Assembly (NCBI GenBank): GCA_029245345.1
Contig: JAQWPM010000011.1
Coordinates: forward strand, 1 to 52,256
Source of the DNA: Longimicrobiales bacterium
GTDB lineage: Bacteria; Gemmatimonadota; Gemmatimonadetes; Longimicrobiales; Gaopeijiaceae
DNA: 52,256 nt
Direction: 5' to 3'
In this document: piece after piece, positions 1 through 52,256 of the stretch
How positions within the stretch are numbered: the first letter of the stretch is position 1
Layout of the letters: each line of letters opens with the position of its first letter
Notes under the pieces: model-generated
What the model was told of the DNA's origin: nothing
What the model saw: the letters and a program-made list of their open reading frames with translations, nothing else
Database searches by the model: none
Position numbers and translations under genes: made by a program

Positions 1-1
1 C

Positions 2-424
2 TTCCGTGCCCATATGGTGCGACTGTTTGTTCAGCGTCCAAACGTGCGTCAGATCCTGGTCCTGGAATGGCTCCGCAAGAAAAATGCTCCTGACTTCGTC
101 CCCCAAAACCTCTTCCGTTCGGTGCGCAGACAGTTCGATGAATCCGTGGAGACGCTGAACGAGACGCTGACGGAACTTGAGCAAATGGGGTGGATCAAGA
201 AGTACTCGATCAGTACGGGCGGCAGGGAGACGGGGCATCACACCACTGACCACGCCAGCCTTGGACGTGTTGCGTACCCTGCCCCGGGGTGTCGGAACAG
301 TGCCGATCTTCGCGGGGAGGGACGGCGCGTGCAGATCGCGCCACACGTGTCAGACGTGGCTCAGGCGAGCGAAGGCCGATTGGGTGGCGAAGGTGCCGGA
401 GGCAGAACGAGAGGGGCTCAGTGA
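2..424 (+). CDS. Partial winged-helix-like protein, cut by the left edge
   Basis: The frame is open from the first bases of the window, so the gene probably starts outside it; an internal ATG lies at 14. Residues up to about 70 look like a small helical DNA-binding domain (LEWLRKKNAPDF, then RRQFDESVETLNETLTELE and MGWIKKY). From memory this resembles the winged-helix tail of DUF3987-type primase or helicase proteins of mobile elements; that is inference. From about base 225 the frame runs over the integrase remnant out of frame, so the last 65 codons or so are probably not native. It is likely the junction of two decayed mobile-element genes. Confidence 0.35.
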   Translation, partial: FRAHMVRLFVQRPNVRQILVLEWLRKKNAPDFVPQNLFRSVRRQFDESVETLNETLTELEQMGWIKKYSISTGGRETGHHTTDHASLGRVAYPAPGCRNSADLRGEGRRVQIAPHVSDVAQASEGRLGGEGAGGRTRGAQ

Positions 425-616
425 GCGTCTCAGGGGCGTCGGGTTCCACGCTGAGAAACGGATCTGGTGTGGAGGGACCCACTGTTCCGGCGGCTATCGC
501 CAGGAGTACAGGAGGCAATCAGTGGGACGCGATATGGTACGCTCCGAGATGTGTACGACGAGATTGGACCGGAGGACATCCGCGCAGAATTGAGGGCGGC
601 ATCCGGTGGTTCCTGA
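210..616 (+). pseudogene. Tyrosine recombinase (phage-type integrase) C-terminal remnant
   Basis: Three reading frames together spell the C-terminal part of a tyrosine recombinase. Frame one (about 225-460) has PLTTPALDVLRTLPRG, then SRHTCQTWLRRAKADW and RLRGVGFHAEKR. Frame two (about 461-530) has PTVPAAIARSTGG. Frame three (about 531-616) has TLRDVYDEIGPEDIRAELR and a TGA stop at 614. At least two frameshifts separate them, and the N-terminal and core regions are missing, so it is not functional. It lies about 260 bp from the 3' end of an intact tRNA-Ile, the usual place for an integrase of an element inserted in a tRNA gene. The integrase identity rests on recognised sequence style, not on a visible R-H-R-Y catalytic set. 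Confidence 0.6.
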
Positions 617-700
617 CAGCAGTAATTGACAGCAGAGGTGATCGTGAACAGGAAACAGGAAACCCCCACCGCACCGAAGTGCAACGGGGGCACCGTGTTG

Positions 701-725
701 TCAAAGTGGGCCTGGGAAGATTTGA
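701..725. repeat. Direct repeat of the tRNA-Ile 3' end (att-like), left copy
   Basis: These 25 bases are identical to 866-890, which cover the tRNA-Ile 3' end (acceptor and T-arm side) plus six bases beyond it. A partial tRNA 3'-end duplicate next to an integrase remnant is the classic trace of site-specific integration. Further weaker pieces of the same tRNA lie nearby, at about 763-773 (same orientation) and 791-814 (inverted). Confidence 0.6.
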
Positions 726-831
726 CCTGCGCTCCTCTCCGGCGCTGACCGCGCCTCCGAGTGAACTTCCGGCTTCAGCTTGGTGCCCGTCGTGAGGTCG
801 GCAGTTCAAATTCTTGACCGTACTGTCGAAG

Positions 832-866
832 AAAGCCCGCCAGGTCAGAACGACCAAGCGGGCTTT
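832..866 (-). terminator. Terminator-like hairpin after tRNA-Ile
   Basis: AAAGCCCGC at 832-840 pairs perfectly with GCGGGCTTT at 858-866, giving a 9-bp stem with a 17-nt loop. It begins 6 bases past the 3' end of the minus-strand tRNA-Ile, and its distal arm ends in TTT followed by CTTCG. It fits an intrinsic terminator for the tRNA transcript, although the U tract is short. Confidence 0.55.
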
Positions 867-871
867 CAAAG

Positions 872-946
<75 letters not shown>

Positions 947-956
947 TTTGGGGCTC

Positions 957-1105
957 CCCAGCGCACACCAACTGGGAGCCGGAAAAGCTAAACGAGCCCC
1001 ACCCGCGGTTCAACCGCCTGGGACCGGTAACTCCCCTCATTATGGAGGTACTCGACGACGCTATTCGAGGGGTCGCGCGTCGCCGCGCCGCCCCCCCCCG
1101 CGCAG
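957..1105. other. Intergenic spacer with a C9 run
   Basis: I see no gene here. It separates the tRNA from the phosphatase gene and contains a run of nine C at 1091-1099 just past the phosphatase stop. Confidence 0.5.
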
Positions 1106-1678
1106 TTAGTTGTCTACGCCCAACAACTCCATGACGACGGACTCGAGCCGGGTCATCCCGCCCGCCCGCCCGAGCGCGATCGCTTCGTCGGCAGGCATGC
1201 CTTGCAACCACGCCGCACGGAGCGCGAGTAAGGCGCCAACGCGATTGCCGCTCGCGCAGTAGAGGACGGTGTCTTCGCCATCAGAGTCACTCAACAGTGC
1301 ATCCAGCGCTTCGACATTTTCACGGGTGAGGTCCGCCCCGCCACGAATCGGAAGCCGCGCGAAGCTGACTCCTGCACCGAGGCCGGCTTCTTCCCATCCG
1401 GCTCCGTCTTCAGATGTCGGACGCAGGGAGATGAACCGATCAAATCCGGCGTCCACCAATTGGGCGACCTGAACTTCCGAGGGCTGTGCGCCCGTCACCA
1501 TGTGGTCCATGGGCTGTCGCGCGTTGCGGAGGCCGGCAGACGTTGCACGGGCAAGCGTCGGCACGGCGCCAGGAGCCTCTTCGGTGATCTGCCCCGCGTC
1601 GGGCTCACTGCCCGAGCATGCGGCCATAGAGAACCCTAGTAACGCCACGATGACGACGTTGGATGACTTCACGAACAT
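1106..1678 (-). CDS. DUF442-like cysteine phosphatase, lipoprotein
   Basis: This 190-residue protein probably hydrolyses phosphate esters from the envelope side. It has a lipoprotein signal peptide with a lipobox ending at Cys21 (SMAAC). It then carries a compact domain of the beta-lactamase-hydrolase-like / DUF442 phosphatase family: an early FDRFISLRP strand near residue 80, and the active-site loop YCASGNRVG with Cys141 and Arg146. The CX4R spacing is typical of DUF442 rather than classical tyrosine phosphatases. The substrate is unknown. The start is the only ATG before the hydrophobic segment. It is flanked by spacers on both sides and is probably monocistronic. Confidence 0.75.
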   Translation of the reverse strand: MFVKSSNVVIVALLGFSMAACSGSEPDAGQITEEAPGAVPTLARATSAGLRNARQPMDHMVTGAQPSEVQVAQLVDAGFDRFISLRPTSEDGAGWEEAGLGAGVSFARLPIRGGADLTRENVEALDALLSDSDGEDTVLYCASGNRVGALLALRAAWLQGMPADEAIALGRAGGMTRLESVVMELLGVDN

Positions 1679-1765
1679 TTCTGGTCTCCAGGCGTCACTG
1701 GCGGACGCCTCGAAGGAGGACTATTGAGGGCTAGCAGAGGCCGTTTGTGCCACTGAAGAGTAGCC

Positions 1766-2476
1766 CTACTCCGGGAGCCTAAGCGACACGTGAAGGTGAT
1801 CTGATGTCCCCACGTGCCTGAGTGAATTGAAGCCCAGTGCCCAAAAGCCGAGTTCGACCGCCCGGTTACTCCACTCGTGTCGTTCCGTTGTTCGAATATC
1901 CAACGCGTGGACGAAGCCGTCGTCCTGTGCGAAGTGGAGTGAGGCCTCGTTCACAGGAAGCCCGATTGCGAAGTAATCTTGCTCCGTGCGGCCCGCGTCC
2001 GTGATGACCGACGCGGGATCCACGAGAAACAAAAGGCTCGACGCAATCCGTAACAATGGATGGAGGGCCACATACTCGTCCCGCACATCAGGAGTCTTCA
2101 CGTTCGCGCTCGCCACGTAGACCAATCCATACCCCACGTAGGCGAGCGCGACGAGAGCCGCACCTCGGGTCATGATCCACCGCACGCTCTTCCCTGCACC
2201 CACCTTCCCGCTGAAGCCCCAGGCATATAGTGACAGCAGCAGAGCAGTCGCGATCACAGCCAGACCGAATGCAGGCCACGTACCCATCGCCCACTCCCGG
2301 TAGGCGAACACACCGCCGCGAATGAGGACCGCCATGGGCATCGTCGCGAGGACGATCCCCATGGCGAGCCATTTCAAAATCCTGAGCGAAAGCGACTTGA
2401 GCTTTTTTTTCGCCCCGACCCGAGCGTCCACTAGGGCTTCGTGAAGCGAGCCGTAGTCGATTCCGAGATTACCCAT
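1766..2476 (-). CDS. Membrane protein with M15-like C-terminal segment
   Basis: This 236-residue protein has a basic cytoplasmic N-terminus (GAKKKLKSLSLR) and three likely membrane helices at about 33-57, 66-87 and 100-123. An extracytoplasmic domain of about 110 residues follows. That domain ends HALDIRTTERHEWSNRAVEL...SDHLHVSLRLPE. The D-x-R context and the terminal HLHVS resemble the zinc-binding tail of M15 (VanY/DacB-type) peptidases, where an SxHxxGxAxD motif precedes HxHV. The full SxHxxG box is not clear here, so enzymatic activity is uncertain. It is separated by 42 bp from the upstream serine hydrolase gene on the same strand and may be cotranscribed. Confidence 0.5.
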   Translation of the reverse strand: MGNLGIDYGSLHEALVDARVGAKKKLKSLSLRILKWLAMGIVLATMPMAVLIRGGVFAYREWAMGTWPAFGLAVIATALLLSLYAWGFSGKVGAGKSVRWIMTRGAALVALAYVGYGLVYVASANVKTPDVRDEYVALHPLLRIASSLLFLVDPASVITDAGRTEQDYFAIGLPVNEASLHFAQDDGFVHALDIRTTERHEWSNRAVELGFWALGFNSLRHVGTSDHLHVSLRLPE

Positions 2477-2518
2477 CCGCCCCGTCCCCAGTCCCCCCTA
2501 GTCCTCCCTACGTCAGCC

Positions 2519-4027
2519 CTAGTTCCCCTCTACCGGAGGGATGGCCTCCATAAGCAGGTCGAACGCCGCATTCAGTGCCTGTCCACCGGGCCCTGACCCG
2601 GTGTACTTACCCAGACGAACAATTACGAGGTCGTGTGTCGGCACGATCGTCGTGCTCTGTCCGCCGGCGCCGCGCATGCCATAAGCACTCGCCGGGAGAC
2701 TCGCCCATCCCTCGTTTCCGTTCACCCAAAAGAACGCCCCGCCGTACAACAGGCGTCCGTCCGCCACCCATCCGGGGGCCAGAGAACTGGCATACTCCAC
2801 GAAACCCTCCGGGAAAATCCGCTCGCCGTCCCACATCCCGTCCTGCAAGTACAGATTCGCGAGCCGAGCCCAATCCCTCGGAGGCATGAAGTCGTACCCC
2901 TGCGCGAGGAAGTTCCCGTATGGGTCCGTTTCAACGATCACATCCCGCATGCCGATTCTGTCGTAGAGGTTCCGCTGCGGGAACGAGTGGTACTCTTCCC
3001 CTCTCCCTTCGACGCCGAGCCGGAGCAAGTAGTTAGTCAGGACCGGATCGGTGTTTCGGTACCGACCGACGACACCCGGTTCCCACTGCTGCGGGCGGGT
3101 CGCTGCGTACTCGAAGGAATTCACGGTGCCTGTGTAGAGGTAGTAGTGGTCCTCGTAGGTCGTGTCCGAGACGTGCTCCGGATCCCCCGGGGCGTTGATT
3201 CGGATCCCGCTCGACATCTGCATGATGTCGCCGATGCGAATTTCCTGCCGCGGATCACCGTCTGTCTCGTACCACTCCGGGATCGGGGCTGGCTGCCACA
3301 GTTCGTACGCGCCTTGTTCAATGAGCACGCCCATGAGCGAACCCGACAGGCTCTTGCCCATGGACCACGACTCGAGCGGCGTATGAATGTCGATGCCATC
3401 CGCATACCGCTCGCCCAGGATCCGGCCCTTGTAGGTGACAACGAACCCCAGCGTCATGGCGTCTGCACTACCGAAGCCCACTTCGATCGCTTCCTGGACC
3501 TTGTCCATATCAACTTCCGCAGGGAACGGCTCGTCGGAGAGCACGTCGCCCATAGGCCACGGTGTCGTGGCTGCCGGCGGCAGGTTTCGAGCGACATCGG
3601 TCGGCGTAAAGTAGATCGAATCTTCGCCGATCGGCGACGCTACACAGCCCTGGTTCTTGTACTTCTTAGCCGTCCGGACGGTGCCGTCCGGGAGGGTGAG
3701 CGTCACGCGCTGGTCCTCAAAGTCGACGACCGTGTCGACCACGTGTGCGCGTTCCGGGAATGGACTCGTGAATCCGCCCACGTTGGCCGCGGCATCGGCC
3801 GGGTCGAGTCCGGTCATGAACACACCGGAGCAGAGCACTGTGGCAAAGCCCGCGGTCTGGTGATGCAGCGCCTCCCCCGGAGGCGGGGTGTACTCGGTCG
3901 GGAGTTCCAGCGACGCACCTCGTGCGACGACATCGATCTCACCGCCCGCTTCGCTGACGCCTTCCGTACCACCCCCGCAAGCCACCAATCCAATCGTGGC
4001 CAAAACCGCAACTCTTGAACTCCGCAC
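2519..4027 (-). CDS. Serine hydrolase, beta-lactamase class C family lipoprotein
   Basis: This 502-residue lipoprotein has a lipobox ending at Cys17 (GLVAC). A class C beta-lactamase / D-alanyl-D-alanine carboxypeptidase-like domain covers about 180-490. The nucleophile motif is Ser222-Met-Gly-Lys225 (SxxK), the Tyr-x-Asn motif is Tyr323-Arg-Asn325, and a GGQST segment near the C-terminus fills the third box. Residues 50-150 form an extra N-terminal region seen in many environmental esterase-like members. It probably cleaves esters or amides in the periplasm; substrate unknown. It diverges from the M24 peptidase gene across a 171-bp spacer that likely holds both promoters. Confidence 0.85.
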   Translation of the reverse strand: MRSSRVAVLATIGLVACGGGTEGVSEAGGEIDVVARGASLELPTEYTPPPGEALHHQTAGFATVLCSGVFMTGLDPADAAANVGGFTSPFPERAHVVDTVVDFEDQRVTLTLPDGTVRTAKKYKNQGCVASPIGEDSIYFTPTDVARNLPPAATTPWPMGDVLSDEPFPAEVDMDKVQEAIEVGFGSADAMTLGFVVTYKGRILGERYADGIDIHTPLESWSMGKSLSGSLMGVLIEQGAYELWQPAPIPEWYETDGDPRQEIRIGDIMQMSSGIRINAPGDPEHVSDTTYEDHYYLYTGTVNSFEYAATRPQQWEPGVVGRYRNTDPVLTNYLLRLGVEGRGEEYHSFPQRNLYDRIGMRDVIVETDPYGNFLAQGYDFMPPRDWARLANLYLQDGMWDGERIFPEGFVEYASSLAPGWVADGRLLYGGAFFWVNGNEGWASLPASAYGMRGAGGQSTTIVPTHDLVIVRLGKYTGSGPGGQALNAAFDLLMEAIPPVEGN

Positions 4028-4198
4028 GTATGCCTCCTAGGTGTTTGGTCTACGGAGAACGTGCCGGGCACTCGCCCTGCGGACAAGCCGAAACCGTCAC
4101 CGCCCTAAACCCCGACCAGGAAAGTCCAACTGTGGTCCCAACCACCTGCGGACCGTATGATGCCCGCCTGAATTTAGCCACACCTGTGGAGACCTCCC

Positions 4199-5494
4199 AT
4201 GATTTCACGTCGTAACTTCTTAGGCACCTCCGCGACTGTCGCGGCTGGAGCAGCCCTCACCGGTTGTGATGCCCCGGCCACATCCAGCGCGGACGACAGC
4301 GAGCTTCCCCCGTCGATCGCACGTCTCGAGTCTTGGGCAAACCGCGCCACCCCCATCACGACTGAGGAGCGCGCCGCCCGCGTCGAGAACGCCAAACGGC
4401 TGATGCGCGGGGACAACGTGGATGCGCTCGCGCTCTGCGGCGGCACATCCATGGTCTACTTCACCGGCATTCGGTGGGGCGGCAGCGAACGCCTATTCAC
4501 GGTGGTCATTCCCGTCGAGGGCGACGCCTTCGTGGTTTGTCCGGCCTTCGAAGAGGATCGTGCACGCGAGCAACTCGCCCTTGGTCCGCTGGGTGGCGGT
4601 CAGGTCTACACGTGGGAAGAGCACGAGAGTCCGTACGATCGCGTGGCTCAAGGCCTCGCCGACCGCGGCATCCGTAGCGGGTATCTTGGGGCCGAAGAGA
4701 CCATGCAGTTCCGCTTCAGCAACGGCATCGCCTTGGCGGCTCCTGAAGTCGCCGTCGTAGACGCGACCCCGATCACGGCTGGCTGCCGTGGCGTGAAGGA
4801 CGATCACGAGATCGCTCTCATGGCGCTCGCCAACGAGGTCACGCTCACGGCCTACAAAGCAGCCTACCACGCCATGGAAGAAGGGATGACCCAAGGCGAC
4901 GTGAGCCGTCTCATCAGCATGGCACACGACCGTCTCGGCTTTGCGGGCGGTGCGAGCGTCCAGACAGGCGAATGGTCGGCGCTCCCGCATGGCTCAATCA
5001 CACCGCAGGTCATCAGCGAAGGCACGATCCTCCTGATCGACGGCGGATGTGGTGTCGAGGGGTACCGGTCCGACATGAGCCGCACGTTCGTGCTCGGTCA
5101 GCCGACCGACATCATGACCGAGCGCTTCGAGATCGAGCACGCTGCGCAGACCGCCGCCTTCGAAGCCGCAGCTCCGGGTGTCCTTCCTGAAGCAGTCGAC
5201 GCAGCAGCACGGAAGGTGATCGAGGACGCAGGCTACGGGCCAGGATACACCTACTTCACACACCGCGTCGGCCACGGGATCGGGATGGATGGGCACGAAT
5301 GGCCGTACCTAGTGAAGGGCAATCAAACCCCGCTGCTGAAGGGCAATGTCTTCAGCGACGAACCGGGCATTTACGTGCCGGGTGAGTTCGGGGTTCGTTT
5401 GGAAGATTGCATGTACATCACAGACGACGGCGCGGAGATGTTCACGCCGCAAAGCCCGTCGCTGGAAGATCCGTTTGGGAACTGGGAGCACTAG
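4199..5494 (+). CDS. M24-family Xaa-Pro peptidase, Tat-exported
   Basis: This 431-residue protein starts with a Tat signal (SRRNFLGTSATVAAGAALTGC), which also has a lipobox at Cys23, so it is probably a folded-exported lipoprotein. The M24 pita-bread fold gives all the expected residues: His264, metal ligands Asp281 and Asp292, His359 (RVGHGIG), Glu388 (DEPG) and Glu402. Residues 70-190 form the N-terminal creatinase-like domain. It likely removes N-terminal residues ahead of proline from imported or periplasmic peptides. GGAGA sits just before the ATG. The next gene follows 46 bp downstream in the same direction. Confidence 0.9.
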   Translation: MISRRNFLGTSATVAAGAALTGCDAPATSSADDSELPPSIARLESWANRATPITTEERAARVENAKRLMRGDNVDALALCGGTSMVYFTGIRWGGSERLFTVVIPVEGDAFVVCPAFEEDRAREQLALGPLGGGQVYTWEEHESPYDRVAQGLADRGIRSGYLGAEETMQFRFSNGIALAAPEVAVVDATPITAGCRGVKDDHEIALMALANEVTLTAYKAAYHAMEEGMTQGDVSRLISMAHDRLGFAGGASVQTGEWSALPHGSITPQVISEGTILLIDGGCGVEGYRSDMSRTFVLGQPTDIMTERFEIEHAAQTAAFEAAAPGVLPEAVDAAARKVIEDAGYGPGYTYFTHRVGHGIGMDGHEWPYLVKGNQTPLLKGNVFSDEPGIYVPGEFGVRLEDCMYITDDGAEMFTPQSPSLEDPFGNWEH

Positions 5495-5540
5495 GCTCCC
5501 TACAATGGCTCAGAAGTACTTGAATTTCATGGAGATTCTC

Positions 5541-6170
5541 ATGGCGCATCGCCATTTGAGCAGCATCACGAATGGAATCGGAACCCTGGGCGCAGTACTG
5601 GCCGTCGCGCTCGGGACAACGGACGCCAAAGCCCAGGCGCCATCGGCTGAGATCCAGATCGCCCAAGCCGTTCTGGCTGGGCCAGCTGGACAGCGTGCTG
5701 GAGCAAAAGTGGTCGGCTTCCGCGACGACGGTACCACGCTGACGCTGCGCGAGGGCTCGAATTCGCTTATTTGCCTCGCGAACAATCCGACGCAGGAAGC
5801 GTGGAGTGTCGCGTGTTATGCGGACTCGATCGACCCTTATATGTCTCGCGGCAGAGAACTCCGTGAGAACGGTGTGACGGATTCCCAAGAAGTAACGCAA
5901 CGCCGATGGGACGAAGCAGACGCCGGGACTCTCGCCATGCCTGAGGCACCCGCCACCGTCTACATCATGCACGGGGAAGGTTATGACGCTGAAGCGGGTG
6001 AGATCATCGCCCCGTTCCTCCGCTGGGCGATCTACACGCCGTGGGCGACAACTGAGTCCACCGGGCTCCCGCAGCAACCGACCGGCCCCTCAGCTCCATG
6101 GATCATGTTCGCCGGAACACCCGGAGCACACATCATGATCACGCCGGCGCCCCCGGGCGGCGGCAACTAG
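5541..6170 (+). CDS. Secreted protein of unknown function
   Basis: This 209-residue protein has a signal peptide (LGAVLAVALGTTDAKAQ, cut around residue 28-30) and no further membrane segment. The body begins with IQIAQAVLAGPAG and carries a GTTLTLREGSNSLICLANNP segment, and the C-terminus is rich in Pro and Gly. I do not recognise a family with confidence. The start at 5541 is preferred over an in-frame ATG at 5505 because GGAG lies 6 bases before it. It follows the M24 peptidase gene closely and is probably in the same transcript. Confidence 0.7.
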   Translation: MAHRHLSSITNGIGTLGAVLAVALGTTDAKAQAPSAEIQIAQAVLAGPAGQRAGAKVVGFRDDGTTLTLREGSNSLICLANNPTQEAWSVACYADSIDPYMSRGRELRENGVTDSQEVTQRRWDEADAGTLAMPEAPATVYIMHGEGYDAEAGEIIAPFLRWAIYTPWATTESTGLPQQPTGPSAPWIMFAGTPGAHIMITPAPPGGGN

Positions 6171-6219
6171 CGTTCGAGTTCGCGTGTGCCCACGACGTAA
6201 CTTCCTGCGGTAGCTCCCC

Positions 6220-6555
6220 ATGGGGGCCACCGCGGCACTCAGCCTCCGTCCATCTCCCCGGTCGGCCCCGATGCTTCGCCATCCGGAGCCTAGGGAGGGC
6301 ATCACAGGCGACGGCATCCTGAGCAGGGAAACCCTGTCGGCCTTCCCTGAGTCGACGTTCGAGATCTACGACATGGTTCGGGAGATCCCAAACGTCGCAG
6401 ACGGAATCGGCTGCGCATGCGGATGCGCCGCGCTCCCCGGCTATCAGGCGCTTCTGACGTGTGATCACGACGACGGAATGGCGACGGAATGCCACATCTG
6501 TCAGGGCGAGGCCAGGCTCGCGTACCGACGAGCCATCGACGGGCGTTACGGTTGA
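6220..6555 (+). CDS. PCYCGC-like cysteine-rich protein, signal split by an amber codon
   Basis: From the ATG this is 111 residues. The C-terminal part has a CACGC cluster (GIGCACGCAALPGYQ) and further cysteines at LLTCDHDD and ECHICQ. This pattern is like the PCYCGC-motif proteins, which probably bind metal or take part in redox chemistry outside the cell. Upstream and in frame, 6184-6219 reads V-C-P-R-R-N-F-L-R-stop-L-P, a good Tat motif followed after the stop by GATAALSLRPSP. A TAG at 6211 therefore separates the twin-arginine motif from its hydrophobic part. Either the gene is dead or newly mutated, or a Gln codon (CAG) was misread as TAG. Confidence 0.55.
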   Translation: MGATAALSLRPSPRSAPMLRHPEPREGITGDGILSRETLSAFPESTFEIYDMVREIPNVADGIGCACGCAALPGYQALLTCDHDDGMATECHICQGEARLAYRRAIDGRYG

Positions 6556-6570
6556 TCGCATCAAAGCGGG

Positions 6571-7188
6571 CTACTGCACTTCCACCCGCCCCTTCCCTCT
6601 AGTCAGATCACCCACAGAGGTGCGAAGCACCTCCTCATCGGGCGATGGGACTCCGAGCACATACTGCACCTCCGCACCGTACTCCTCATTCTCCACGACG
6701 ATGTCCAACTCGTCGATGAGGCGCTGCATACCGTCCACATCCGCATACCCGACCGTAACGACGAGCCACACGCGGGTGACCTTCTCGTCCGTGGGCAGTG
6801 TTTCGAGAGCGAGCTTCACACCACCTGAATAGGCCCTAGCCAAGCCTCCAGTGCCGAGCTTCACACCCCCGTAGTACCGCGTGCACACGGCGACGATCTC
6901 CCCCACTCCACCATGAAGTAACGATGTGAGCATTGGCCGACCGGCCGTCCCATGTGGTTCCCCGTCGTCACTCATCCCAATGTGTGTGGTAGACGCGGGA
7001 GGACCCGCTACGAACGCCCAGCAGTGGTGAGTCGCGTCGGGGAATTCGTCCCGGATAGCCTGAATGAAGGCCTGGGCAGCCTCCGCGTCCGGAGCGTGCG
7101 CCGCAGTGGTAATGAAACGCGACCGCTGAATCGTCTCATCGACTCGATGGACTCGGGAAGGGATCGGGTACCGGGCGGAATCAGCCAT
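6571..7188 (-). CDS. yigZ: YigZ/IMPACT family protein
   Basis: This 205-residue cytoplasmic protein matches the YigZ/IMPACT family in length and sequence. It has RSRFI near the start, then DATHHCWAFV, the SDDGEPHGTAGRPML signature at about 92-107, and CTRYYGGVKLGTGGLARAYS at about 121-140. A DUF1949-like ferredoxin-fold tail follows. Family members have been linked to translation control; the bacterial molecular role is not settled. It overlaps the upstream decarboxylase gene by 8 bases (7181-7188), so the two are probably translationally coupled. Confidence 0.92.
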   Translation of the reverse strand: MADSARYPIPSRVHRVDETIQRSRFITTAAHAPDAEAAQAFIQAIRDEFPDATHHCWAFVAGPPASTTHIGMSDDGEPHGTAGRPMLTSLLHGGVGEIVAVCTRYYGGVKLGTGGLARAYSGGVKLALETLPTDEKVTRVWLVVTVGYADVDGMQRLIDELDIVVENEEYGAEVQYVLGVPSPDEEVLRTSVGDLTRGKGRVEVQ

Positions 7189-8707
7189 CTCGCAGAGCGT
7201 CCGGACGCATTGAGCGATCGAGCCCCTGCCCTAACTCCACACTGATCTCTGCGAGCGCCACTACGTCTTCCAGAGCCGTGCGGAAGTTCACGACACACAT
7301 GCGCAGCGCGTAGATCTCTCCGATCAAGGCGTTCGACACGAACGCCTGTCCGCCTTTTCCCATAGCGTCCTGGATGCCCTGATTGAGCGCGTTCAGGTAT
7401 TCGAGCACGGCGGGCTCGCGGCTGCGTTCCGCCAAGTCCGTAGGCACGTACCGGTACGTCGTGATGCTCAGGCCCTGCGTGAACGCCTCGAGGTGCGTGT
7501 GTTCGACCGCGAGGCTGTGAAACGCCCGTGCCAGCTCGATATCCTCTTCGATCATCTGCTGATACCCAGCTCGGCCCACCTGCTTGAGCTGGAGCCAGAC
7601 CTTGAGCGCTCGGAAGCCTCGCGAGTTCTGGAAGCCCCGTTCGAAGAAATTCACGCCCTCTTCTTCCTGGAAGCGGTAGTACTCGGGCCGGTAGGAGAAG
7701 GCGGCTAAGAGCGCGTCGCGGTCCCGAACAAGCACACACCCGGCTTCGAGCGGAGCGTAAAGCCACTTGTGAGGGTCAAGCGCGACCGAGTCCGCCAGAG
7801 CGATGGCCTTGAGTTCCGGCGGCACGTTGTCGGCCGCGGCGGCGAAGGCGCCGTACGCTCCATCTGCATGCAGCCAAAGGTTGAATTCGTCACACAGTTC
7901 TCGAAGCGCGGGGAGGTCGTCCACGGCGCCGGTGCTCACCGAACCCGCCGTCCCGACCACCATGAACGGATCGTCTCCACTGGCCCGATCAGCCTCGATC
8001 GCTGCCCGGAGCTTCCCGACGTCTATGCAATCCTCCGCGCCCTGTTCGATCCACCGGATCGAGTCGACACCCATCCCGGACAGGTCCGCGGCTTTCTGGA
8101 TCCATGTGTGGGTCCCGGCCGATGCATAGACCCGAAGCGTCCGCCTCTCCGCACTGTGCATGCCCGCCGCCCGAACGTCCCAGGGTGCCTTCGCAGCCCG
8201 GGCTGCCCAGAAGCCGAGCATGTTTGCGACGTTGCCGCCGCTCACCAAGACGCCGTCCCCGTCCTTCGGAAATCCGATCAGCTCGGCAATCCAGCGCACC
8301 GCCTGTGATTCGATCTCGGACGCCATCGGCGAAAGAAACCATCCGCCGAGATTGGGATTCACCGCTGAGGCCAGAAGGTCACCCAAAATTCCGATCGGGG
8401 CGGGTGCACCAGTGATGTATCCGAAGAAGCGCGGGTGTCCGTTGTAGAGGGAGTTGTCGATGAGCATGTCCGCGGTCTCGCGCATCAGACCGGCCGCATC
8501 AGTGCCCGCCTCAGGCAGCCCCGCGTCCGCACCCAGCACTTTCCTCATCTCGGCCGGATCTGTGTCCGGGCCCAGCCGACGATCCCCCATGCCGGACAGC
8601 AAGTCAGCGATCTGATCGACAAGCGCATGACCGATTTCAGCGAACTCATCCGCTCCGAGCTCAATCGGCGTCGTGCGACCCGCGAGGGAGATTTCGTCGG
8701 TGTTCAT
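7181..8707 (-). CDS. PLP-dependent aromatic-type amino acid decarboxylase
   Basis: This 508-residue group II PLP decarboxylase (aromatic-L-amino-acid / tyrosine / glutamate type) would convert an amino acid to its amine plus CO2. Key sites are LVSGGNVANM near 154-163, HADGAYG with Asp282 contacting the PLP pyridine nitrogen, and the PLP lysine Lys314 in DPHKWLY. The N-terminal NGHPRFFGYITGAPAP segment is typical of the family. The substrate cannot be told from sequence alone. The stop overlaps the start of the YigZ gene. Confidence 0.9.
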   Translation of the reverse strand: MNTDEISLAGRTTPIELGADEFAEIGHALVDQIADLLSGMGDRRLGPDTDPAEMRKVLGADAGLPEAGTDAAGLMRETADMLIDNSLYNGHPRFFGYITGAPAPIGILGDLLASAVNPNLGGWFLSPMASEIESQAVRWIAELIGFPKDGDGVLVSGGNVANMLGFWAARAAKAPWDVRAAGMHSAERRTLRVYASAGTHTWIQKAADLSGMGVDSIRWIEQGAEDCIDVGKLRAAIEADRASGDDPFMVVGTAGSVSTGAVDDLPALRELCDEFNLWLHADGAYGAFAAAADNVPPELKAIALADSVALDPHKWLYAPLEAGCVLVRDRDALLAAFSYRPEYYRFQEEEGVNFFERGFQNSRGFRALKVWLQLKQVGRAGYQQMIEEDIELARAFHSLAVEHTHLEAFTQGLSITTYRYVPTDLAERSREPAVLEYLNALNQGIQDAMGKGGQAFVSNALIGEIYALRMCVVNFRTALEDVVALAEISVELGQGLDRSMRPDALRDG

Positions 8708-8830
8708 TCAAGCGCTCCGAAAAGTCGAATGCTCGCGCTGGACGGACCCGTCAACGCGGATCCATGCTTCCTAAGGTGTGATACAGAAACTGGCTTGGGT
8801 TCGGCTCACACGAGCCAACGAAACACCCAG

Positions 8831-9619
8831 TTATCGGGAGGACATCCGGTCTAGGAACGTTCGCTCCGAGGGTGTCAGCGTTCCGGAGCCGTCCGACTCC
8901 ACTTTGCCGAGGAGTCGCTCCACCTCTTCGCGATTCAGCTCATGCAGCCCGTCAAGGGAAATCCCTTCCCATCTGGCCTGAGCGATCTTGTCACCCACGA
9001 CACCCTTAGGAGTCGCCTGGGGGTGCAGTTGCTTCTGGAACGACCTCTGCGCCGAGCCCTTCTTCCACTCCCACCACTTGAGGAAAGCGAACGCGAACGC
9101 GATTCCGCCCAGATGAGCGAAGTGGGCTGTCCCAGATCCAGCGGAAGGACTGATTCCCGAGTAGAGGCTCCCGAAGACCAGCAGTGATGCGAGCAGCCAA
9201 GCCTCGACGGGCAAGATCCCCCAGATGTAGATCCGCTCACGCGGCCAGAACATGGCAAAGCCGAGGAGGATACCGTACACGGCACCCGACGCGCCCACGA
9301 CCGAGGCGGTCCGATTGAAGGTCAGATGGAAGACGGCACCGCCGAGTCCTGCCAGGAAGTACAGCCAGAGGAAGCCCTTCGCGCCGAGCCGATTCTCCAA
9401 ACGCGGCCCGAAAAAGAACAGGCCGATCATGTTGAAGAACAGATGGCCCATTCCGGCGTGGAGAAACATGTAGGTCACGACGCCCCACGGCCGAAATAGA
9501 GCGAACGGCAGCGGATACAAGACCAATAGCTGGTACAGCGGAGAGCCGGGCTGCGCCAACAGGAAGATCACAACGTTGGCGATCAGCAGCCGTTTAACCC
9601 ACGTCGTCAGTGGTGCCAT
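8831..9619 (-). CDS. Rhomboid-family intramembrane serine protease
   Basis: This 262-residue protein has six likely membrane helices between about 10 and 185. The rhomboid features are complete: HLFFN (His59, Asn63) in the second helix region, the nucleophile Ser111 in GASG followed by AVYG, and the catalytic His169 in AHFAHLGG. The C-terminal 80 residues are soluble and charged (KWWEWKKG, then ELNREEVERLLGKVESDG). It cleaves membrane proteins within the bilayer; the substrate is unknown. Confidence 0.93.
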   Translation of the reverse strand: MAPLTTWVKRLLIANVVIFLLAQPGSPLYQLLVLYPLPFALFRPWGVVTYMFLHAGMGHLFFNMIGLFFFGPRLENRLGAKGFLWLYFLAGLGGAVFHLTFNRTASVVGASGAVYGILLGFAMFWPRERIYIWGILPVEAWLLASLLVFGSLYSGISPSAGSGTAHFAHLGGIAFAFAFLKWWEWKKGSAQRSFQKQLHPQATPKGVVGDKIAQARWEGISLDGLHELNREEVERLLGKVESDGSGTLTPSERTFLDRMSSR

Positions 9620-9855
9620 GCGGTCCTCTACCCCTCCCTACCCGTTCTGAGTTTCATCGAAGAAGTAAACAAAATATGCCGGGATTCGGAAAACAGTGCT
9701 CGATAGTCGACCTTGCCGAACATCGACCTGTTTGGGCTTCGCCGGGCACTACGCACCGAGTGAGACGGACTCCAGATTCCTCGAGGTCCCTCTGGGTGAC
9801 CAGGGAAATCCGGACCCCGCACAACTCAAGTTGATCGAGTAGTGCGCGACCGAAA
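9620..9855. other. Intergenic spacer, no gene seen
   Basis: This 236-bp gap lies between the M14 peptidase stop and the rhomboid start, both on the minus strand. An AT-rich patch near 9665-9685 is the likely promoter area for the rhomboid gene. I see no terminator hairpin with a U tract. Confidence 0.4.
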
Positions 9856-12588
9856 CTAGCGACGGCCGTTGCCGTCCCCCTCCTCCTCTTCTGACTCCGG
9901 CTTTTCCGGCTTCGTCCAGAAATCGTCGTTTTCCGGCGCCTGAGCCGCTACTTCGCTCGAGTACAGGGCGGCATTGAAGAAGACCTTGAAGGTCCCGAAC
10001 GGCTGCCCTCTCCACTGCGGTCGGAAGCCTAGGAGCACGACCCTTCCGTCCCCGTACTTCACGTCGAGCGCGGCCGCATACCCCTGGACGTGTTCCTCAC
10101 CCAAGTAGTAGCCGGACATAAGCGGTGAGCCATTTTCCGAATACTTGGCGAGCACATGACCCTCGAAGCCCTCCTCGGTCGTGAACACGGGGCTGCCACC
10201 AATGAAGACCTTGGACCGCTCTTCCATGCCGCTCATGACGGGATGTGATGGATCCACGAGCAACTCGACGATCGCGCCACCCGCGAAGTACTCGTCGCGC
10301 GAGACACCCTGGATCACATTGGACACGGGCAAATGCAGCTCATCGATCGCGAGCTGACTCGAGCCGTTGACCGTCACGAGCGTACCACCGGCCCGTACAA
10401 ACGCATCGATCTCGCGCAGGCCCTCCGGACCGATACCACCGGCATACCTGGGTGGAACCGTGCCCGGCGCAGAACCATTGATGATCTGCCCCGCTCGCAT
10501 GTCCGACAGCACGATCACGTCGTAGCGCGACTTCAGGTCGCCGGCACGCACATCTGCATTGTACAGATTCGTGTGGGCGATGCCGTACATCTCCATCAGC
10601 CAGCGCGACCAGCCTTCGTCCATGCTAGCGCTCCACGGCCGGTACAACCCGATACGGGGCTGACCAACGGGGGTACCGGCGGAACCCCCACGGGACGCGC
10701 GCAGTGCGTAGTCGGCCACGAGCTCGTTCTGCACACCGCCGCCCAATCCTGAGACGATCCACCGGCCGCTCGAGCCGCCCTGGCCATCGGACCCAGCCGC
10801 ACCCGACTGGAAGCGAGCGCTCCCGCCGCGGCGCCAAGCTTCGGCAAGCGCCTTGTACGAATTGTTCTGGGCAGGATCCAGAATCAGCGAGCCACCACCG
10901 CCTGACGCAGCTCCGGCAGGCGGGACGATTCCGCGCGCCACTGGATGGCTATCAAAGCCAACGCCCGGCGGTGAGTCCCACGACTGTGCATCACCTTCGG
11001 CCAGCCATCCGAGCGGCTCAGACGATAGATCTTCCATCGCTCCGCGGACGGCGTCATCCAGCGGCGTGCGAGCCTCGATTACGCGCACGCCGAACAGATA
11101 AGGAAGGGTCCAGCCGGACACGTCATAAGGCTGCTCTGGCGGGCCCTCCGGGTACTCCCGCAGATCAGGATAGTCCTGCACCGCGAACAGCTGCCGCACA
11201 AAGTTTGCGTTGGGCTGATCCATTGGGATCACCCACGTGCCGGCGGGATGTGACACGCCGTCCAGAGTCACTTCGCTGGACAGACGCTTCACGCCGATCC
11301 CGTTGTACGCGAGGCGCCGCAACATCTCGACCGCGGCGACCGGATCTCGCTGATCCTGCTCAATGAAGAATCCGTACGGCGGTCCGGCCTTGAACTGAGC
11401 AACAACATCTCTGGCGGCTTGGTAGCGGTTGTAGAGAAGGTCGTTCTTGTACTTCGCCGCGACATCCAGGACCGATACCGAAGCGGTGAGCATGTAGTCG
11501 ACCGCATCCCCAATCCTCCACCAACCACCCTCCCACGGGCTCGAATAGAGCGACTGTGGGCGCAACTCACGTTGGTTCTGCGGAAAGTCGTTGACCGTGT
11601 AGAAGTGGGGCGTCGCATACCGGTACAGCGCCGTCTCAGTGAGCAGCGAGGCGACGTTGTGGAAGTTGTTCGCGTGATCCATGAAGCCGGGATACCAGTT
11701 GTCGAACCCGCTCCCCATGTGCATCGCGCCCTTCTGGCCGCGCTCCTCGAGCGCCTGTGCCATCGACATGCCGATCAAGTTGACCGTCCGCCACATGAGC
11801 GGGTGCACGTTCTTGCTGATGGGCTCCGCGAACGGCGGGATCCAAATGCGGGTGGGGAAAGGCGCCGTCTGGTGATGGTTGTAGATGATCTGTGGCTCCC
11901 AGTACCGATCCACGCGCGTGACCGCTCGAGACTCGATCTGGTTGATCATGTAGCCATCACGATTGTTGTCGTGCCCGATGTACTTCTGGTAGAGGAACGG
12001 CGTCCCGGACACTTCGTATTGGGTTCCGAGATTTTCGTAGTACCAGTCGGATACGAGCGTCTGCCCGTCCGGGTTGATACTGAACCACAACACTAGGATC
12101 ACGTCATCCAGGATGGCCGCGATCTCCGGGTCCGCATCTCCGGTGACGAGATCGTACGCCAGCTGAATCGTGTGCTGCGCGTGAGCGACCTCAGAGGCGT
12201 GGAGACCACCGTCGATGTGCACGATGGCCTTTCCTTCCTGGGCCAGCGCACGAGCGTCTTCGTCGGACATGTCGGCCGCGGGATACGCCAACTGATGTGC
12301 GATGTCCCGATACCGCTCAGCGTCACGCAAATTCTCCGCAGACGACACGAGCGCGATGTGCCAGGGGCGCCCGAAACTCGTGACGCCAATCTCCTGCAAT
12401 TGGACTCGATCCGAAGCCGCAGCGAGTCGCTGGAAGTAGTCGAGCGACTGTTCGTAGTTGGCGAGCTCGAAGTCCGCGCCGACCTCGAATCCGAGCACGG
12501 ACTCGGGCGTGGGAATCTGGGCCAGCACGCTCTGCGTTAGAGCGAACGAGGCAACGGCAGCAATGAGAAAGACGCGAAGCAAACGCAT
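9856..12588 (-). CDS. Large secreted M14 zinc carboxypeptidase
   Basis: This 910-residue protein has a signal peptide ending in QSVLAQ (about residue 24). The M14 domain covers about 30-400. The zinc site is His130-Ala-Ser-Glu133 in GGLHASE and a later His in IIYNHHQ (His238/239), and the environmental-family motif GHDNNRDGY lies near 205-213. The second half has a domain resembling a glutamine-amidotransferase-like fold (DVIVLSDMRAGQ, then FVRAGGTLVTVNGSSQ). It likely degrades peptides outside the cytoplasm. The start at 12588 is used because a longer version would put 32 non-signal residues ahead of the signal peptide. A paralogue lies at 43509-46136. Confidence 0.9.
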   Translation of the reverse strand: MRLLRVFLIAAVASFALTQSVLAQIPTPESVLGFEVGADFELANYEQSLDYFQRLAAASDRVQLQEIGVTSFGRPWHIALVSSAENLRDAERYRDIAHQLAYPAADMSDEDARALAQEGKAIVHIDGGLHASEVAHAQHTIQLAYDLVTGDADPEIAAILDDVILVLWFSINPDGQTLVSDWYYENLGTQYEVSGTPFLYQKYIGHDNNRDGYMINQIESRAVTRVDRYWEPQIIYNHHQTAPFPTRIWIPPFAEPISKNVHPLMWRTVNLIGMSMAQALEERGQKGAMHMGSGFDNWYPGFMDHANNFHNVASLLTETALYRYATPHFYTVNDFPQNQRELRPQSLYSSPWEGGWWRIGDAVDYMLTASVSVLDVAAKYKNDLLYNRYQAARDVVAQFKAGPPYGFFIEQDQRDPVAAVEMLRRLAYNGIGVKRLSSEVTLDGVSHPAGTWVIPMDQPNANFVRQLFAVQDYPDLREYPEGPPEQPYDVSGWTLPYLFGVRVIEARTPLDDAVRGAMEDLSSEPLGWLAEGDAQSWDSPPGVGFDSHPVARGIVPPAGAASGGGGSLILDPAQNNSYKALAEAWRRGGSARFQSGAAGSDGQGGSSGRWIVSGLGGGVQNELVADYALRASRGGSAGTPVGQPRIGLYRPWSASMDEGWSRWLMEMYGIAHTNLYNADVRAGDLKSRYDVIVLSDMRAGQIINGSAPGTVPPRYAGGIGPEGLREIDAFVRAGGTLVTVNGSSQLAIDELHLPVSNVIQGVSRDEYFAGGAIVELLVDPSHPVMSGMEERSKVFIGGSPVFTTEEGFEGHVLAKYSENGSPLMSGYYLGEEHVQGYAAALDVKYGDGRVVLLGFRPQWRGQPFGTFKVFFNAALYSSEVAAQAPENDDFWTKPEKPESEEEEGDGNGRR

Positions 12589-12704
12589 CGAACGGTCCTG
12601 GCAGGGGTGGCCTGGCGGGCCGCATAAGTCACGCAGCCCCTCAATATCAGGCTGGAAAGTGCCGCTCAGTGCGCTGGAGTACAATGACCCAGAGAAGGCA
12701 ATTC

Positions 12705-13052
12705 CTAGGCCCGATCCGCGAAGGCCGAGTCCGTCTTCGCCGCCATCACAAAATCATTCTCGTGCAGGTCTCGGATCTTATGCGTCCACCAAGACACCTT
12801 CACACTTCCCCACTCCGTGAGAAGAGCCGGGTGATGCCCTTCTTCTTCTGCCAATTCCCCAACGACGTCCGTGAAATCGAGCGCCGTGAGAAAGTCGGGA
12901 AAGGTGAACACGCGTTCGAGACGGGGAACGCCACCAACACGCACAATCTCCCAATCAGGGATCTGCGGAAGAAAACGGGCGACCTGCTCCTCCGTAGCCG
13001 ACGGAGCATCGCCTCGACACGGGATACACTTGGTGGTTAGAAGCTCGTCCAT
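12705..13052 (-). CDS. phhB: Pterin-4a-carbinolamine dehydratase
   Basis: This 115-residue protein matches the family in length. The hallmark residues are visible: PDWEIV near 32, [25 protein letters not shown] with His73-His74, and VSWWTH with His91. It dehydrates 4a-hydroxytetrahydrobiopterin during recycling of the aromatic hydroxylase cofactor, though no hydroxylase gene is in this window. The N-terminus has CIPCRG. AGGAG lies 7 bases before the ATG and overlaps the stop of the rhodanese fragment upstream, suggesting an old operon. Confidence 0.92.
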
Positions 13053-13056
13053 CGTG

Positions 13057-13464
13057 CTATCTCCTAGAATTTCCCAAAACGTAGGGAAGATCAACGCGTG
13101 ATCCCCAATCATGCCAAGACCCATCGTAGAACTTCGTATCGTACCCATGCAACCGAGCCGAGAAGTGTGTGAAGCTCGCGCGCCAGCCGACCCTGCAACA
13201 CGCGACGACCGTGTCCCCTTCGTCAGCTCCCGCATTGGCGAACAACGCCTCCACCCCTCCACGCTCCAACATGCGCGGAATCGGGCGAGTCTCGATGAGC
13301 TCTTTGCAGTATATCTGAGCTGCGCGCGGAATGTGCCCGGGGTCGGTCATGCCGCCCATTCCATCATCGACACCGGTGTACTCATCCTCATCCTCTTTCC
13401 TCTCAGGCAGTGAGCTAGGAGGGAAGCTGACCCGGGCGAGGAACTCGGTCTTGAACGAACACAA
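13057..13464 (-). pseudogene. Rhodanese (thiosulfate sulfurtransferase) C-terminal half
   Basis: Only the second rhodanese domain is present. It shows DEDEYTGVDDG, then [17 protein letters not shown], the active-site loop CCRVGWRAS, and [18 protein letters not shown]. Full bacterial thiosulfate sulfurtransferases are about 280 residues, but the N-terminal domain is absent and the only start is a TTG at 13464 with an atypical leader. The active-site loop still has its cysteine, so a single-domain activity cannot be excluded. A truncated remnant is the better reading. It lies 4 bp upstream of the dehydratase gene. Confidence 0.6.
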
Positions 13465-13481
13465 CCCGAGCGGACCGACTA

Positions 13482-13619
13482 TTAGTCGTCGTCATCGTCA
13501 TCATCCCAATCATCGTCTTCTTCCCCCTCTTCTCCTTCCTCATCCTCCCAATCGTCGTCCTCGTCCCAGTCCTCGTCCTCTTCCTCGAGATCTTCCTCCC
13601 ACTCTTTCTCGTCCTTCAC
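13482..13619 (-). CDS. Extremely acidic 45-residue microprotein, coupled to the antiporter
   Basis: This short ORF starts at a GTG (13619-13617) that overlaps the antiporter stop in a GTGA arrangement, and ends at TAA 13482-13484. The product is 45 residues, of which 35 are Asp or Glu, with four Trp spaced through the acidic run (WEED, DWDED, DWEDE, DDWDDDDDDD). It has no cysteine and no hydrophobic segment. The codons mix GAC, GAT, GAA and GAG, so it is not a simple DNA repeat. It may be an acidic cytosolic partner or tail of the antiporter system. It could also be an untranslated relic of an antiporter tail left after a frameshift. No family is recognised. Confidence 0.5.
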   Translation of the reverse strand: MKDEKEWEEDLEEEDEDWDEDDDWEDEEGEEGEEDDDWDDDDDDD

Positions 13620-14962
13620 GTCGCCTCTTTTCCTTCGTCTTCGAGCTGTACGGACAACGCTCTACCCAACAGAATCGGACCACCCAAGATGTTGCCCAAG
13701 ATGACGGCCATCGCCAGCGCGACGATTCCTGCGCCGAGATCCGGGAACGCCTCTTGAATGATCAGCACGAGCCCTAAGGAGACACCGCCTTGGGAGATCA
13801 GGCCCTTCCACGTGAGCTGTGAAATCTGCACGGAAGTTCCGGCCAGCGCGGTGCCCTTCATGGTGGCCCAGCGGGTGAGCGCCACTCGCACGCCGAAGAT
13901 TGCCAACGCCGCAACGCCGTAGCGCGCCACAGCCCCCAGGTCGAGACTCGCACCGGCGATGGCGAAGAAGAATGCGAAAATCACCACGGCGACCGACCGG
14001 ATCCCCTGAATCATCCTATCGCCCGCGGGCGATAGGTTCTCGATCACGAAGCCGGCCGACACTCCGGCAAGCAAGAGTTCTACGTGCAACTCATCTGCTA
14101 ACACGACAAGCACATAGGCGAAGAGGAACGTCGCGAAAGGCGAACGTGGATCGGTGCCTTCCCCCCCCAGGTACTGGGAGAACACCCAGCCCATGCCAGC
14201 TCCCAATAACAGCGCGCCTCCGACCTCCTCAGCTAGGTGCACCAGGGCTGCGGGTGAGAACGTGGCCGCAGGATCCAGGAGTGGAGTGACCAGGGCGAGC
14301 GTGAGCGTGAACAAGATGATCACGACCACGTCCTTCACGATCGTCACGCCCAAAATCAGGTCGACGAGCGGGCCCTTCGCGTGTTTCTCCTCGATGACCG
14401 CTACGGTCAGATCGGGTGAGGAATTCGCCGCCCAAATACCGAGCATGAGGCCGACCGCCAGACGGCCCTCGAACGCGAGGTCCGCCAAGAAGGGCACGAT
14501 GGGGCTCACGGCGAGCAGCGTCAGTGCAACACCGACCCACACGACGCCTGTGACCACCATCGTGGTCACGGCAATCGCCTTCGCTTGAGGCCGGAGAGCC
14601 TCTACCCTCAGTTCGCCTCCAGCCAGCATAGCAATCAACGCGAGTGCGAAATCGTCGATAAGGCGCAGGTCCTCGACCGCGCTGATCGGGATGATGCCAA
14701 AAAGCGACGGGCCAGCCAAGATGCCAACGAGGATGAACCCCGTAAGTCGAGGTAGCCCAGTCGCCCCTGCCAGAGCACCCGCCGCAGACGCCGCGAGCAA
14801 CACGAACCCGACCAGGATGGCCAGGCGCCCGCCCTCGAACGTCCCCGTCGAGGTGAGCGAGGTCAGCCAGGTCAACCCAAATAACAGCGCCAGCGTCGCC
14901 ACCGGGCGCAAAATCTTCGTCGACGATGTGTCTTTGCGAGATGGAGTTGGGGCAGAGCTCAT
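13616..14962 (-). CDS. CPA2-type cation:proton antiporter (Kef-like)
   Basis: This 448-residue membrane protein has about 12-13 predicted helices covering nearly the whole length, and resembles the Na+/H+ exchanger domain of Kef/CPA2 antiporters. Typical segments are LPRLTGFILVGILAGPSLFGI near 70, DDFALALIAMLAGGEL near 110, and WAANSSPDLTVAVIEE with the Asp expected in the ion-binding helix. No TrkA-N regulatory domain follows, unlike KefB/KefC; the protein ends in VQLEDEGKEAT. The start at 14962 is chosen because the longer frame would add over 100 non-conserved residues. The acidic micro-ORF overlaps its stop. Confidence 0.85.
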   Translation of the reverse strand: MSSAPTPSRKDTSSTKILRPVATLALLFGLTWLTSLTSTGTFEGGRLAILVGFVLLAASAAGALAGATGLPRLTGFILVGILAGPSLFGIIPISAVEDLRLIDDFALALIAMLAGGELRVEALRPQAKAIAVTTMVVTGVVWVGVALTLLAVSPIVPFLADLAFEGRLAVGLMLGIWAANSSPDLTVAVIEEKHAKGPLVDLILGVTIVKDVVVIILFTLTLALVTPLLDPAATFSPAALVHLAEEVGGALLLGAGMGWVFSQYLGGEGTDPRSPFATFLFAYVLVVLADELHVELLLAGVSAGFVIENLSPAGDRMIQGIRSVAVVIFAFFFAIAGASLDLGAVARYGVAALAIFGVRVALTRWATMKGTALAGTSVQISQLTWKGLISQGGVSLGLVLIIQEAFPDLGAGIVALAMAVILGNILGGPILLGRALSVQLEDEGKEAT

Positions 14963-15111
14963 GCACGAAGAATACGCCAGCTCGCTTCCGCCCTCAAATA
15001 GGGCTTCGAGGCGAGAGTTGCTGACGGCACGCTGACGGCAATGCGGCACTGTCCGTGAATCAAACCTTTCGCAATGTTCTTCGAATACATTTTGGACACT
15101 GGCATAACTCC

Positions 15112-17193
15112 ATGACCAACGCCCAGAACCCTCTGTTATCAGACGAATTCCGGATTCCGTTCCACGAGATCCGTGCGGAACACGTGGAACCGGGCATCCG
15201 GCAGGCCCTGGAAGAGGCACAAGCCGAGATCGACGCGATTTCGGACGGCACGTCTCCGCCCACGTGGGCGAATACCATCGCACGCATGGACGCGATGAGT
15301 GAGGTGCTGGGCGAACGATTCACTCCGGCGAGTCACCTGGTCACAGTCTGCGAGTCTCCCGAGCTCCGGGAAGCGTTCGGCGTTGTACTCCCGGAAATCT
15401 CGGCGTTCTGGTCGGCACTACCGTTGAACGCGGCCCTGTGGAAGCGTGTGAAGAGGTATGCAGAGACGGACGAGGCCGCGGCACTGACCGGCCTGCGCCG
15501 CCGACATCTAGACAAGACGATCAACGAGTTCAAACGCGCGGGAGCGGACCTGAATCCCGACGCGAAGGAAGAACTTCAGGCCTTACGGGTCGAACTCGTC
15601 CAACTCCAACAGAAGTTCAGCGAGAACGTCCTAGATGCCACCGCCGAGTACGAACTCGAGGTGAGTGACGAACGCCGACTCGGGGGTGTTCCCGAGGCCG
15701 CAATCAAGCGAGCGAAGGCCAAGGCGAACGAGGAAGGGCTCGATGGCTGGCTCGTCACGTTGGACTACCCTTCAGTCGAACCCGTGCTCAAGTACGCCAA
15801 CGACCGCGAACTCCGGCAGGAGGTGTATCTCGCTTACGTGACTCGCTGCCGGGACGGTGAGTTCGACAATCGCCCGTTGCTCGCCCGGATCCTGCGACTA
15901 CGCGACCAGATCGCCAGCATCCTGGGATACGATCGCTTCCCCGATTTCGTTCTCGAGGACCGCATGGCCCGATCCGGGGCACGCGCGACCGAGTTCGAGC
16001 GTGATCTCCTAGAACGCACTGAGCCCTATTGGCGTCGCGATGTGGAGCAACTGCGCGCATACGCGTCCGAGCTCGGCATGGATGATTTCGAGCCATGGGA
16101 CGCATCATTCGTGATGGAGTCCCTCCGAAAGAAACGCTACGACATCGATGACGAAGCGCTGCGGCCCTATTTCCCACTGCCTCAGGTGTTGGCGGGGATG
16201 TTCGAGATCGTGCGCCGGACGTTCGGCTTCCGAATCGAACAGAAGGAAATTGAAGAGGTGTGGCACCCTGAGGTCGCCTACTACGAGATCTTCGACGAAG
16301 ACGACGTACACGTCGGCGCTTTCTATACGGACTGGTTCCCGCGCAAAGAGAAGCGCCAAGGGGCCTGGATGAACAACTTCGTAACGGGCGGGCCGGTGGA
16401 TGGCGGATTCAACCCCCATCTCGGCGTGATGTGCGGCAACTTCACGCCTCCAGATGGGGACGCCCCGGCCCTACTCTCGCACCGCGAGGTCGAAACGACC
16501 TTCCACGAGTTCGGACATCTCCTTCATCACTGCACATCCAAGGTCGACATCCCATCCCGTGCCGGAATTCATGTTGCTTGGGATTGGGTGGAACTCCCGA
16601 GTCAGCTGATGGAGAATTGGACGTGGGAACGCGACGCGCTGGACCTCTTCGCGAGACATCACGAGTCGGGAGAACCGGTCCCCGAGGAGCTATTCGGTCG
16701 AATGGTCGCCGCGCGGCAGTACATGGGCGGATGGGCCCAGATGCGACAGATCTCGTTCGGGACCGTGGACCTCGCATTACATGACGAGCTCGCGCCCCTA
16801 CTGTGCGAAGCAGCCGTAAACGGCACACCCGACGAAATCGATGACAGACAGGGCGACCAAGTCATGGCGTTCGGTCAGGCTCGCTTCGAGCGCTTCGCGG
16901 CGGAGCCCCACTGGGCACAACACCACGGCCTGACTTCGTTCACACACGTGTTCTCAGGCGGATACGCGTCGGGCTACTACAGCTACCTCTGGTCAGAAGT
17001 ACTCGATGCCGATGTGTTCACACGATTCCAGAACGAAGGCATTTTTAATCCCGACACCGGACGAAGCTACGTGGCTTCAATCCTCAGTCGGGGGGACTCG
17101 GAAGATCCTGAGTCCCTCTTCGAAGAATTCATGGGACGGGGTCCGGACCCGGAAGCCCTCCTTGCACGGAACCTCGGTCCCGCGCCCGCTTAG
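15112..17193 (+). CDS. prlC: M3-family oligopeptidase (oligopeptidase A type)
   Basis: This 693-residue cytoplasmic zinc peptidase has the same length as E. coli oligopeptidase A. The zinc motif is His465-Glu466-Phe-Gly-His469 (HEFGHLLHH), and the downstream glutamate ligand lies in WDWVELPSQLMENW. The C-terminal FTHVFSGGYASGYYSYLWSE is a strong M3 signature. It degrades short peptides, including cleaved signal peptides. The start at 15112 (MTNAQNPLL) is preferred because upstream in-frame codons give no family-like sequence. It diverges from the antiporter gene over about 150 bp. Confidence 0.95.
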   Translation: MTNAQNPLLSDEFRIPFHEIRAEHVEPGIRQALEEAQAEIDAISDGTSPPTWANTIARMDAMSEVLGERFTPASHLVTVCESPELREAFGVVLPEISAFWSALPLNAALWKRVKRYAETDEAAALTGLRRRHLDKTINEFKRAGADLNPDAKEELQALRVELVQLQQKFSENVLDATAEYELEVSDERRLGGVPEAAIKRAKAKANEEGLDGWLVTLDYPSVEPVLKYANDRELRQEVYLAYVTRCRDGEFDNRPLLARILRLRDQIASILGYDRFPDFVLEDRMARSGARATEFERDLLERTEPYWRRDVEQLRAYASELGMDDFEPWDASFVMESLRKKRYDIDDEALRPYFPLPQVLAGMFEIVRRTFGFRIEQKEIEEVWHPEVAYYEIFDEDDVHVGAFYTDWFPRKEKRQGAWMNNFVTGGPVDGGFNPHLGVMCGNFTPPDGDAPALLSHREVETTFHEFGHLLHHCTSKVDIPSRAGIHVAWDWVELPSQLMENWTWERDALDLFARHHESGEPVPEELFGRMVAARQYMGGWAQMRQISFGTVDLALHDELAPLLCEAAVNGTPDEIDDRQGDQVMAFGQARFERFAAEPHWAQHHGLTSFTHVFSGGYASGYYSYLWSEVLDADVFTRFQNEGIFNPDTGRSYVASILSRGDSEDPESLFEEFMGRGPDPEALLARNLGPAPA

Positions 17194-17242
17194 TAGGTAG
17201 TATGATGACCGCCGGGATTCGCAGCCCAACCGCAGAGCACAC

Positions 17243-18250
17243 ATGAAAAGATTGGCGTTACTCGCCGCCCTCGGTGGCATCGCCCTCGGCACCGCCGCGT
17301 GCGAGAGCAAAGGGATCGCCTACGGCGATCAGAACAGCATCATCGCGGTCATGAGCCCTGAGTTGTGGGATGAAGTGTCCGAGGACGTATACGGTGCGCT
17401 CGAGACCACCATCCGCACCGTTCGTGACGAGAAGATGTTTACGGTCACGTACCAAAGCCCCGTAGATGAGCACTGGAGTGACCTACGTCGCTTCAATCAG
17501 ATCCTGCTGGTGGGTCCGGCGAGCGACATTCGCGTGGCCGAGGCGCTCGATAAAACGAAGGAGTCCATTACGACCCCGGGCGTCCACTTGATCGGGGAAA
17601 TCTGGTCGCGCGACCAAGTCGTGACGCTGGTGCTCCTACCGGAAGGAGGCGGCGCGGACGATCTGCGAATGCACCTTGGCGGCATCCACGACATGATGGA
17701 CGAGCGCTACCGCCATTGGGTGGCCAACCGGATGTACATCTCGGGAGTCGATTCGGCACTCGCGGACACCTTGTACACAGAAGCAGGCTTCCAATTGTTA
17801 CTGCCAGAGGTATACCGTTGGGCTCAGCGGGATTCCGTCTTCATCTTCCGGAACGATCAGCCCGACCCGTCTGAGCTCATCCGGCAAATCGCCGTGACGT
17901 GGCGCACGCCAATCCCCGCGGAGATGCAAGTTGAAGGCATCGTCGCGTGGCGGGACGAAGTTTCCGAGGGGTATTACTCCGAACCCCAAGTGACCGTCCT
18001 GGACAATGCAGAGGCGGGTCCGTTCGACTTCCGAGGGTGGTTCGCCTACCAGGTGCACGCCGAGTGGCAGAACCCACCGGACCGCGGCTGGCCAGCGGCC
18101 GGAGCTCTCGTTTCGCGCGCCGTGATCTGCGAGGGGCAGAACCGTATGTACCTCGTCGACGGGTGGATTTACGCCCCGGCCAAAGAGAAGTACGAGTATA
18201 TGATCCAGCTTGAGACGATCTTGAACACGTTTCGTTGTGGGACGGCCTAA
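17243..18250 (+). CDS. DUF4837 family lipoprotein
   Basis: This 335-residue lipoprotein has a signal peptide with lipobox ending at Cys20 (LGTAAC). The mature part matches the DUF4837 style: an early segment on asset and stress response (SIIAVMSPELWDEVSEDVYGALE), then FNQILLVGPASD, a long helical middle, and a C-terminal FRGWFAYQVHAEWQNPPDRGWPAAGAL. The function is unknown. It is found mostly in Bacteroidota and Gemmatimonadota as far as I recall, which supports the taxonomic inference. It starts 49 bp after the M3 peptidase. Confidence 0.75.
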   Translation: MKRLALLAALGGIALGTAACESKGIAYGDQNSIIAVMSPELWDEVSEDVYGALETTIRTVRDEKMFTVTYQSPVDEHWSDLRRFNQILLVGPASDIRVAEALDKTKESITTPGVHLIGEIWSRDQVVTLVLLPEGGGADDLRMHLGGIHDMMDERYRHWVANRMYISGVDSALADTLYTEAGFQLLLPEVYRWAQRDSVFIFRNDQPDPSELIRQIAVTWRTPIPAEMQVEGIVAWRDEVSEGYYSEPQVTVLDNAEAGPFDFRGWFAYQVHAEWQNPPDRGWPAAGALVSRAVICEGQNRMYLVDGWIYAPAKEKYEYMIQLETILNTFRCGTA

Positions 18251-18317
18251 CCCAAGATTCTCTCTTGTCGCTCTTTCCTAGCGCGGCAGCGGGATGCAAC
18301 GCCCGGGGAAACGCATC

Positions 18318-18960
18318 ATGCGTCTCCCGACTCTCCCACTGTTCGCACTTTGCCTTGCGGCTGCCCTTGGGTTGGCATCTCCGGCCTGCGCCCAACCACG
18401 CGCTATCCAGCACGGGGGCGTCACCCAAGCAGTGAACACGACTGATATCACGCTCGAGTATGACCGCCCGGTCCTCAGAGGTCGATCCGTGTTCGGGGAT
18501 CTTCTGGACTACGACGTAGTGTGGACGCCCGGAGCGAACCGGGCTACGTGGATCGAGTTCAGTGAGCCGGTGACAGTCCAAGGGGCTTCTTTGGAAGCGG
18601 GCCGTTACGGGATCTGATCCGTCCCTGACGACGAAATGGCCCAGCGGCTCAACGGGATGGGCATGTTCCACATCGAGATGTTCGCCGGCCTACCGGGCAC
18701 TCGATCAGAATTAATCTGACAGCGCAGGAGGGAGAACGGGTATTACACGCACCTCGGCCGCCAACGGAACGTGATCTTCACGCGCGACTCAGAACCCAAT
18801 GGAGACGCCATGACCCTAGGGCTCTTTGGCGTCCTCGCACTGCCGGCGAATGGTGTAGATCAAAGCACGAACACCTCCGCCATTCGAGGTACGGTACGCA
18901 CGTCCTGGCGCAGGCTGCCGGCGACACAAACCGTCGGCTTCCCAACATAAAGGGGTGAAA
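18318..18960 (+). pseudogene. DUF2911 protein, broken at a conserved Trp
   Basis: The start (MRLPTLPLFALCLAAALG) gives a signal peptide cut near AQPRA. The DUF2911 core follows: ITLEYDRPVLRGRSVFGDLLDYDVVWTPGANRATWIEF, then LEAGRYGI. The next codon is TGA at 18615-18617, where family members normally have a Trp (YGLWTIP-like), and in-frame text resumes as SVPDDEMAQ for about 33 codons before another TGA. Later sequence up to about 18960 keeps fragments (TLGLFGVLALPANG) in other frames but no full domain. It is best read as a pseudogene. A selenocysteine reading is unlikely because the family has Trp here. Confidence 0.65.
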
Positions 18961-19065
18961 GCCCGCGCCTTTCCTCGACGGCGTTTCTGGCCGACTGGCG
19001 CCGACCCTCAACCCAGCTAGAATGAGGCTCCCACAGGCCTAAGCACCCATTCGTCCGCGGCGCAC

Positions 19066-22000
19066 GTGAGCTTCGTTCACCTCCATACTCACTCCGAATT
19101 TTCGCTCCTCGACGGAGCGAACCGCATCACGGACCTGGTGCACAAGGCCAAAGAACACGAGATGCCTGGCCTCGCTCTCACGGACCACGGGTGCATGTTC
19201 GGCGCATGGGCCTTCCACAAAGCCGCCCGGAAAGAGGGCATCAAACCCATCGTCGGCATGGAGGCCTACGTCGCCCCGGGAGACCGCCGCGACCGATCGC
19301 GCTCGGGGAAGGGTGATCGCGCCTACTACCACCTCGTGCTTTTAGCGCGGGACCGTGTAGGGTACCAGAACCTCATCAAGCTGTCGTCGATCGGGTATAC
19401 GGAGGGCTTCTACCACAAGCCTCGTGTCGATCGGGAAGTGCTCGCGAAGCACCAAGAAGGGATCATCGTCTCTTCCGCGTGTATGGCGGGTGAGGTCGCC
19501 CGGCACCTGACGGCAGACAACTACCAGGGCGCCCGCGAGGCCGCCGAGTGGTATGCGAACCTGTTCGACGGTCGCTACTACCTGGAGGTGCAGGCACACG
19601 ACACGCCAGGCCAGGCGGAACTGAACGCGAACATCTTCAAACTCGGTAAGGACCTCGGTCTGCCCGTGGTCGCGACGAACGACTCACACTTCCTGAAACC
19701 GGAAGACCACGAAGCGCACGACATCCTTCTGTGCATCGGGCTCGGTAAGGACCGGGACGACCCGAACCGCATGAAGTACGACGAGGGGTTGTACTTCAAA
19801 AGCGCGGAAGAGATGGCTTCGCGCTTCCCGGAAAACCCCGAGGTCATCGAGAACACGCTGGCCATCGCGGACGCAGTCGATCTCACGTTCGAGAAGAAGT
19901 ACCACCTGCCCGAGTTCCCGCTCCCTGAGACACATACGGACGAGAACGACTACCTGGAATTCTTAACACTCGAGGGCACGAAGGAGCGCTACGGCGATCC
20001 TCTCCCCGAGGTGGTGCAGGAACGTTTCGACTACGAAATGGGCGTCATCAAGGGCACAGGGTACGCCGGGTACTTCCTGATCACTCAGGACTTCATCCGC
20101 TGGGCTCGGGACAACGACATCCCTGTCGGTCCGGGACGTGGGTCTGCAGCTGGCTCGCTCGTGGCGTACGCGCTGGGCATTACGAACCTGGACCCCATCG
20201 CATTCGATCTCCTGTTTGAGCGCTTCTTGAATCCTGAACGCGTCTCGATGCCGGATATCGACATCGATTTCTGCTATGAGCGGCGCGCGGAAGTCATCGA
20301 GTACACGCGCGACAAGTACGGCAAGGACGCGGTCGGCCAGATCATCACGTTCGGGACTATGAAGTCTCGGGCAGTGATCCGTGACGTCGGTCGGGCGCTC
20401 GGATTCGAGCCGTCCGAGACCGACAAGATCGCCAAGCTGATTCCCAACGCGCCTGGACAAGCCTTCACAGTCCAAGAAGCCGTGGACGGGCTCAAAGAGG
20501 TGAAGCAGTACTACAATCTCGACGAGCGGCACAAACAGCTCTTCGACTACTCGATCACGCTCGAAGGCCTCTCCCGTCACACTTCGGTTCACGCCGCCGG
20601 TGTGGTGATCGCCCCCGGCCCCATCGACGACTACGTACCTGTCAGCGTCCAGACCGGAAAGAACGGGAACGGCGAAGACGCGATGGTCGTCACCCAGTAC
20701 GACATGAACTGCCTCGACGAGGCGGGCATGCTCAAGATGGACTTCTTGGGCCTCAAGACCCTCACCGTGATCTACGACGCGGTGGCGATGGTGAAGGAGC
20801 AGTGCGGCGCACTCACGAATCCGGACACGGGTGAGTCGTACGAGACGATGGATGACGTCCCATTGGACGACCCGGCGGTCTACAAGATGATCGCGCGGGG
20901 CGGCACCTCGGGAATCTTCCAGTTCGAGTCCACGCTTGCAAACGACAAGCTCCGCGCCATGCGCTGCGACGGGTTTGAGGACCTGATCGCGACGAACGCG
21001 CTCATCCGCCCAGGTCCGCTCGACTCCGGCATGACGGACGTCTACATCGACCGAAAGTTGGGGCGGAAAGAGGTCTCGTACCCGCATCCGGATCTCGAAG
21101 AGGTCCTGAAGCCGACGTACGGCGTGATCGTGTACCAGGAACAGGTCATGCGCATCGCGTCCGTGCTCGCCGGCTTCACGCTTGGTGAAGCGGATGTGCT
21201 ACGGAAGGCAGTGGGAAAAAAGGACGCCGCGCTCATCAAGAAGGAGCTCGGCAAATTCCTCGAGCGCTCCATGGCGAACGGAGTCGACAAACGGACTGCG
21301 GAAGAACTCGCGGACCAAATCGAGACCTTCGGTCGGTACGGCTTCAATCGATCCCATGCGGCCGCGTACTCGCTGATTTCGTACCACACCGCTTGGCTGA
21401 AGACCCACTATCCGGCGCAGTTCATGGCCGGACTGCTCTCCTCCGTGCTCGACAACACGGACAGTGTGGTGAAGTACATCGGGGCCTGCCGAGACCTCCC
21501 CCGATTCGTCCCGAAGGTGGAAGACTCCCTCGAGGTACTCCCCCCGGATGTGAACGAATCCGCGTGGAAGTTCGCCGTGACACCCAAGGGCAAGATCCGA
21601 TTCGGTATGGGTGCGGTCCGCGGGGTCGGACACAGCGCGGTCAGTTCGGTCCTCGATGCACGCAAGGACGGACCCTTCACCACGCTCTTCGACTTCCTGG
21701 ATCGCATCGACATTCGGGCGCTCAACAAACGCGCGTGTGAGGCTCTCGTTGCAGCTGGAGCCCTGGACGCTTTCGGACATCGTTCTGCCCTGCTCGCGGG
21801 GCTCGACGCCGCCTACGGAGAGGTCCAGGCTCGCCAGGCAGAGATCGAGGCCGGTCAGGCGTCGCTCTTTGGCGGGGGGTCCGACCTTCCCCAGAAGGCC
21901 CCGCCGCTTCCGAACGTGCCAGAGTGGTCGGAGCCCGAACGACTGAAGCGGGAAAAGGCCGCACTTGGCTTCTTCATTTCCGGTCACCCTCTCGACCGAT

Positions 22001-22650
22001 ACCGCGAAGTGGTGCGCGCCTTCGAGCCCGTGGCAACCGAAAACCTTGGAGACCGACCCGGCCAAGCCGTCGATCTACCGTGTGTCGTGACTTCTGTGCA
22101 GCGGCAGATCTCTCGAAAAGACAACTCCGAGTGGGGCAAGGTCATCGTCGAGGACTTCACGGGCACGGCGACAGTGCTCGCATTCCGTGACACCTGGCAG
22201 AAATACAAGGACGTGCTCGCTCAAGACGAGGTCGTTCTTCTGTCGGGCAAGGTCAGCGGGCGGGAACGGGACGAGGAAGATCCGCCGGTGTTCTTGGATG
22301 CCGCACGGCCGTTGGAAGAGGTCACCAGTGGTGGCGAGCTTGCGCTTCAGATCGAACTAGAGCTCGGCTCCGACGTCGACTCCGCGGTCTTCGAGCGCGC
22401 CAAGGTTGTCATGGCGGAACACCCGGGTCCCTCACCTGTCTGGTTCCAGATCGGCTCCGACAACGGCGACCGTGCGCCGCGAATGCGCTCTCGCTCGCTG
22501 AAAGTGACACCCGACAATGAGACGCTCGACGAGCTTCAGAAGCTGTTCGGGCGCGGGAACGTGCGCTTGGTACGTGCTGTGATCCCGGCAGTCGACACCT
22601 CCCAATCGGACCGCCGCGAGTTCTGGCGGAACAAGCAGCAGTCGGGCTAG
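19066..22650 (+). CDS. dnaE: DNA polymerase III alpha subunit
   Basis: This 1194-residue replicative polymerase catalytic subunit compares with 1160 in E. coli. The N-terminal PHP domain starts directly with FVHLHTHSEFSLLDG. The catalytic aspartates lie in PDIDIDF (residues 396-402), preceded by GPGRGSAAGSLVAY. Later sites are FGRYGFNRSHAAAYSLISY, a helix-hairpin-helix region, and an OB-fold domain at about 1000-1080 (AVDLPCVVTSVQRQIS). The start is a GTG at 19066; the PHP motif begins at residue 2-4, so a much later start is impossible. No proofreading exonuclease domain is fused. Confidence 0.97.
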   Translation: MSFVHLHTHSEFSLLDGANRITDLVHKAKEHEMPGLALTDHGCMFGAWAFHKAARKEGIKPIVGMEAYVAPGDRRDRSRSGKGDRAYYHLVLLARDRVGYQNLIKLSSIGYTEGFYHKPRVDREVLAKHQEGIIVSSACMAGEVARHLTADNYQGAREAAEWYANLFDGRYYLEVQAHDTPGQAELNANIFKLGKDLGLPVVATNDSHFLKPEDHEAHDILLCIGLGKDRDDPNRMKYDEGLYFKSAEEMASRFPENPEVIENTLAIADAVDLTFEKKYHLPEFPLPETHTDENDYLEFLTLEGTKERYGDPLPEVVQERFDYEMGVIKGTGYAGYFLITQDFIRWARDNDIPVGPGRGSAAGSLVAYALGITNLDPIAFDLLFERFLNPERVSMPDIDIDFCYERRAEVIEYTRDKYGKDAVGQIITFGTMKSRAVIRDVGRALGFEPSETDKIAKLIPNAPGQAFTVQEAVDGLKEVKQYYNLDERHKQLFDYSITLEGLSRHTSVHAAGVVIAPGPIDDYVPVSVQTGKNGNGEDAMVVTQYDMNCLDEAGMLKMDFLGLKTLTVIYDAVAMVKEQCGALTNPDTGESYETMDDVPLDDPAVYKMIARGGTSGIFQFESTLANDKLRAMRCDGFEDLIATNALIRPGPLDSGMTDVYIDRKLGRKEVSYPHPDLEEVLKPTYGVIVYQEQVMRIASVLAGFTLGEADVLRKAVGKKDAALIKKELGKFLERSMANGVDKRTAEELADQIETFGRYGFNRSHAAAYSLISYHTAWLKTHYPAQFMAGLLSSVLDNTDSVVKYIGACRDLPRFVPKVEDSLEVLPPDVNESAWKFAVTPKGKIRFGMGAVRGVGHSAVSSVLDARKDGPFTTLFDFLDRIDIRALNKRACEALVAAGALDAFGHRSALLAGLDAAYGEVQARQAEIEAGQASLFGGGSDLPQKAPPLPNVPEWSEPERLKREKAALGFFISGHPLDRYREVVRAFEPVATENLGDRPGQAVDLPCVVTSVQRQISRKDNSEWGKVIVEDFTGTATVLAFRDTWQKYKDVLAQDEVVLLSGKVSGRERDEEDPPVFLDAARPLEEVTSGGELALQIELELGSDVDSAVFERAKVVMAEHPGPSPVWFQIGSDNGDRAPRMRSRSLKVTPDNETLDELQKLFGRGNVRLVRAVIPAVDTSQSDRREFWRNKQQSG

Positions 22651-22745
22651 CGGGAACTGTCTTCCCCTCCCCACAAATCCCTGTGAAACTAGTTACCCAG
22701 CCATTCCGGTGACCTGACGCGGGTCGCCCAACTCAGCGAAAGACC

Positions 22746-24311
22746 ATGACGAAGGCCCAGATCCTCAGCGCGCTCGGCATCGAAGACTCCAACCTCGGCG
22801 GCTACCACGGCGAATGGATGGGGTCAGGGGCCGTTCTCGACGTCACGAGCCCCATCGACGGCGAGCGTATTGCCAGCGTCACTCAGGTCACCGAAGCGGA
22901 GTACGACGCCATCGTGGATCGTGCGCAGGCTGCCTTCCTCGTGTGGAGAAAGGTCCCGGCGCCGCATCGTGGCGAGGTCATTCGTCAGCTCGGCAACAAG
23001 CTGCGCGAGAAGAAAGAGGCACTCGGCGCGCTGGTCACGCTCGAGATGGGCAAGATCAAAGCCGAGGGTGAGGGCGAGGTCCAAGAGATGATCGACATCT
23101 GCGATTTCGCCGTGGGATTGTCGCGTCAGCTCTACGGCCTGACGCTCGCAAGCGAGCGCCAGGACCACCATATGCGGGAGCAGTGGCACCCCATGGGTGT
23201 GGTGGGTGTCATCAGCGCCTTCAACTTCCCTGTCGCGGTGTGGAGCTGGAACGCGGCACTCGCCGCGGTCTGCGGTGACGCCACTCTATGGAAGCCGTCC
23301 GAGCGCACCCCGCTCACAGCGGTCGCCGTCACGAAGATCGTCGCCGAAGTATGTGCCGAAAACGATGTGGATCCAGCGGTATTCGCTCTGGCTGTGGGTG
23401 ACGGTCCGAGCATCGGTGAGCGGCTCCTCAACGACACCCGCATTCCATTGGTGTCCGCGACGGGATCCTGCCGCATGGGCCGGCGCGTCGCGGAAGTCGT
23501 CGGAAAGCGACTGGGTAAGTCTCTGCTCGAACTCGGCGGCAACAACGCCATCATCGTCACGCCACACGCCAACATGGACATCGCGCTGCCGGGCATCGTA
23601 TTCGGCTCGGTCGGCACCGCGGGCCAGCGCTGCACGAGCACGCGGCGAATCATCGTGCACCGCTCCGTGAAGGAAGAGCTCGTAAGCCGGCTCGTGAACG
23701 CCTATAAGGGTGTGAAGATCGGCGACCCGCTCGACCCCGACACACTCATGGGTCCGCTCTTGAACGAGCACACGGTCGCGGCGTTCAAGGCGGCACAAGA
23801 AAAGGTCGTCGCCGAGGGTGGTGAAATCCTCTGCGGCGGTGAGGTCCTCGAGGGCGACGCGTATCCGGGCGGCCGGTACGTGGCCCCGTGCATCGCATCT
23901 GCCGAGAACCACTACCAAATCGTTCAGGACGAAACGTTCGCACCCATTCTGTACATCATCGAGTACGGTTCGGCAGACGCGACACCGGCGGAGGCCATCG
24001 GCGAGCTCGAAGAGGCGCTCCAGATCCACAACGACGTTCCGCAGGGCCTTTCCTCTTCGATCTTCACGGACCACATGCGGGAAGCCGAGTACTTCCTCTC
24101 GCACCGCGGCTCCGACTGTGGCATCGCCAACGTGAACATCGGGACATCCGGGGCCGAGATCGGCGGCGCCTTTGGTGGCGAGAAGGAAACCGGTGGGGGT
24201 CGGGAATCGGGATCCGACGCTTGGAAGGCCTACATGCGCCGGCAGACCAACACGGTGAATTGGAGTACAGAGCTGCCGTTGGCTCAGGGCATTTCGTTCG
24301 ACGTAGGCTGA
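22746..24311 (+). CDS. ALDH7-type aldehyde dehydrogenase
   Basis: This 521-residue NAD-dependent aldehyde dehydrogenase resembles the alpha-aminoadipic semialdehyde / piperideine-6-carboxylate dehydrogenases of lysine breakdown. Glu262 lies in LLELGGNNAI and the catalytic Cys296 in AGQRCTSTRR. The double Asn after the Gly pair and the GKIKAEGEGEVQEMID segment near 100 are typical of the ALDH7 group. No other lysine-catabolic gene is nearby, so the substrate stays inferred. The next gene starts 33 bp downstream. Confidence 0.9.
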   Translation: MTKAQILSALGIEDSNLGGYHGEWMGSGAVLDVTSPIDGERIASVTQVTEAEYDAIVDRAQAAFLVWRKVPAPHRGEVIRQLGNKLREKKEALGALVTLEMGKIKAEGEGEVQEMIDICDFAVGLSRQLYGLTLASERQDHHMREQWHPMGVVGVISAFNFPVAVWSWNAALAAVCGDATLWKPSERTPLTAVAVTKIVAEVCAENDVDPAVFALAVGDGPSIGERLLNDTRIPLVSATGSCRMGRRVAEVVGKRLGKSLLELGGNNAIIVTPHANMDIALPGIVFGSVGTAGQRCTSTRRIIVHRSVKEELVSRLVNAYKGVKIGDPLDPDTLMGPLLNEHTVAAFKAAQEKVVAEGGEILCGGEVLEGDAYPGGRYVAPCIASAENHYQIVQDETFAPILYIIEYGSADATPAEAIGELEEALQIHNDVPQGLSSSIFTDHMREAEYFLSHRGSDCGIANVNIGTSGAEIGGAFGGEKETGGGRESGSDAWKAYMRRQTNTVNWSTELPLAQGISFDVG

Positions 24312-24344
24312 CGACCGACTCACCCCGCCGACCCCGCCGCCATC

Positions 24345-25499
24345 ATGGCTGAGACACAGTTCAGCGTCCCCCAAGGGGACTTCGATTTGATCCGATACCC
24401 ACCCACGCGAGACCCGAACCTGCGCGCTTGGGATGCCGCCGACGAGCTTCTCTTGTCCCACCTGGATGAGGTCATGCGCGAGCGGCCGATCGCAAAGGTG
24501 TTGATCGTCAACGACGCCTTTGGCGCCATCTCAGCGGCGGTCTCCGCCGCGACCAAAACGCAAGAAGCCGCCCAAGTGCGATTCGTATCGGACTCGCACG
24601 TGGCGTGGATCGCAACACGCCAGAATCTGGACCGCAATGCAATCGACCCGATCCAGGACGTCCACATGGGCGGGGCGGACGCGGTCCTCATCAAGATCCC
24701 GAAGACGCTCGCGCTCCTCGAAGCTCAGCTCGTTCAGCTACGAGACTCGCTGCAGCCCACCACGGTTATCGTGGCTGCGGGCATGACCCGCGACATCCAC
24801 TCGTCAACTCTGGAGCTGTTCGAGCAGACCCTCGGGCCGACCCGCACATCGCTAGCCAAGAAGAAGGCCCGATTGATCTTCACAGAGCTCGATCCGGCGC
24901 TGTCCCCACCGGCTCTGGAGCCAACCGTTGTCCCGCTCGACCGTCCGAAGATCGAGTTGGTCAACCACGCAGGCGTCTTCTCGGCGAAACGACTCGACAA
25001 CGGCACACGCCTCCTTCTGGAGAACCTTCCCGCTACCGCGGATGGTCCAAGCGTGATCGACCTAGGGTGCGGAAATGGCGTGCTCGGCGTGGCGGTGGCC
25101 CTCGCAGACTCGACCGCCGAGGTCACCTTCGTCGACGAATCCCACCTCGCGATGCGTTCTGCTGAGGACACGTTCCGGCGCGCCTTCCAGGGCCGGGAAG
25201 CCGGGTCGTACTCCAAGCCCACATTCCGCGTCGGTGACTGTCTGGACGGGCTCCCTGGTGACTCCGCCGACCTCATCGTGTGCAACCCGCCCTTCCATCA
25301 GGGTCGAGTGCAAGGAGACGATGTCGCGTGGAAGATGTTCACCGGGGCGAAGCGAGTGCTCGCACCGGGTGGTGAACTCTGGGTCGTCGGGAACCGCCAC
25401 CTGGAGTACTTCGACAAGCTGAAACGCGCGTTCGGAAACAGTCAGGTCATGGCGAGCACGTCGAAGTTCCTCGTAATCCGTGCGGTGGTTAGCGCTTAA
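24345..25499 (+). CDS. rlmG: RlmG/RsmC-type 23S rRNA guanine-N2 methyltransferase
   Basis: This 384-residue protein is close to the length of E. coli RlmG (378). An N-terminal degenerate methyltransferase-like domain (residues 1-190) precedes a class I SAM methyltransferase domain. The SAM loop is VIDLGCGNGVLGVAVAL near 239-255 and the catalytic motif is NPPFHQG near 314-320. GGELWVVGNRHLEYFDKL then follows, as in RlmG/RsmC. It would methylate a guanine N2 in 23S rRNA (G1835 in E. coli). Confidence 0.85.
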   Translation: MAETQFSVPQGDFDLIRYPPTRDPNLRAWDAADELLLSHLDEVMRERPIAKVLIVNDAFGAISAAVSAATKTQEAAQVRFVSDSHVAWIATRQNLDRNAIDPIQDVHMGGADAVLIKIPKTLALLEAQLVQLRDSLQPTTVIVAAGMTRDIHSSTLELFEQTLGPTRTSLAKKKARLIFTELDPALSPPALEPTVVPLDRPKIELVNHAGVFSAKRLDNGTRLLLENLPATADGPSVIDLGCGNGVLGVAVALADSTAEVTFVDESHLAMRSAEDTFRRAFQGREAGSYSKPTFRVGDCLDGLPGDSADLIVCNPPFHQGRVQGDDVAWKMFTGAKRVLAPGGELWVVGNRHLEYFDKLKRAFGNSQVMASTSKFLVIRAVVSA

Positions 25500-25640
25500 G
25501 CACCTGAAGGCTCGTCCGGGATCACCCGATCCAAGGGAGGAAAGAGCCGGACAGAATCACCGTTCTCGAACGTCCAGGACTCCGCACCCCGCACGAGGAC
25601 AAAACGATCGCCCGCCCGCGCGCCCGATCTCTACTTGAGT
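25497..25640 (-). pseudogene. Unidentified C-terminal gene fragment
   Basis: A minus-strand frame between a TAG near 25635 and a TAA next to the rlmG stop reads GDRFVLVRGAESWTFENG, then VRLFPPLDRVIPDEPSG. It looks protein-like and lacks an N-terminus. A neighbouring frame continues plausible coding (DLVTQVEIGRAGG), suggesting a frameshift. I cannot assign it to a family. The rest of the 25500-25875 gap shows nothing else. Confidence 0.3.
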
Positions 25641-25875
25641 CACGAGATCTGTATCTAAATGCAACCAGGCGCTTGTTACGCCATTCCGTGATCTGCCGGC
25701 TCAGATGGACACGCACGCCGGGGCTCGGGGCGACGGAGCAAGCGAAGTCTGTGTGCGATACCGGGGCCGCTCACTGCGACCGCGGCGCGAACGGCTATTC
25801 TTCTGACTCGGATCTTCACTGTTTGTCATCAGGCCGCCACCGCTCTGCGAGAGCGGCGCCGATCGAGAGCATCGC

Positions 25876-26880
25876 ATGTCCAGACAATTCATAGAGCTTC
25901 GAGGGAGGCTGCGCGCGGTGTCCCCCGTAATGACGGCCCTTGTGGTCGGAGTCCTCGTCGTCGGAGCCGGCTGTTCGGATGGCGGTAGCAACTCGGGTGG
26001 AGCCCCACAGGAGGAGGCAGCCGAAGAGGTCTCGGCGCTGCTTGTAGCTCACCGGGGCGCGTCCGCTTACGCACCAGAGCACACGCTCGCCGCCTATGAG
26101 CTGGCCATCGATCAGGGTGCGGATTACGTCGAGCCGGATCTTCAGATTACTCGCGATGGCGTGCTCATTGCCTTGCATGACCTGACGCTGAACCGGACCA
26201 CCGACGTCGAGCTCGTCTTCCCGGACCGCTTCCGGGTGGACACGGTTCGGGGTGAGTCGGTACACAGGTGGTACGCAAACGATTTCGATCTCGAGGAAAT
26301 CCTGCGGCTCGACGCGGGGGCCTGGTTTGGAGAGGAGTTCGCCGGGGCTCGGGTGCCCCTGTTCTCGGAAGTAATCGACGTCGTGCGGGGACGGGCGGGG
26401 ATCTTCGCGGAGACGAAGGCCCCGGAGGTCTATGGCGATCGGGGGTTCGACATGGAGCGGTTGGTGTTGCTTGAGCTGAGCCAGCACGGCCTGGATCGTC
26501 CAGGAGCGGACCCGGACACCCCTATAGTGATCCAGTCGTTCAGTGCGGCGAGTCTCCGGATCCTGCGAGACGAGCTCGGCACAGAGCTGCCGCTGACCTA
26601 CCTGATCTCCGGGCCCGATGCCGAGGACTGGCTGTCAGCCGAGGGGCTGATTCGGGTGAGAGCCTTCGCCACCGGAATCGCGCCGACGAAGAGCCTCCTC
26701 GTGGACCGACCCGAGGTGGTGGCGCGGGCGCACGATGCGGGTCTGACCGTGATCCCCTGGACATTCGGCGCTTCCAGGACCGATCAGTTCGACTCACTCC
26801 GGGAGGAGATGGCCCGATTCCTGGTCGATCTGGGGGTGGACGGACTGATCACGAACAACCCGGACCTCTTTCCGAGATAA
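25876..26880 (+). CDS. glpQ: Glycerophosphodiester phosphodiesterase, lipoprotein
   Basis: This 334-residue protein hydrolyses glycerophosphodiesters to glycerol-3-phosphate and an alcohol. It has a lipoprotein signal with Cys33 (VGAGC), so it acts outside the cytoplasm. The GDPD core is clear: HRGASAYAPEHT with His59-Arg60, then VEPDLQITRDGVLIALHD with Glu86, Asp88 and His101. The C-terminus has ITNNPDLFPR, the usual family ending. It converges on the glpK-glpD-glpF operon; the G3P or glycerol it frees would be the substrate of that operon. A hairpin lies just past its stop. Confidence 0.92.
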   Translation: MSRQFIELRGRLRAVSPVMTALVVGVLVVGAGCSDGGSNSGGAPQEEAAEEVSALLVAHRGASAYAPEHTLAAYELAIDQGADYVEPDLQITRDGVLIALHDLTLNRTTDVELVFPDRFRVDTVRGESVHRWYANDFDLEEILRLDAGAWFGEEFAGARVPLFSEVIDVVRGRAGIFAETKAPEVYGDRGFDMERLVLLELSQHGLDRPGADPDTPIVIQSFSAASLRILRDELGTELPLTYLISGPDAEDWLSAEGLIRVRAFATGIAPTKSLLVDRPEVVARAHDAGLTVIPWTFGASRTDQFDSLREEMARFLVDLGVDGLITNNPDLFPR

Positions 26881-26890
26881 GCTGCGGCCG

Positions 26891-26913
26891 GTGGCCCATC
26901 ACTGAAGGGCCAC
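26891..26913. terminator. Hairpin after the phosphodiesterase gene
   Basis: GTGGCCC (891-897) and GGGCCAC (907-913) form a perfect 7-bp stem with a 9-nt loop, 10 bases past the stop codon. There is no U tract, so it may be a weak terminator or an mRNA-stabilising hairpin. The rest of 26914-27137 holds a short frame from 26951 with a signal-like start that I do not accept as a gene. Confidence 0.35.
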
Positions 26914-27137
26914 GACGGGTACGCCACACTAGCTACAGGGCATCCCTCGCATGATCAGGGCGCCGCTCGTGACGCCCCTCCTGATTGCCCTCACGATCGC
27001 CTGCCTGTTCCAAGCGGGCAGCAGGTTCGATCGGAAGAGCGCCTACGCCCGGCACGTGGAGTCAGGGTTCGTCCGGACGATGACCGCCGATCCTGATCGC
27101 CTGCCACACCCTGCTCTAGGCAACCTCCCTACCCGGA

Positions 27138-27881
27138 TCATCCGGCCCCACCGAGGGCAGAGTACGCCAGAGCGGCGACAACTCCGCCGACGATCGGCCC
27201 CAGCACCGGGATCCAGGCATAGCCCCAGTCGCTATCCCGCTTCCCACCCGGCATGGGTAGGATCGCGTGCATCAGTCTCGGGCTCAGGTCCCTCGCCGGG
27301 TTGATGGCGTACCCCGTCGTTCCTCCCAGCGCCAGGCCGATCGCCAGCACCAGCAATCCCACGGGGAGAGCGTCGACCGCACCAAGCGCCCCAGCGGTCC
27401 CAGTCGACCCGACCAGATCCGGCGCAACCATGTAGAGCACCCCGAAGACCAGGACGAAGGTGCCGATGACCTCGGAGATAAAGTTGGCTCGGGTCTTCCG
27501 GATCGCCGGACCAGTGCAGAACACGGCCAGCTTCGCATCCAGATCGTCCGTCGCCGCGAAGTGTGGATGGTAGTGAGCCCACACTAGGAATGCTCCGAAC
27601 GCGCCGCCGAGGAACTGGGCCGCGAAGTAGCTGGGGACGGAGGCCCACGGAAAGCTGCCCGCGACGGCGAGTCCTACAGTGACGGCTGGGTTGATGTGGG
27701 CACCACTGAATGCGGCGACACAAAAGACCGCTACGAACACAGCCATCCCCCAGCCCCACGTGATCACAAGCCACCCGGAATCCGACCCCTTCGTGCCCTT
27801 GAGAAGGACATTGGCAACCACGCCGTCGCCCAGAAGAATCAGGAGTGCCGTGCCCACGAACTCAGCCAAGAACGGTGTCAT
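27138..27881 (-). CDS. glpF: Glycerol uptake facilitator (aquaglyceroporin)
   Basis: This 247-residue MIP-family channel has six membrane helices and both NPA half-helix motifs (HINPAVT near residue 66 and AINPARD near 201). The second one ends NPARD, the Asp typical of glycerol facilitators rather than pure water channels. It lets glycerol diffuse in, to be trapped by GlpK. Its ATG at 27881 overlaps the glpD stop in an ATGA arrangement, so the two are translationally coupled. The long in-frame extension upstream is the glpD region and is not used. Confidence 0.93.
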   Translation of the reverse strand: MTPFLAEFVGTALLILLGDGVVANVLLKGTKGSDSGWLVITWGWGMAVFVAVFCVAAFSGAHINPAVTVGLAVAGSFPWASVPSYFAAQFLGGAFGAFLVWAHYHPHFAATDDLDAKLAVFCTGPAIRKTRANFISEVIGTFVLVFGVLYMVAPDLVGSTGTAGALGAVDALPVGLLVLAIGLALGGTTGYAINPARDLSPRLMHAILPMPGGKRDSDWGYAWIPVLGPIVGGVVAALAYSALGGAG

Positions 27882-29464
27882 GAATCTTCTCCCGGAGAAG
27901 TAGTGATGAGATAGCCTAACGCCAACTCGGTGTATGCCTCTACCTGCGCCTCGATCCAGATCTCGTCCCGGGCGAGCTCCTCCGCCAGGAGCGCCGCCAC
28001 ACCCGCTGCCATCTCGATGCTCGCGCGCGCATCGAGGAGGAGCATTCGCGTCCTGCGCGACAGTACGTCCTCGACCGTACGCGCCGCTTCGTGCCGGACC
28101 GCCCACACCACCTGACCGGCGACGACGGAATGATCGGGGTGGAGGGGCACCGAATACCGCGCGTCCTCCCGGATCAAGGCCTGGAGGTCGGGTGCGTCGG
28201 ACCCATACTCCGCCAGAACACCGAAGGACTCGGCGTTTCGGTAGTGTCCATGGATGGGGAGCGTCGCGGTCACACAATCGCGGTCTTCAAGATCTGCAAT
28301 CGTAGCAGCCTGATCGATCGTGTCCTCCGCCATCTTCCGATAGGTCGTCCACTTTCCACCCGTGATCGTGACGAGCCCGGAAGGAGCGATATGGAGCGCA
28401 TGGTCACGGGAGATGGAAGCGGTGTCACCATCATCGCCGGCACGCACGAGGGACCGAAGGCCCGCGAAGACACTGAGTACGTCCTCGGCCTTCGGATCGC
28501 GCGTCAGGTATCGCGCCGTGTGCTCAAGCAGGAACCGAACCTCCTCTTTGAGGGGTCGAGGCTCGAGCTCGGCATCATGGACGGGTGTATCCGTGGTGCC
28601 CACGATGACTCGGTCATGCCAGGGGACCGCGAAGAGCACGCGCCCGTCGTCCGTTTTCGGGACCATGATGGCGGAATCCCCCGGGAGGAACGATCGGTCC
28701 AGGACCAGGTGGACCCCCTGACTGGGGGTGACCATCGGCCTCACCGAGGGATCGTCCATCCGCCGAATCTGGTCGGTGAACACCCCGGTCGCATTGATCA
28801 CAGCCTTCGCCCGGATCTCGTAGCTCCGCCCCGTCTCCTGGTCCTCTGCCCGCACACCCCGGACCTCACCATCTTCCCGAACGAGGTCCGTGACGCACAG
28901 GTAGTTCAGCAGCACCCCATCCTGTTCGGCCGCAGTCTGGGCCAAGTTCACCGCCAAACGCGCATCATCGAACTGGCCGTCGTAATAGATCACCCCTCCA
29001 TCCAGGCCTTCCGGCTCGATCGTGGGGATCCGCTCGAGGGTCTCTTCGACTGAGAGATGTCTGGACCGCCCGAACCCCGACCGCCCCGCGAGGAGATCGT
29101 ACATCTTCAGCCCGATGCCGTAGTACGGACCCTCCCACCAGGTGTAGTTGGGAACCACGAACGGGAGGTCATGCACCAGGTGGGGCGCGTTCCGAAGAAG
29201 TATGCCCCGCTCCTTCAGCGCCTCCAGGACGAGGGCGACGTTCCCCTGGCGCAGGTAACGGACTCCTCCGTGCACGAGCTTCGTGGAACGGCTCGACGTG
29301 CCCTTTGCGAAGTCGTGCTGTTCCAGAAGCAGAGTCCGGTATCCCCGGGACGAGGCATCGACGGCACATCCGAGCCCGGTGGCGCCCCCTCCGATGATGA
29401 CGAAGTCCCAGGGACCGATCTGGTCCTCCAGAGCCTGCAGCATCGCCTCTCGGCGGATCGTCAT
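27878..29464 (-). CDS. glpD: Aerobic glycerol-3-phosphate dehydrogenase
   Basis: This 528-residue FAD-dependent enzyme oxidises G3P to dihydroxyacetone phosphate and passes electrons to quinone at the membrane. The FAD-binding loop is FVIIGGGATGLGCAVDASSRG (residues 21-41). LLEQHDFAKGTSSRSTKLVHGGVRYL follows as in GlpD. The C-terminal helical cap domain (ALIREDARYSVPLHPDHS) is also typical. It lies 10 bp after the glpK stop and overlaps glpF by 4 bases. Confidence 0.95.
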   Translation of the reverse strand: MTIRREAMLQALEDQIGPWDFVIIGGGATGLGCAVDASSRGYRTLLLEQHDFAKGTSSRSTKLVHGGVRYLRQGNVALVLEALKERGILLRNAPHLVHDLPFVVPNYTWWEGPYYGIGLKMYDLLAGRSGFGRSRHLSVEETLERIPTIEPEGLDGGVIYYDGQFDDARLAVNLAQTAAEQDGVLLNYLCVTDLVREDGEVRGVRAEDQETGRSYEIRAKAVINATGVFTDQIRRMDDPSVRPMVTPSQGVHLVLDRSFLPGDSAIMVPKTDDGRVLFAVPWHDRVIVGTTDTPVHDAELEPRPLKEEVRFLLEHTARYLTRDPKAEDVLSVFAGLRSLVRAGDDGDTASISRDHALHIAPSGLVTITGGKWTTYRKMAEDTIDQAATIADLEDRDCVTATLPIHGHYRNAESFGVLAEYGSDAPDLQALIREDARYSVPLHPDHSVVAGQVVWAVRHEAARTVEDVLSRRTRMLLLDARASIEMAAGVAALLAEELARDEIWIEAQVEAYTELALGYLITTSPGEDS

Positions 29465-29474
29465 CCGTGCGCTC

Positions 29475-30962
<1,488 letters not shown>

Positions 30963-30974
30963 GGAGCGACGGCC

Positions 30975-32009
30975 TCAATGTCCGCCGGATCGAATCATGT
31001 TCTCAGTGACGAACCCGATATTGGTCCGCTTTGATACCGTATCGAAGAACAGAAACACCTTCTCCATGTTCTCCGCCCCCCGCCGGATCCAGAACTCGTG
31101 GTCAACCCCGGGCACCTCAATGTAGAGGTGCTGAGCCCCGACGGATTGGAGCCACATCACACTGCGACGCGACCCAGCCGCCGAGACGATCGAGTCGAAC
31201 TCCCCGTGCATGATCAACATGGGGAGCCCCCTGAATCGCTCAGCACTCTCCGCATCCCGGATGCCGCCGGCACCGGCCAGAGGAACGAGACCAGCCCATA
31301 TATTGCTGTACTTGCCACCGAGGTGGTATGTCCCACCGCCGCCCATTGAGTGGCCCATCAGATAGATGCGATCATCGTCGATCGAAAAATTGTCCCGGAT
31401 GACCGCGAGGACGGTCATGGCGTCGATCTCGGACAGTTCCCCGGACCTATACTTGACTTCGCTTCCCGGCTTCACGCGAGCGGTCTCGACCGGATTTCCT
31501 GCCCTAGCCCCCCATCCACCGGAGACACTGTAACCCATCGGAGCCACGACGATGAACCCATGGCGCTCGGCGAGATCCGTCGTGCCATCGAACAGAATTT
31601 GCATCAACGGCGTGATGTTCAGGCCGTGAAGGTCGACCACAAGGGGTGTGGGTGTACTCGGATCGTACGTCGACGGGATGAAGAGGGTGTATGGCATCTC
31701 CGCGTTCGCTTCATCGAGGAAGTAGGTGCACTCGAGGATGCGGTGCTGCGAAGCAGTGAGGGGCGGTTGCGCCGATCGAGGGATCCCGCGGAACCCCTGT
31801 GAGATGTCGGGAAATGCAATTCCCGGGAGTGCGGTCCCGTCGTGCTGGACATTCGCAGTCCCCGCGCTCGCGTCGGCATTTGCCTGCGTGACCGGCATGC
31901 AGGACTGATTCGGAGCGGCCAGCGCTCCGCTGGACGACGCCTGCGCCGCCCCCGTACCCGGGAGGAGGAGCATTCCTGCCGCGATCAGCGGCCACCCGCA
32001 CTTCACCAT
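30975..32009 (-). CDS. Secreted alpha/beta-hydrolase esterase (PHB-depolymerase-like)
   Basis: This 344-residue secreted esterase has a signal peptide cut near GAAQA (residue 24). The alpha/beta-hydrolase triad is visible: nucleophile Ser221 in GHSMGG, Asp272 in HGEFDS and His304 in GVDHEF. The region around LVVDLHGLN holds the oxyanion HG motif. The style is that of LpqC/poly-3-hydroxybutyrate depolymerase-like esterases. It is the first gene of the glycerol operon, so it may release glycerol from extracellular esters; that is inference from position. GGGAGGA lies just before the ATG, which decides this start over the longer frame. Confidence 0.85.
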   Translation of the reverse strand: MVKCGWPLIAAGMLLLPGTGAAQASSSGALAAPNQSCMPVTQANADASAGTANVQHDGTALPGIAFPDISQGFRGIPRSAQPPLTASQHRILECTYFLDEANAEMPYTLFIPSTYDPSTPTPLVVDLHGLNITPLMQILFDGTTDLAERHGFIVVAPMGYSVSGGWGARAGNPVETARVKPGSEVKYRSGELSEIDAMTVLAVIRDNFSIDDDRIYLMGHSMGGGGTYHLGGKYSNIWAGLVPLAGAGGIRDAESAERFRGLPMLIMHGEFDSIVSAAGSRRSVMWLQSVGAQHLYIEVPGVDHEFWIRRGAENMEKVFLFFDTVSKRTNIGFVTENMIRSGGH

Positions 32010-32074
32010 CCCGTCCTCCCTCGAAATCACACCACTCGACGCCGTCCCCACAGGCTGCCGAGGATCACGCGTGC

Positions 32075-32110
32075 ACCATAGACGCAGGTATGGGGGTGCG
32101 CAAGCGCACC
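32075..32110 (-). promoter_or_regulatory. Putative promoter with palindromic operator for the glycerol operon
   Basis: On the minus strand TTGCGC (32098-32103) and TATGGT (32075-32080) are separated by exactly 17 bp, a plausible -35/-10 pair, about 65 bp before the esterase start. A perfect 16-bp inverted repeat, GGTGCGC-AA-GCGCACC (32095-32110), covers the -35 element, as expected for a repressor operator. No regulator gene is adjacent. Confidence 0.4.
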
Positions 32111-32176
32111 AAGAGGGACGGCTCCGGCCCTGGTTTCGCGTGCCGGAACGGGGATGGTGAAGGGGCGGAGGGACTC

Positions 32177-32400
32177 CTAGAAAGCAGCCGCCATTCGGTC
32201 GAAAATGCTGGTCCAACCGTCCGAATGGCTGTCGCGGAGCCCGTCGGCACCGAATCCCTCGTGCGTCAGGGTTATCTCGGTCTCCTCGCCCCGGTCCTCG
32301 AACTCGATGGCCACCTGCGCTTCGCCCCCTGAGTGGACTGCGTTGTCTTCCCAATTCCAGCTGTAGACGAGCCTCTTCGACGAACGGCAGCCGCAACAAG
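32177..32400 (-). pseudogene. AHSA1/SRPBCC-domain protein, C-terminal remnant
   Basis: A minus-strand frame ending at TAG 32177-32179 reads RLVYSWNWEDNAVHSGGEAQ, then VAIEFEDRGEETEITLTHEGF and DSHSDGWTSIFDRMAAAF. This is the typical last half of an AHSA1-type SRPBCC protein. There is no N-terminal half: the frame hits a stop near 32410 with non-family sequence before it, and no start codon. It sits between the glycerol operon promoter and the TPR gene. It is a gene tail left by deletion, probably not expressed. Confidence 0.55.
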
Positions 32401-32612
32401 AACAACCCTCTCACGATGATCACGCTCACGAAGCCCATCGAGCGGAAGCTTGAGCACTTTCTCAGCAGGGGATGGCAGGGCCGCGGGAAGCACATCGAAG
32501 AACGAGGAGAACGTAGCCAAGCTAGTCATCGCTCCGGATCCCCCTTGCGCCGGAACCGGACGGGCTGAACGCTGTGACTCACCTGAAGCAACTGATTCCC
32601 GGAGTACTGAAC

Positions 32613-34163
32613 ATGAAGAGCCGGACCCTCCTGCCCTCAGCGCTCGCCGCGGTACTCGTCCTTTCCTTCCAGCCGGTCGACGCCCAAGAGCGACGCCTTG
32701 GCTGGATCGAATTCGACAATTCGGGGACGGAGGCCGCTCAAAAGTCGTTCCTCCAGGCGACGCTTCTCTTGCACTCCTTCGAGTTCGAGGACGCAGCCAT
32801 CGAATTTCGAGCCGCCCAGAACGCTGATCCGGATTTCGCATTGGCGTACTGGGGTGAAGCGATGACCTACAACCATCCGTTGTGGCAGCAGCAGGACCGA
32901 GCGGCCGCGATGGCCACGCTCGACCGATACGCGCCGAGTCCGGCTGCCCGTCAGGCGAAAGCGCCGTCCCCTCGAGAGGCTCAATACCTCGCCGCGATCG
33001 ATGTGCTGTACGGAGACGGCGACAAAGGGACGAGAGATCGGGCCTATATGAACGCGATGGGCCGCTTGGCAGACGCTCATCCAGAAGACCTCGAAGCCCG
33101 AGTCTTCTACTCGCTCGCCATCCTGGGGAGTACCGACGGCGAGCGCGACTTCGCGACGTACGTGCGCGCCGCCGCACAGGCCCTGCCGGTCTCCCGGGCG
33201 AACCCACAACACCCTGGGGCCGTCCATTACATCATCCACTCCTTCGATGATCCGGTGCATGCTCCGCTAGGTCTCGCGGCGGCACGGGCCTACTCCGAGA
33301 TCGCCCCAGATGCCGGTCATGCTCAACACATGACGTCGCACATCTTCGTAGCCATGGGACTGTGGGACGATCTGGTCGCGGCGAACATTCGGGCGCGCGA
33401 CGTGCAAAACGGACGCGAAGCCGAACTCGGCCGCACACCGAACGTGTGTGGGCACTATACGTCGTGGCTCCACTACGGCTGGCTGCAACGCGGAGAAGTC
33501 GAAGCGGCTGAGCGCGGCATGGCCGAATGCCACGAACGTGTCGCATCCGGGACCGGCACCGCCTCAGAAGCGAACTACTTCGTCAATATGCGCGCGCGCC
33601 ATGTCCTAGATCTCGGGGATTGGGACGCAGCAGCTCGGTTGAGCGCTGACCTAGAGGCTCATCCGGTGTACACGTTCATCTCCGGAGTCGCTGCGATAAA
33701 AAATGGCGACCGCGACGGCGCCCAAGCCGCCCTCACGAGGCTCGCCGCCGGGCCGCTGAACACTCAACCGAGGCTGCGGATCGCCCATATGGAACTGGCT
33801 GCGCTGCTCGCGCAGGACGGCGGAGACATCGAGAGCGCGATTGGGTTCCTGACTCAAGCTGCGGACCTCGAGGAAACGCTTCCCTTCGAGTTCGGTCCCC
33901 CTGCGAGCGTCATGCCCCCACACGAAGCACTGGGTGCGGTGCTCCTCCAGGCAGGGCAGCCCCGGGCGGCCGCGGACGCTTTCCGGAAGGCGCTCGACTT
34001 TGCGCCGGAGCGCATGGCGTCGCTCATAGGACTCGCGGCGGCTTCCCTCCAGGCCGGTGATGAGGCAACAGCTCAGAGCGCCTCCCAGCGTCTCTCTTTG
34101 CAGGTGAGATTCGCGGACGCCGCATTCAGGCAACGCATGGGCTTCGATGGCGGACGCAATTAG
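32613..34163 (+). CDS. Secreted tetratricopeptide-repeat protein
   Basis: This 516-residue protein has a signal peptide (LLPSALAAVLVLSFQPVDAQ). TPR-like helical pairs start with SFEFEDAAIEFRAAQNADPDFALAYWGEAMTYNHPLW and end with LGAVLLQAGQPRAAADAFRKALDF near the C-terminus. A middle part with HYIIHSFDDPVHAPLGLAAA and AGHAQHMTSHIF (several His) is characteristic of this environmental family and could bind metal; its role is unknown. GGAG 8 bases before the ATG at 32613 supports this start over an ATG-less extension at 32574. Confidence 0.8.
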   Translation: MKSRTLLPSALAAVLVLSFQPVDAQERRLGWIEFDNSGTEAAQKSFLQATLLLHSFEFEDAAIEFRAAQNADPDFALAYWGEAMTYNHPLWQQQDRAAAMATLDRYAPSPAARQAKAPSPREAQYLAAIDVLYGDGDKGTRDRAYMNAMGRLADAHPEDLEARVFYSLAILGSTDGERDFATYVRAAAQALPVSRANPQHPGAVHYIIHSFDDPVHAPLGLAAARAYSEIAPDAGHAQHMTSHIFVAMGLWDDLVAANIRARDVQNGREAELGRTPNVCGHYTSWLHYGWLQRGEVEAAERGMAECHERVASGTGTASEANYFVNMRARHVLDLGDWDAAARLSADLEAHPVYTFISGVAAIKNGDRDGAQAALTRLAAGPLNTQPRLRIAHMELAALLAQDGGDIESAIGFLTQAADLEETLPFEFGPPASVMPPHEALGAVLLQAGQPRAAADAFRKALDFAPERMASLIGLAAASLQAGDEATAQSASQRLSLQVRFADAAFRQRMGFDGGRN

Positions 34164-34303
34164 GTCACCGCGACATGGCGCGGATACACCCAGCGTTCCA
34201 AATCTCTGGCTTTTCAGCCCGGTGTCGCGAAACTTCCGGTTTCCCACGCTCATCAGATGAGACACAGGTGGGAAAGCGCGCCCACTCACTAAGGACGGCT
34301 ACC

Positions 34304-34648
34304 ATGGGCCCGGAGTTTTGGGTCACCGTCGCTTCAGCGTTCGTCGCTGGAGGGGCAATCGGATCTTCTGGGATGCTTTTGGCCCAGTGGATTCTCAAGA
34401 AAGTTGACGGCGATGCGCCGAACCCGCTTCAGGGTCCGGAGTATCGTATGCTACGCACTGAAGTCGCCCACCTGGGCAAGCAGATGCGTAATGTCGACTC
34501 ACGTCTGGACTTTGCGGAGCAGTTGCTGGGCGGCGCGCTCCCACTCGCGCCGGCGCCGAGTCGCCTCGAGCCGAAAGAGTTCGAAGAGAGCGAGGACTTC
34601 CAAGACGCTGAAGATGGTACGGAAGCGGACACCGAGTCCTCCGACTAG
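34304..34648 (+). CDS. Small single-pass membrane protein, unknown
   Basis: This 114-residue protein has an N-terminal membrane helix (FWVTVASAFVAGGAIGSSGMLLAQWIL) that also contains glycine-rich GxxxG spacing. A short coiled-coil-like stretch follows (LRTEVAHLGKQMRNVDSRLDFAEQLL), then an acidic tail (EESEDFQDAEDGTEADTESS). No family is recognised. AAGGA sits 8 bases before the ATG. It converges on the D-aminoacylase gene, with only 18 bp between the stops. Confidence 0.6.
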   Translation: MGPEFWVTVASAFVAGGAIGSSGMLLAQWILKKVDGDAPNPLQGPEYRMLRTEVAHLGKQMRNVDSRLDFAEQLLGGALPLAPAPSRLEPKEFEESEDFQDAEDGTEADTESSD

Positions 34649-34666
34649 TTCTCGACGTCCCCCGGG

Positions 34667-36268
34667 TTAGTTCTGTCCGAGCGCGGCCCCGCCCCGCACC
34701 AACGCCCGCCCCGGCATTTCGTCGGTCGCTTCACCATCTCGAAGTGCGAACGTCCCGTTCACCATCACGTGAACGGTGCCCCTCGAGTACTGATGGGGGT
34801 TCTCGTAGGTGGCCATGTCCTCTACCGAAGTCATGTCGACGACGGTGATGTCGGCCAGGTACCCCTCGCGCAGATAACCACGCTCGGACCAACCCAAGAA
34901 GTCCGCGGCAAGCCCTGTCATGGACCGGACCGTGTGCGCCAGCGTGATCAGCTCCTCATCGATGACCAAGTCTTTGATCTTCTTGGTGAAGGAACCGAAC
35001 GCGCGTGGATGCGTGACCGGGCGCGTCGGCCCAGGGTCACGTCCGTCCGTGCACGTCATCATCCAATCGAGTTGAGCGAGATAACGCGTGTTCTCGTGGT
35101 CGTAGAGTCCCAGGTTCATCACCGCCGCGTTGCCCTCCCGGAGAATGCGGCGCGACGCCTCTGGTGCCGTGAGGCTCCACTCATCTGCGAGATCCTGTAG
35201 CGTCTTCCCGTTCAGTTCAGGGCGCTGGTCCGCGAACAAGATGTGATCTGCCCCACCGCGAATGGCCAGCATTTCACGTGTCTGTCGGTCCACGATGGGG
35301 AGCGTATCAGGATCGTCGAAACGGCGGACCATCGCGGTATCACCGCCGGCCACAACCCAGCTCGGCACCGTATAGGAACGGAGGTTCGACTGGGTAGCCG
35401 TGTAGGAATGGTGCGCTCCGGCCACTTCGATTCCCCGGGCGCGCGCGGCCTCGATCAAGGCCGCGCCTTCCGGAGCCCTCCCGTAGTTCGCGGCACCCTG
35501 AGCGTTGAAGTGGCTGAAAATGACCTTCGTGCCCGCCTCCTCTCCAATTCGTATGCCCTCTTCGATGGAGCGCAGATATCCGAACGACGGATACGCCGCG
35601 CCAAGGTCCCGGTCATGCGTATCGTAGATCGCGCCCGGGTATTCGGCGGCCACCTTGTTCAGTTCGATGACTTCTTCGGTCTCCGAGTAGTTCCCTGGGA
35701 GATAGAAGAGCCCAGAAGAGAGGCCGTAGGCCCCCTCGTCCATGCCTTTGCGAACGAAGGTGCGCATGGCATCGAGCTCTTCGGCGGACGGAGCGCGGTC
35801 TTCCATCCCCATGACCTCACGACGCGCCGAGTTGTGTCCAACCCACAACATTCCATTGACGCCGATTCCGTTCGCGGTCCAATCCGCGAGCGTCGCTGCC
35901 ACTTCGCTACTTCCACCCCCATCGAGTCCCAACGCCACCGAAGTTATGCCCTGGTACAGGAAAGCCTTCGCGTCGCGACCATGGTCTGTCCCCAACTCTG
36001 CATGGGAATGCATATCGATGAAGCCAGGAGTGATCACCAGGCCGGCGGCAAGCACGGTATCTCTGGCCTGCACGCCCGCCGTCGATGCGTCCCCCACGAA
36101 GCTGATCCGGTCTCCGGTCACGGCCACATCAGACGATTGAGCGTCACCGCCCGTGCCGTCGAGCACGTGCCCGCCCAGGAAAAGCACATCTGCCGTATCT
36201 TCGGCGCTTGCACACCCGGTGGCGGCGAGAAGTAGAGCGCCGACAAAGGCGATCGCGGGCTTTTTCAT
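34667..36268 (-). CDS. N-acyl-D-amino-acid deacylase family lipoprotein
   Basis: This 533-residue amidohydrolase resembles D-aminoacylase and would release amino acids from N-acylated D-forms. The lipobox Cys19 (LAATGC) puts it on the outside. The composite domain starts with DVLFLGGHVLDGTG, the metal motif is GFIDMHSHAELG (His87-x-His89), and YLREGYLADITVVDM marks the family-typical C-terminal strand. The substrate is not certain; some members act on other amides or lactams. Confidence 0.88.
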   Translation of the reverse strand: MKKPAIAFVGALLLAATGCASAEDTADVLFLGGHVLDGTGGDAQSSDVAVTGDRISFVGDASTAGVQARDTVLAAGLVITPGFIDMHSHAELGTDHGRDAKAFLYQGITSVALGLDGGGSSEVAATLADWTANGIGVNGMLWVGHNSARREVMGMEDRAPSAEELDAMRTFVRKGMDEGAYGLSSGLFYLPGNYSETEEVIELNKVAAEYPGAIYDTHDRDLGAAYPSFGYLRSIEEGIRIGEEAGTKVIFSHFNAQGAANYGRAPEGAALIEAARARGIEVAGAHHSYTATQSNLRSYTVPSWVVAGGDTAMVRRFDDPDTLPIVDRQTREMLAIRGGADHILFADQRPELNGKTLQDLADEWSLTAPEASRRILREGNAAVMNLGLYDHENTRYLAQLDWMMTCTDGRDPGPTRPVTHPRAFGSFTKKIKDLVIDEELITLAHTVRSMTGLAADFLGWSERGYLREGYLADITVVDMTSVEDMATYENPHQYSRGTVHVMVNGTFALRDGEATDEMPGRALVRGGAALGQN

Positions 36269-36310
36269 CAGAGCTCCCTATGTCGAAGTGGCGGTCGAAC
36301 ATACAACGCA

Positions 36311-36344
36311 AAAGCCCCGACCCGCCATGAGCGGACCGGGACTT
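36311..36344 (-). terminator. Rho-independent terminator
   Basis: On the minus strand AGTCCCGGTCCGC and GCGGGTCGGGGCTT pair as a strong GC stem with one or two G-U or mismatch positions and a small loop, followed by TTTGCGTTG. It lies 20 bp past the stop of the 143-residue DNA-binding-like gene and before the D-aminoacylase promoter. Confidence 0.7.
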
Positions 36345-36363
36345 CACCGTCGGATCGGGGGCT

Positions 36364-36795
36364 TTACTTCTTGCCCTTCTTCCGGCTCTTCTTGGGCTTC
36401 CGGCCTTGGTTCGGATGCTCAAGGTACTTCCAGGTCTCGCCGCGGCGGAGCATGTAGATCGTGCTCGCAGAGACATTGAGCTTCCGCGCCCAGTCCGCAC
36501 CAGACTTCTTCCACCGGTCCGCCTTCTCGTCCCAATCGTCGAGAACCTTAGTCGCCTGCTTCTCCGTCAGCTCTGCATGCGGCGAGTTCGGACCTCGTAG
36601 CCAAACATTGGAGCCGTACCAGCGGTCAACCTTCTGAATCGGCCCACCGACCTTCCGACCGGTGTGTCCGAGGCAGTAGTGGCGTACCTGATCTACTGAA
36701 AACGGGGGATGCATTCTCGAGATTTCGGCATACAGGTAGCCTTCCTCAGCGAGTTCCCTCCACTTTAGAACGAGCGGCCCGTCGGGCTTCGCCAT
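36364..36795 (-). CDS. Orphan helix-turn-helix DNA-binding-like protein
   Basis: This 143-residue basic protein shows no signal peptide and no membrane helix. Two parts are visible. The first is an N-terminal helical unit with EEGYLYAEISRMHPPFSVDQVRHYCLGHTG. The second is a C-terminal HTH-like unit, ARKLNVSASTIYMLRRGETWKYL, with the spacing seen in HNH-endonuclease-associated (NUMOD/IENR-like) repeats. It ends in a Lys/Arg tail (GRKPKKSRKKGKK). GPNSPHAELTEKQATKVLDD is also reminiscent of those repeats. No HNH motif is present, so nuclease activity is not supported. It is possibly a regulator or a phage-derived DNA-binding protein. It has its own terminator and an upstream palindrome. Confidence 0.5.
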   Translation of the reverse strand: MAKPDGPLVLKWRELAEEGYLYAEISRMHPPFSVDQVRHYCLGHTGRKVGGPIQKVDRWYGSNVWLRGPNSPHAELTEKQATKVLDDWDEKADRWKKSGADWARKLNVSASTIYMLRRGETWKYLEHPNQGRKPKKSRKKGKK

Positions 36796-36857
36796 CGTCG
36801 TCTCTCCCTACGTCGGATTCTGAAATTGGGGTTGGTTGGACAGACTTATACCGTGCG

Positions 36858-36869
36858 ATTTCCGGAAAT
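36858..36869. promoter_or_regulatory. Palindrome near the promoter of the orphan DNA-binding gene
   Basis: A perfect 12-bp palindrome, ATTTCCGGAAAT, lies 63 bp upstream of the orphan DNA-binding gene start and 8 bp upstream of a TATAAG hexamer (minus strand, 36844-36849). The spacing suggests an operator, possibly autoregulation by the downstream HTH-like protein. A clear -35 is not seen. Confidence 0.35.
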
Positions 36870-36908
36870 TCTTTCTTTCAATGTTCCAATAATGCACGCG
36901 CACATAGC

Positions 36909-37445
36909 CTACCGGTTCGGTTGAAGTCGATGCGCAAACTTCGTCCTAAATTTAGCGACTTTGGGAGCAATCACCACACGGCAATACGGCTGACTTTGGT
37001 TCTTCACGAAGTACTCCTTGTGGTCGGCCTCCGCCATATAGAGGGAATCCAACGGCGACACCTCGGTCACGATCTGGGCCTCCCACGGGCCGTCTCGTTC
37101 GACTTCGGCAATGACGGCCTCGGCCGTTTCGCGTTGCGCTTCTGACCCATAGAAGACCGCTGACCGGTACTGAGTGCCTACATCGTTGCCCTGACGGTTA
37201 AGCGTGGTGGGATCATGCATGCCGAAAAAGATCTCGAGCAGGTCGGCGTAGCTGATCACATCCGAATCGAAGTCCACAACCACGACCTCTGCGTGACCGG
37301 TCGTCCCCTCGCACACGTGCCGGTAGGTCGGATTTGCAACGGAGCCACCCGTGTATGCAGATCGAACGGCATGCACCCCCAGCGTCATGTCGAAGACTGC
37401 CTCTAGGCACCAAAAGCACCCACCACCAAGAACCGCCCTCTCCAT
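36909..37445 (-). CDS. msrA: Peptide-methionine (S)-S-oxide reductase MsrA
   Basis: This 178-residue enzyme repairs methionine-S-sulfoxide in proteins using thioredoxin. The catalytic motif GGGCFWC gives Cys10 at the N-terminus, followed by YTGGSVANPTYRHVCEGTTGHAEVV. A C-terminal Cys in NQSQPYCRVVI may resolve the sulfenic intermediate. The active-site residue is an ordinary TGC cysteine, not selenocysteine. It lies 13 bp after a small membrane-protein gene, so it may share its transcript. Confidence 0.95.
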   Translation of the reverse strand: MERAVLGGGCFWCLEAVFDMTLGVHAVRSAYTGGSVANPTYRHVCEGTTGHAEVVVVDFDSDVISYADLLEIFFGMHDPTTLNRQGNDVGTQYRSAVFYGSEAQRETAEAVIAEVERDGPWEAQIVTEVSPLDSLYMAEADHKEYFVKNQSQPYCRVVIAPKVAKFRTKFAHRLQPNR

Positions 37446-37458
37446 TTGACCTCCGTGC

Positions 37459-37701
37459 CTAGGGACCCGCTATCGACTGGCTATGAGCCAACCCCTCAGG
37501 GGGCGCCATCGTTCCCGTAACGGCGACCCAGGGGTCGCCCCGGAGGGAAAAGGCCATAAGCCGCAGCAGCAAAGCCACGAACGCGATGATCGCGATGAGA
37601 GGAAAAGGCCCGCCGAGATCGAGGCCAGAGGCCCCGCGCGAAAGGAAATAGACGACGACACCGACGATCAACACCGCGGTCACGGCCACGATGGACATCA
37701 C
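37459..37701 (-). CDS. Small two-helix membrane protein, unknown
   Basis: This 80-residue protein has two membrane helices (MSIVAVTAVLIVGVVVYFL and PFPLIAIIAFVALLLRLMAF) joined by a short Gly-rich loop. It starts with GTG immediately followed by ATG. No family is recognised. The GTG overlaps the TGA of a possible upstream micro-ORF (37698-37835), and the stop is 13 bp before msrA. Confidence 0.5.
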   Translation of the reverse strand: MMSIVAVTAVLIVGVVVYFLSRGASGLDLGGPFPLIAIIAFVALLLRLMAFSLRGDPWVAVTGTMAPPEGLAHSQSIAGP

Positions 37702-37835
37702 ATTGGCGTCGAGCGCCCCCCGGTCGGCGCGTAAGTCCGCACTGCCATTTGCGAGGCCTCACAGACCGCCGCAGAACCCACGGAAGGGTGGGCCTTCTCG
37801 TACTCCGTGATCACTCGTCCGAGTAAGTCGGCCAA
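37698..37835 (-). CDS. Possible 45-residue micro-ORF, coupled
   Basis: A TTG-started frame directly after the S9 peptidase stop reads ADLLGRVITEYEKAHPSVGS, then VCEASQMAVRTYAP, and ends at a TGA that overlaps the GTG of the small membrane gene (GTGA). The amphipathic helix-like content looks protein-like, but it has no ribosome site that I can see and no family. It could be a translated leader or coincidence. Confidence 0.25.
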   Translation of the reverse strand: MADLLGRVITEYEKAHPSVGSAAVCEASQMAVRTYAPTGGRSTPM

Positions 37836-37844
37836 AGATACGTC

Positions 37845-39854
37845 TTATGAGATGACCTTCTTCTCCGTCTCTGTCGGTCGATCCCACGGTGTCCATTCGA
37901 TACCTCGCACATACTTCTGAATCCAGCGAATCTCCTCTACGTCCCGCGTACGCTGGTGACGGGGCTCACGGAACCCGTGGGGCTCCCTCGGAAAGCGGAT
38001 ATACCGAGTATCACGCCCAAGATCCTTAAGGGCCTGAAAGAACATCATGCTCTGGGCTTCCGTGTCCGTGGTGTCGTTCATTCCATGCAAAATGAGCGTC
38101 GGCGTCGTCACATTGGCCACATGAGTCAGCGCGGAACGCTGCCGCCACTCTTCAGGGTTCTCCCAAGGTGTCCCGCCGATGTACCACAGCCGCACATCAT
38201 GATTGAAACCCGGTCCGTACTCGGACGTCCAGTCAGAGACCATCGCCCCCACGGACGCGCCCTTGAAACGATCCGTCTGCGTAACGGTCCATCCGCCCAA
38301 GATGCCTCCGTAACTCCAACCCCTGAGGCCCAACTGGTCCGGGTCCGCCAGGCCCATGTCGACTACCGCATCCACTCCCGTCATGAGGTCCTGATAATCT
38401 CCCCCGCCAATGTCATTCATGTTTCCCTGAAGCAACTCATCCGTGTATCCGGAGCTGCCACGGACGTTTGGGAAAAGCTGCGCGTAGCCGAGTCCCGCCC
38501 ACACATGATTTCTGGTATCGAAGGAATTCCGGAACACGCCGGCCGGCCCACCATGAATGTGGAGCAGCAGGGGTAGTGAACTCCCGTCGTGTCCCGGCGG
38601 GAGCATCAACAAGCCCTCGATCTCGGTACCGTCCGCGCTGTTCCACTGGATGACCTTCCCTTCACCGAGCACCAACTCTTGGGTGATCCGCGGATTCACC
38701 TCGGTCAGCCTCCGCCCTTCTGATCCATCCGTCTTGGCGACCCAAACATCTGCAGGCGTGTCGAAATCCTGAAACACGTAGGCCATGCGTGAATGGTCGC
38801 GGGAGAAGGATGAAGGGCTCAGAGAGCCCGCAGCTTGGGTCACCTGATCGACGCTCCCGTTCCCGACGTTGAGACGAAAAAGGTTGTTGTCGGTCCCCTG
38901 TAGTCCACTGAAGAGGATCGCGGACCCGTCTGGGGTCCAGGAGAACGAGCCGATGTTACCGTCGAACGCCTCAGAGATCATCCGACGGTCACCTGACTCC
39001 GCATCCATGATCCAGAGCTTGTCGAGCCGGAGTTCCCACTGGTCGTCGCTCGGCGCCTCATAGACGAAGCGTCGCCCATCCGGGGCCCAGGTCAGTCGGC
39101 CTTCCGGAGCCTCATTGTCCGTCATCTGGCGTGTCTCACCCGATGTCACGTCAAGAAGGTGGATTTCCGCCTGATTTTGTTGGTTACGGCGATTCTCAGT
39201 GCGCGCCGTAAAGACAACCTGGTCGCCGTTGGGTGACACGGAGAACGAAGCAATCCGATGGTCTTCCTCCGTAAGGCGCGTCTCTTCCTTGGACCCGACA
39301 TCGAGCGACCAGAGGTTCGTCCATGTTCCATCCCGTTGGCCGTTCGGACCCTCGTCGACGAAGATGGCGTCATCGCCGTCCTTGCGAGCCTTCTCCTCGT
39401 CCTCTGGACGGGGCTCGGCTGCGACGAAGAAGATCTTGCTACCGTCCAGCGACCACCGGTACGAGCCAATGGCGGTCTTATGCTCGCTGAGTTGCGTGGC
39501 CTCGCCACCGTCGGTGCGCAGAAGGAAGAGCTGCGACTTCTCATTCGCCGTCCGGGTAAAAGAGACATAGGTGCCATCAGGGGAGAACTGGAAACTCGAG
39601 CCACCCTCCTCGCCAATGAACCGGAAGGGCTCCCCACCCTCGGCTGGGACCTTCCACCAGGTCGTCTTTCGTTCGTTCTCGCCCCAATCCAATTCCGACT
39701 TCGAGAAGAGGACCCAACTTCCGTCGGGAGAAATCGTCGCTCCCCCCACCCGGACCATGTTGAGGCCGTCGTCCGTGGTCATGGGCCTTCGCTCCTGTCC
39801 GTGAACAGGCGACGCGACCAAGACCAAAAAGAAAAGGGTGGCGAGCTTCCGCAT
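37845..39854 (-). CDS. Secreted S9-family prolyl oligopeptidase-like peptidase
   Basis: This 669-residue protein has a signal peptide (MRKLATLFFLVLVASPVHGQ). An N-terminal beta-propeller built of TolB/WD40-like repeats covers about 30-420 (ISPDGSWVLFSK, QFSPDGTYVSF, SVSPNGDQVVF, WAPDGRRFVY, WTPDGSAILF). The C-terminal alpha/beta-hydrolase has nucleophile Ser514 in GWSYGG, a downstream HGMNDTTD with the acid, and the His in PREPHGF. It cleaves peptides, probably after proline or with broad specificity, outside the cytoplasm. The start at 39854 gives a clean signal peptide. Confidence 0.92.
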   Translation of the reverse strand: MRKLATLFFLVLVASPVHGQERRPMTTDDGLNMVRVGGATISPDGSWVLFSKSELDWGENERKTTWWKVPAEGGEPFRFIGEEGGSSFQFSPDGTYVSFTRTANEKSQLFLLRTDGGEATQLSEHKTAIGSYRWSLDGSKIFFVAAEPRPEDEEKARKDGDDAIFVDEGPNGQRDGTWTNLWSLDVGSKEETRLTEEDHRIASFSVSPNGDQVVFTARTENRRNQQNQAEIHLLDVTSGETRQMTDNEAPEGRLTWAPDGRRFVYEAPSDDQWELRLDKLWIMDAESGDRRMISEAFDGNIGSFSWTPDGSAILFSGLQGTDNNLFRLNVGNGSVDQVTQAAGSLSPSSFSRDHSRMAYVFQDFDTPADVWVAKTDGSEGRRLTEVNPRITQELVLGEGKVIQWNSADGTEIEGLLMLPPGHDGSSLPLLLHIHGGPAGVFRNSFDTRNHVWAGLGYAQLFPNVRGSSGYTDELLQGNMNDIGGGDYQDLMTGVDAVVDMGLADPDQLGLRGWSYGGILGGWTVTQTDRFKGASVGAMVSDWTSEYGPGFNHDVRLWYIGGTPWENPEEWRQRSALTHVANVTTPTLILHGMNDTTDTEAQSMMFFQALKDLGRDTRYIRFPREPHGFREPRHQRTRDVEEIRWIQKYVRGIEWTPWDRPTETEKKVIS

Positions 39855-39944
39855 GATGTCTCCTAAATTGTACCGGGCACCTACTGTGCTCGAGGCCAGA
39901 CCTAAACCTCCGCTCCGGGCCCCGCCGAAACAAGGAAGGACACG

Positions 39945-40535
39945 ATGGAAAAGTGGCGCTACTTCTTCGCCGTCCTGTTGGTGATCAGCTTGCCACCAGG
40001 ACTCCTGGTGTGGTTCTACGTGCATCCCTTTGTCTCGTTCTGGCGAAAGCTCGGTCCAGCGGTCACGCTCACACTGGCCGTGGCGCAGATCATTGGCAGC
40101 ATGGCAGCGCTCTACTTCGTCCGGGACTTCCTGATAGGCCGCGATCTAGGGACACACATGATCCCTCTGATCCTCGCGGCGTGCACCGGGCTCGCGGCGA
40201 CCTCGCTCGCACTGGCGAGGAAGAAACACCTCACGATGCGGATCCTCGCAGGTGTGCCTGAACTCCAAGCCGACGGCAAAGGTGGCGCACTCCTCTCAGA
40301 GGGTGTGTACAGCCGGATCCGGCACCCTCGATACGTCGAAATCGTTCTCGGCTCACTCGCCTACGCGCTGTTCGCGAACTACCTCGGCGCCTACATCATG
40401 GCGTTCCTGACGATTCCGGGCCTACACGCGATCGTACTGCTGGAAGAGCGAGAATTAGTCGAGCGCTTCGGGCAGGAATATCGGGACTACGCGCTGCGAG
40501 TGCCGCGCTACATCCCCGGGCGAAAAGCGTCCTAA
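39945..40535 (+). CDS. Isoprenylcysteine-methyltransferase-like membrane protein
   Basis: This 196-residue integral membrane protein has about five helices. The C-terminal signature, SRIRHPRYVEIVLGSLAYALF, then LLEERELVERFGQEYRDYALRVPRYIP, matches the ICMT / PEMT-like methyltransferase family, in which RHPxY and the EE-x2-L-x7-Y-x2-Y block bind SAM. The substrate is unknown. It diverges from the S9 peptidase gene across 90 bp. Confidence 0.78.
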   Translation: MEKWRYFFAVLLVISLPPGLLVWFYVHPFVSFWRKLGPAVTLTLAVAQIIGSMAALYFVRDFLIGRDLGTHMIPLILAACTGLAATSLALARKKHLTMRILAGVPELQADGKGGALLSEGVYSRIRHPRYVEIVLGSLAYALFANYLGAYIMAFLTIPGLHAIVLLEERELVERFGQEYRDYALRVPRYIPGRKAS

Positions 40536-41016
40536 CCCACCGTACCCGTCGGCGACCCACTCAACGGCAGACCCTTCGTCCACCCACACGAACATGCCAT
40601 TTCGGTCTACGAGCTTACGAATGCTCTCCGCGCGGAGTGTGAACGCCTCCCCGAGATCCTGCCCGAACCCCTCTCCCCACGGAATCAGCGTTTCGACGTC
40701 CCCTTGGGTCGCCATCTTCGCGCGACCACGCACGCCTTCGACGGGAATGACTCGGTCCAACTGGTAGACACCCTGTTCCGTGTCACGCCGTCTGTCGTTG
40801 TTCCCCACGTCCGCTAGGTAAAAACACCACTCAGGACTCGACGAGTTCGGTCGGCATCAAGCCGAGATCCGTCGTGTCCGTCGCGGCAAACGGAGCCTGG
40901 ACTTCGAAGTGCGCCGACGAGCTCCGCTGTTGGAGGATTCCGTCGGCCATCGCCAAGACAAGTAACACCAGGACGGGAGCCGCGATTCCCGCCACGACCG
41001 TCAGCGTCCATTTCAC
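40455..41016 (-). pseudogene. Remnant of a signal-anchored beta-propeller-like protein
   Basis: The first part (41016-40831) encodes MKWTLTVVAGIAAPVLVLLVLAMADG, an N-terminal anchor, and ends TDLGLMPTELVES followed by TGA. Directly after it, in another frame, comes FYLADVGNNDRRRDTEQGVY and later LIPWGEGFGQDLGEAFTLRA. The order resembles secreted propeller proteins that have an ESSG...DVGDNxxRR...Y arrangement, with about 60-80 residues missing between the two blocks. An internal deletion with frame loss is the simplest explanation. The C-terminal part overlaps the methyltransferase gene on the other strand. The family assignment is from memory and uncertain. Confidence 0.4.
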
Positions 41017-41042
41017 GAGGACCTTACAAGAGCGCCGTCCGG

Positions 41043-42104
41043 TCAGTCCTTCGGACCGTCCGAGGCCTGGCCAGCCAAAACGTCCGTCATGATTTCGAGC
41101 GCCCGTAGAACGTCAGCCCGGCCGACATCGCGGTGGGCGATCGCCCTCATGCCGTGATCGCCGTTCGGGAGCATATGCAGCCCAGCTCCATGGCAGGCAT
41201 CTGCGAACTCGCCAGCGGGCATCGCATTCACCTCGAATCGAATGATGTTCGACTCGACGCTCGCCACCTCGACGCCTACCCCCTCCATCTCATTCAGGCC
41301 CTCCGCCAACAGTCGGGCGTGCTCCACGTCTGCCGGGAGCCCCGAGCGGTGGTGCTCGAGTGCATGGAGAGCCCCGGCAGCGATGATCCCCGCCTGCCTG
41401 AAGCCACCACCCAGCATTTGTTTGAACCTCCTAGCCCGAGCGATGGTTTCTTTCGTCCCCACCAAAGCCGATCCCACGGGAGCCCCGAGTCCTTTGCTGA
41501 AGCAGACGTTCACCGTGTCGAACGGTGCCGCGTACTCCCGTTCCGAGACGCCTGTCGCGGCGGTGGCATGCCAGAGCCTGGCTCCGTCTAGGTGAGTCGC
41601 GAGTCCGTGTCGCTTCGCAGCGGCACACACTCCTTGAAGTTGCTCAAGCGGCCAAACCGCTCCGCCCCCACCATTGTTCGTGTTCTCGGCGACAAGCAAC
41701 GTGGGCGGAGTATTGAGCGTTGTGGGGTTGAACCGATGCCCAGGCTCCATCGCACCTTCAACGTCATCCACTGTGAAGATCCCTCGTACCCCCGTTAGGT
41801 GGCCCATGGTCACGCCGCTGACCACAGCCCCTGCTCCGCCCTCAGCTCGGATGATGTGAGCGAGCCGGTCGATGAGAACCAAGTCACCCGGCTGTGTGTG
41901 CGCCTTGATCGCGATTTGATTGGACATGCTGCCCGTCGGGACGAAGACAGCGTCTTCCTTCCCCAAGACATCTGCCACACGGGCTTCAAGTTCATTGACT
42001 GTGGGGTCGTCCCCGTACACATCGTCACCGACGTCGGCTGCTGCCATCGTGGCCCGCATGGCACCCGTCGGCTTCGTAACTGTGTCGCTGCGCAGATCGA
42101 TCAT
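41043..42104 (-). CDS. ltaE: Low-specificity L-threonine aldolase
   Basis: This 353-residue PLP enzyme splits L-threonine or allo-threonine to glycine and acetaldehyde. It begins MIDLRSDTVTKPTGAMRATMAAADVGDDVYGDDPTV, the family signature, and the PLP lysine is Lys204 in CFSKGLGAP. HLDGARLWHA, with the PLP-contacting Asp, lies near 172-181. The start at 42104 is chosen because the signature begins at residue 1; the 40 extra codons upstream are not conserved. Confidence 0.95.
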   Translation of the reverse strand: MIDLRSDTVTKPTGAMRATMAAADVGDDVYGDDPTVNELEARVADVLGKEDAVFVPTGSMSNQIAIKAHTQPGDLVLIDRLAHIIRAEGGAGAVVSGVTMGHLTGVRGIFTVDDVEGAMEPGHRFNPTTLNTPPTLLVAENTNNGGGGAVWPLEQLQGVCAAAKRHGLATHLDGARLWHATAATGVSEREYAAPFDTVNVCFSKGLGAPVGSALVGTKETIARARRFKQMLGGGFRQAGIIAAGALHALEHHRSGLPADVEHARLLAEGLNEMEGVGVEVASVESNIIRFEVNAMPAGEFADACHGAGLHMLPNGDHGMRAIAHRDVGRADVLRALEIMTDVLAGQASDGPKD

Positions 42105-42240
42105 AAGCACTAGATACTCGGGCCAAATGTCGTGTAAGGAGTGCAGCTTCCTGCGATCCCACGAAGGCCGCAAGGGCGGACGCTTGACTGTGGCCACTCG
42201 GCATCCCACATCGTGGGGACACACAGAACCGGAGACCCCG

Positions 42241-42927
42241 TTGATCCGTAGACACCTAAGCCTCGCAATGACCGTGGTCCTGAGCTTCTCTGCTATCGCG
42301 TGCGGCGGAGAGAGAGAGGACGTGCCCCGACAACCGGCGAATCCGCTACTCAGGCCCGCCCGACTTATCGAGACAGCGCCTGCGGACTTTAACGTCCGCT
42401 TCGAGACCAGCGGGGGAGAGTTCGTCGTTGCAGTCCATAGGGACTGGGCACCATTGGGAGTCGACCGTTTCTACAACCTGGTCTCAAACGGGTTCTACGA
42501 CGACGTGCGCATCTACCGGTCCATCGAGAACTTCATGGCCCAGTTCGGTCTGAACGGGGACCCGTATGTAAACCAGGCCTGGAAGGACACCTACATCGTC
42601 GACGACCCGGTCAGGCAGTCGAACACCCGGGGACGCATGACCTTCGCGAAGGGCGGGCTGCACACACGCACGACGGAGCTCTTCGTGAACTTCCGAGACA
42701 ACTCGAACTTGGACGGCAGCGGGTTCGCACCGTTTGGCGAGGTGATTGAGGGCATGGATGCCGTAGACGCCATCTATACCGGGTACGGCGAAGGACCTCC
42801 CCGGGGCGACGGTCCATACGCGGCCATGGCTCAAGCGCGCGGGAATGAGTATCTCGACGCCGAATTCCCAGAACTCACCCAGATCATCCGAGCAACGATC
42901 GAGACGGAGAACACGACCGGGAACTAA
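42241..42927 (+). CDS. Cyclophilin-type peptidyl-prolyl isomerase lipoprotein
   Basis: This 228-residue protein has a lipoprotein signal with Cys21 (SFSAIAC). The cyclophilin fold is clear: VRFETSGGEFVVAVHRDWAPLGVDRFYNLVSNGFYDDVRIYRSIENFMAQFGLNG, then NTRGRMTFA, ELFVNFRDNSNLDG and FAPFGEVIEGMDAVD. It would isomerise prolines of envelope proteins. The TTG start at 42241 is preferred over ATG 42268 because GGAG lies 6 bases before it and it supplies the IRRH positive charges of a signal peptide. Confidence 0.88.
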   Translation: MIRRHLSLAMTVVLSFSAIACGGEREDVPRQPANPLLRPARLIETAPADFNVRFETSGGEFVVAVHRDWAPLGVDRFYNLVSNGFYDDVRIYRSIENFMAQFGLNGDPYVNQAWKDTYIVDDPVRQSNTRGRMTFAKGGLHTRTTELFVNFRDNSNLDGSGFAPFGEVIEGMDAVDAIYTGYGEGPPRGDGPYAAMAQARGNEYLDAEFPELTQIIRATIETENTTGN

Positions 42928-42937
42928 GCTCTTCTGC

Positions 42938-43474
42938 CTATCCAGCCCGTGATGGCGGGTCGAGCTGTGTGAAACAGGGATGCACCGCGTCGCGCTCGAG
43001 CAGGATGCGCTCTACGTCCACAACAAACGGAAGTACGTCGCCAAGGTCGGCGGCAACCTCCTTGGCGTCGAACGTCGGGAGCGTCGACGGGCCGGCGCTG
43101 GTCGTGGACTGATCCAAGACCCGCACTGCGGCACGGGTGAGCGTGGCCAGGTCAGCACCTGGAAAGCCGTCCACGAGCACTTGGACGGCTTTCTCGACGT
43201 CGGCCGCCCTACCGCTGCGCACGGTGCCGCCCCCGAAAATTCCGATGAGTGTGCCGATCACCGCGACTGCTGCCACACCCAATCCAATGAGACCGATCGT
43301 GCTCGGAGCCACCGTGGTGAAACGAACCGAAACCGGCATGAATACGAGCACGATGATCGCGATAATGGCCACCACACACCCCACCGACGTGGGATCCGAA
43401 GGCGGTGGCTCGTCCCTGAACGCCACGAGGGCATCAAAGACTGCTTCGGATTCGGGGCGGGTGGATGAGTCCAT
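42938..43474 (-). CDS. Membrane protein of unknown function, two helices
   Basis: This 178-residue protein has two adjacent helices at about 35-57 (VGCVVAIIAIIVLVFMPVSV) and 60-88 (STIGLIGLGVAAVAVIGTLIGIFGGG), flanked by soluble tails. The C-terminal part has helical text (AADVEKAVQVLVDGFPGADL, then DLGDVLPFVVDVERILLERD). No family is recognised. GGAG 5 bases before the ATG at 43474 supports this start. It follows the M14 peptidase gene by 34 bp on the same strand. Confidence 0.55.
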   Translation of the reverse strand: MDSSTRPESEAVFDALVAFRDEPPPSDPTSVGCVVAIIAIIVLVFMPVSVRFTTVAPSTIGLIGLGVAAVAVIGTLIGIFGGGTVRSGRAADVEKAVQVLVDGFPGADLATLTRAAVRVLDQSTTSAGPSTLPTFDAKEVAADLGDVLPFVVDVERILLERDAVHPCFTQLDPPSRAG

Positions 43475-43508
43475 GGGTTCTCCGAGCACGTTCAACCCGC
43501 CCTCTGCG

Positions 43509-46136
43509 TCAGCCGCCGGCAGCGATCGCCGAACCCACCTGTGCCCGCGTCACGAGTGCGTTGAAGAGCAATTTGAACGTCCCGTGCGTCTGGGCCCTGT
43601 GCTGAGCGCGGAACCCGATCATGAGCACACTGCCCTGGCCGTGTTTCAGCGAGATCACCGCCGCCTTGTTGGCGATCTCCTCTTCACCCAGAAGCCATCC
43701 GCTCTGGAGGATGTTGCGATCGACGAAGGTCGCAATGCGTTTCACGTCGGCGCTGCGAGCGCCACCACGCGTCTCATACACCTGACTTCCGGCGAGGAAG
43801 GTCGCGAGTGCGTCCTCCGGCATCCCAAAGCCGTACGCGTCAGTGTTGTCCACCTTCACCTTGAGCGTTGAGCCGGGCGACCAGAATTCGTTGCCGGACA
43901 TTCCGCGAACCGCATTGGTCACAGGCACGTCCTCGAACTCGTCGAGCACGAGATCACCCGCTTGGGCAAACGTGACCAACTGGCCCCCATTCTGTACGAA
44001 CGCTTCCAAAGCGTCTACGCCTTCCTGACCGAAGCCACTCCGATACTCGGGAGGTGTTGCGGCCGGATTGGCTCCGCGACCACCACCGCCCGCCGTCGGA
44101 CCCATCATCATGGTCTTACTGTCGGCAGGGAGAATGATGACGTCGTACTTCTCGTGCAGGTCGCCCTCTAGGATGTCGTCGTCGAACATGCTCGTGTAGT
44201 CGAAGCCGAAGTTCTCGAGCATCAGCCGTGTCCAGCCTTCATCCATGTTCCCGCCGTAGAAGCGCTGGTACATGCCGACGCGCTGCTCCTGAACGACATG
44301 GCTCACCGCCGAGGCATCGGAGTTGAGAGCCATGAAGTCGACACCCGTCTCGTTCGCGATTGCACGGGCTGTCGCCTCAGACGTACCCGGACCGACGATG
44401 AAGTCGCCGGCCTTCACGCCGTTGCCGTCCTCACTCGCCCGTCGGACGGACGCTCCCGCTTCAAAAAGCATGTTCACGGCCTTGAACGCATCGTTCAGCT
44501 GGCCGTCGATCACATACCCTGCCGAGCCCGCCGAGACCGCGCCCTGCGGCGTGATCTCTCCGGAAACCACACTCAGGCGCGCCTCAATGGCCGATCCGAC
44601 CGGATCCACGCGAACGCCCATGAACTCGGCAATCACATCCGCCGACATGTCGTACGGGCGGATCGGATTCCCTTCTGCTGTCCGCGTATAGGTGTTGTCA
44701 GGGTAGTACGTCTGCCCGAGCAACCAACGGATCAAGCCCCGCTTCGGCTGCGCCATGGACACGACGTAACTGCCCTCGCCGTACACACGACCCTCGTGCT
44801 GGAACTCAGCTGGGGCGCGCTCAACGGTGATGCCCTGACCCAAAAGCTTGTTCACCATCTTGGTCATGGTGAGCGGATCGTGCTGGTCCGCGGGGATCAC
44901 ATAGGCCTTTGTGTCGCCTTCGAGCCCGCGCTGCGTCTGGCGACTCGCCTTTAGGTACGCATTGCGGAGCACCGTCTCGCGGTTCTTCGCTGCGATCTCC
45001 AGCGGCGCAAACGTGGCGTTGATCTGGCGCACGACGATATCCCGCACATGCCACCAGCCACCCGGCCATGGGTTGGGGAACGTCGTCTGTGCTTCGTACT
45101 CAGGGAGCTGCCTGGAGCCGCTCAACTGGTCCGGATGCACATACAGTGGCGTCGCGAGACGCGCACTGGCCGACTCGGTAAGCATGCCCGCGATGTTATG
45201 GAACGGCGTGATCCAGTGGAAGCCGAAGTGGCCCCAACCGGAATAAATGGCCGCACCGATGGCTCCTTGCAGATTCGCTTCGTCCTGCTTGAGCGCCATA
45301 TGCGCGCCGTACCACGTCATCTCACGCCAAACGAGCGGATCACCGTCTGGACGGATCGGCTCCGCGTAGGGCGGCAGGTAAATGCGCGCCGTGTTGGGGC
45401 CCATCTGATGGTGATCGATGTACGCTTGGGGAATCCACTCCTGGAACATCAACTCGGCAACGTACTGTGACTCGACCGTGTTCTGCATGAACGCGTCACG
45501 GTTGTTGTCGTGGCCGATGTAGTGGTGATAGAGCTCCGGTGGGTTCGCACCTTCGTATTCCGTCCCGACCCACTGATTGTACCAATCGGTGACAATGATA
45601 TTCCCGTCGGGGTTCATCCCCGGGACGATGATCGAGACCGTGTTTTCAAGAATCTCCTGGATCCCGTCGTCCGTGCGGGTAGCGAAGTCGTACATGATTT
45701 CCGCAGCCGACTGACTCGCCGCGACTTCCGTGGAGTGCAGAGCATAGGACTGCACGAAGACGACCTTACTGTTCTCTACCGCGTTGTCGACCTCAGCCAT
45801 TGAATGCCCACGCGGATCCTGGAGGATCGCATTCATTCGCTTGATCTCGTCCAGCTTCGCCAAATTCTCGGGAGTCGAAACGAAGATCATCAGGAATGGA
45901 TTGCCCAGGGTGCTCTCACCAACGGTGCGCACGTCTACGCGGTCACTCGCGTTCCCGATCAGCTCGTAGTATTCGACCAGCTTGTCCCACCGGGCGAGCT
46001 TCCGGTCCGCCCCCATCTCGTGGCCGAAGAAGGCCTCTGGTGAGGGGATCTGCTGGGCCGAAGCGAGCGTTGGCAACACGATCGCCAAGGCTAGAAGTAC
46101 GGCTGAGAGGCGTGACATCGAGTGGTGCATTTTCAT
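43509..46136 (-). CDS. Large secreted M14 zinc carboxypeptidase (paralogue)
   Basis: This 875-residue protein has a signal peptide ending LPTLASAQQ. The M14 domain gives the zinc motif His134-Ser-Thr-Glu137 (ALHSTE) and the later DHHQ (His242/243), with GHDNNRDAF near 208-216. The C-terminal half has the same amidotransferase-like architecture as the other M14 protein (DVIILPADSKTMMM, then FVQNGGQLVTFAQAGDLVLDEF). It shares most motif contexts with the enzyme at 9856-12588 and probably has related peptide substrates. The three in-frame ATG codons at 46136, 46130 and 46118 give almost the same signal peptide. Confidence 0.9.
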   Translation of the reverse strand: MKMHHSMSRLSAVLLALAIVLPTLASAQQIPSPEAFFGHEMGADRKLARWDKLVEYYELIGNASDRVDVRTVGESTLGNPFLMIFVSTPENLAKLDEIKRMNAILQDPRGHSMAEVDNAVENSKVVFVQSYALHSTEVAASQSAAEIMYDFATRTDDGIQEILENTVSIIVPGMNPDGNIIVTDWYNQWVGTEYEGANPPELYHHYIGHDNNRDAFMQNTVESQYVAELMFQEWIPQAYIDHHQMGPNTARIYLPPYAEPIRPDGDPLVWREMTWYGAHMALKQDEANLQGAIGAAIYSGWGHFGFHWITPFHNIAGMLTESASARLATPLYVHPDQLSGSRQLPEYEAQTTFPNPWPGGWWHVRDIVVRQINATFAPLEIAAKNRETVLRNAYLKASRQTQRGLEGDTKAYVIPADQHDPLTMTKMVNKLLGQGITVERAPAEFQHEGRVYGEGSYVVSMAQPKRGLIRWLLGQTYYPDNTYTRTAEGNPIRPYDMSADVIAEFMGVRVDPVGSAIEARLSVVSGEITPQGAVSAGSAGYVIDGQLNDAFKAVNMLFEAGASVRRASEDGNGVKAGDFIVGPGTSEATARAIANETGVDFMALNSDASAVSHVVQEQRVGMYQRFYGGNMDEGWTRLMLENFGFDYTSMFDDDILEGDLHEKYDVIILPADSKTMMMGPTAGGGGRGANPAATPPEYRSGFGQEGVDALEAFVQNGGQLVTFAQAGDLVLDEFEDVPVTNAVRGMSGNEFWSPGSTLKVKVDNTDAYGFGMPEDALATFLAGSQVYETRGGARSADVKRIATFVDRNILQSGWLLGEEEIANKAAVISLKHGQGSVLMIGFRAQHRAQTHGTFKLLFNALVTRAQVGSAIAAGG

Positions 46137-46295
46137 TGAGTCCCCCGGTCCATCAGATGGCCGAAATGGGCTATACGGTCAGGCGTCCGGGAACAGGCGT
46201 GTCCCCGGGGAAGGCAGACTAGGGCCGGGGCTTCGGACCCGGCAAGGGAGAAGAGGTGCGATAGTCGCTCTGAACCGGAGGTCCGTCTCCTTCGT

Positions 46296-46637
46296 CTAAC
46301 CACAGGACGCACACTCAGGTGTCTCTGGGAACACGAAGAGGCGCTCGAACGGAATCGCCCCCCCGCACCCGGTGCAGACGCCATAGGTGCCTGCTTCGAG
46401 GCGTTCCAGCGCCTCTCTCAACAAGGCGAGCTTCACTACCTCTCGCTCACGAAGATTCTTCGTGAGCCCCTGGTTCTGCAGCGAGTCGATACGACTTAGG
46501 CGGCCAACAGCACTCTGATCCAGCACGACCGGCTTCAACGCTTCGCCGGTGACCTTCATCGATTTCGTGAGCTTTTTGGATTGCCGGCCCAGCTCCTCAC
46601 AGAGCTCCGCTACTTGGTCTTGAGTCAGGCCATTCAT
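46296..46637 (-). CDS. DksA/TraR-type zinc-finger protein
   Basis: This 113-residue protein has a helical coiled-coil part (LTQDQVAELCEELGRQSKKLTKSMK and REREVVKLALLREALERLEAG) followed by the four-cysteine zinc finger YGVCTGCGGAIPFERL...CASCG. In DksA such proteins insert into the RNA polymerase secondary channel and alter rRNA and amino-acid promoter activity, often with ppGpp. It is shorter than E. coli DksA (151) and lacks part of the N-terminal helices, so it may be a TraR-like variant. It starts 12 bp after the VOC lipoprotein stop. Confidence 0.88.
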   Translation of the reverse strand: MNGLTQDQVAELCEELGRQSKKLTKSMKVTGEALKPVVLDQSAVGRLSRIDSLQNQGLTKNLREREVVKLALLREALERLEAGTYGVCTGCGGAIPFERLFVFPETPECASCG

Positions 46638-46649
46638 GGCGCCCCCGCC

Positions 46650-47636
46650 CTATCTCCCGGCTTCCGTGGCCAAGAGGGGCAACAACGTCTCGTTGCCCTC
46701 CACGTCCAGGAAGGTGTCCCACTCCAAGAAATAGCCCTCAGGGTCATACCCGACGAAGACCGACACGCGGCCACTCTCATCAGTGAGATCCGGCGTCCTC
46801 AGCGAGAGCTCCTGCTTCTTCGCTCTCTCTAACCAAGCGGCAACATCGGACGTGATAAAAGAAACGGTGACCGCCTTCTCTTCCGTGGCGTTGTGGAGTC
46901 CCCGCTCGCCATCCACAAGCCCGACAAACCCCGTCCGCGAAGCCTCGTACACCTTGGCCCAGCCCTGGTCGACTAACAGGTCCACACCGAGAAGCTCTTC
47001 GTAGAACGACTCCATGGCGGGGATATCCCGGTAGTACAACCACAGAACCGTAGCCTGGACCGTCAGTTCTGAGGGCCGGTCGCCACCCGCTGGCCCCAGC
47101 GGCTCGATCTGCGCGAGCATGGGCATCAGCGTGACGTTCTCCGGGTGCGGGTTGAAGCGCTCGAATTCGAGGAGGTATCCCTCAGGGTCGATCGCTACGA
47201 ACCCGTCATGCGGGCGACCCGCCTCGTACTCCTTCATCTCGCCGCGCATCATGACACCCGCGCTTGTGAGATACTCGTACCACCCCTCGACCTGCTCCGT
47301 GACTACAGCCAGCGTGACGCTCTTCGGCTCATCCGACGAGTGCATACCCTCTGCCTGATCGACCAGCGTCAAATACGACGCCGGCGCGACTCGCATGATC
47401 TTGGCGAAGCCGTAGTCGGCCACGGTCTCGAAGCCCAGCACGTCCCTATAGAACGTCCAGGCAGCATCCACGTTGTCGTAGTAGTAGAAAGCGTTCATCG
47501 CCTGAACATCGGGAACGGCTTTCGCCATCGGTTCTGTGGCGACTGCCTCCGTCTCCGGCACCGAGTCGGCACACGAAGTGAGGGTTACGCTGACCGCCGC
47601 GGCGGTGATCAGGGTCATGCAGACGGACCTTCGCAC
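46650..47636 (-). CDS. Two-domain VOC (glyoxalase-fold) lipoprotein
   Basis: This 328-residue protein has a lipoprotein signal (MRRSVCMTLITAAAVSVTLTSC, lipobox Cys22). Two vicinal-oxygen-chelate domains follow, at about 45-155 (NAFYYYDNVDAAWTFYRDVLGF, then GFVAIDPEGYLLEFERF) and about 190-320 (LWLYYRDIPAMESFYEELLGV, then VGYDPEGYFLEWDTF). Both end in the PEGYxLE strand that carries a metal-ligand Glu in active VOC enzymes. Substrate unknown. The GTG start at 47636 is chosen because GGAG lies 6 bases ahead and it gives the RR of the signal. Confidence 0.8.
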   Translation of the reverse strand: MRRSVCMTLITAAAVSVTLTSCADSVPETEAVATEPMAKAVPDVQAMNAFYYYDNVDAAWTFYRDVLGFETVADYGFAKIMRVAPASYLTLVDQAEGMHSSDEPKSVTLAVVTEQVEGWYEYLTSAGVMMRGEMKEYEAGRPHDGFVAIDPEGYLLEFERFNPHPENVTLMPMLAQIEPLGPAGGDRPSELTVQATVLWLYYRDIPAMESFYEELLGVDLLVDQGWAKVYEASRTGFVGLVDGERGLHNATEEKAVTVSFITSDVAAWLERAKKQELSLRTPDLTDESGRVSVFVGYDPEGYFLEWDTFLDVEGNETLLPLLATEAGR

Positions 47637-47680
47637 TGAATTCTCCAGGGAATGGGTAGGGGTGAAGCCTACGCCCCTGG

Positions 47681-48649
47681 CTAACCGGAGGAAACCACGA
47701 CGCGATCCCGAAGCAGACGAATGGCATCCGGACCGATTCGACAGCACCCTCCCACACCTTCCGCACCTCGGTCGATCCAGCCCGCCGCACTCGTGGCGAC
47801 ATCAGCTTGGGATCGTCCGTCTACCCATGTCTTTCTCTTCGCATCGTAGCCTTCACCCGAATTGGGATAGGCCAAGATGGGGAGGGCCGTCGCGGGCCGA
47901 ATCGCATCGATGAGGTCGGCTACATGCTCAGGGGCCGTGCAGTTCACGCCAATGGCAGCGACCCGGTCCACATCTTCACACAGAGCGGCGACCTCGGCCA
48001 CGGGAGTCCCATCGCTGATGTGCTCCCCGTCACAGCAGGAAAAGCTGAGCCAGGCCCATACATCGGGGGTGTCTGAGATCAGATCGAGAAGCACCTCTGC
48101 CTCGAGGCGAGACGGCACGGTCTCGCAGGCGATCAACTCAGCGGCAGAGGTCGCCAACAGTTGGAAGCGACGACGATGAAACTCGTCGAGCTCCGCCCGT
48201 CCCACCCCATAACGCCCGTGGTATTCAGAGCCGTCCGCCAGATACGCTCCAAACGGGCCGACACTCGCGGCTACGATTGGACGGATTCGGTCGTTAGGGC
48301 CCCTTAGACCGCTCCAGAACGCATCTCGAGCCTCCACCGCGAGCTGCACCGAGAGATCGAAGAGGTCGGTCGCGTCAGGCTCGGCAATTCCGAGATCTGC
48401 GTAGCCAAGGAAGCTCGCCTGATACCCCACCGTCTCGATGCAATCCGCCCCTGCCTCCAGGAAGGCACGATGAACGGCCTTCACCGCGTCCGGGTCGTCT
48501 CGCAAAAGGCCCGCAGACCACAACTTCGGGTCGAGCTGACTGCCCATTTCTTCGAGCGTCGTCGCAAGGCCACCGTCCAACACAATCGCACCCTGGGCCT
48601 GGAGGAAAGGAGCCAACGGGTTCTGCGCGGCGGCCATCGGCTCAAGCAT
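47681..48649 (-). CDS. mmuM: Homocysteine S-methyltransferase
   Basis: This 322-residue protein matches MmuM-type enzymes, which transfer methyl from S-methylmethionine or SAM to homocysteine. The signature LDGGLATTLEEMGSQL starts near residue 24. The zinc cysteines are in GVNCTAP near 231-237 and EGVGGCCRIGP near 299-309. The central VGYQASF is also typical. It lies 44 bp upstream of the VOC lipoprotein gene and may be cotranscribed. A second ATG four codons in is an equal candidate start. Confidence 0.9.
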   Translation of the reverse strand: MLEPMAAAQNPLAPFLQAQGAIVLDGGLATTLEEMGSQLDPKLWSAGLLRDDPDAVKAVHRAFLEAGADCIETVGYQASFLGYADLGIAEPDATDLFDLSVQLAVEARDAFWSGLRGPNDRIRPIVAASVGPFGAYLADGSEYHGRYGVGRAELDEFHRRRFQLLATSAAELIACETVPSRLEAEVLLDLISDTPDVWAWLSFSCCDGEHISDGTPVAEVAALCEDVDRVAAIGVNCTAPEHVADLIDAIRPATALPILAYPNSGEGYDAKRKTWVDGRSQADVATSAAGWIDRGAEGVGGCCRIGPDAIRLLRDRVVVSSG

Positions 48650-48666
48650 TCCCTAGCGCTAACGCG

Positions 48667-49263
48667 CTACATGCTCCAGGGCGGCACAACCTCATGCGAA
48701 CGAGCATACGCGATGCTCTGCCCCAGGTGCTCGTGCAGGTGCGTGATAGCACGAATCCACACGTCGCCCACGGTCGTGTCGGACGACCCGAGCACCACCG
48801 CGCGGTCGAGTTCCTCGGACGTGGCATCCATGGACGCCAACATGAACTCAAACGACGCGTTCACATGGCCCACGATCTCGGTCTTGGTCATGTCGATTTC
48901 CTGGAATGCACGGAATGTCATGACGTCATCGGTAATTCCAGTGCCTTCAGGGGCGGTCATGCCCATGAGTGACGGCACGAAATAGTTGTCCGCCGCGATG
49001 TGCTGGTAGACGTCACCTACAGAGCGAACCCCATCCATGGGTTGCCAGGCGTAGCTGCCCTCCGGCATGGCTTCGGCAAGCTGGTTGAACTTGCCGTGGG
49101 CGATCTCGAGAGTCCGCCGCAGGTTCTGGAACTCCAAGGAGGTGCCGGAAAGCTCTGCGGTCACAGCTGCCTCGGTCTCTGCGTTCGCCGCCTCGCCCGC
49201 GCAGCCCGACGCAGCCACCAACGCCGCCACGGCCCAGGTGCGCGTCTTCCTTCTAGTCTTCAT
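48667..49263 (-). CDS. DinB-family protein, lipoprotein-like
   Basis: This 198-residue protein has a signal with a lipobox near Cys21 (AASGC). A DinB/YfiT-like four-helix bundle covers about 45-195. Three histidines typical of the metal site are present: YQHIAADNYF near 107, MTKTEIVGHVNASF near 153, and ITHLHEHLGQSIAYARSHEVVPPW near 176-195. The function of such exported members is unknown; some are thiol-dependent transferases. It ends 17 bp before the homocysteine methyltransferase start. Confidence 0.8.
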   Translation of the reverse strand: MKTRRKTRTWAVAALVAASGCAGEAANAETEAAVTAELSGTSLEFQNLRRTLEIAHGKFNQLAEAMPEGSYAWQPMDGVRSVGDVYQHIAADNYFVPSLMGMTAPEGTGITDDVMTFRAFQEIDMTKTEIVGHVNASFEFMLASMDATSEELDRAVVLGSSDTTVGDVWIRAITHLHEHLGQSIAYARSHEVVPPWSM

Positions 49264-49375
49264 GGATGTCCTGTGGCGGAAGGGGCCGACAAGCTACATG
49301 CCCAGACCGGACTTCTGATAGTGCTGAAACGCCCTCAGGGTGAAGTCGCAGGGGAGCCCCGTCAGAATCGTCCGG

Positions 49376-49512
49376 TCAAGGATGCCGAGAGACCAAAACG
49401 ACCAGCTCAGCCAACTCCTCGTCCCACCCACCTGTGTTCTGCGTATGGTGGAGCTCGGTCCGGAACCCGGTCTCCACGAGGTGCAGGGTGGTGCCGCCGT
49501 CCTCCCGGGACG
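49376..49512 (-). pseudogene. SRPBCC/AHSA1-like gene tail
   Basis: A minus-strand frame ending at TGA 49376-49378 reads EDGGTTLHLVETGFRTELHH, then TQNTGGWDEELAELVVLVSR. The GGW-x2-ELxxL ending fits the C-terminal helix of AHSA1-type SRPBCC proteins. The frame runs back directly into the cold-shock terminator, where the coding sense is lost (FLLLSS), so the rest of the gene is gone. The remainder of 49264-49375 shows nothing. Confidence 0.45.
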
Positions 49513-49523
49513 ACAGAAGCAAC

Positions 49524-49560
49524 AAAAAAACGGGCCGTCCCCGACTTTAGGAACGGCCCG
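49524..49560 (-). terminator. Rho-independent terminator of the cold-shock gene
   Basis: On the minus strand CGGGCCGT (complement of 49553-49560) and ACGGCCCG (complement of 49531-49538) form a perfect 8-bp GC-rich stem with a 14-nt loop, followed by seven T (49524-49530). It lies 21 bp after the cold-shock stop and is the clearest terminator in the window. Confidence 0.92.
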
Positions 49561-49581
49561 CCCAATTCGTGCTGAACCTTT

Positions 49582-49788
49582 CTAGCTCGCTACCACGTTC
49601 TCAGCGGCAGGGCCCTTGGCTCCGTCGACGATGTCGAACTCAACGGTCGCGCCCTCTGCGAGAGTCTTGAAGCCCTCGGCCTGGATCGCGCTGTGGTGGA
49701 CGAAGCAGTCCTTGCTGCCGTCCGCCGGCGTGATGAAGCCAAAGCCTTTCTGATCGTTGAACCACTTGACGGTTCCGGTCGTACGCAT
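49582..49788 (-). CDS. cspA: Cold-shock protein
   Basis: This 68-residue single cold-shock domain starts [20 protein letters not shown] (RNP1 motif KGFGFI) and continues [10 protein letters not shown] (RNP2-like FVHHS). It binds single-stranded RNA/DNA and melts RNA structure. AAGGAG lies 5 bases before the ATG. A long leader upstream (to about 49870) is usual for csp genes. It has a dedicated strong terminator. Confidence 0.96.
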
Positions 49789-49921
49789 ACGTGCTCCTTG
49801 GTAAAGCGATCTGCGAAGTAATTCGGCTTGTCCGCACTCCGCGATCACTATCTGCGCTCAAGTAATTTTTGAGCTCGCTGAAACGCTCGCGAAGCAGGCC
49901 TGCTCGGTCAAGACGGCACCT

Positions 49922-50536
49922 TCAACGCCCAATGCGCAGCATAAGCTCCAGAGACTGGTCGCGGACCTTCACGAAAGACCCAGACCGCACGGTGGTCAGT
50001 CCTTCGACCCATCGGGCTTCCAGCTCTGCCACGCGGCCTGAGGCGAGTGTGAATCCGACTCCGCCACTCCCGGTCACGCTGAAAGATTTCGGTTGTTCTT
50101 CGAACAATACTTGCCCTAGGATCGCGTCCTGTCGGGTTCGCAGGTGCAGGCTGTAGGCAGGGCCGGCCGCGGCAAAGGCATGAAATGAACCAAGCGACGC
50201 AACGAGTTTCAGTTCGAGATGCATCGCCAACCACTCGCTGCGGGTTTGGCCCGTGAGAGGCTCACCATCAAAGTCACCTTCGACCCACCCGCCTCGCTGC
50301 GCATACCCGGCGCCGACACGAATCCGGAATGGACCGAGTGGGGACGGCACGTCCGTAAAGTAGTTGGCAAGGAATCCGGACCGGCTGGACGTGTCGACCT
50401 TGGGCTTCCACACCTGATGAGAACGCGTCCCCCCAATCGAGAAACCTTGGTACTGACCGACTTGTTGAGCCGACAGGCCGACAGCGCACCCGCCGGCAAG
50501 CAGGACCACGGCGGCGATCGTTCGAACGGTGTGCAT
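49922..50536 (-). CDS. Predicted outer-membrane beta-barrel-like protein
   Basis: This 204-residue protein has a signal peptide (TIAAVVLLAGGCAVGLSAQ, cut near residue 24). Alternating hydrophobic strands follow: GFLANYFTDVPSPLGPFRIRVGAGYAQRGG, LAMHLELKLVASLGSFHAFAAAGPAYS, FSVTGSGGVGFTLASGRVAELEARWVEGL. It ends SLELMLRIGR. The pattern suits an eight-stranded barrel of the Opa/OmpA-like type. No specific family is claimed. GGGAG precedes the ATG at 50536. Confidence 0.6.
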   Translation of the reverse strand: MHTVRTIAAVVLLAGGCAVGLSAQQVGQYQGFSIGGTRSHQVWKPKVDTSSRSGFLANYFTDVPSPLGPFRIRVGAGYAQRGGWVEGDFDGEPLTGQTRSEWLAMHLELKLVASLGSFHAFAAAGPAYSLHLRTRQDAILGQVLFEEQPKSFSVTGSGGVGFTLASGRVAELEARWVEGLTTVRSGSFVKVRDQSLELMLRIGR

Positions 50537-50612
50537 GGGACTCCCGACTAGAGTGCTTTCTAGTGTTGGACCTACATCATTAGGAAGGCAGTTGCCCGGC
50601 TCTGGTACATCT

Positions 50613-51227
50613 CTAACGCAGCTCAACCACTCCGTGCGGTGTCCGGATTCGAGCCGCGAGCCGAGGTACCTTTCCGAAGCGAACGACCATATCTAGGCCG
50701 AGTGCTTCGACCCGCGCGCGGAGCTCTTCCGGATTCGGACACTCGGCCGTGATGTCCACAAACGAACACTCCTGCGGCAAGCTCGCCCCTGGGTGCGGTG
50801 TGTCTCCCCAGTCCAGGAAGAACGGAATCAGGCCGCCGTTTCGCTCAGCACGGGGGTCTGAGAAGCCCCAAGCGATCGTGGTGCCGTCCGGCTTCTGGCG
50901 ACTCGCCGTGCTCGGCTCGCCGAGATCGACACCCGCCGCACGTCCCGCAGCCACCACGGCCGGCAGATCACTGCTCTTGGCTGCCCAGGTGACCAGCGTC
51001 GGCTCGGTCACCGCATCGACCCCCAGCCACCGCGGCTCAAAGGGCTCCGGCTGAGCCGGGTCGACCCCGAGCACCTCCAAAAAGGTGTCTTCAGATAGCG
51101 CCAGCAGCACGTTGCGCGTCCCTCTGCCCTGGTGAGAACCACCGGGCTGCATCTTCACGCCCAAAAGCCCCTCGATATGGGCGATTCCTTCGTCGAGGTC
51201 GCGGGCGACGAAGACCAGATGATCCAT
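50613..51227 (-). CDS. Glyoxalase-like (VOC) domain protein
   Basis: This protein of about 204 residues starts MDHLVFVARDLDEGIAHIEGLLGV and contains GGSHQGRGTRNVLLAL near 30-45, a hallmark of the Glyoxalase_3-type family. IPFFLDWGDTPHPGASLP lies near 138-155. It is cytoplasmic with unknown substrate. A TTG start at 51242 would add five residues; I prefer the ATG, although neither has a clear ribosome site. It is the third gene after the secreted protein and the ArsC selenoprotein in one minus-strand operon, with a 16-bp gap from the selenoprotein stop. Confidence 0.8.
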   Translation of the reverse strand: MDHLVFVARDLDEGIAHIEGLLGVKMQPGGSHQGRGTRNVLLALSEDTFLEVLGVDPAQPEPFEPRWLGVDAVTEPTLVTWAAKSSDLPAVVAAGRAAGVDLGEPSTASRQKPDGTTIAWGFSDPRAERNGGLIPFFLDWGDTPHPGASLPQECSFVDITAECPNPEELRARVEALGLDMVVRFGKVPRLAARIRTPHGVVELR

Positions 51228-51243
51228 CGGATTCGAGGTCAAA

Positions 51244-51600
51244 TCATCCGCCCATCAAGACCGAGGCGAGCATGTCCTGGTTGTATCCGACCAGAAGTCT
51301 GGCTCCAGACCTGAGCGTGGGTGCGCGCAGCTTGCCAGAGCGGCCGAGTAGCAGTGCCAACAGATCGTCATCCGGCGGACGCTCCGCTGCGAGGTCCACG
51401 TGGAGCACGTTCTTGCCTTTGGCGACGTAGAGATCGGTAACACCGCCCAAAACGCCGAGCGCGGCCTTTCCTTCTACCGGAGCCTTACCCGCGCTTTGGA
51501 CTTCGCCGTCAGCCACTGCATTCGTCTCAAGAAACTCTTGAGTGCGTTTACAGCTTGTTCAGCCAGGGCGGTGGTACCGCCACTCGAGAGAGATCGTCAC
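51244..51600 (-). CDS. ArsC-family selenoprotein (UGA-encoded Sec14)
   Basis: Read from GTG 51600 with UGA (51561-51559) as selenocysteine, this encodes 118 residues. The N-terminus is MTISLEWRYHRPG-U14-TSCKRTQEFLETN, so Sec14 and Cys17 form a U-x-x-C redox pair at the end of the first strand of a thioredoxin-like fold. The body has the ArsC-like pattern: VTDLYVAKGKNVLHVDL, a helix with LLALLLGRSGKLRAPTLRSG near 85-104, and the strand ARLLVGYNQDML. A plain ORF call starts only at 51516 and loses the active site. TAA lies two codons ahead of the GTG, so no longer start exists. Cysteine-containing homologues have CxxC here, as I recall. It probably reduces a thiol or selenium/arsenic substrate. 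The gene lies 6 bp after the stop of the secreted-protein gene. Confidence 0.8.
51526..51542 (-). promoter_or_regulatory. Putative bacterial SECIS hairpin
   Basis: On the minus strand CTCAAGA-GTT-TCTTGAG forms a perfect 7-bp stem with a 3-nt loop. The loop starts with G and lies 23 nt after the UGA at 51559-51561, which is within the spacing seen in bacterial SECIS elements (apical loop with G in the first two positions, some 16-37 nt from the UGA). It would recruit SelB with Sec-tRNA. It lies inside the coding sequence (codons 20-26). Confidence 0.65.
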
Positions 51601-51606
51601 GGGTTT

Positions 51607-52077
51607 TTACCGAATCCGTTCGTAGATGGCGTGACCCACCGAAACGATCTTCCCGTCTTCATCCAGGCGGACGTATTCGTTGCTGATCGTATTGCCGTCT
51701 TCTGAGAGTGTGTTGATGATGACCTGAGTCACCCGGCCGTTGGCCCGATTGGTGATTCGGGTCGCACGTTCGTCGATAAACTCGACTGCGGTGTCTCTCC
51801 CCTCCTGGCCGACCACCGGACGGAATTCACCGTCAAACGTGGTGGCGTACCCCCATTCGTTCGCGCGGCCATCTCCGTTGACGGAAGCGACCGTGATTTT
51901 CATGCCGCCGTCCATGTAAGGCTCGTACGTCATGATGTTGCTCGACGGCGGCGGAGCACTGGACTGCATTTTCCACTGGCCGTAACGCGTCTCCGCCGTC
52001 TGCGCAGAAGCGCTCGACACAGTGAGGGCCAGTGTCAGAAGTGCTGTGCAACCCGCACCTAAAATCCGTGTCCGCAT
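51607..52077 (-). CDS. Secreted protein of unknown function
   Basis: This 156-residue protein has a signal peptide (RILGAGCTALLTLALTVSSASAQ, cut near residue 24). The mature part looks like a small beta-rich domain: RYGQWKMQSSAPPPSSNIMTYEPYMDGGMKITV, EWGYATTFDGEFRPVVG, ATRITNRANGRVTQVIINTLSEDGNTISNEYVRLDEDG. This pattern is common in soil and marine bacteria, but I cannot name a family. GGAG 8 bases before the ATG at 52077 supports the start. It is the promoter-proximal gene of the operon with the selenoprotein and the VOC protein. Confidence 0.6.
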   Translation of the reverse strand: MRTRILGAGCTALLTLALTVSSASAQTAETRYGQWKMQSSAPPPSSNIMTYEPYMDGGMKITVASVNGDGRANEWGYATTFDGEFRPVVGQEGRDTAVEFIDERATRITNRANGRVTQVIINTLSEDGNTISNEYVRLDEDGKIVSVGHAIYERIR

Positions 52078-52207
52078 AGTGATGCTCCAACTTTGGGACC
52101 GCGGGGCCCGACCCGCGCTCGGGTTCGCCAACGGTCCTGTGATTCACAGGTAGACCACCATGCGGTGCCGAGCCCCGGTCGGCAAGCGGGTCAGGCGTTC
52201 TGAATCG

Positions 52208-52256
52208 TCAGCGCGCCACCAACGTCCGGATATCGCGGTTCTCCAGGACCGGCCCC
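52208..52256 (-). CDS. Partial C-terminus of an unidentified gene at the right edge
   Basis: A minus-strand frame open to the window edge reads GPVLENRDIRTLVAR and ends at TGA 52208-52210. It looks like the end of a protein, but it is too short to assign. Confidence 0.3.
   Translation of the reverse strand, partial: GPVLENRDIRTLVAR

Follow-up and report, generated by a model that had tools for sequence, protein, structure and literature searches.

Selenocysteine (Sec) in proteins of the ArsC superfamily has been described several times. An ArsC-like selenoprotein was noted already in 2006, and the 'ArsC-like' and distant ArsC selenoproteins of Deltaproteobacteria (PMC1794560) share with the protein described here the presence of Sec in an ArsC-superfamily protein, although they were reported from other phyla and were likened to it by description. 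A 2008 survey of the marine GOS data distinguished ArsC 1 (motif UxxS) from ArsC 2 (motif UxxC), the latter being listed as 'Arsenate reductase 2' (cd03032, ArsC_Spx) with the number 238 in the last column, taken by us as the count of Cys homologues (PMC2398784). In a 2026 review the NCBIfam family NF041106 appears as 'Arsenate reductase-like protein', with UxxC, among the predicted selenoprotein families (PMC13188914); the row cites a survey numbered 61, which we take to be PMC2398784. Our literature search returned no report on the NF041106 family in Gemmatimonadota. The other described system that comes close is Spx, the RNA-polymerase-binding redox regulator of Bacillus, Staphylococcus and Streptococcus.

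We analysed a stretch of 52,256 nucleotides (the window) of contig JAQWPM010000011.1 from a Longimicrobiales bacterium (Gemmatimonadota, assembly GCA_029245345.1), in which an ArsC/Spx-like gene with an in-frame TGA is found (Table 1). With this TGA read as Sec, the minus-strand frame 51600-51247 translates to VTISLEWRYHRPG-U-TSCKRTQEFLETNAVADGEV...VGYNQDMLASVLMGG (118 residues), in which residue 14 is the only internal TGA and Cys17 follows three residues later (VTISLEWRYHRPG-U-TSCKRTQEFLE..., motif U-T-S-C). The position of the GTG start, six bases past the TAA of the preceding gene (51609-51607), is matched in many relatives. The single TGA at the first residue of a CxxC-type motif, the Cys and the tightly spaced GTG had all been put forward in the original prediction, and the translation agrees with it. 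The assignment of the Sec codon is based on the TGA in those relatives for which the codon was read, on the one TGA present in each of the 66 members from the phylum and on the alignment to Spx. The UxxC pattern by itself is unconvincing, because a mechanical scan of the window yields 15 frames in which an interrupting TGA has the spacing of UxxC or CxxU; the frame with TGA at residue 14 stands above chance because homologous sequence flanks its TGA on either side. By eye, the other 14 frames have the appearance of low-complexity off-frame readings.

Table 1. Features at the selenoprotein locus (positions are those of the window)
Feature	Position	Strand	Remarks
Downstream gene, Glyoxalase_3 (PF13468) protein	50613..51242	-	
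Complete ArsC/Spx-like selenoprotein gene	51244..51600	-	begins with GTG; 118 residues; terminated by TGA at 51246-51244
ORF of ordinary gene calling, truncated (90 aa)	51244..51516	-	strand 1 and the active site with UxxC are missing; 73.5 bits, below the family cut-off
Putative SECIS-type hairpin	51526..51542	-	stem CUCAAGA/UCUUGAG (7 bp), loop GUU starting 23 nt after the UGA
Predicted Sec codon TGA, residue 14	51559..51561	-	first position of UxxC; in the alignment, opposite the first Cys of CxxC in Spx
Upstream gene, small protein	51607..52131	-	likely signal peptide from an internal ATG (MRTRILGAG...); no family match

The read-through protein reached 115.2 bits against NF041106 ('ArsC family (seleno)protein'; curated cut-off 85 bits) and covered profile positions 1-106 of 107, compared with the subthreshold score of the truncated frame, which had rightly been described as lacking its first strand and active site. 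The family is defined by a UGA or a Cys codon at the first position of UxxC/CxxC, and here TGA was found at that position, with Cys17 at the last. The model was also matched by all aligned rows (24/24, representing 23 distinct proteins with that of the window counted in). The match to Pfam ArsC (PF03960; 28.8 bits, slightly above the gathering threshold of 24) is at the level of the superfamily only, and the curated Spx models were not reached (26.9 bits against a cut-off of 123 for NF002459 and 26.2 against 75 for TIGR01617), for which reason we do not file the protein as Spx. We conclude that the locus is almost certainly a genuine selenoprotein gene of NF041106, in which UGA14 is decoded as Sec with the help of a hairpin and of which the product is likely a Sec14-Cys17 oxidoreductase. 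With the members described by NF041106 it has the whole-length match, the Sec position and the UxxC motif in common, and no distinguishing feature was found; as the family, its motif and its Sec nature were already catalogued, the gene is an ordinary added member. The gene had been called hidden, and so it is to a plain gene caller; the term goes no further than that, as precisely this family is covered by a curated model at NCBI.

The TGA is strictly conserved. Among 298 sampled genomes of the phylum, with membership counted at E <= 1e-12, exactly one TGA was found in each of the family members (66/66), as it was in all near relatives scoring above the family cut-off, and in those close relatives where the codon opposite residue 14 was read directly, it is TGA. 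The aligned relatives share the invariant residues U14, C17, W7, Y9, H10, R11 and G13; in these relatives the first 13 residues are conserved to the same degree as the remainder, and the N-terminal WRYHRPG and TSCKRTQEFL match the C-terminal LRAP...G...VGYN in degree of conservation. The expected homology upstream of residue 27 thus exists, the alignment running through the TGA into the N-terminus. Homologues with Cys at position 14, which had been suggested as a comparison, are absent from the phylum sample, where the members keep TGA; the Cys equivalents are more distant Spx/ArsC proteins. In this respect the phylum sample differs from the GOS 'Arsenate reductase 2', which has the same motif and belongs to the same superfamily branch but for which 238 Cys homologues are presumably listed.

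The named relatives are Gemmatimonadota MAGs almost throughout. Two members close to the Gemmatimonadota ones come from MAGs with other titles, L056 (Gammaproteobacteria, with a TGA region identical to that of L028) and L061 (Candidatus Latescibacterota); perhaps these MAGs carry a mistaken title or the contigs were misbinned. We also observed a divergent branch of the family in genus g78 (e.g. G120 and G095), of which every member has one TGA and scores 64-74 bits, below the cut-off of 85; the NF041106 model may miss this branch.

Directly downstream of the TGA a hairpin is found with a G in its apical loop, as is characteristic of the bacterial SECIS element, and a role as SECIS is predicted. 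In size and placement the hairpin agrees with the known bacterial SECIS rules. Calculated for the window sequence by itself, the hairpin's stability is modest (z -1.8). In the comparison of 26 distinct sequences, pairing holds in 98.9% of the hairpin cells, with compensatory exchanges at two pairs (GC/UA/AU and AU/GC) and AU/GU variation at a third. The covariation score was reached by none of 500 shuffles and all slid registers were far worse, the sequences being related and the independent events thus few. In more distant families of the class the hairpin recurs, either in the same form or with a stem of CCCAGG/CCUGGG whose register is shifted by one base; the latter, with an AGUU loop, is found for instance in L072, L074 and L081, which belong to another family in the class.

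That the host has selA, selB, selC and selD had been presumed, and the genome of the window indeed contains selA (548.8 bits), selB (above cut-off), selD (376.4 bits) and a tRNA-Sec (65.1 bits, gathering threshold 47), identified by ARAGORN as tRNA-SeC with anticodon tca (UCA). SelD has an in-frame TGA of its own (LSHGAG-U-ACKLG), and Sec-containing SelD is a well-known form of the enzyme. This selD (L010:1396-2589, minus strand, contig C24) is a second UGA gene in the genome that plain calling would clip. In the phylum sample selA was found in all 66 genomes that carry the family. Within the window's own family the gene is present in 46 of 59 selA-positive and in 0 of 14 selA-negative genomes (Fisher p = 5e-8, with genomes counted and shared ancestry uncorrected). 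In G003, a fragmented genome, a partial match containing a TGA lies at a contig end and selA was not matched, which we attribute to the incompleteness of this genome.

These observations bear on how the TGA is to be read. It could be a real stop, leaving a pseudogene or a protein translated from 51516 without the active site; this is the reading that an ordinary gene caller delivers, and we consider it very improbable. In all, 22 distinct relatives keep the frame and the flanks through the TGA at 42-72% identity, and a decayed gene would not keep frame, flanks and TGA alike. Even less credible is a sequencing or assembly error that turned a Cys codon (TGC or TGT) into TGA, a possibility that the original prediction had raised and for which nothing was found: assemblies made independently, from the same genus as well as from several families in the class, have TGA at this codon, and its presence in all members of the phylum sample excludes such an error at residue 14. 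Another route of reading the TGA, be it a general reassignment of this stop codon or near-cognate read-through, with Trp or Cys inserted for instance, derives some room from the fact that the residue at UGA14 is deduced; we hold it to be just as improbable as a real stop, in view of the complete Sec machinery including tRNA-Sec, the SECIS-type hairpin, the co-occurrence with selA and the fact that this gene itself ends in a TGA that serves as a normal stop. We infer the actual insertion of Sec at UGA14, the redox chemistry and the kind of substrate considered below.

The AlphaFold2 model has a thioredoxin-type fold (pLDDT 94.4, pTM 0.88). Its best structural matches are Spx proteins (Z 8.8, rmsd 3.1 over 88 residues, these Z values being modestly above those of unrelated rows), and the leading Cys of the CxxC motif in Spx falls precisely on U14. 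The protein has the fold, the location of its redox pair and the C-terminal motif Lr.P...VGYN in common with Spx, in which Cys occupies the place of Sec; nevertheless, the window protein scores only 26-27 bits against Spx cut-offs of 75-123. Spx proteins are also the closest solved sequences (profile E about 1e-9), and true arsenate reductases are absent among the closest PDB sequence matches, an absence that is no proof of difference. By sequence and predicted structure the protein thus appears to lie nearer to Spx than to true arsenate reductases, and the label 'ArsC-family', which holds for the superfamily fold, should for that reason not be taken to mean arsenate reduction, the closest solved relatives being Spx. 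Classical ArsC has a single catalytic Cys in a CxxS-type motif, along with arginines that bind arsenate. A true arsenate reductase would agree with the Pfam ArsC match and with the fold search, in which arsenate reductases appear at Z about 7, tied with others; we regard it as unlikely given the proximity to Spx, the motif UxxC and the immediate neighbours, none of which is an ars gene.

The upstream gene, for which no match was found in Pfam or NCBIfam, also adjoins the selenoprotein gene in L023, of the same genus (65% identity), with a weak match in L024. The adjacency of the Glyoxalase_3 gene was seen in none of the relatives' flanks examined, and no conserved operon partner was found beyond close relatives.

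In the proposed mechanism SelB with Sec-tRNA-Sec would decode UGA at codon 14, aided by the hairpin, to give a small protein that falls in the ArsC/Spx branch of the thioredoxin superfamily. Sec14 and Cys17 would most likely form a reversible selenenylsulfide, and the product, likely a cytosolic Sec/Cys oxidoreductase, would most likely act on thiol-disulfide or peroxide-type substrates. There is a slim chance that the family serves Gemmatimonadota-type bacteria as an Spx-like redox switch that exists with Sec only, sensing by way of a selenenylsulfide and perhaps acting on transcription, in a lineage that retains Sec and lacks a Cys version. The window gene is a clean case of plain gene calling clipping a selenoprotein so that its active site is lost, and the phylum sample presents a family that is seen in the Sec form only, together with a conserved SECIS-type hairpin.
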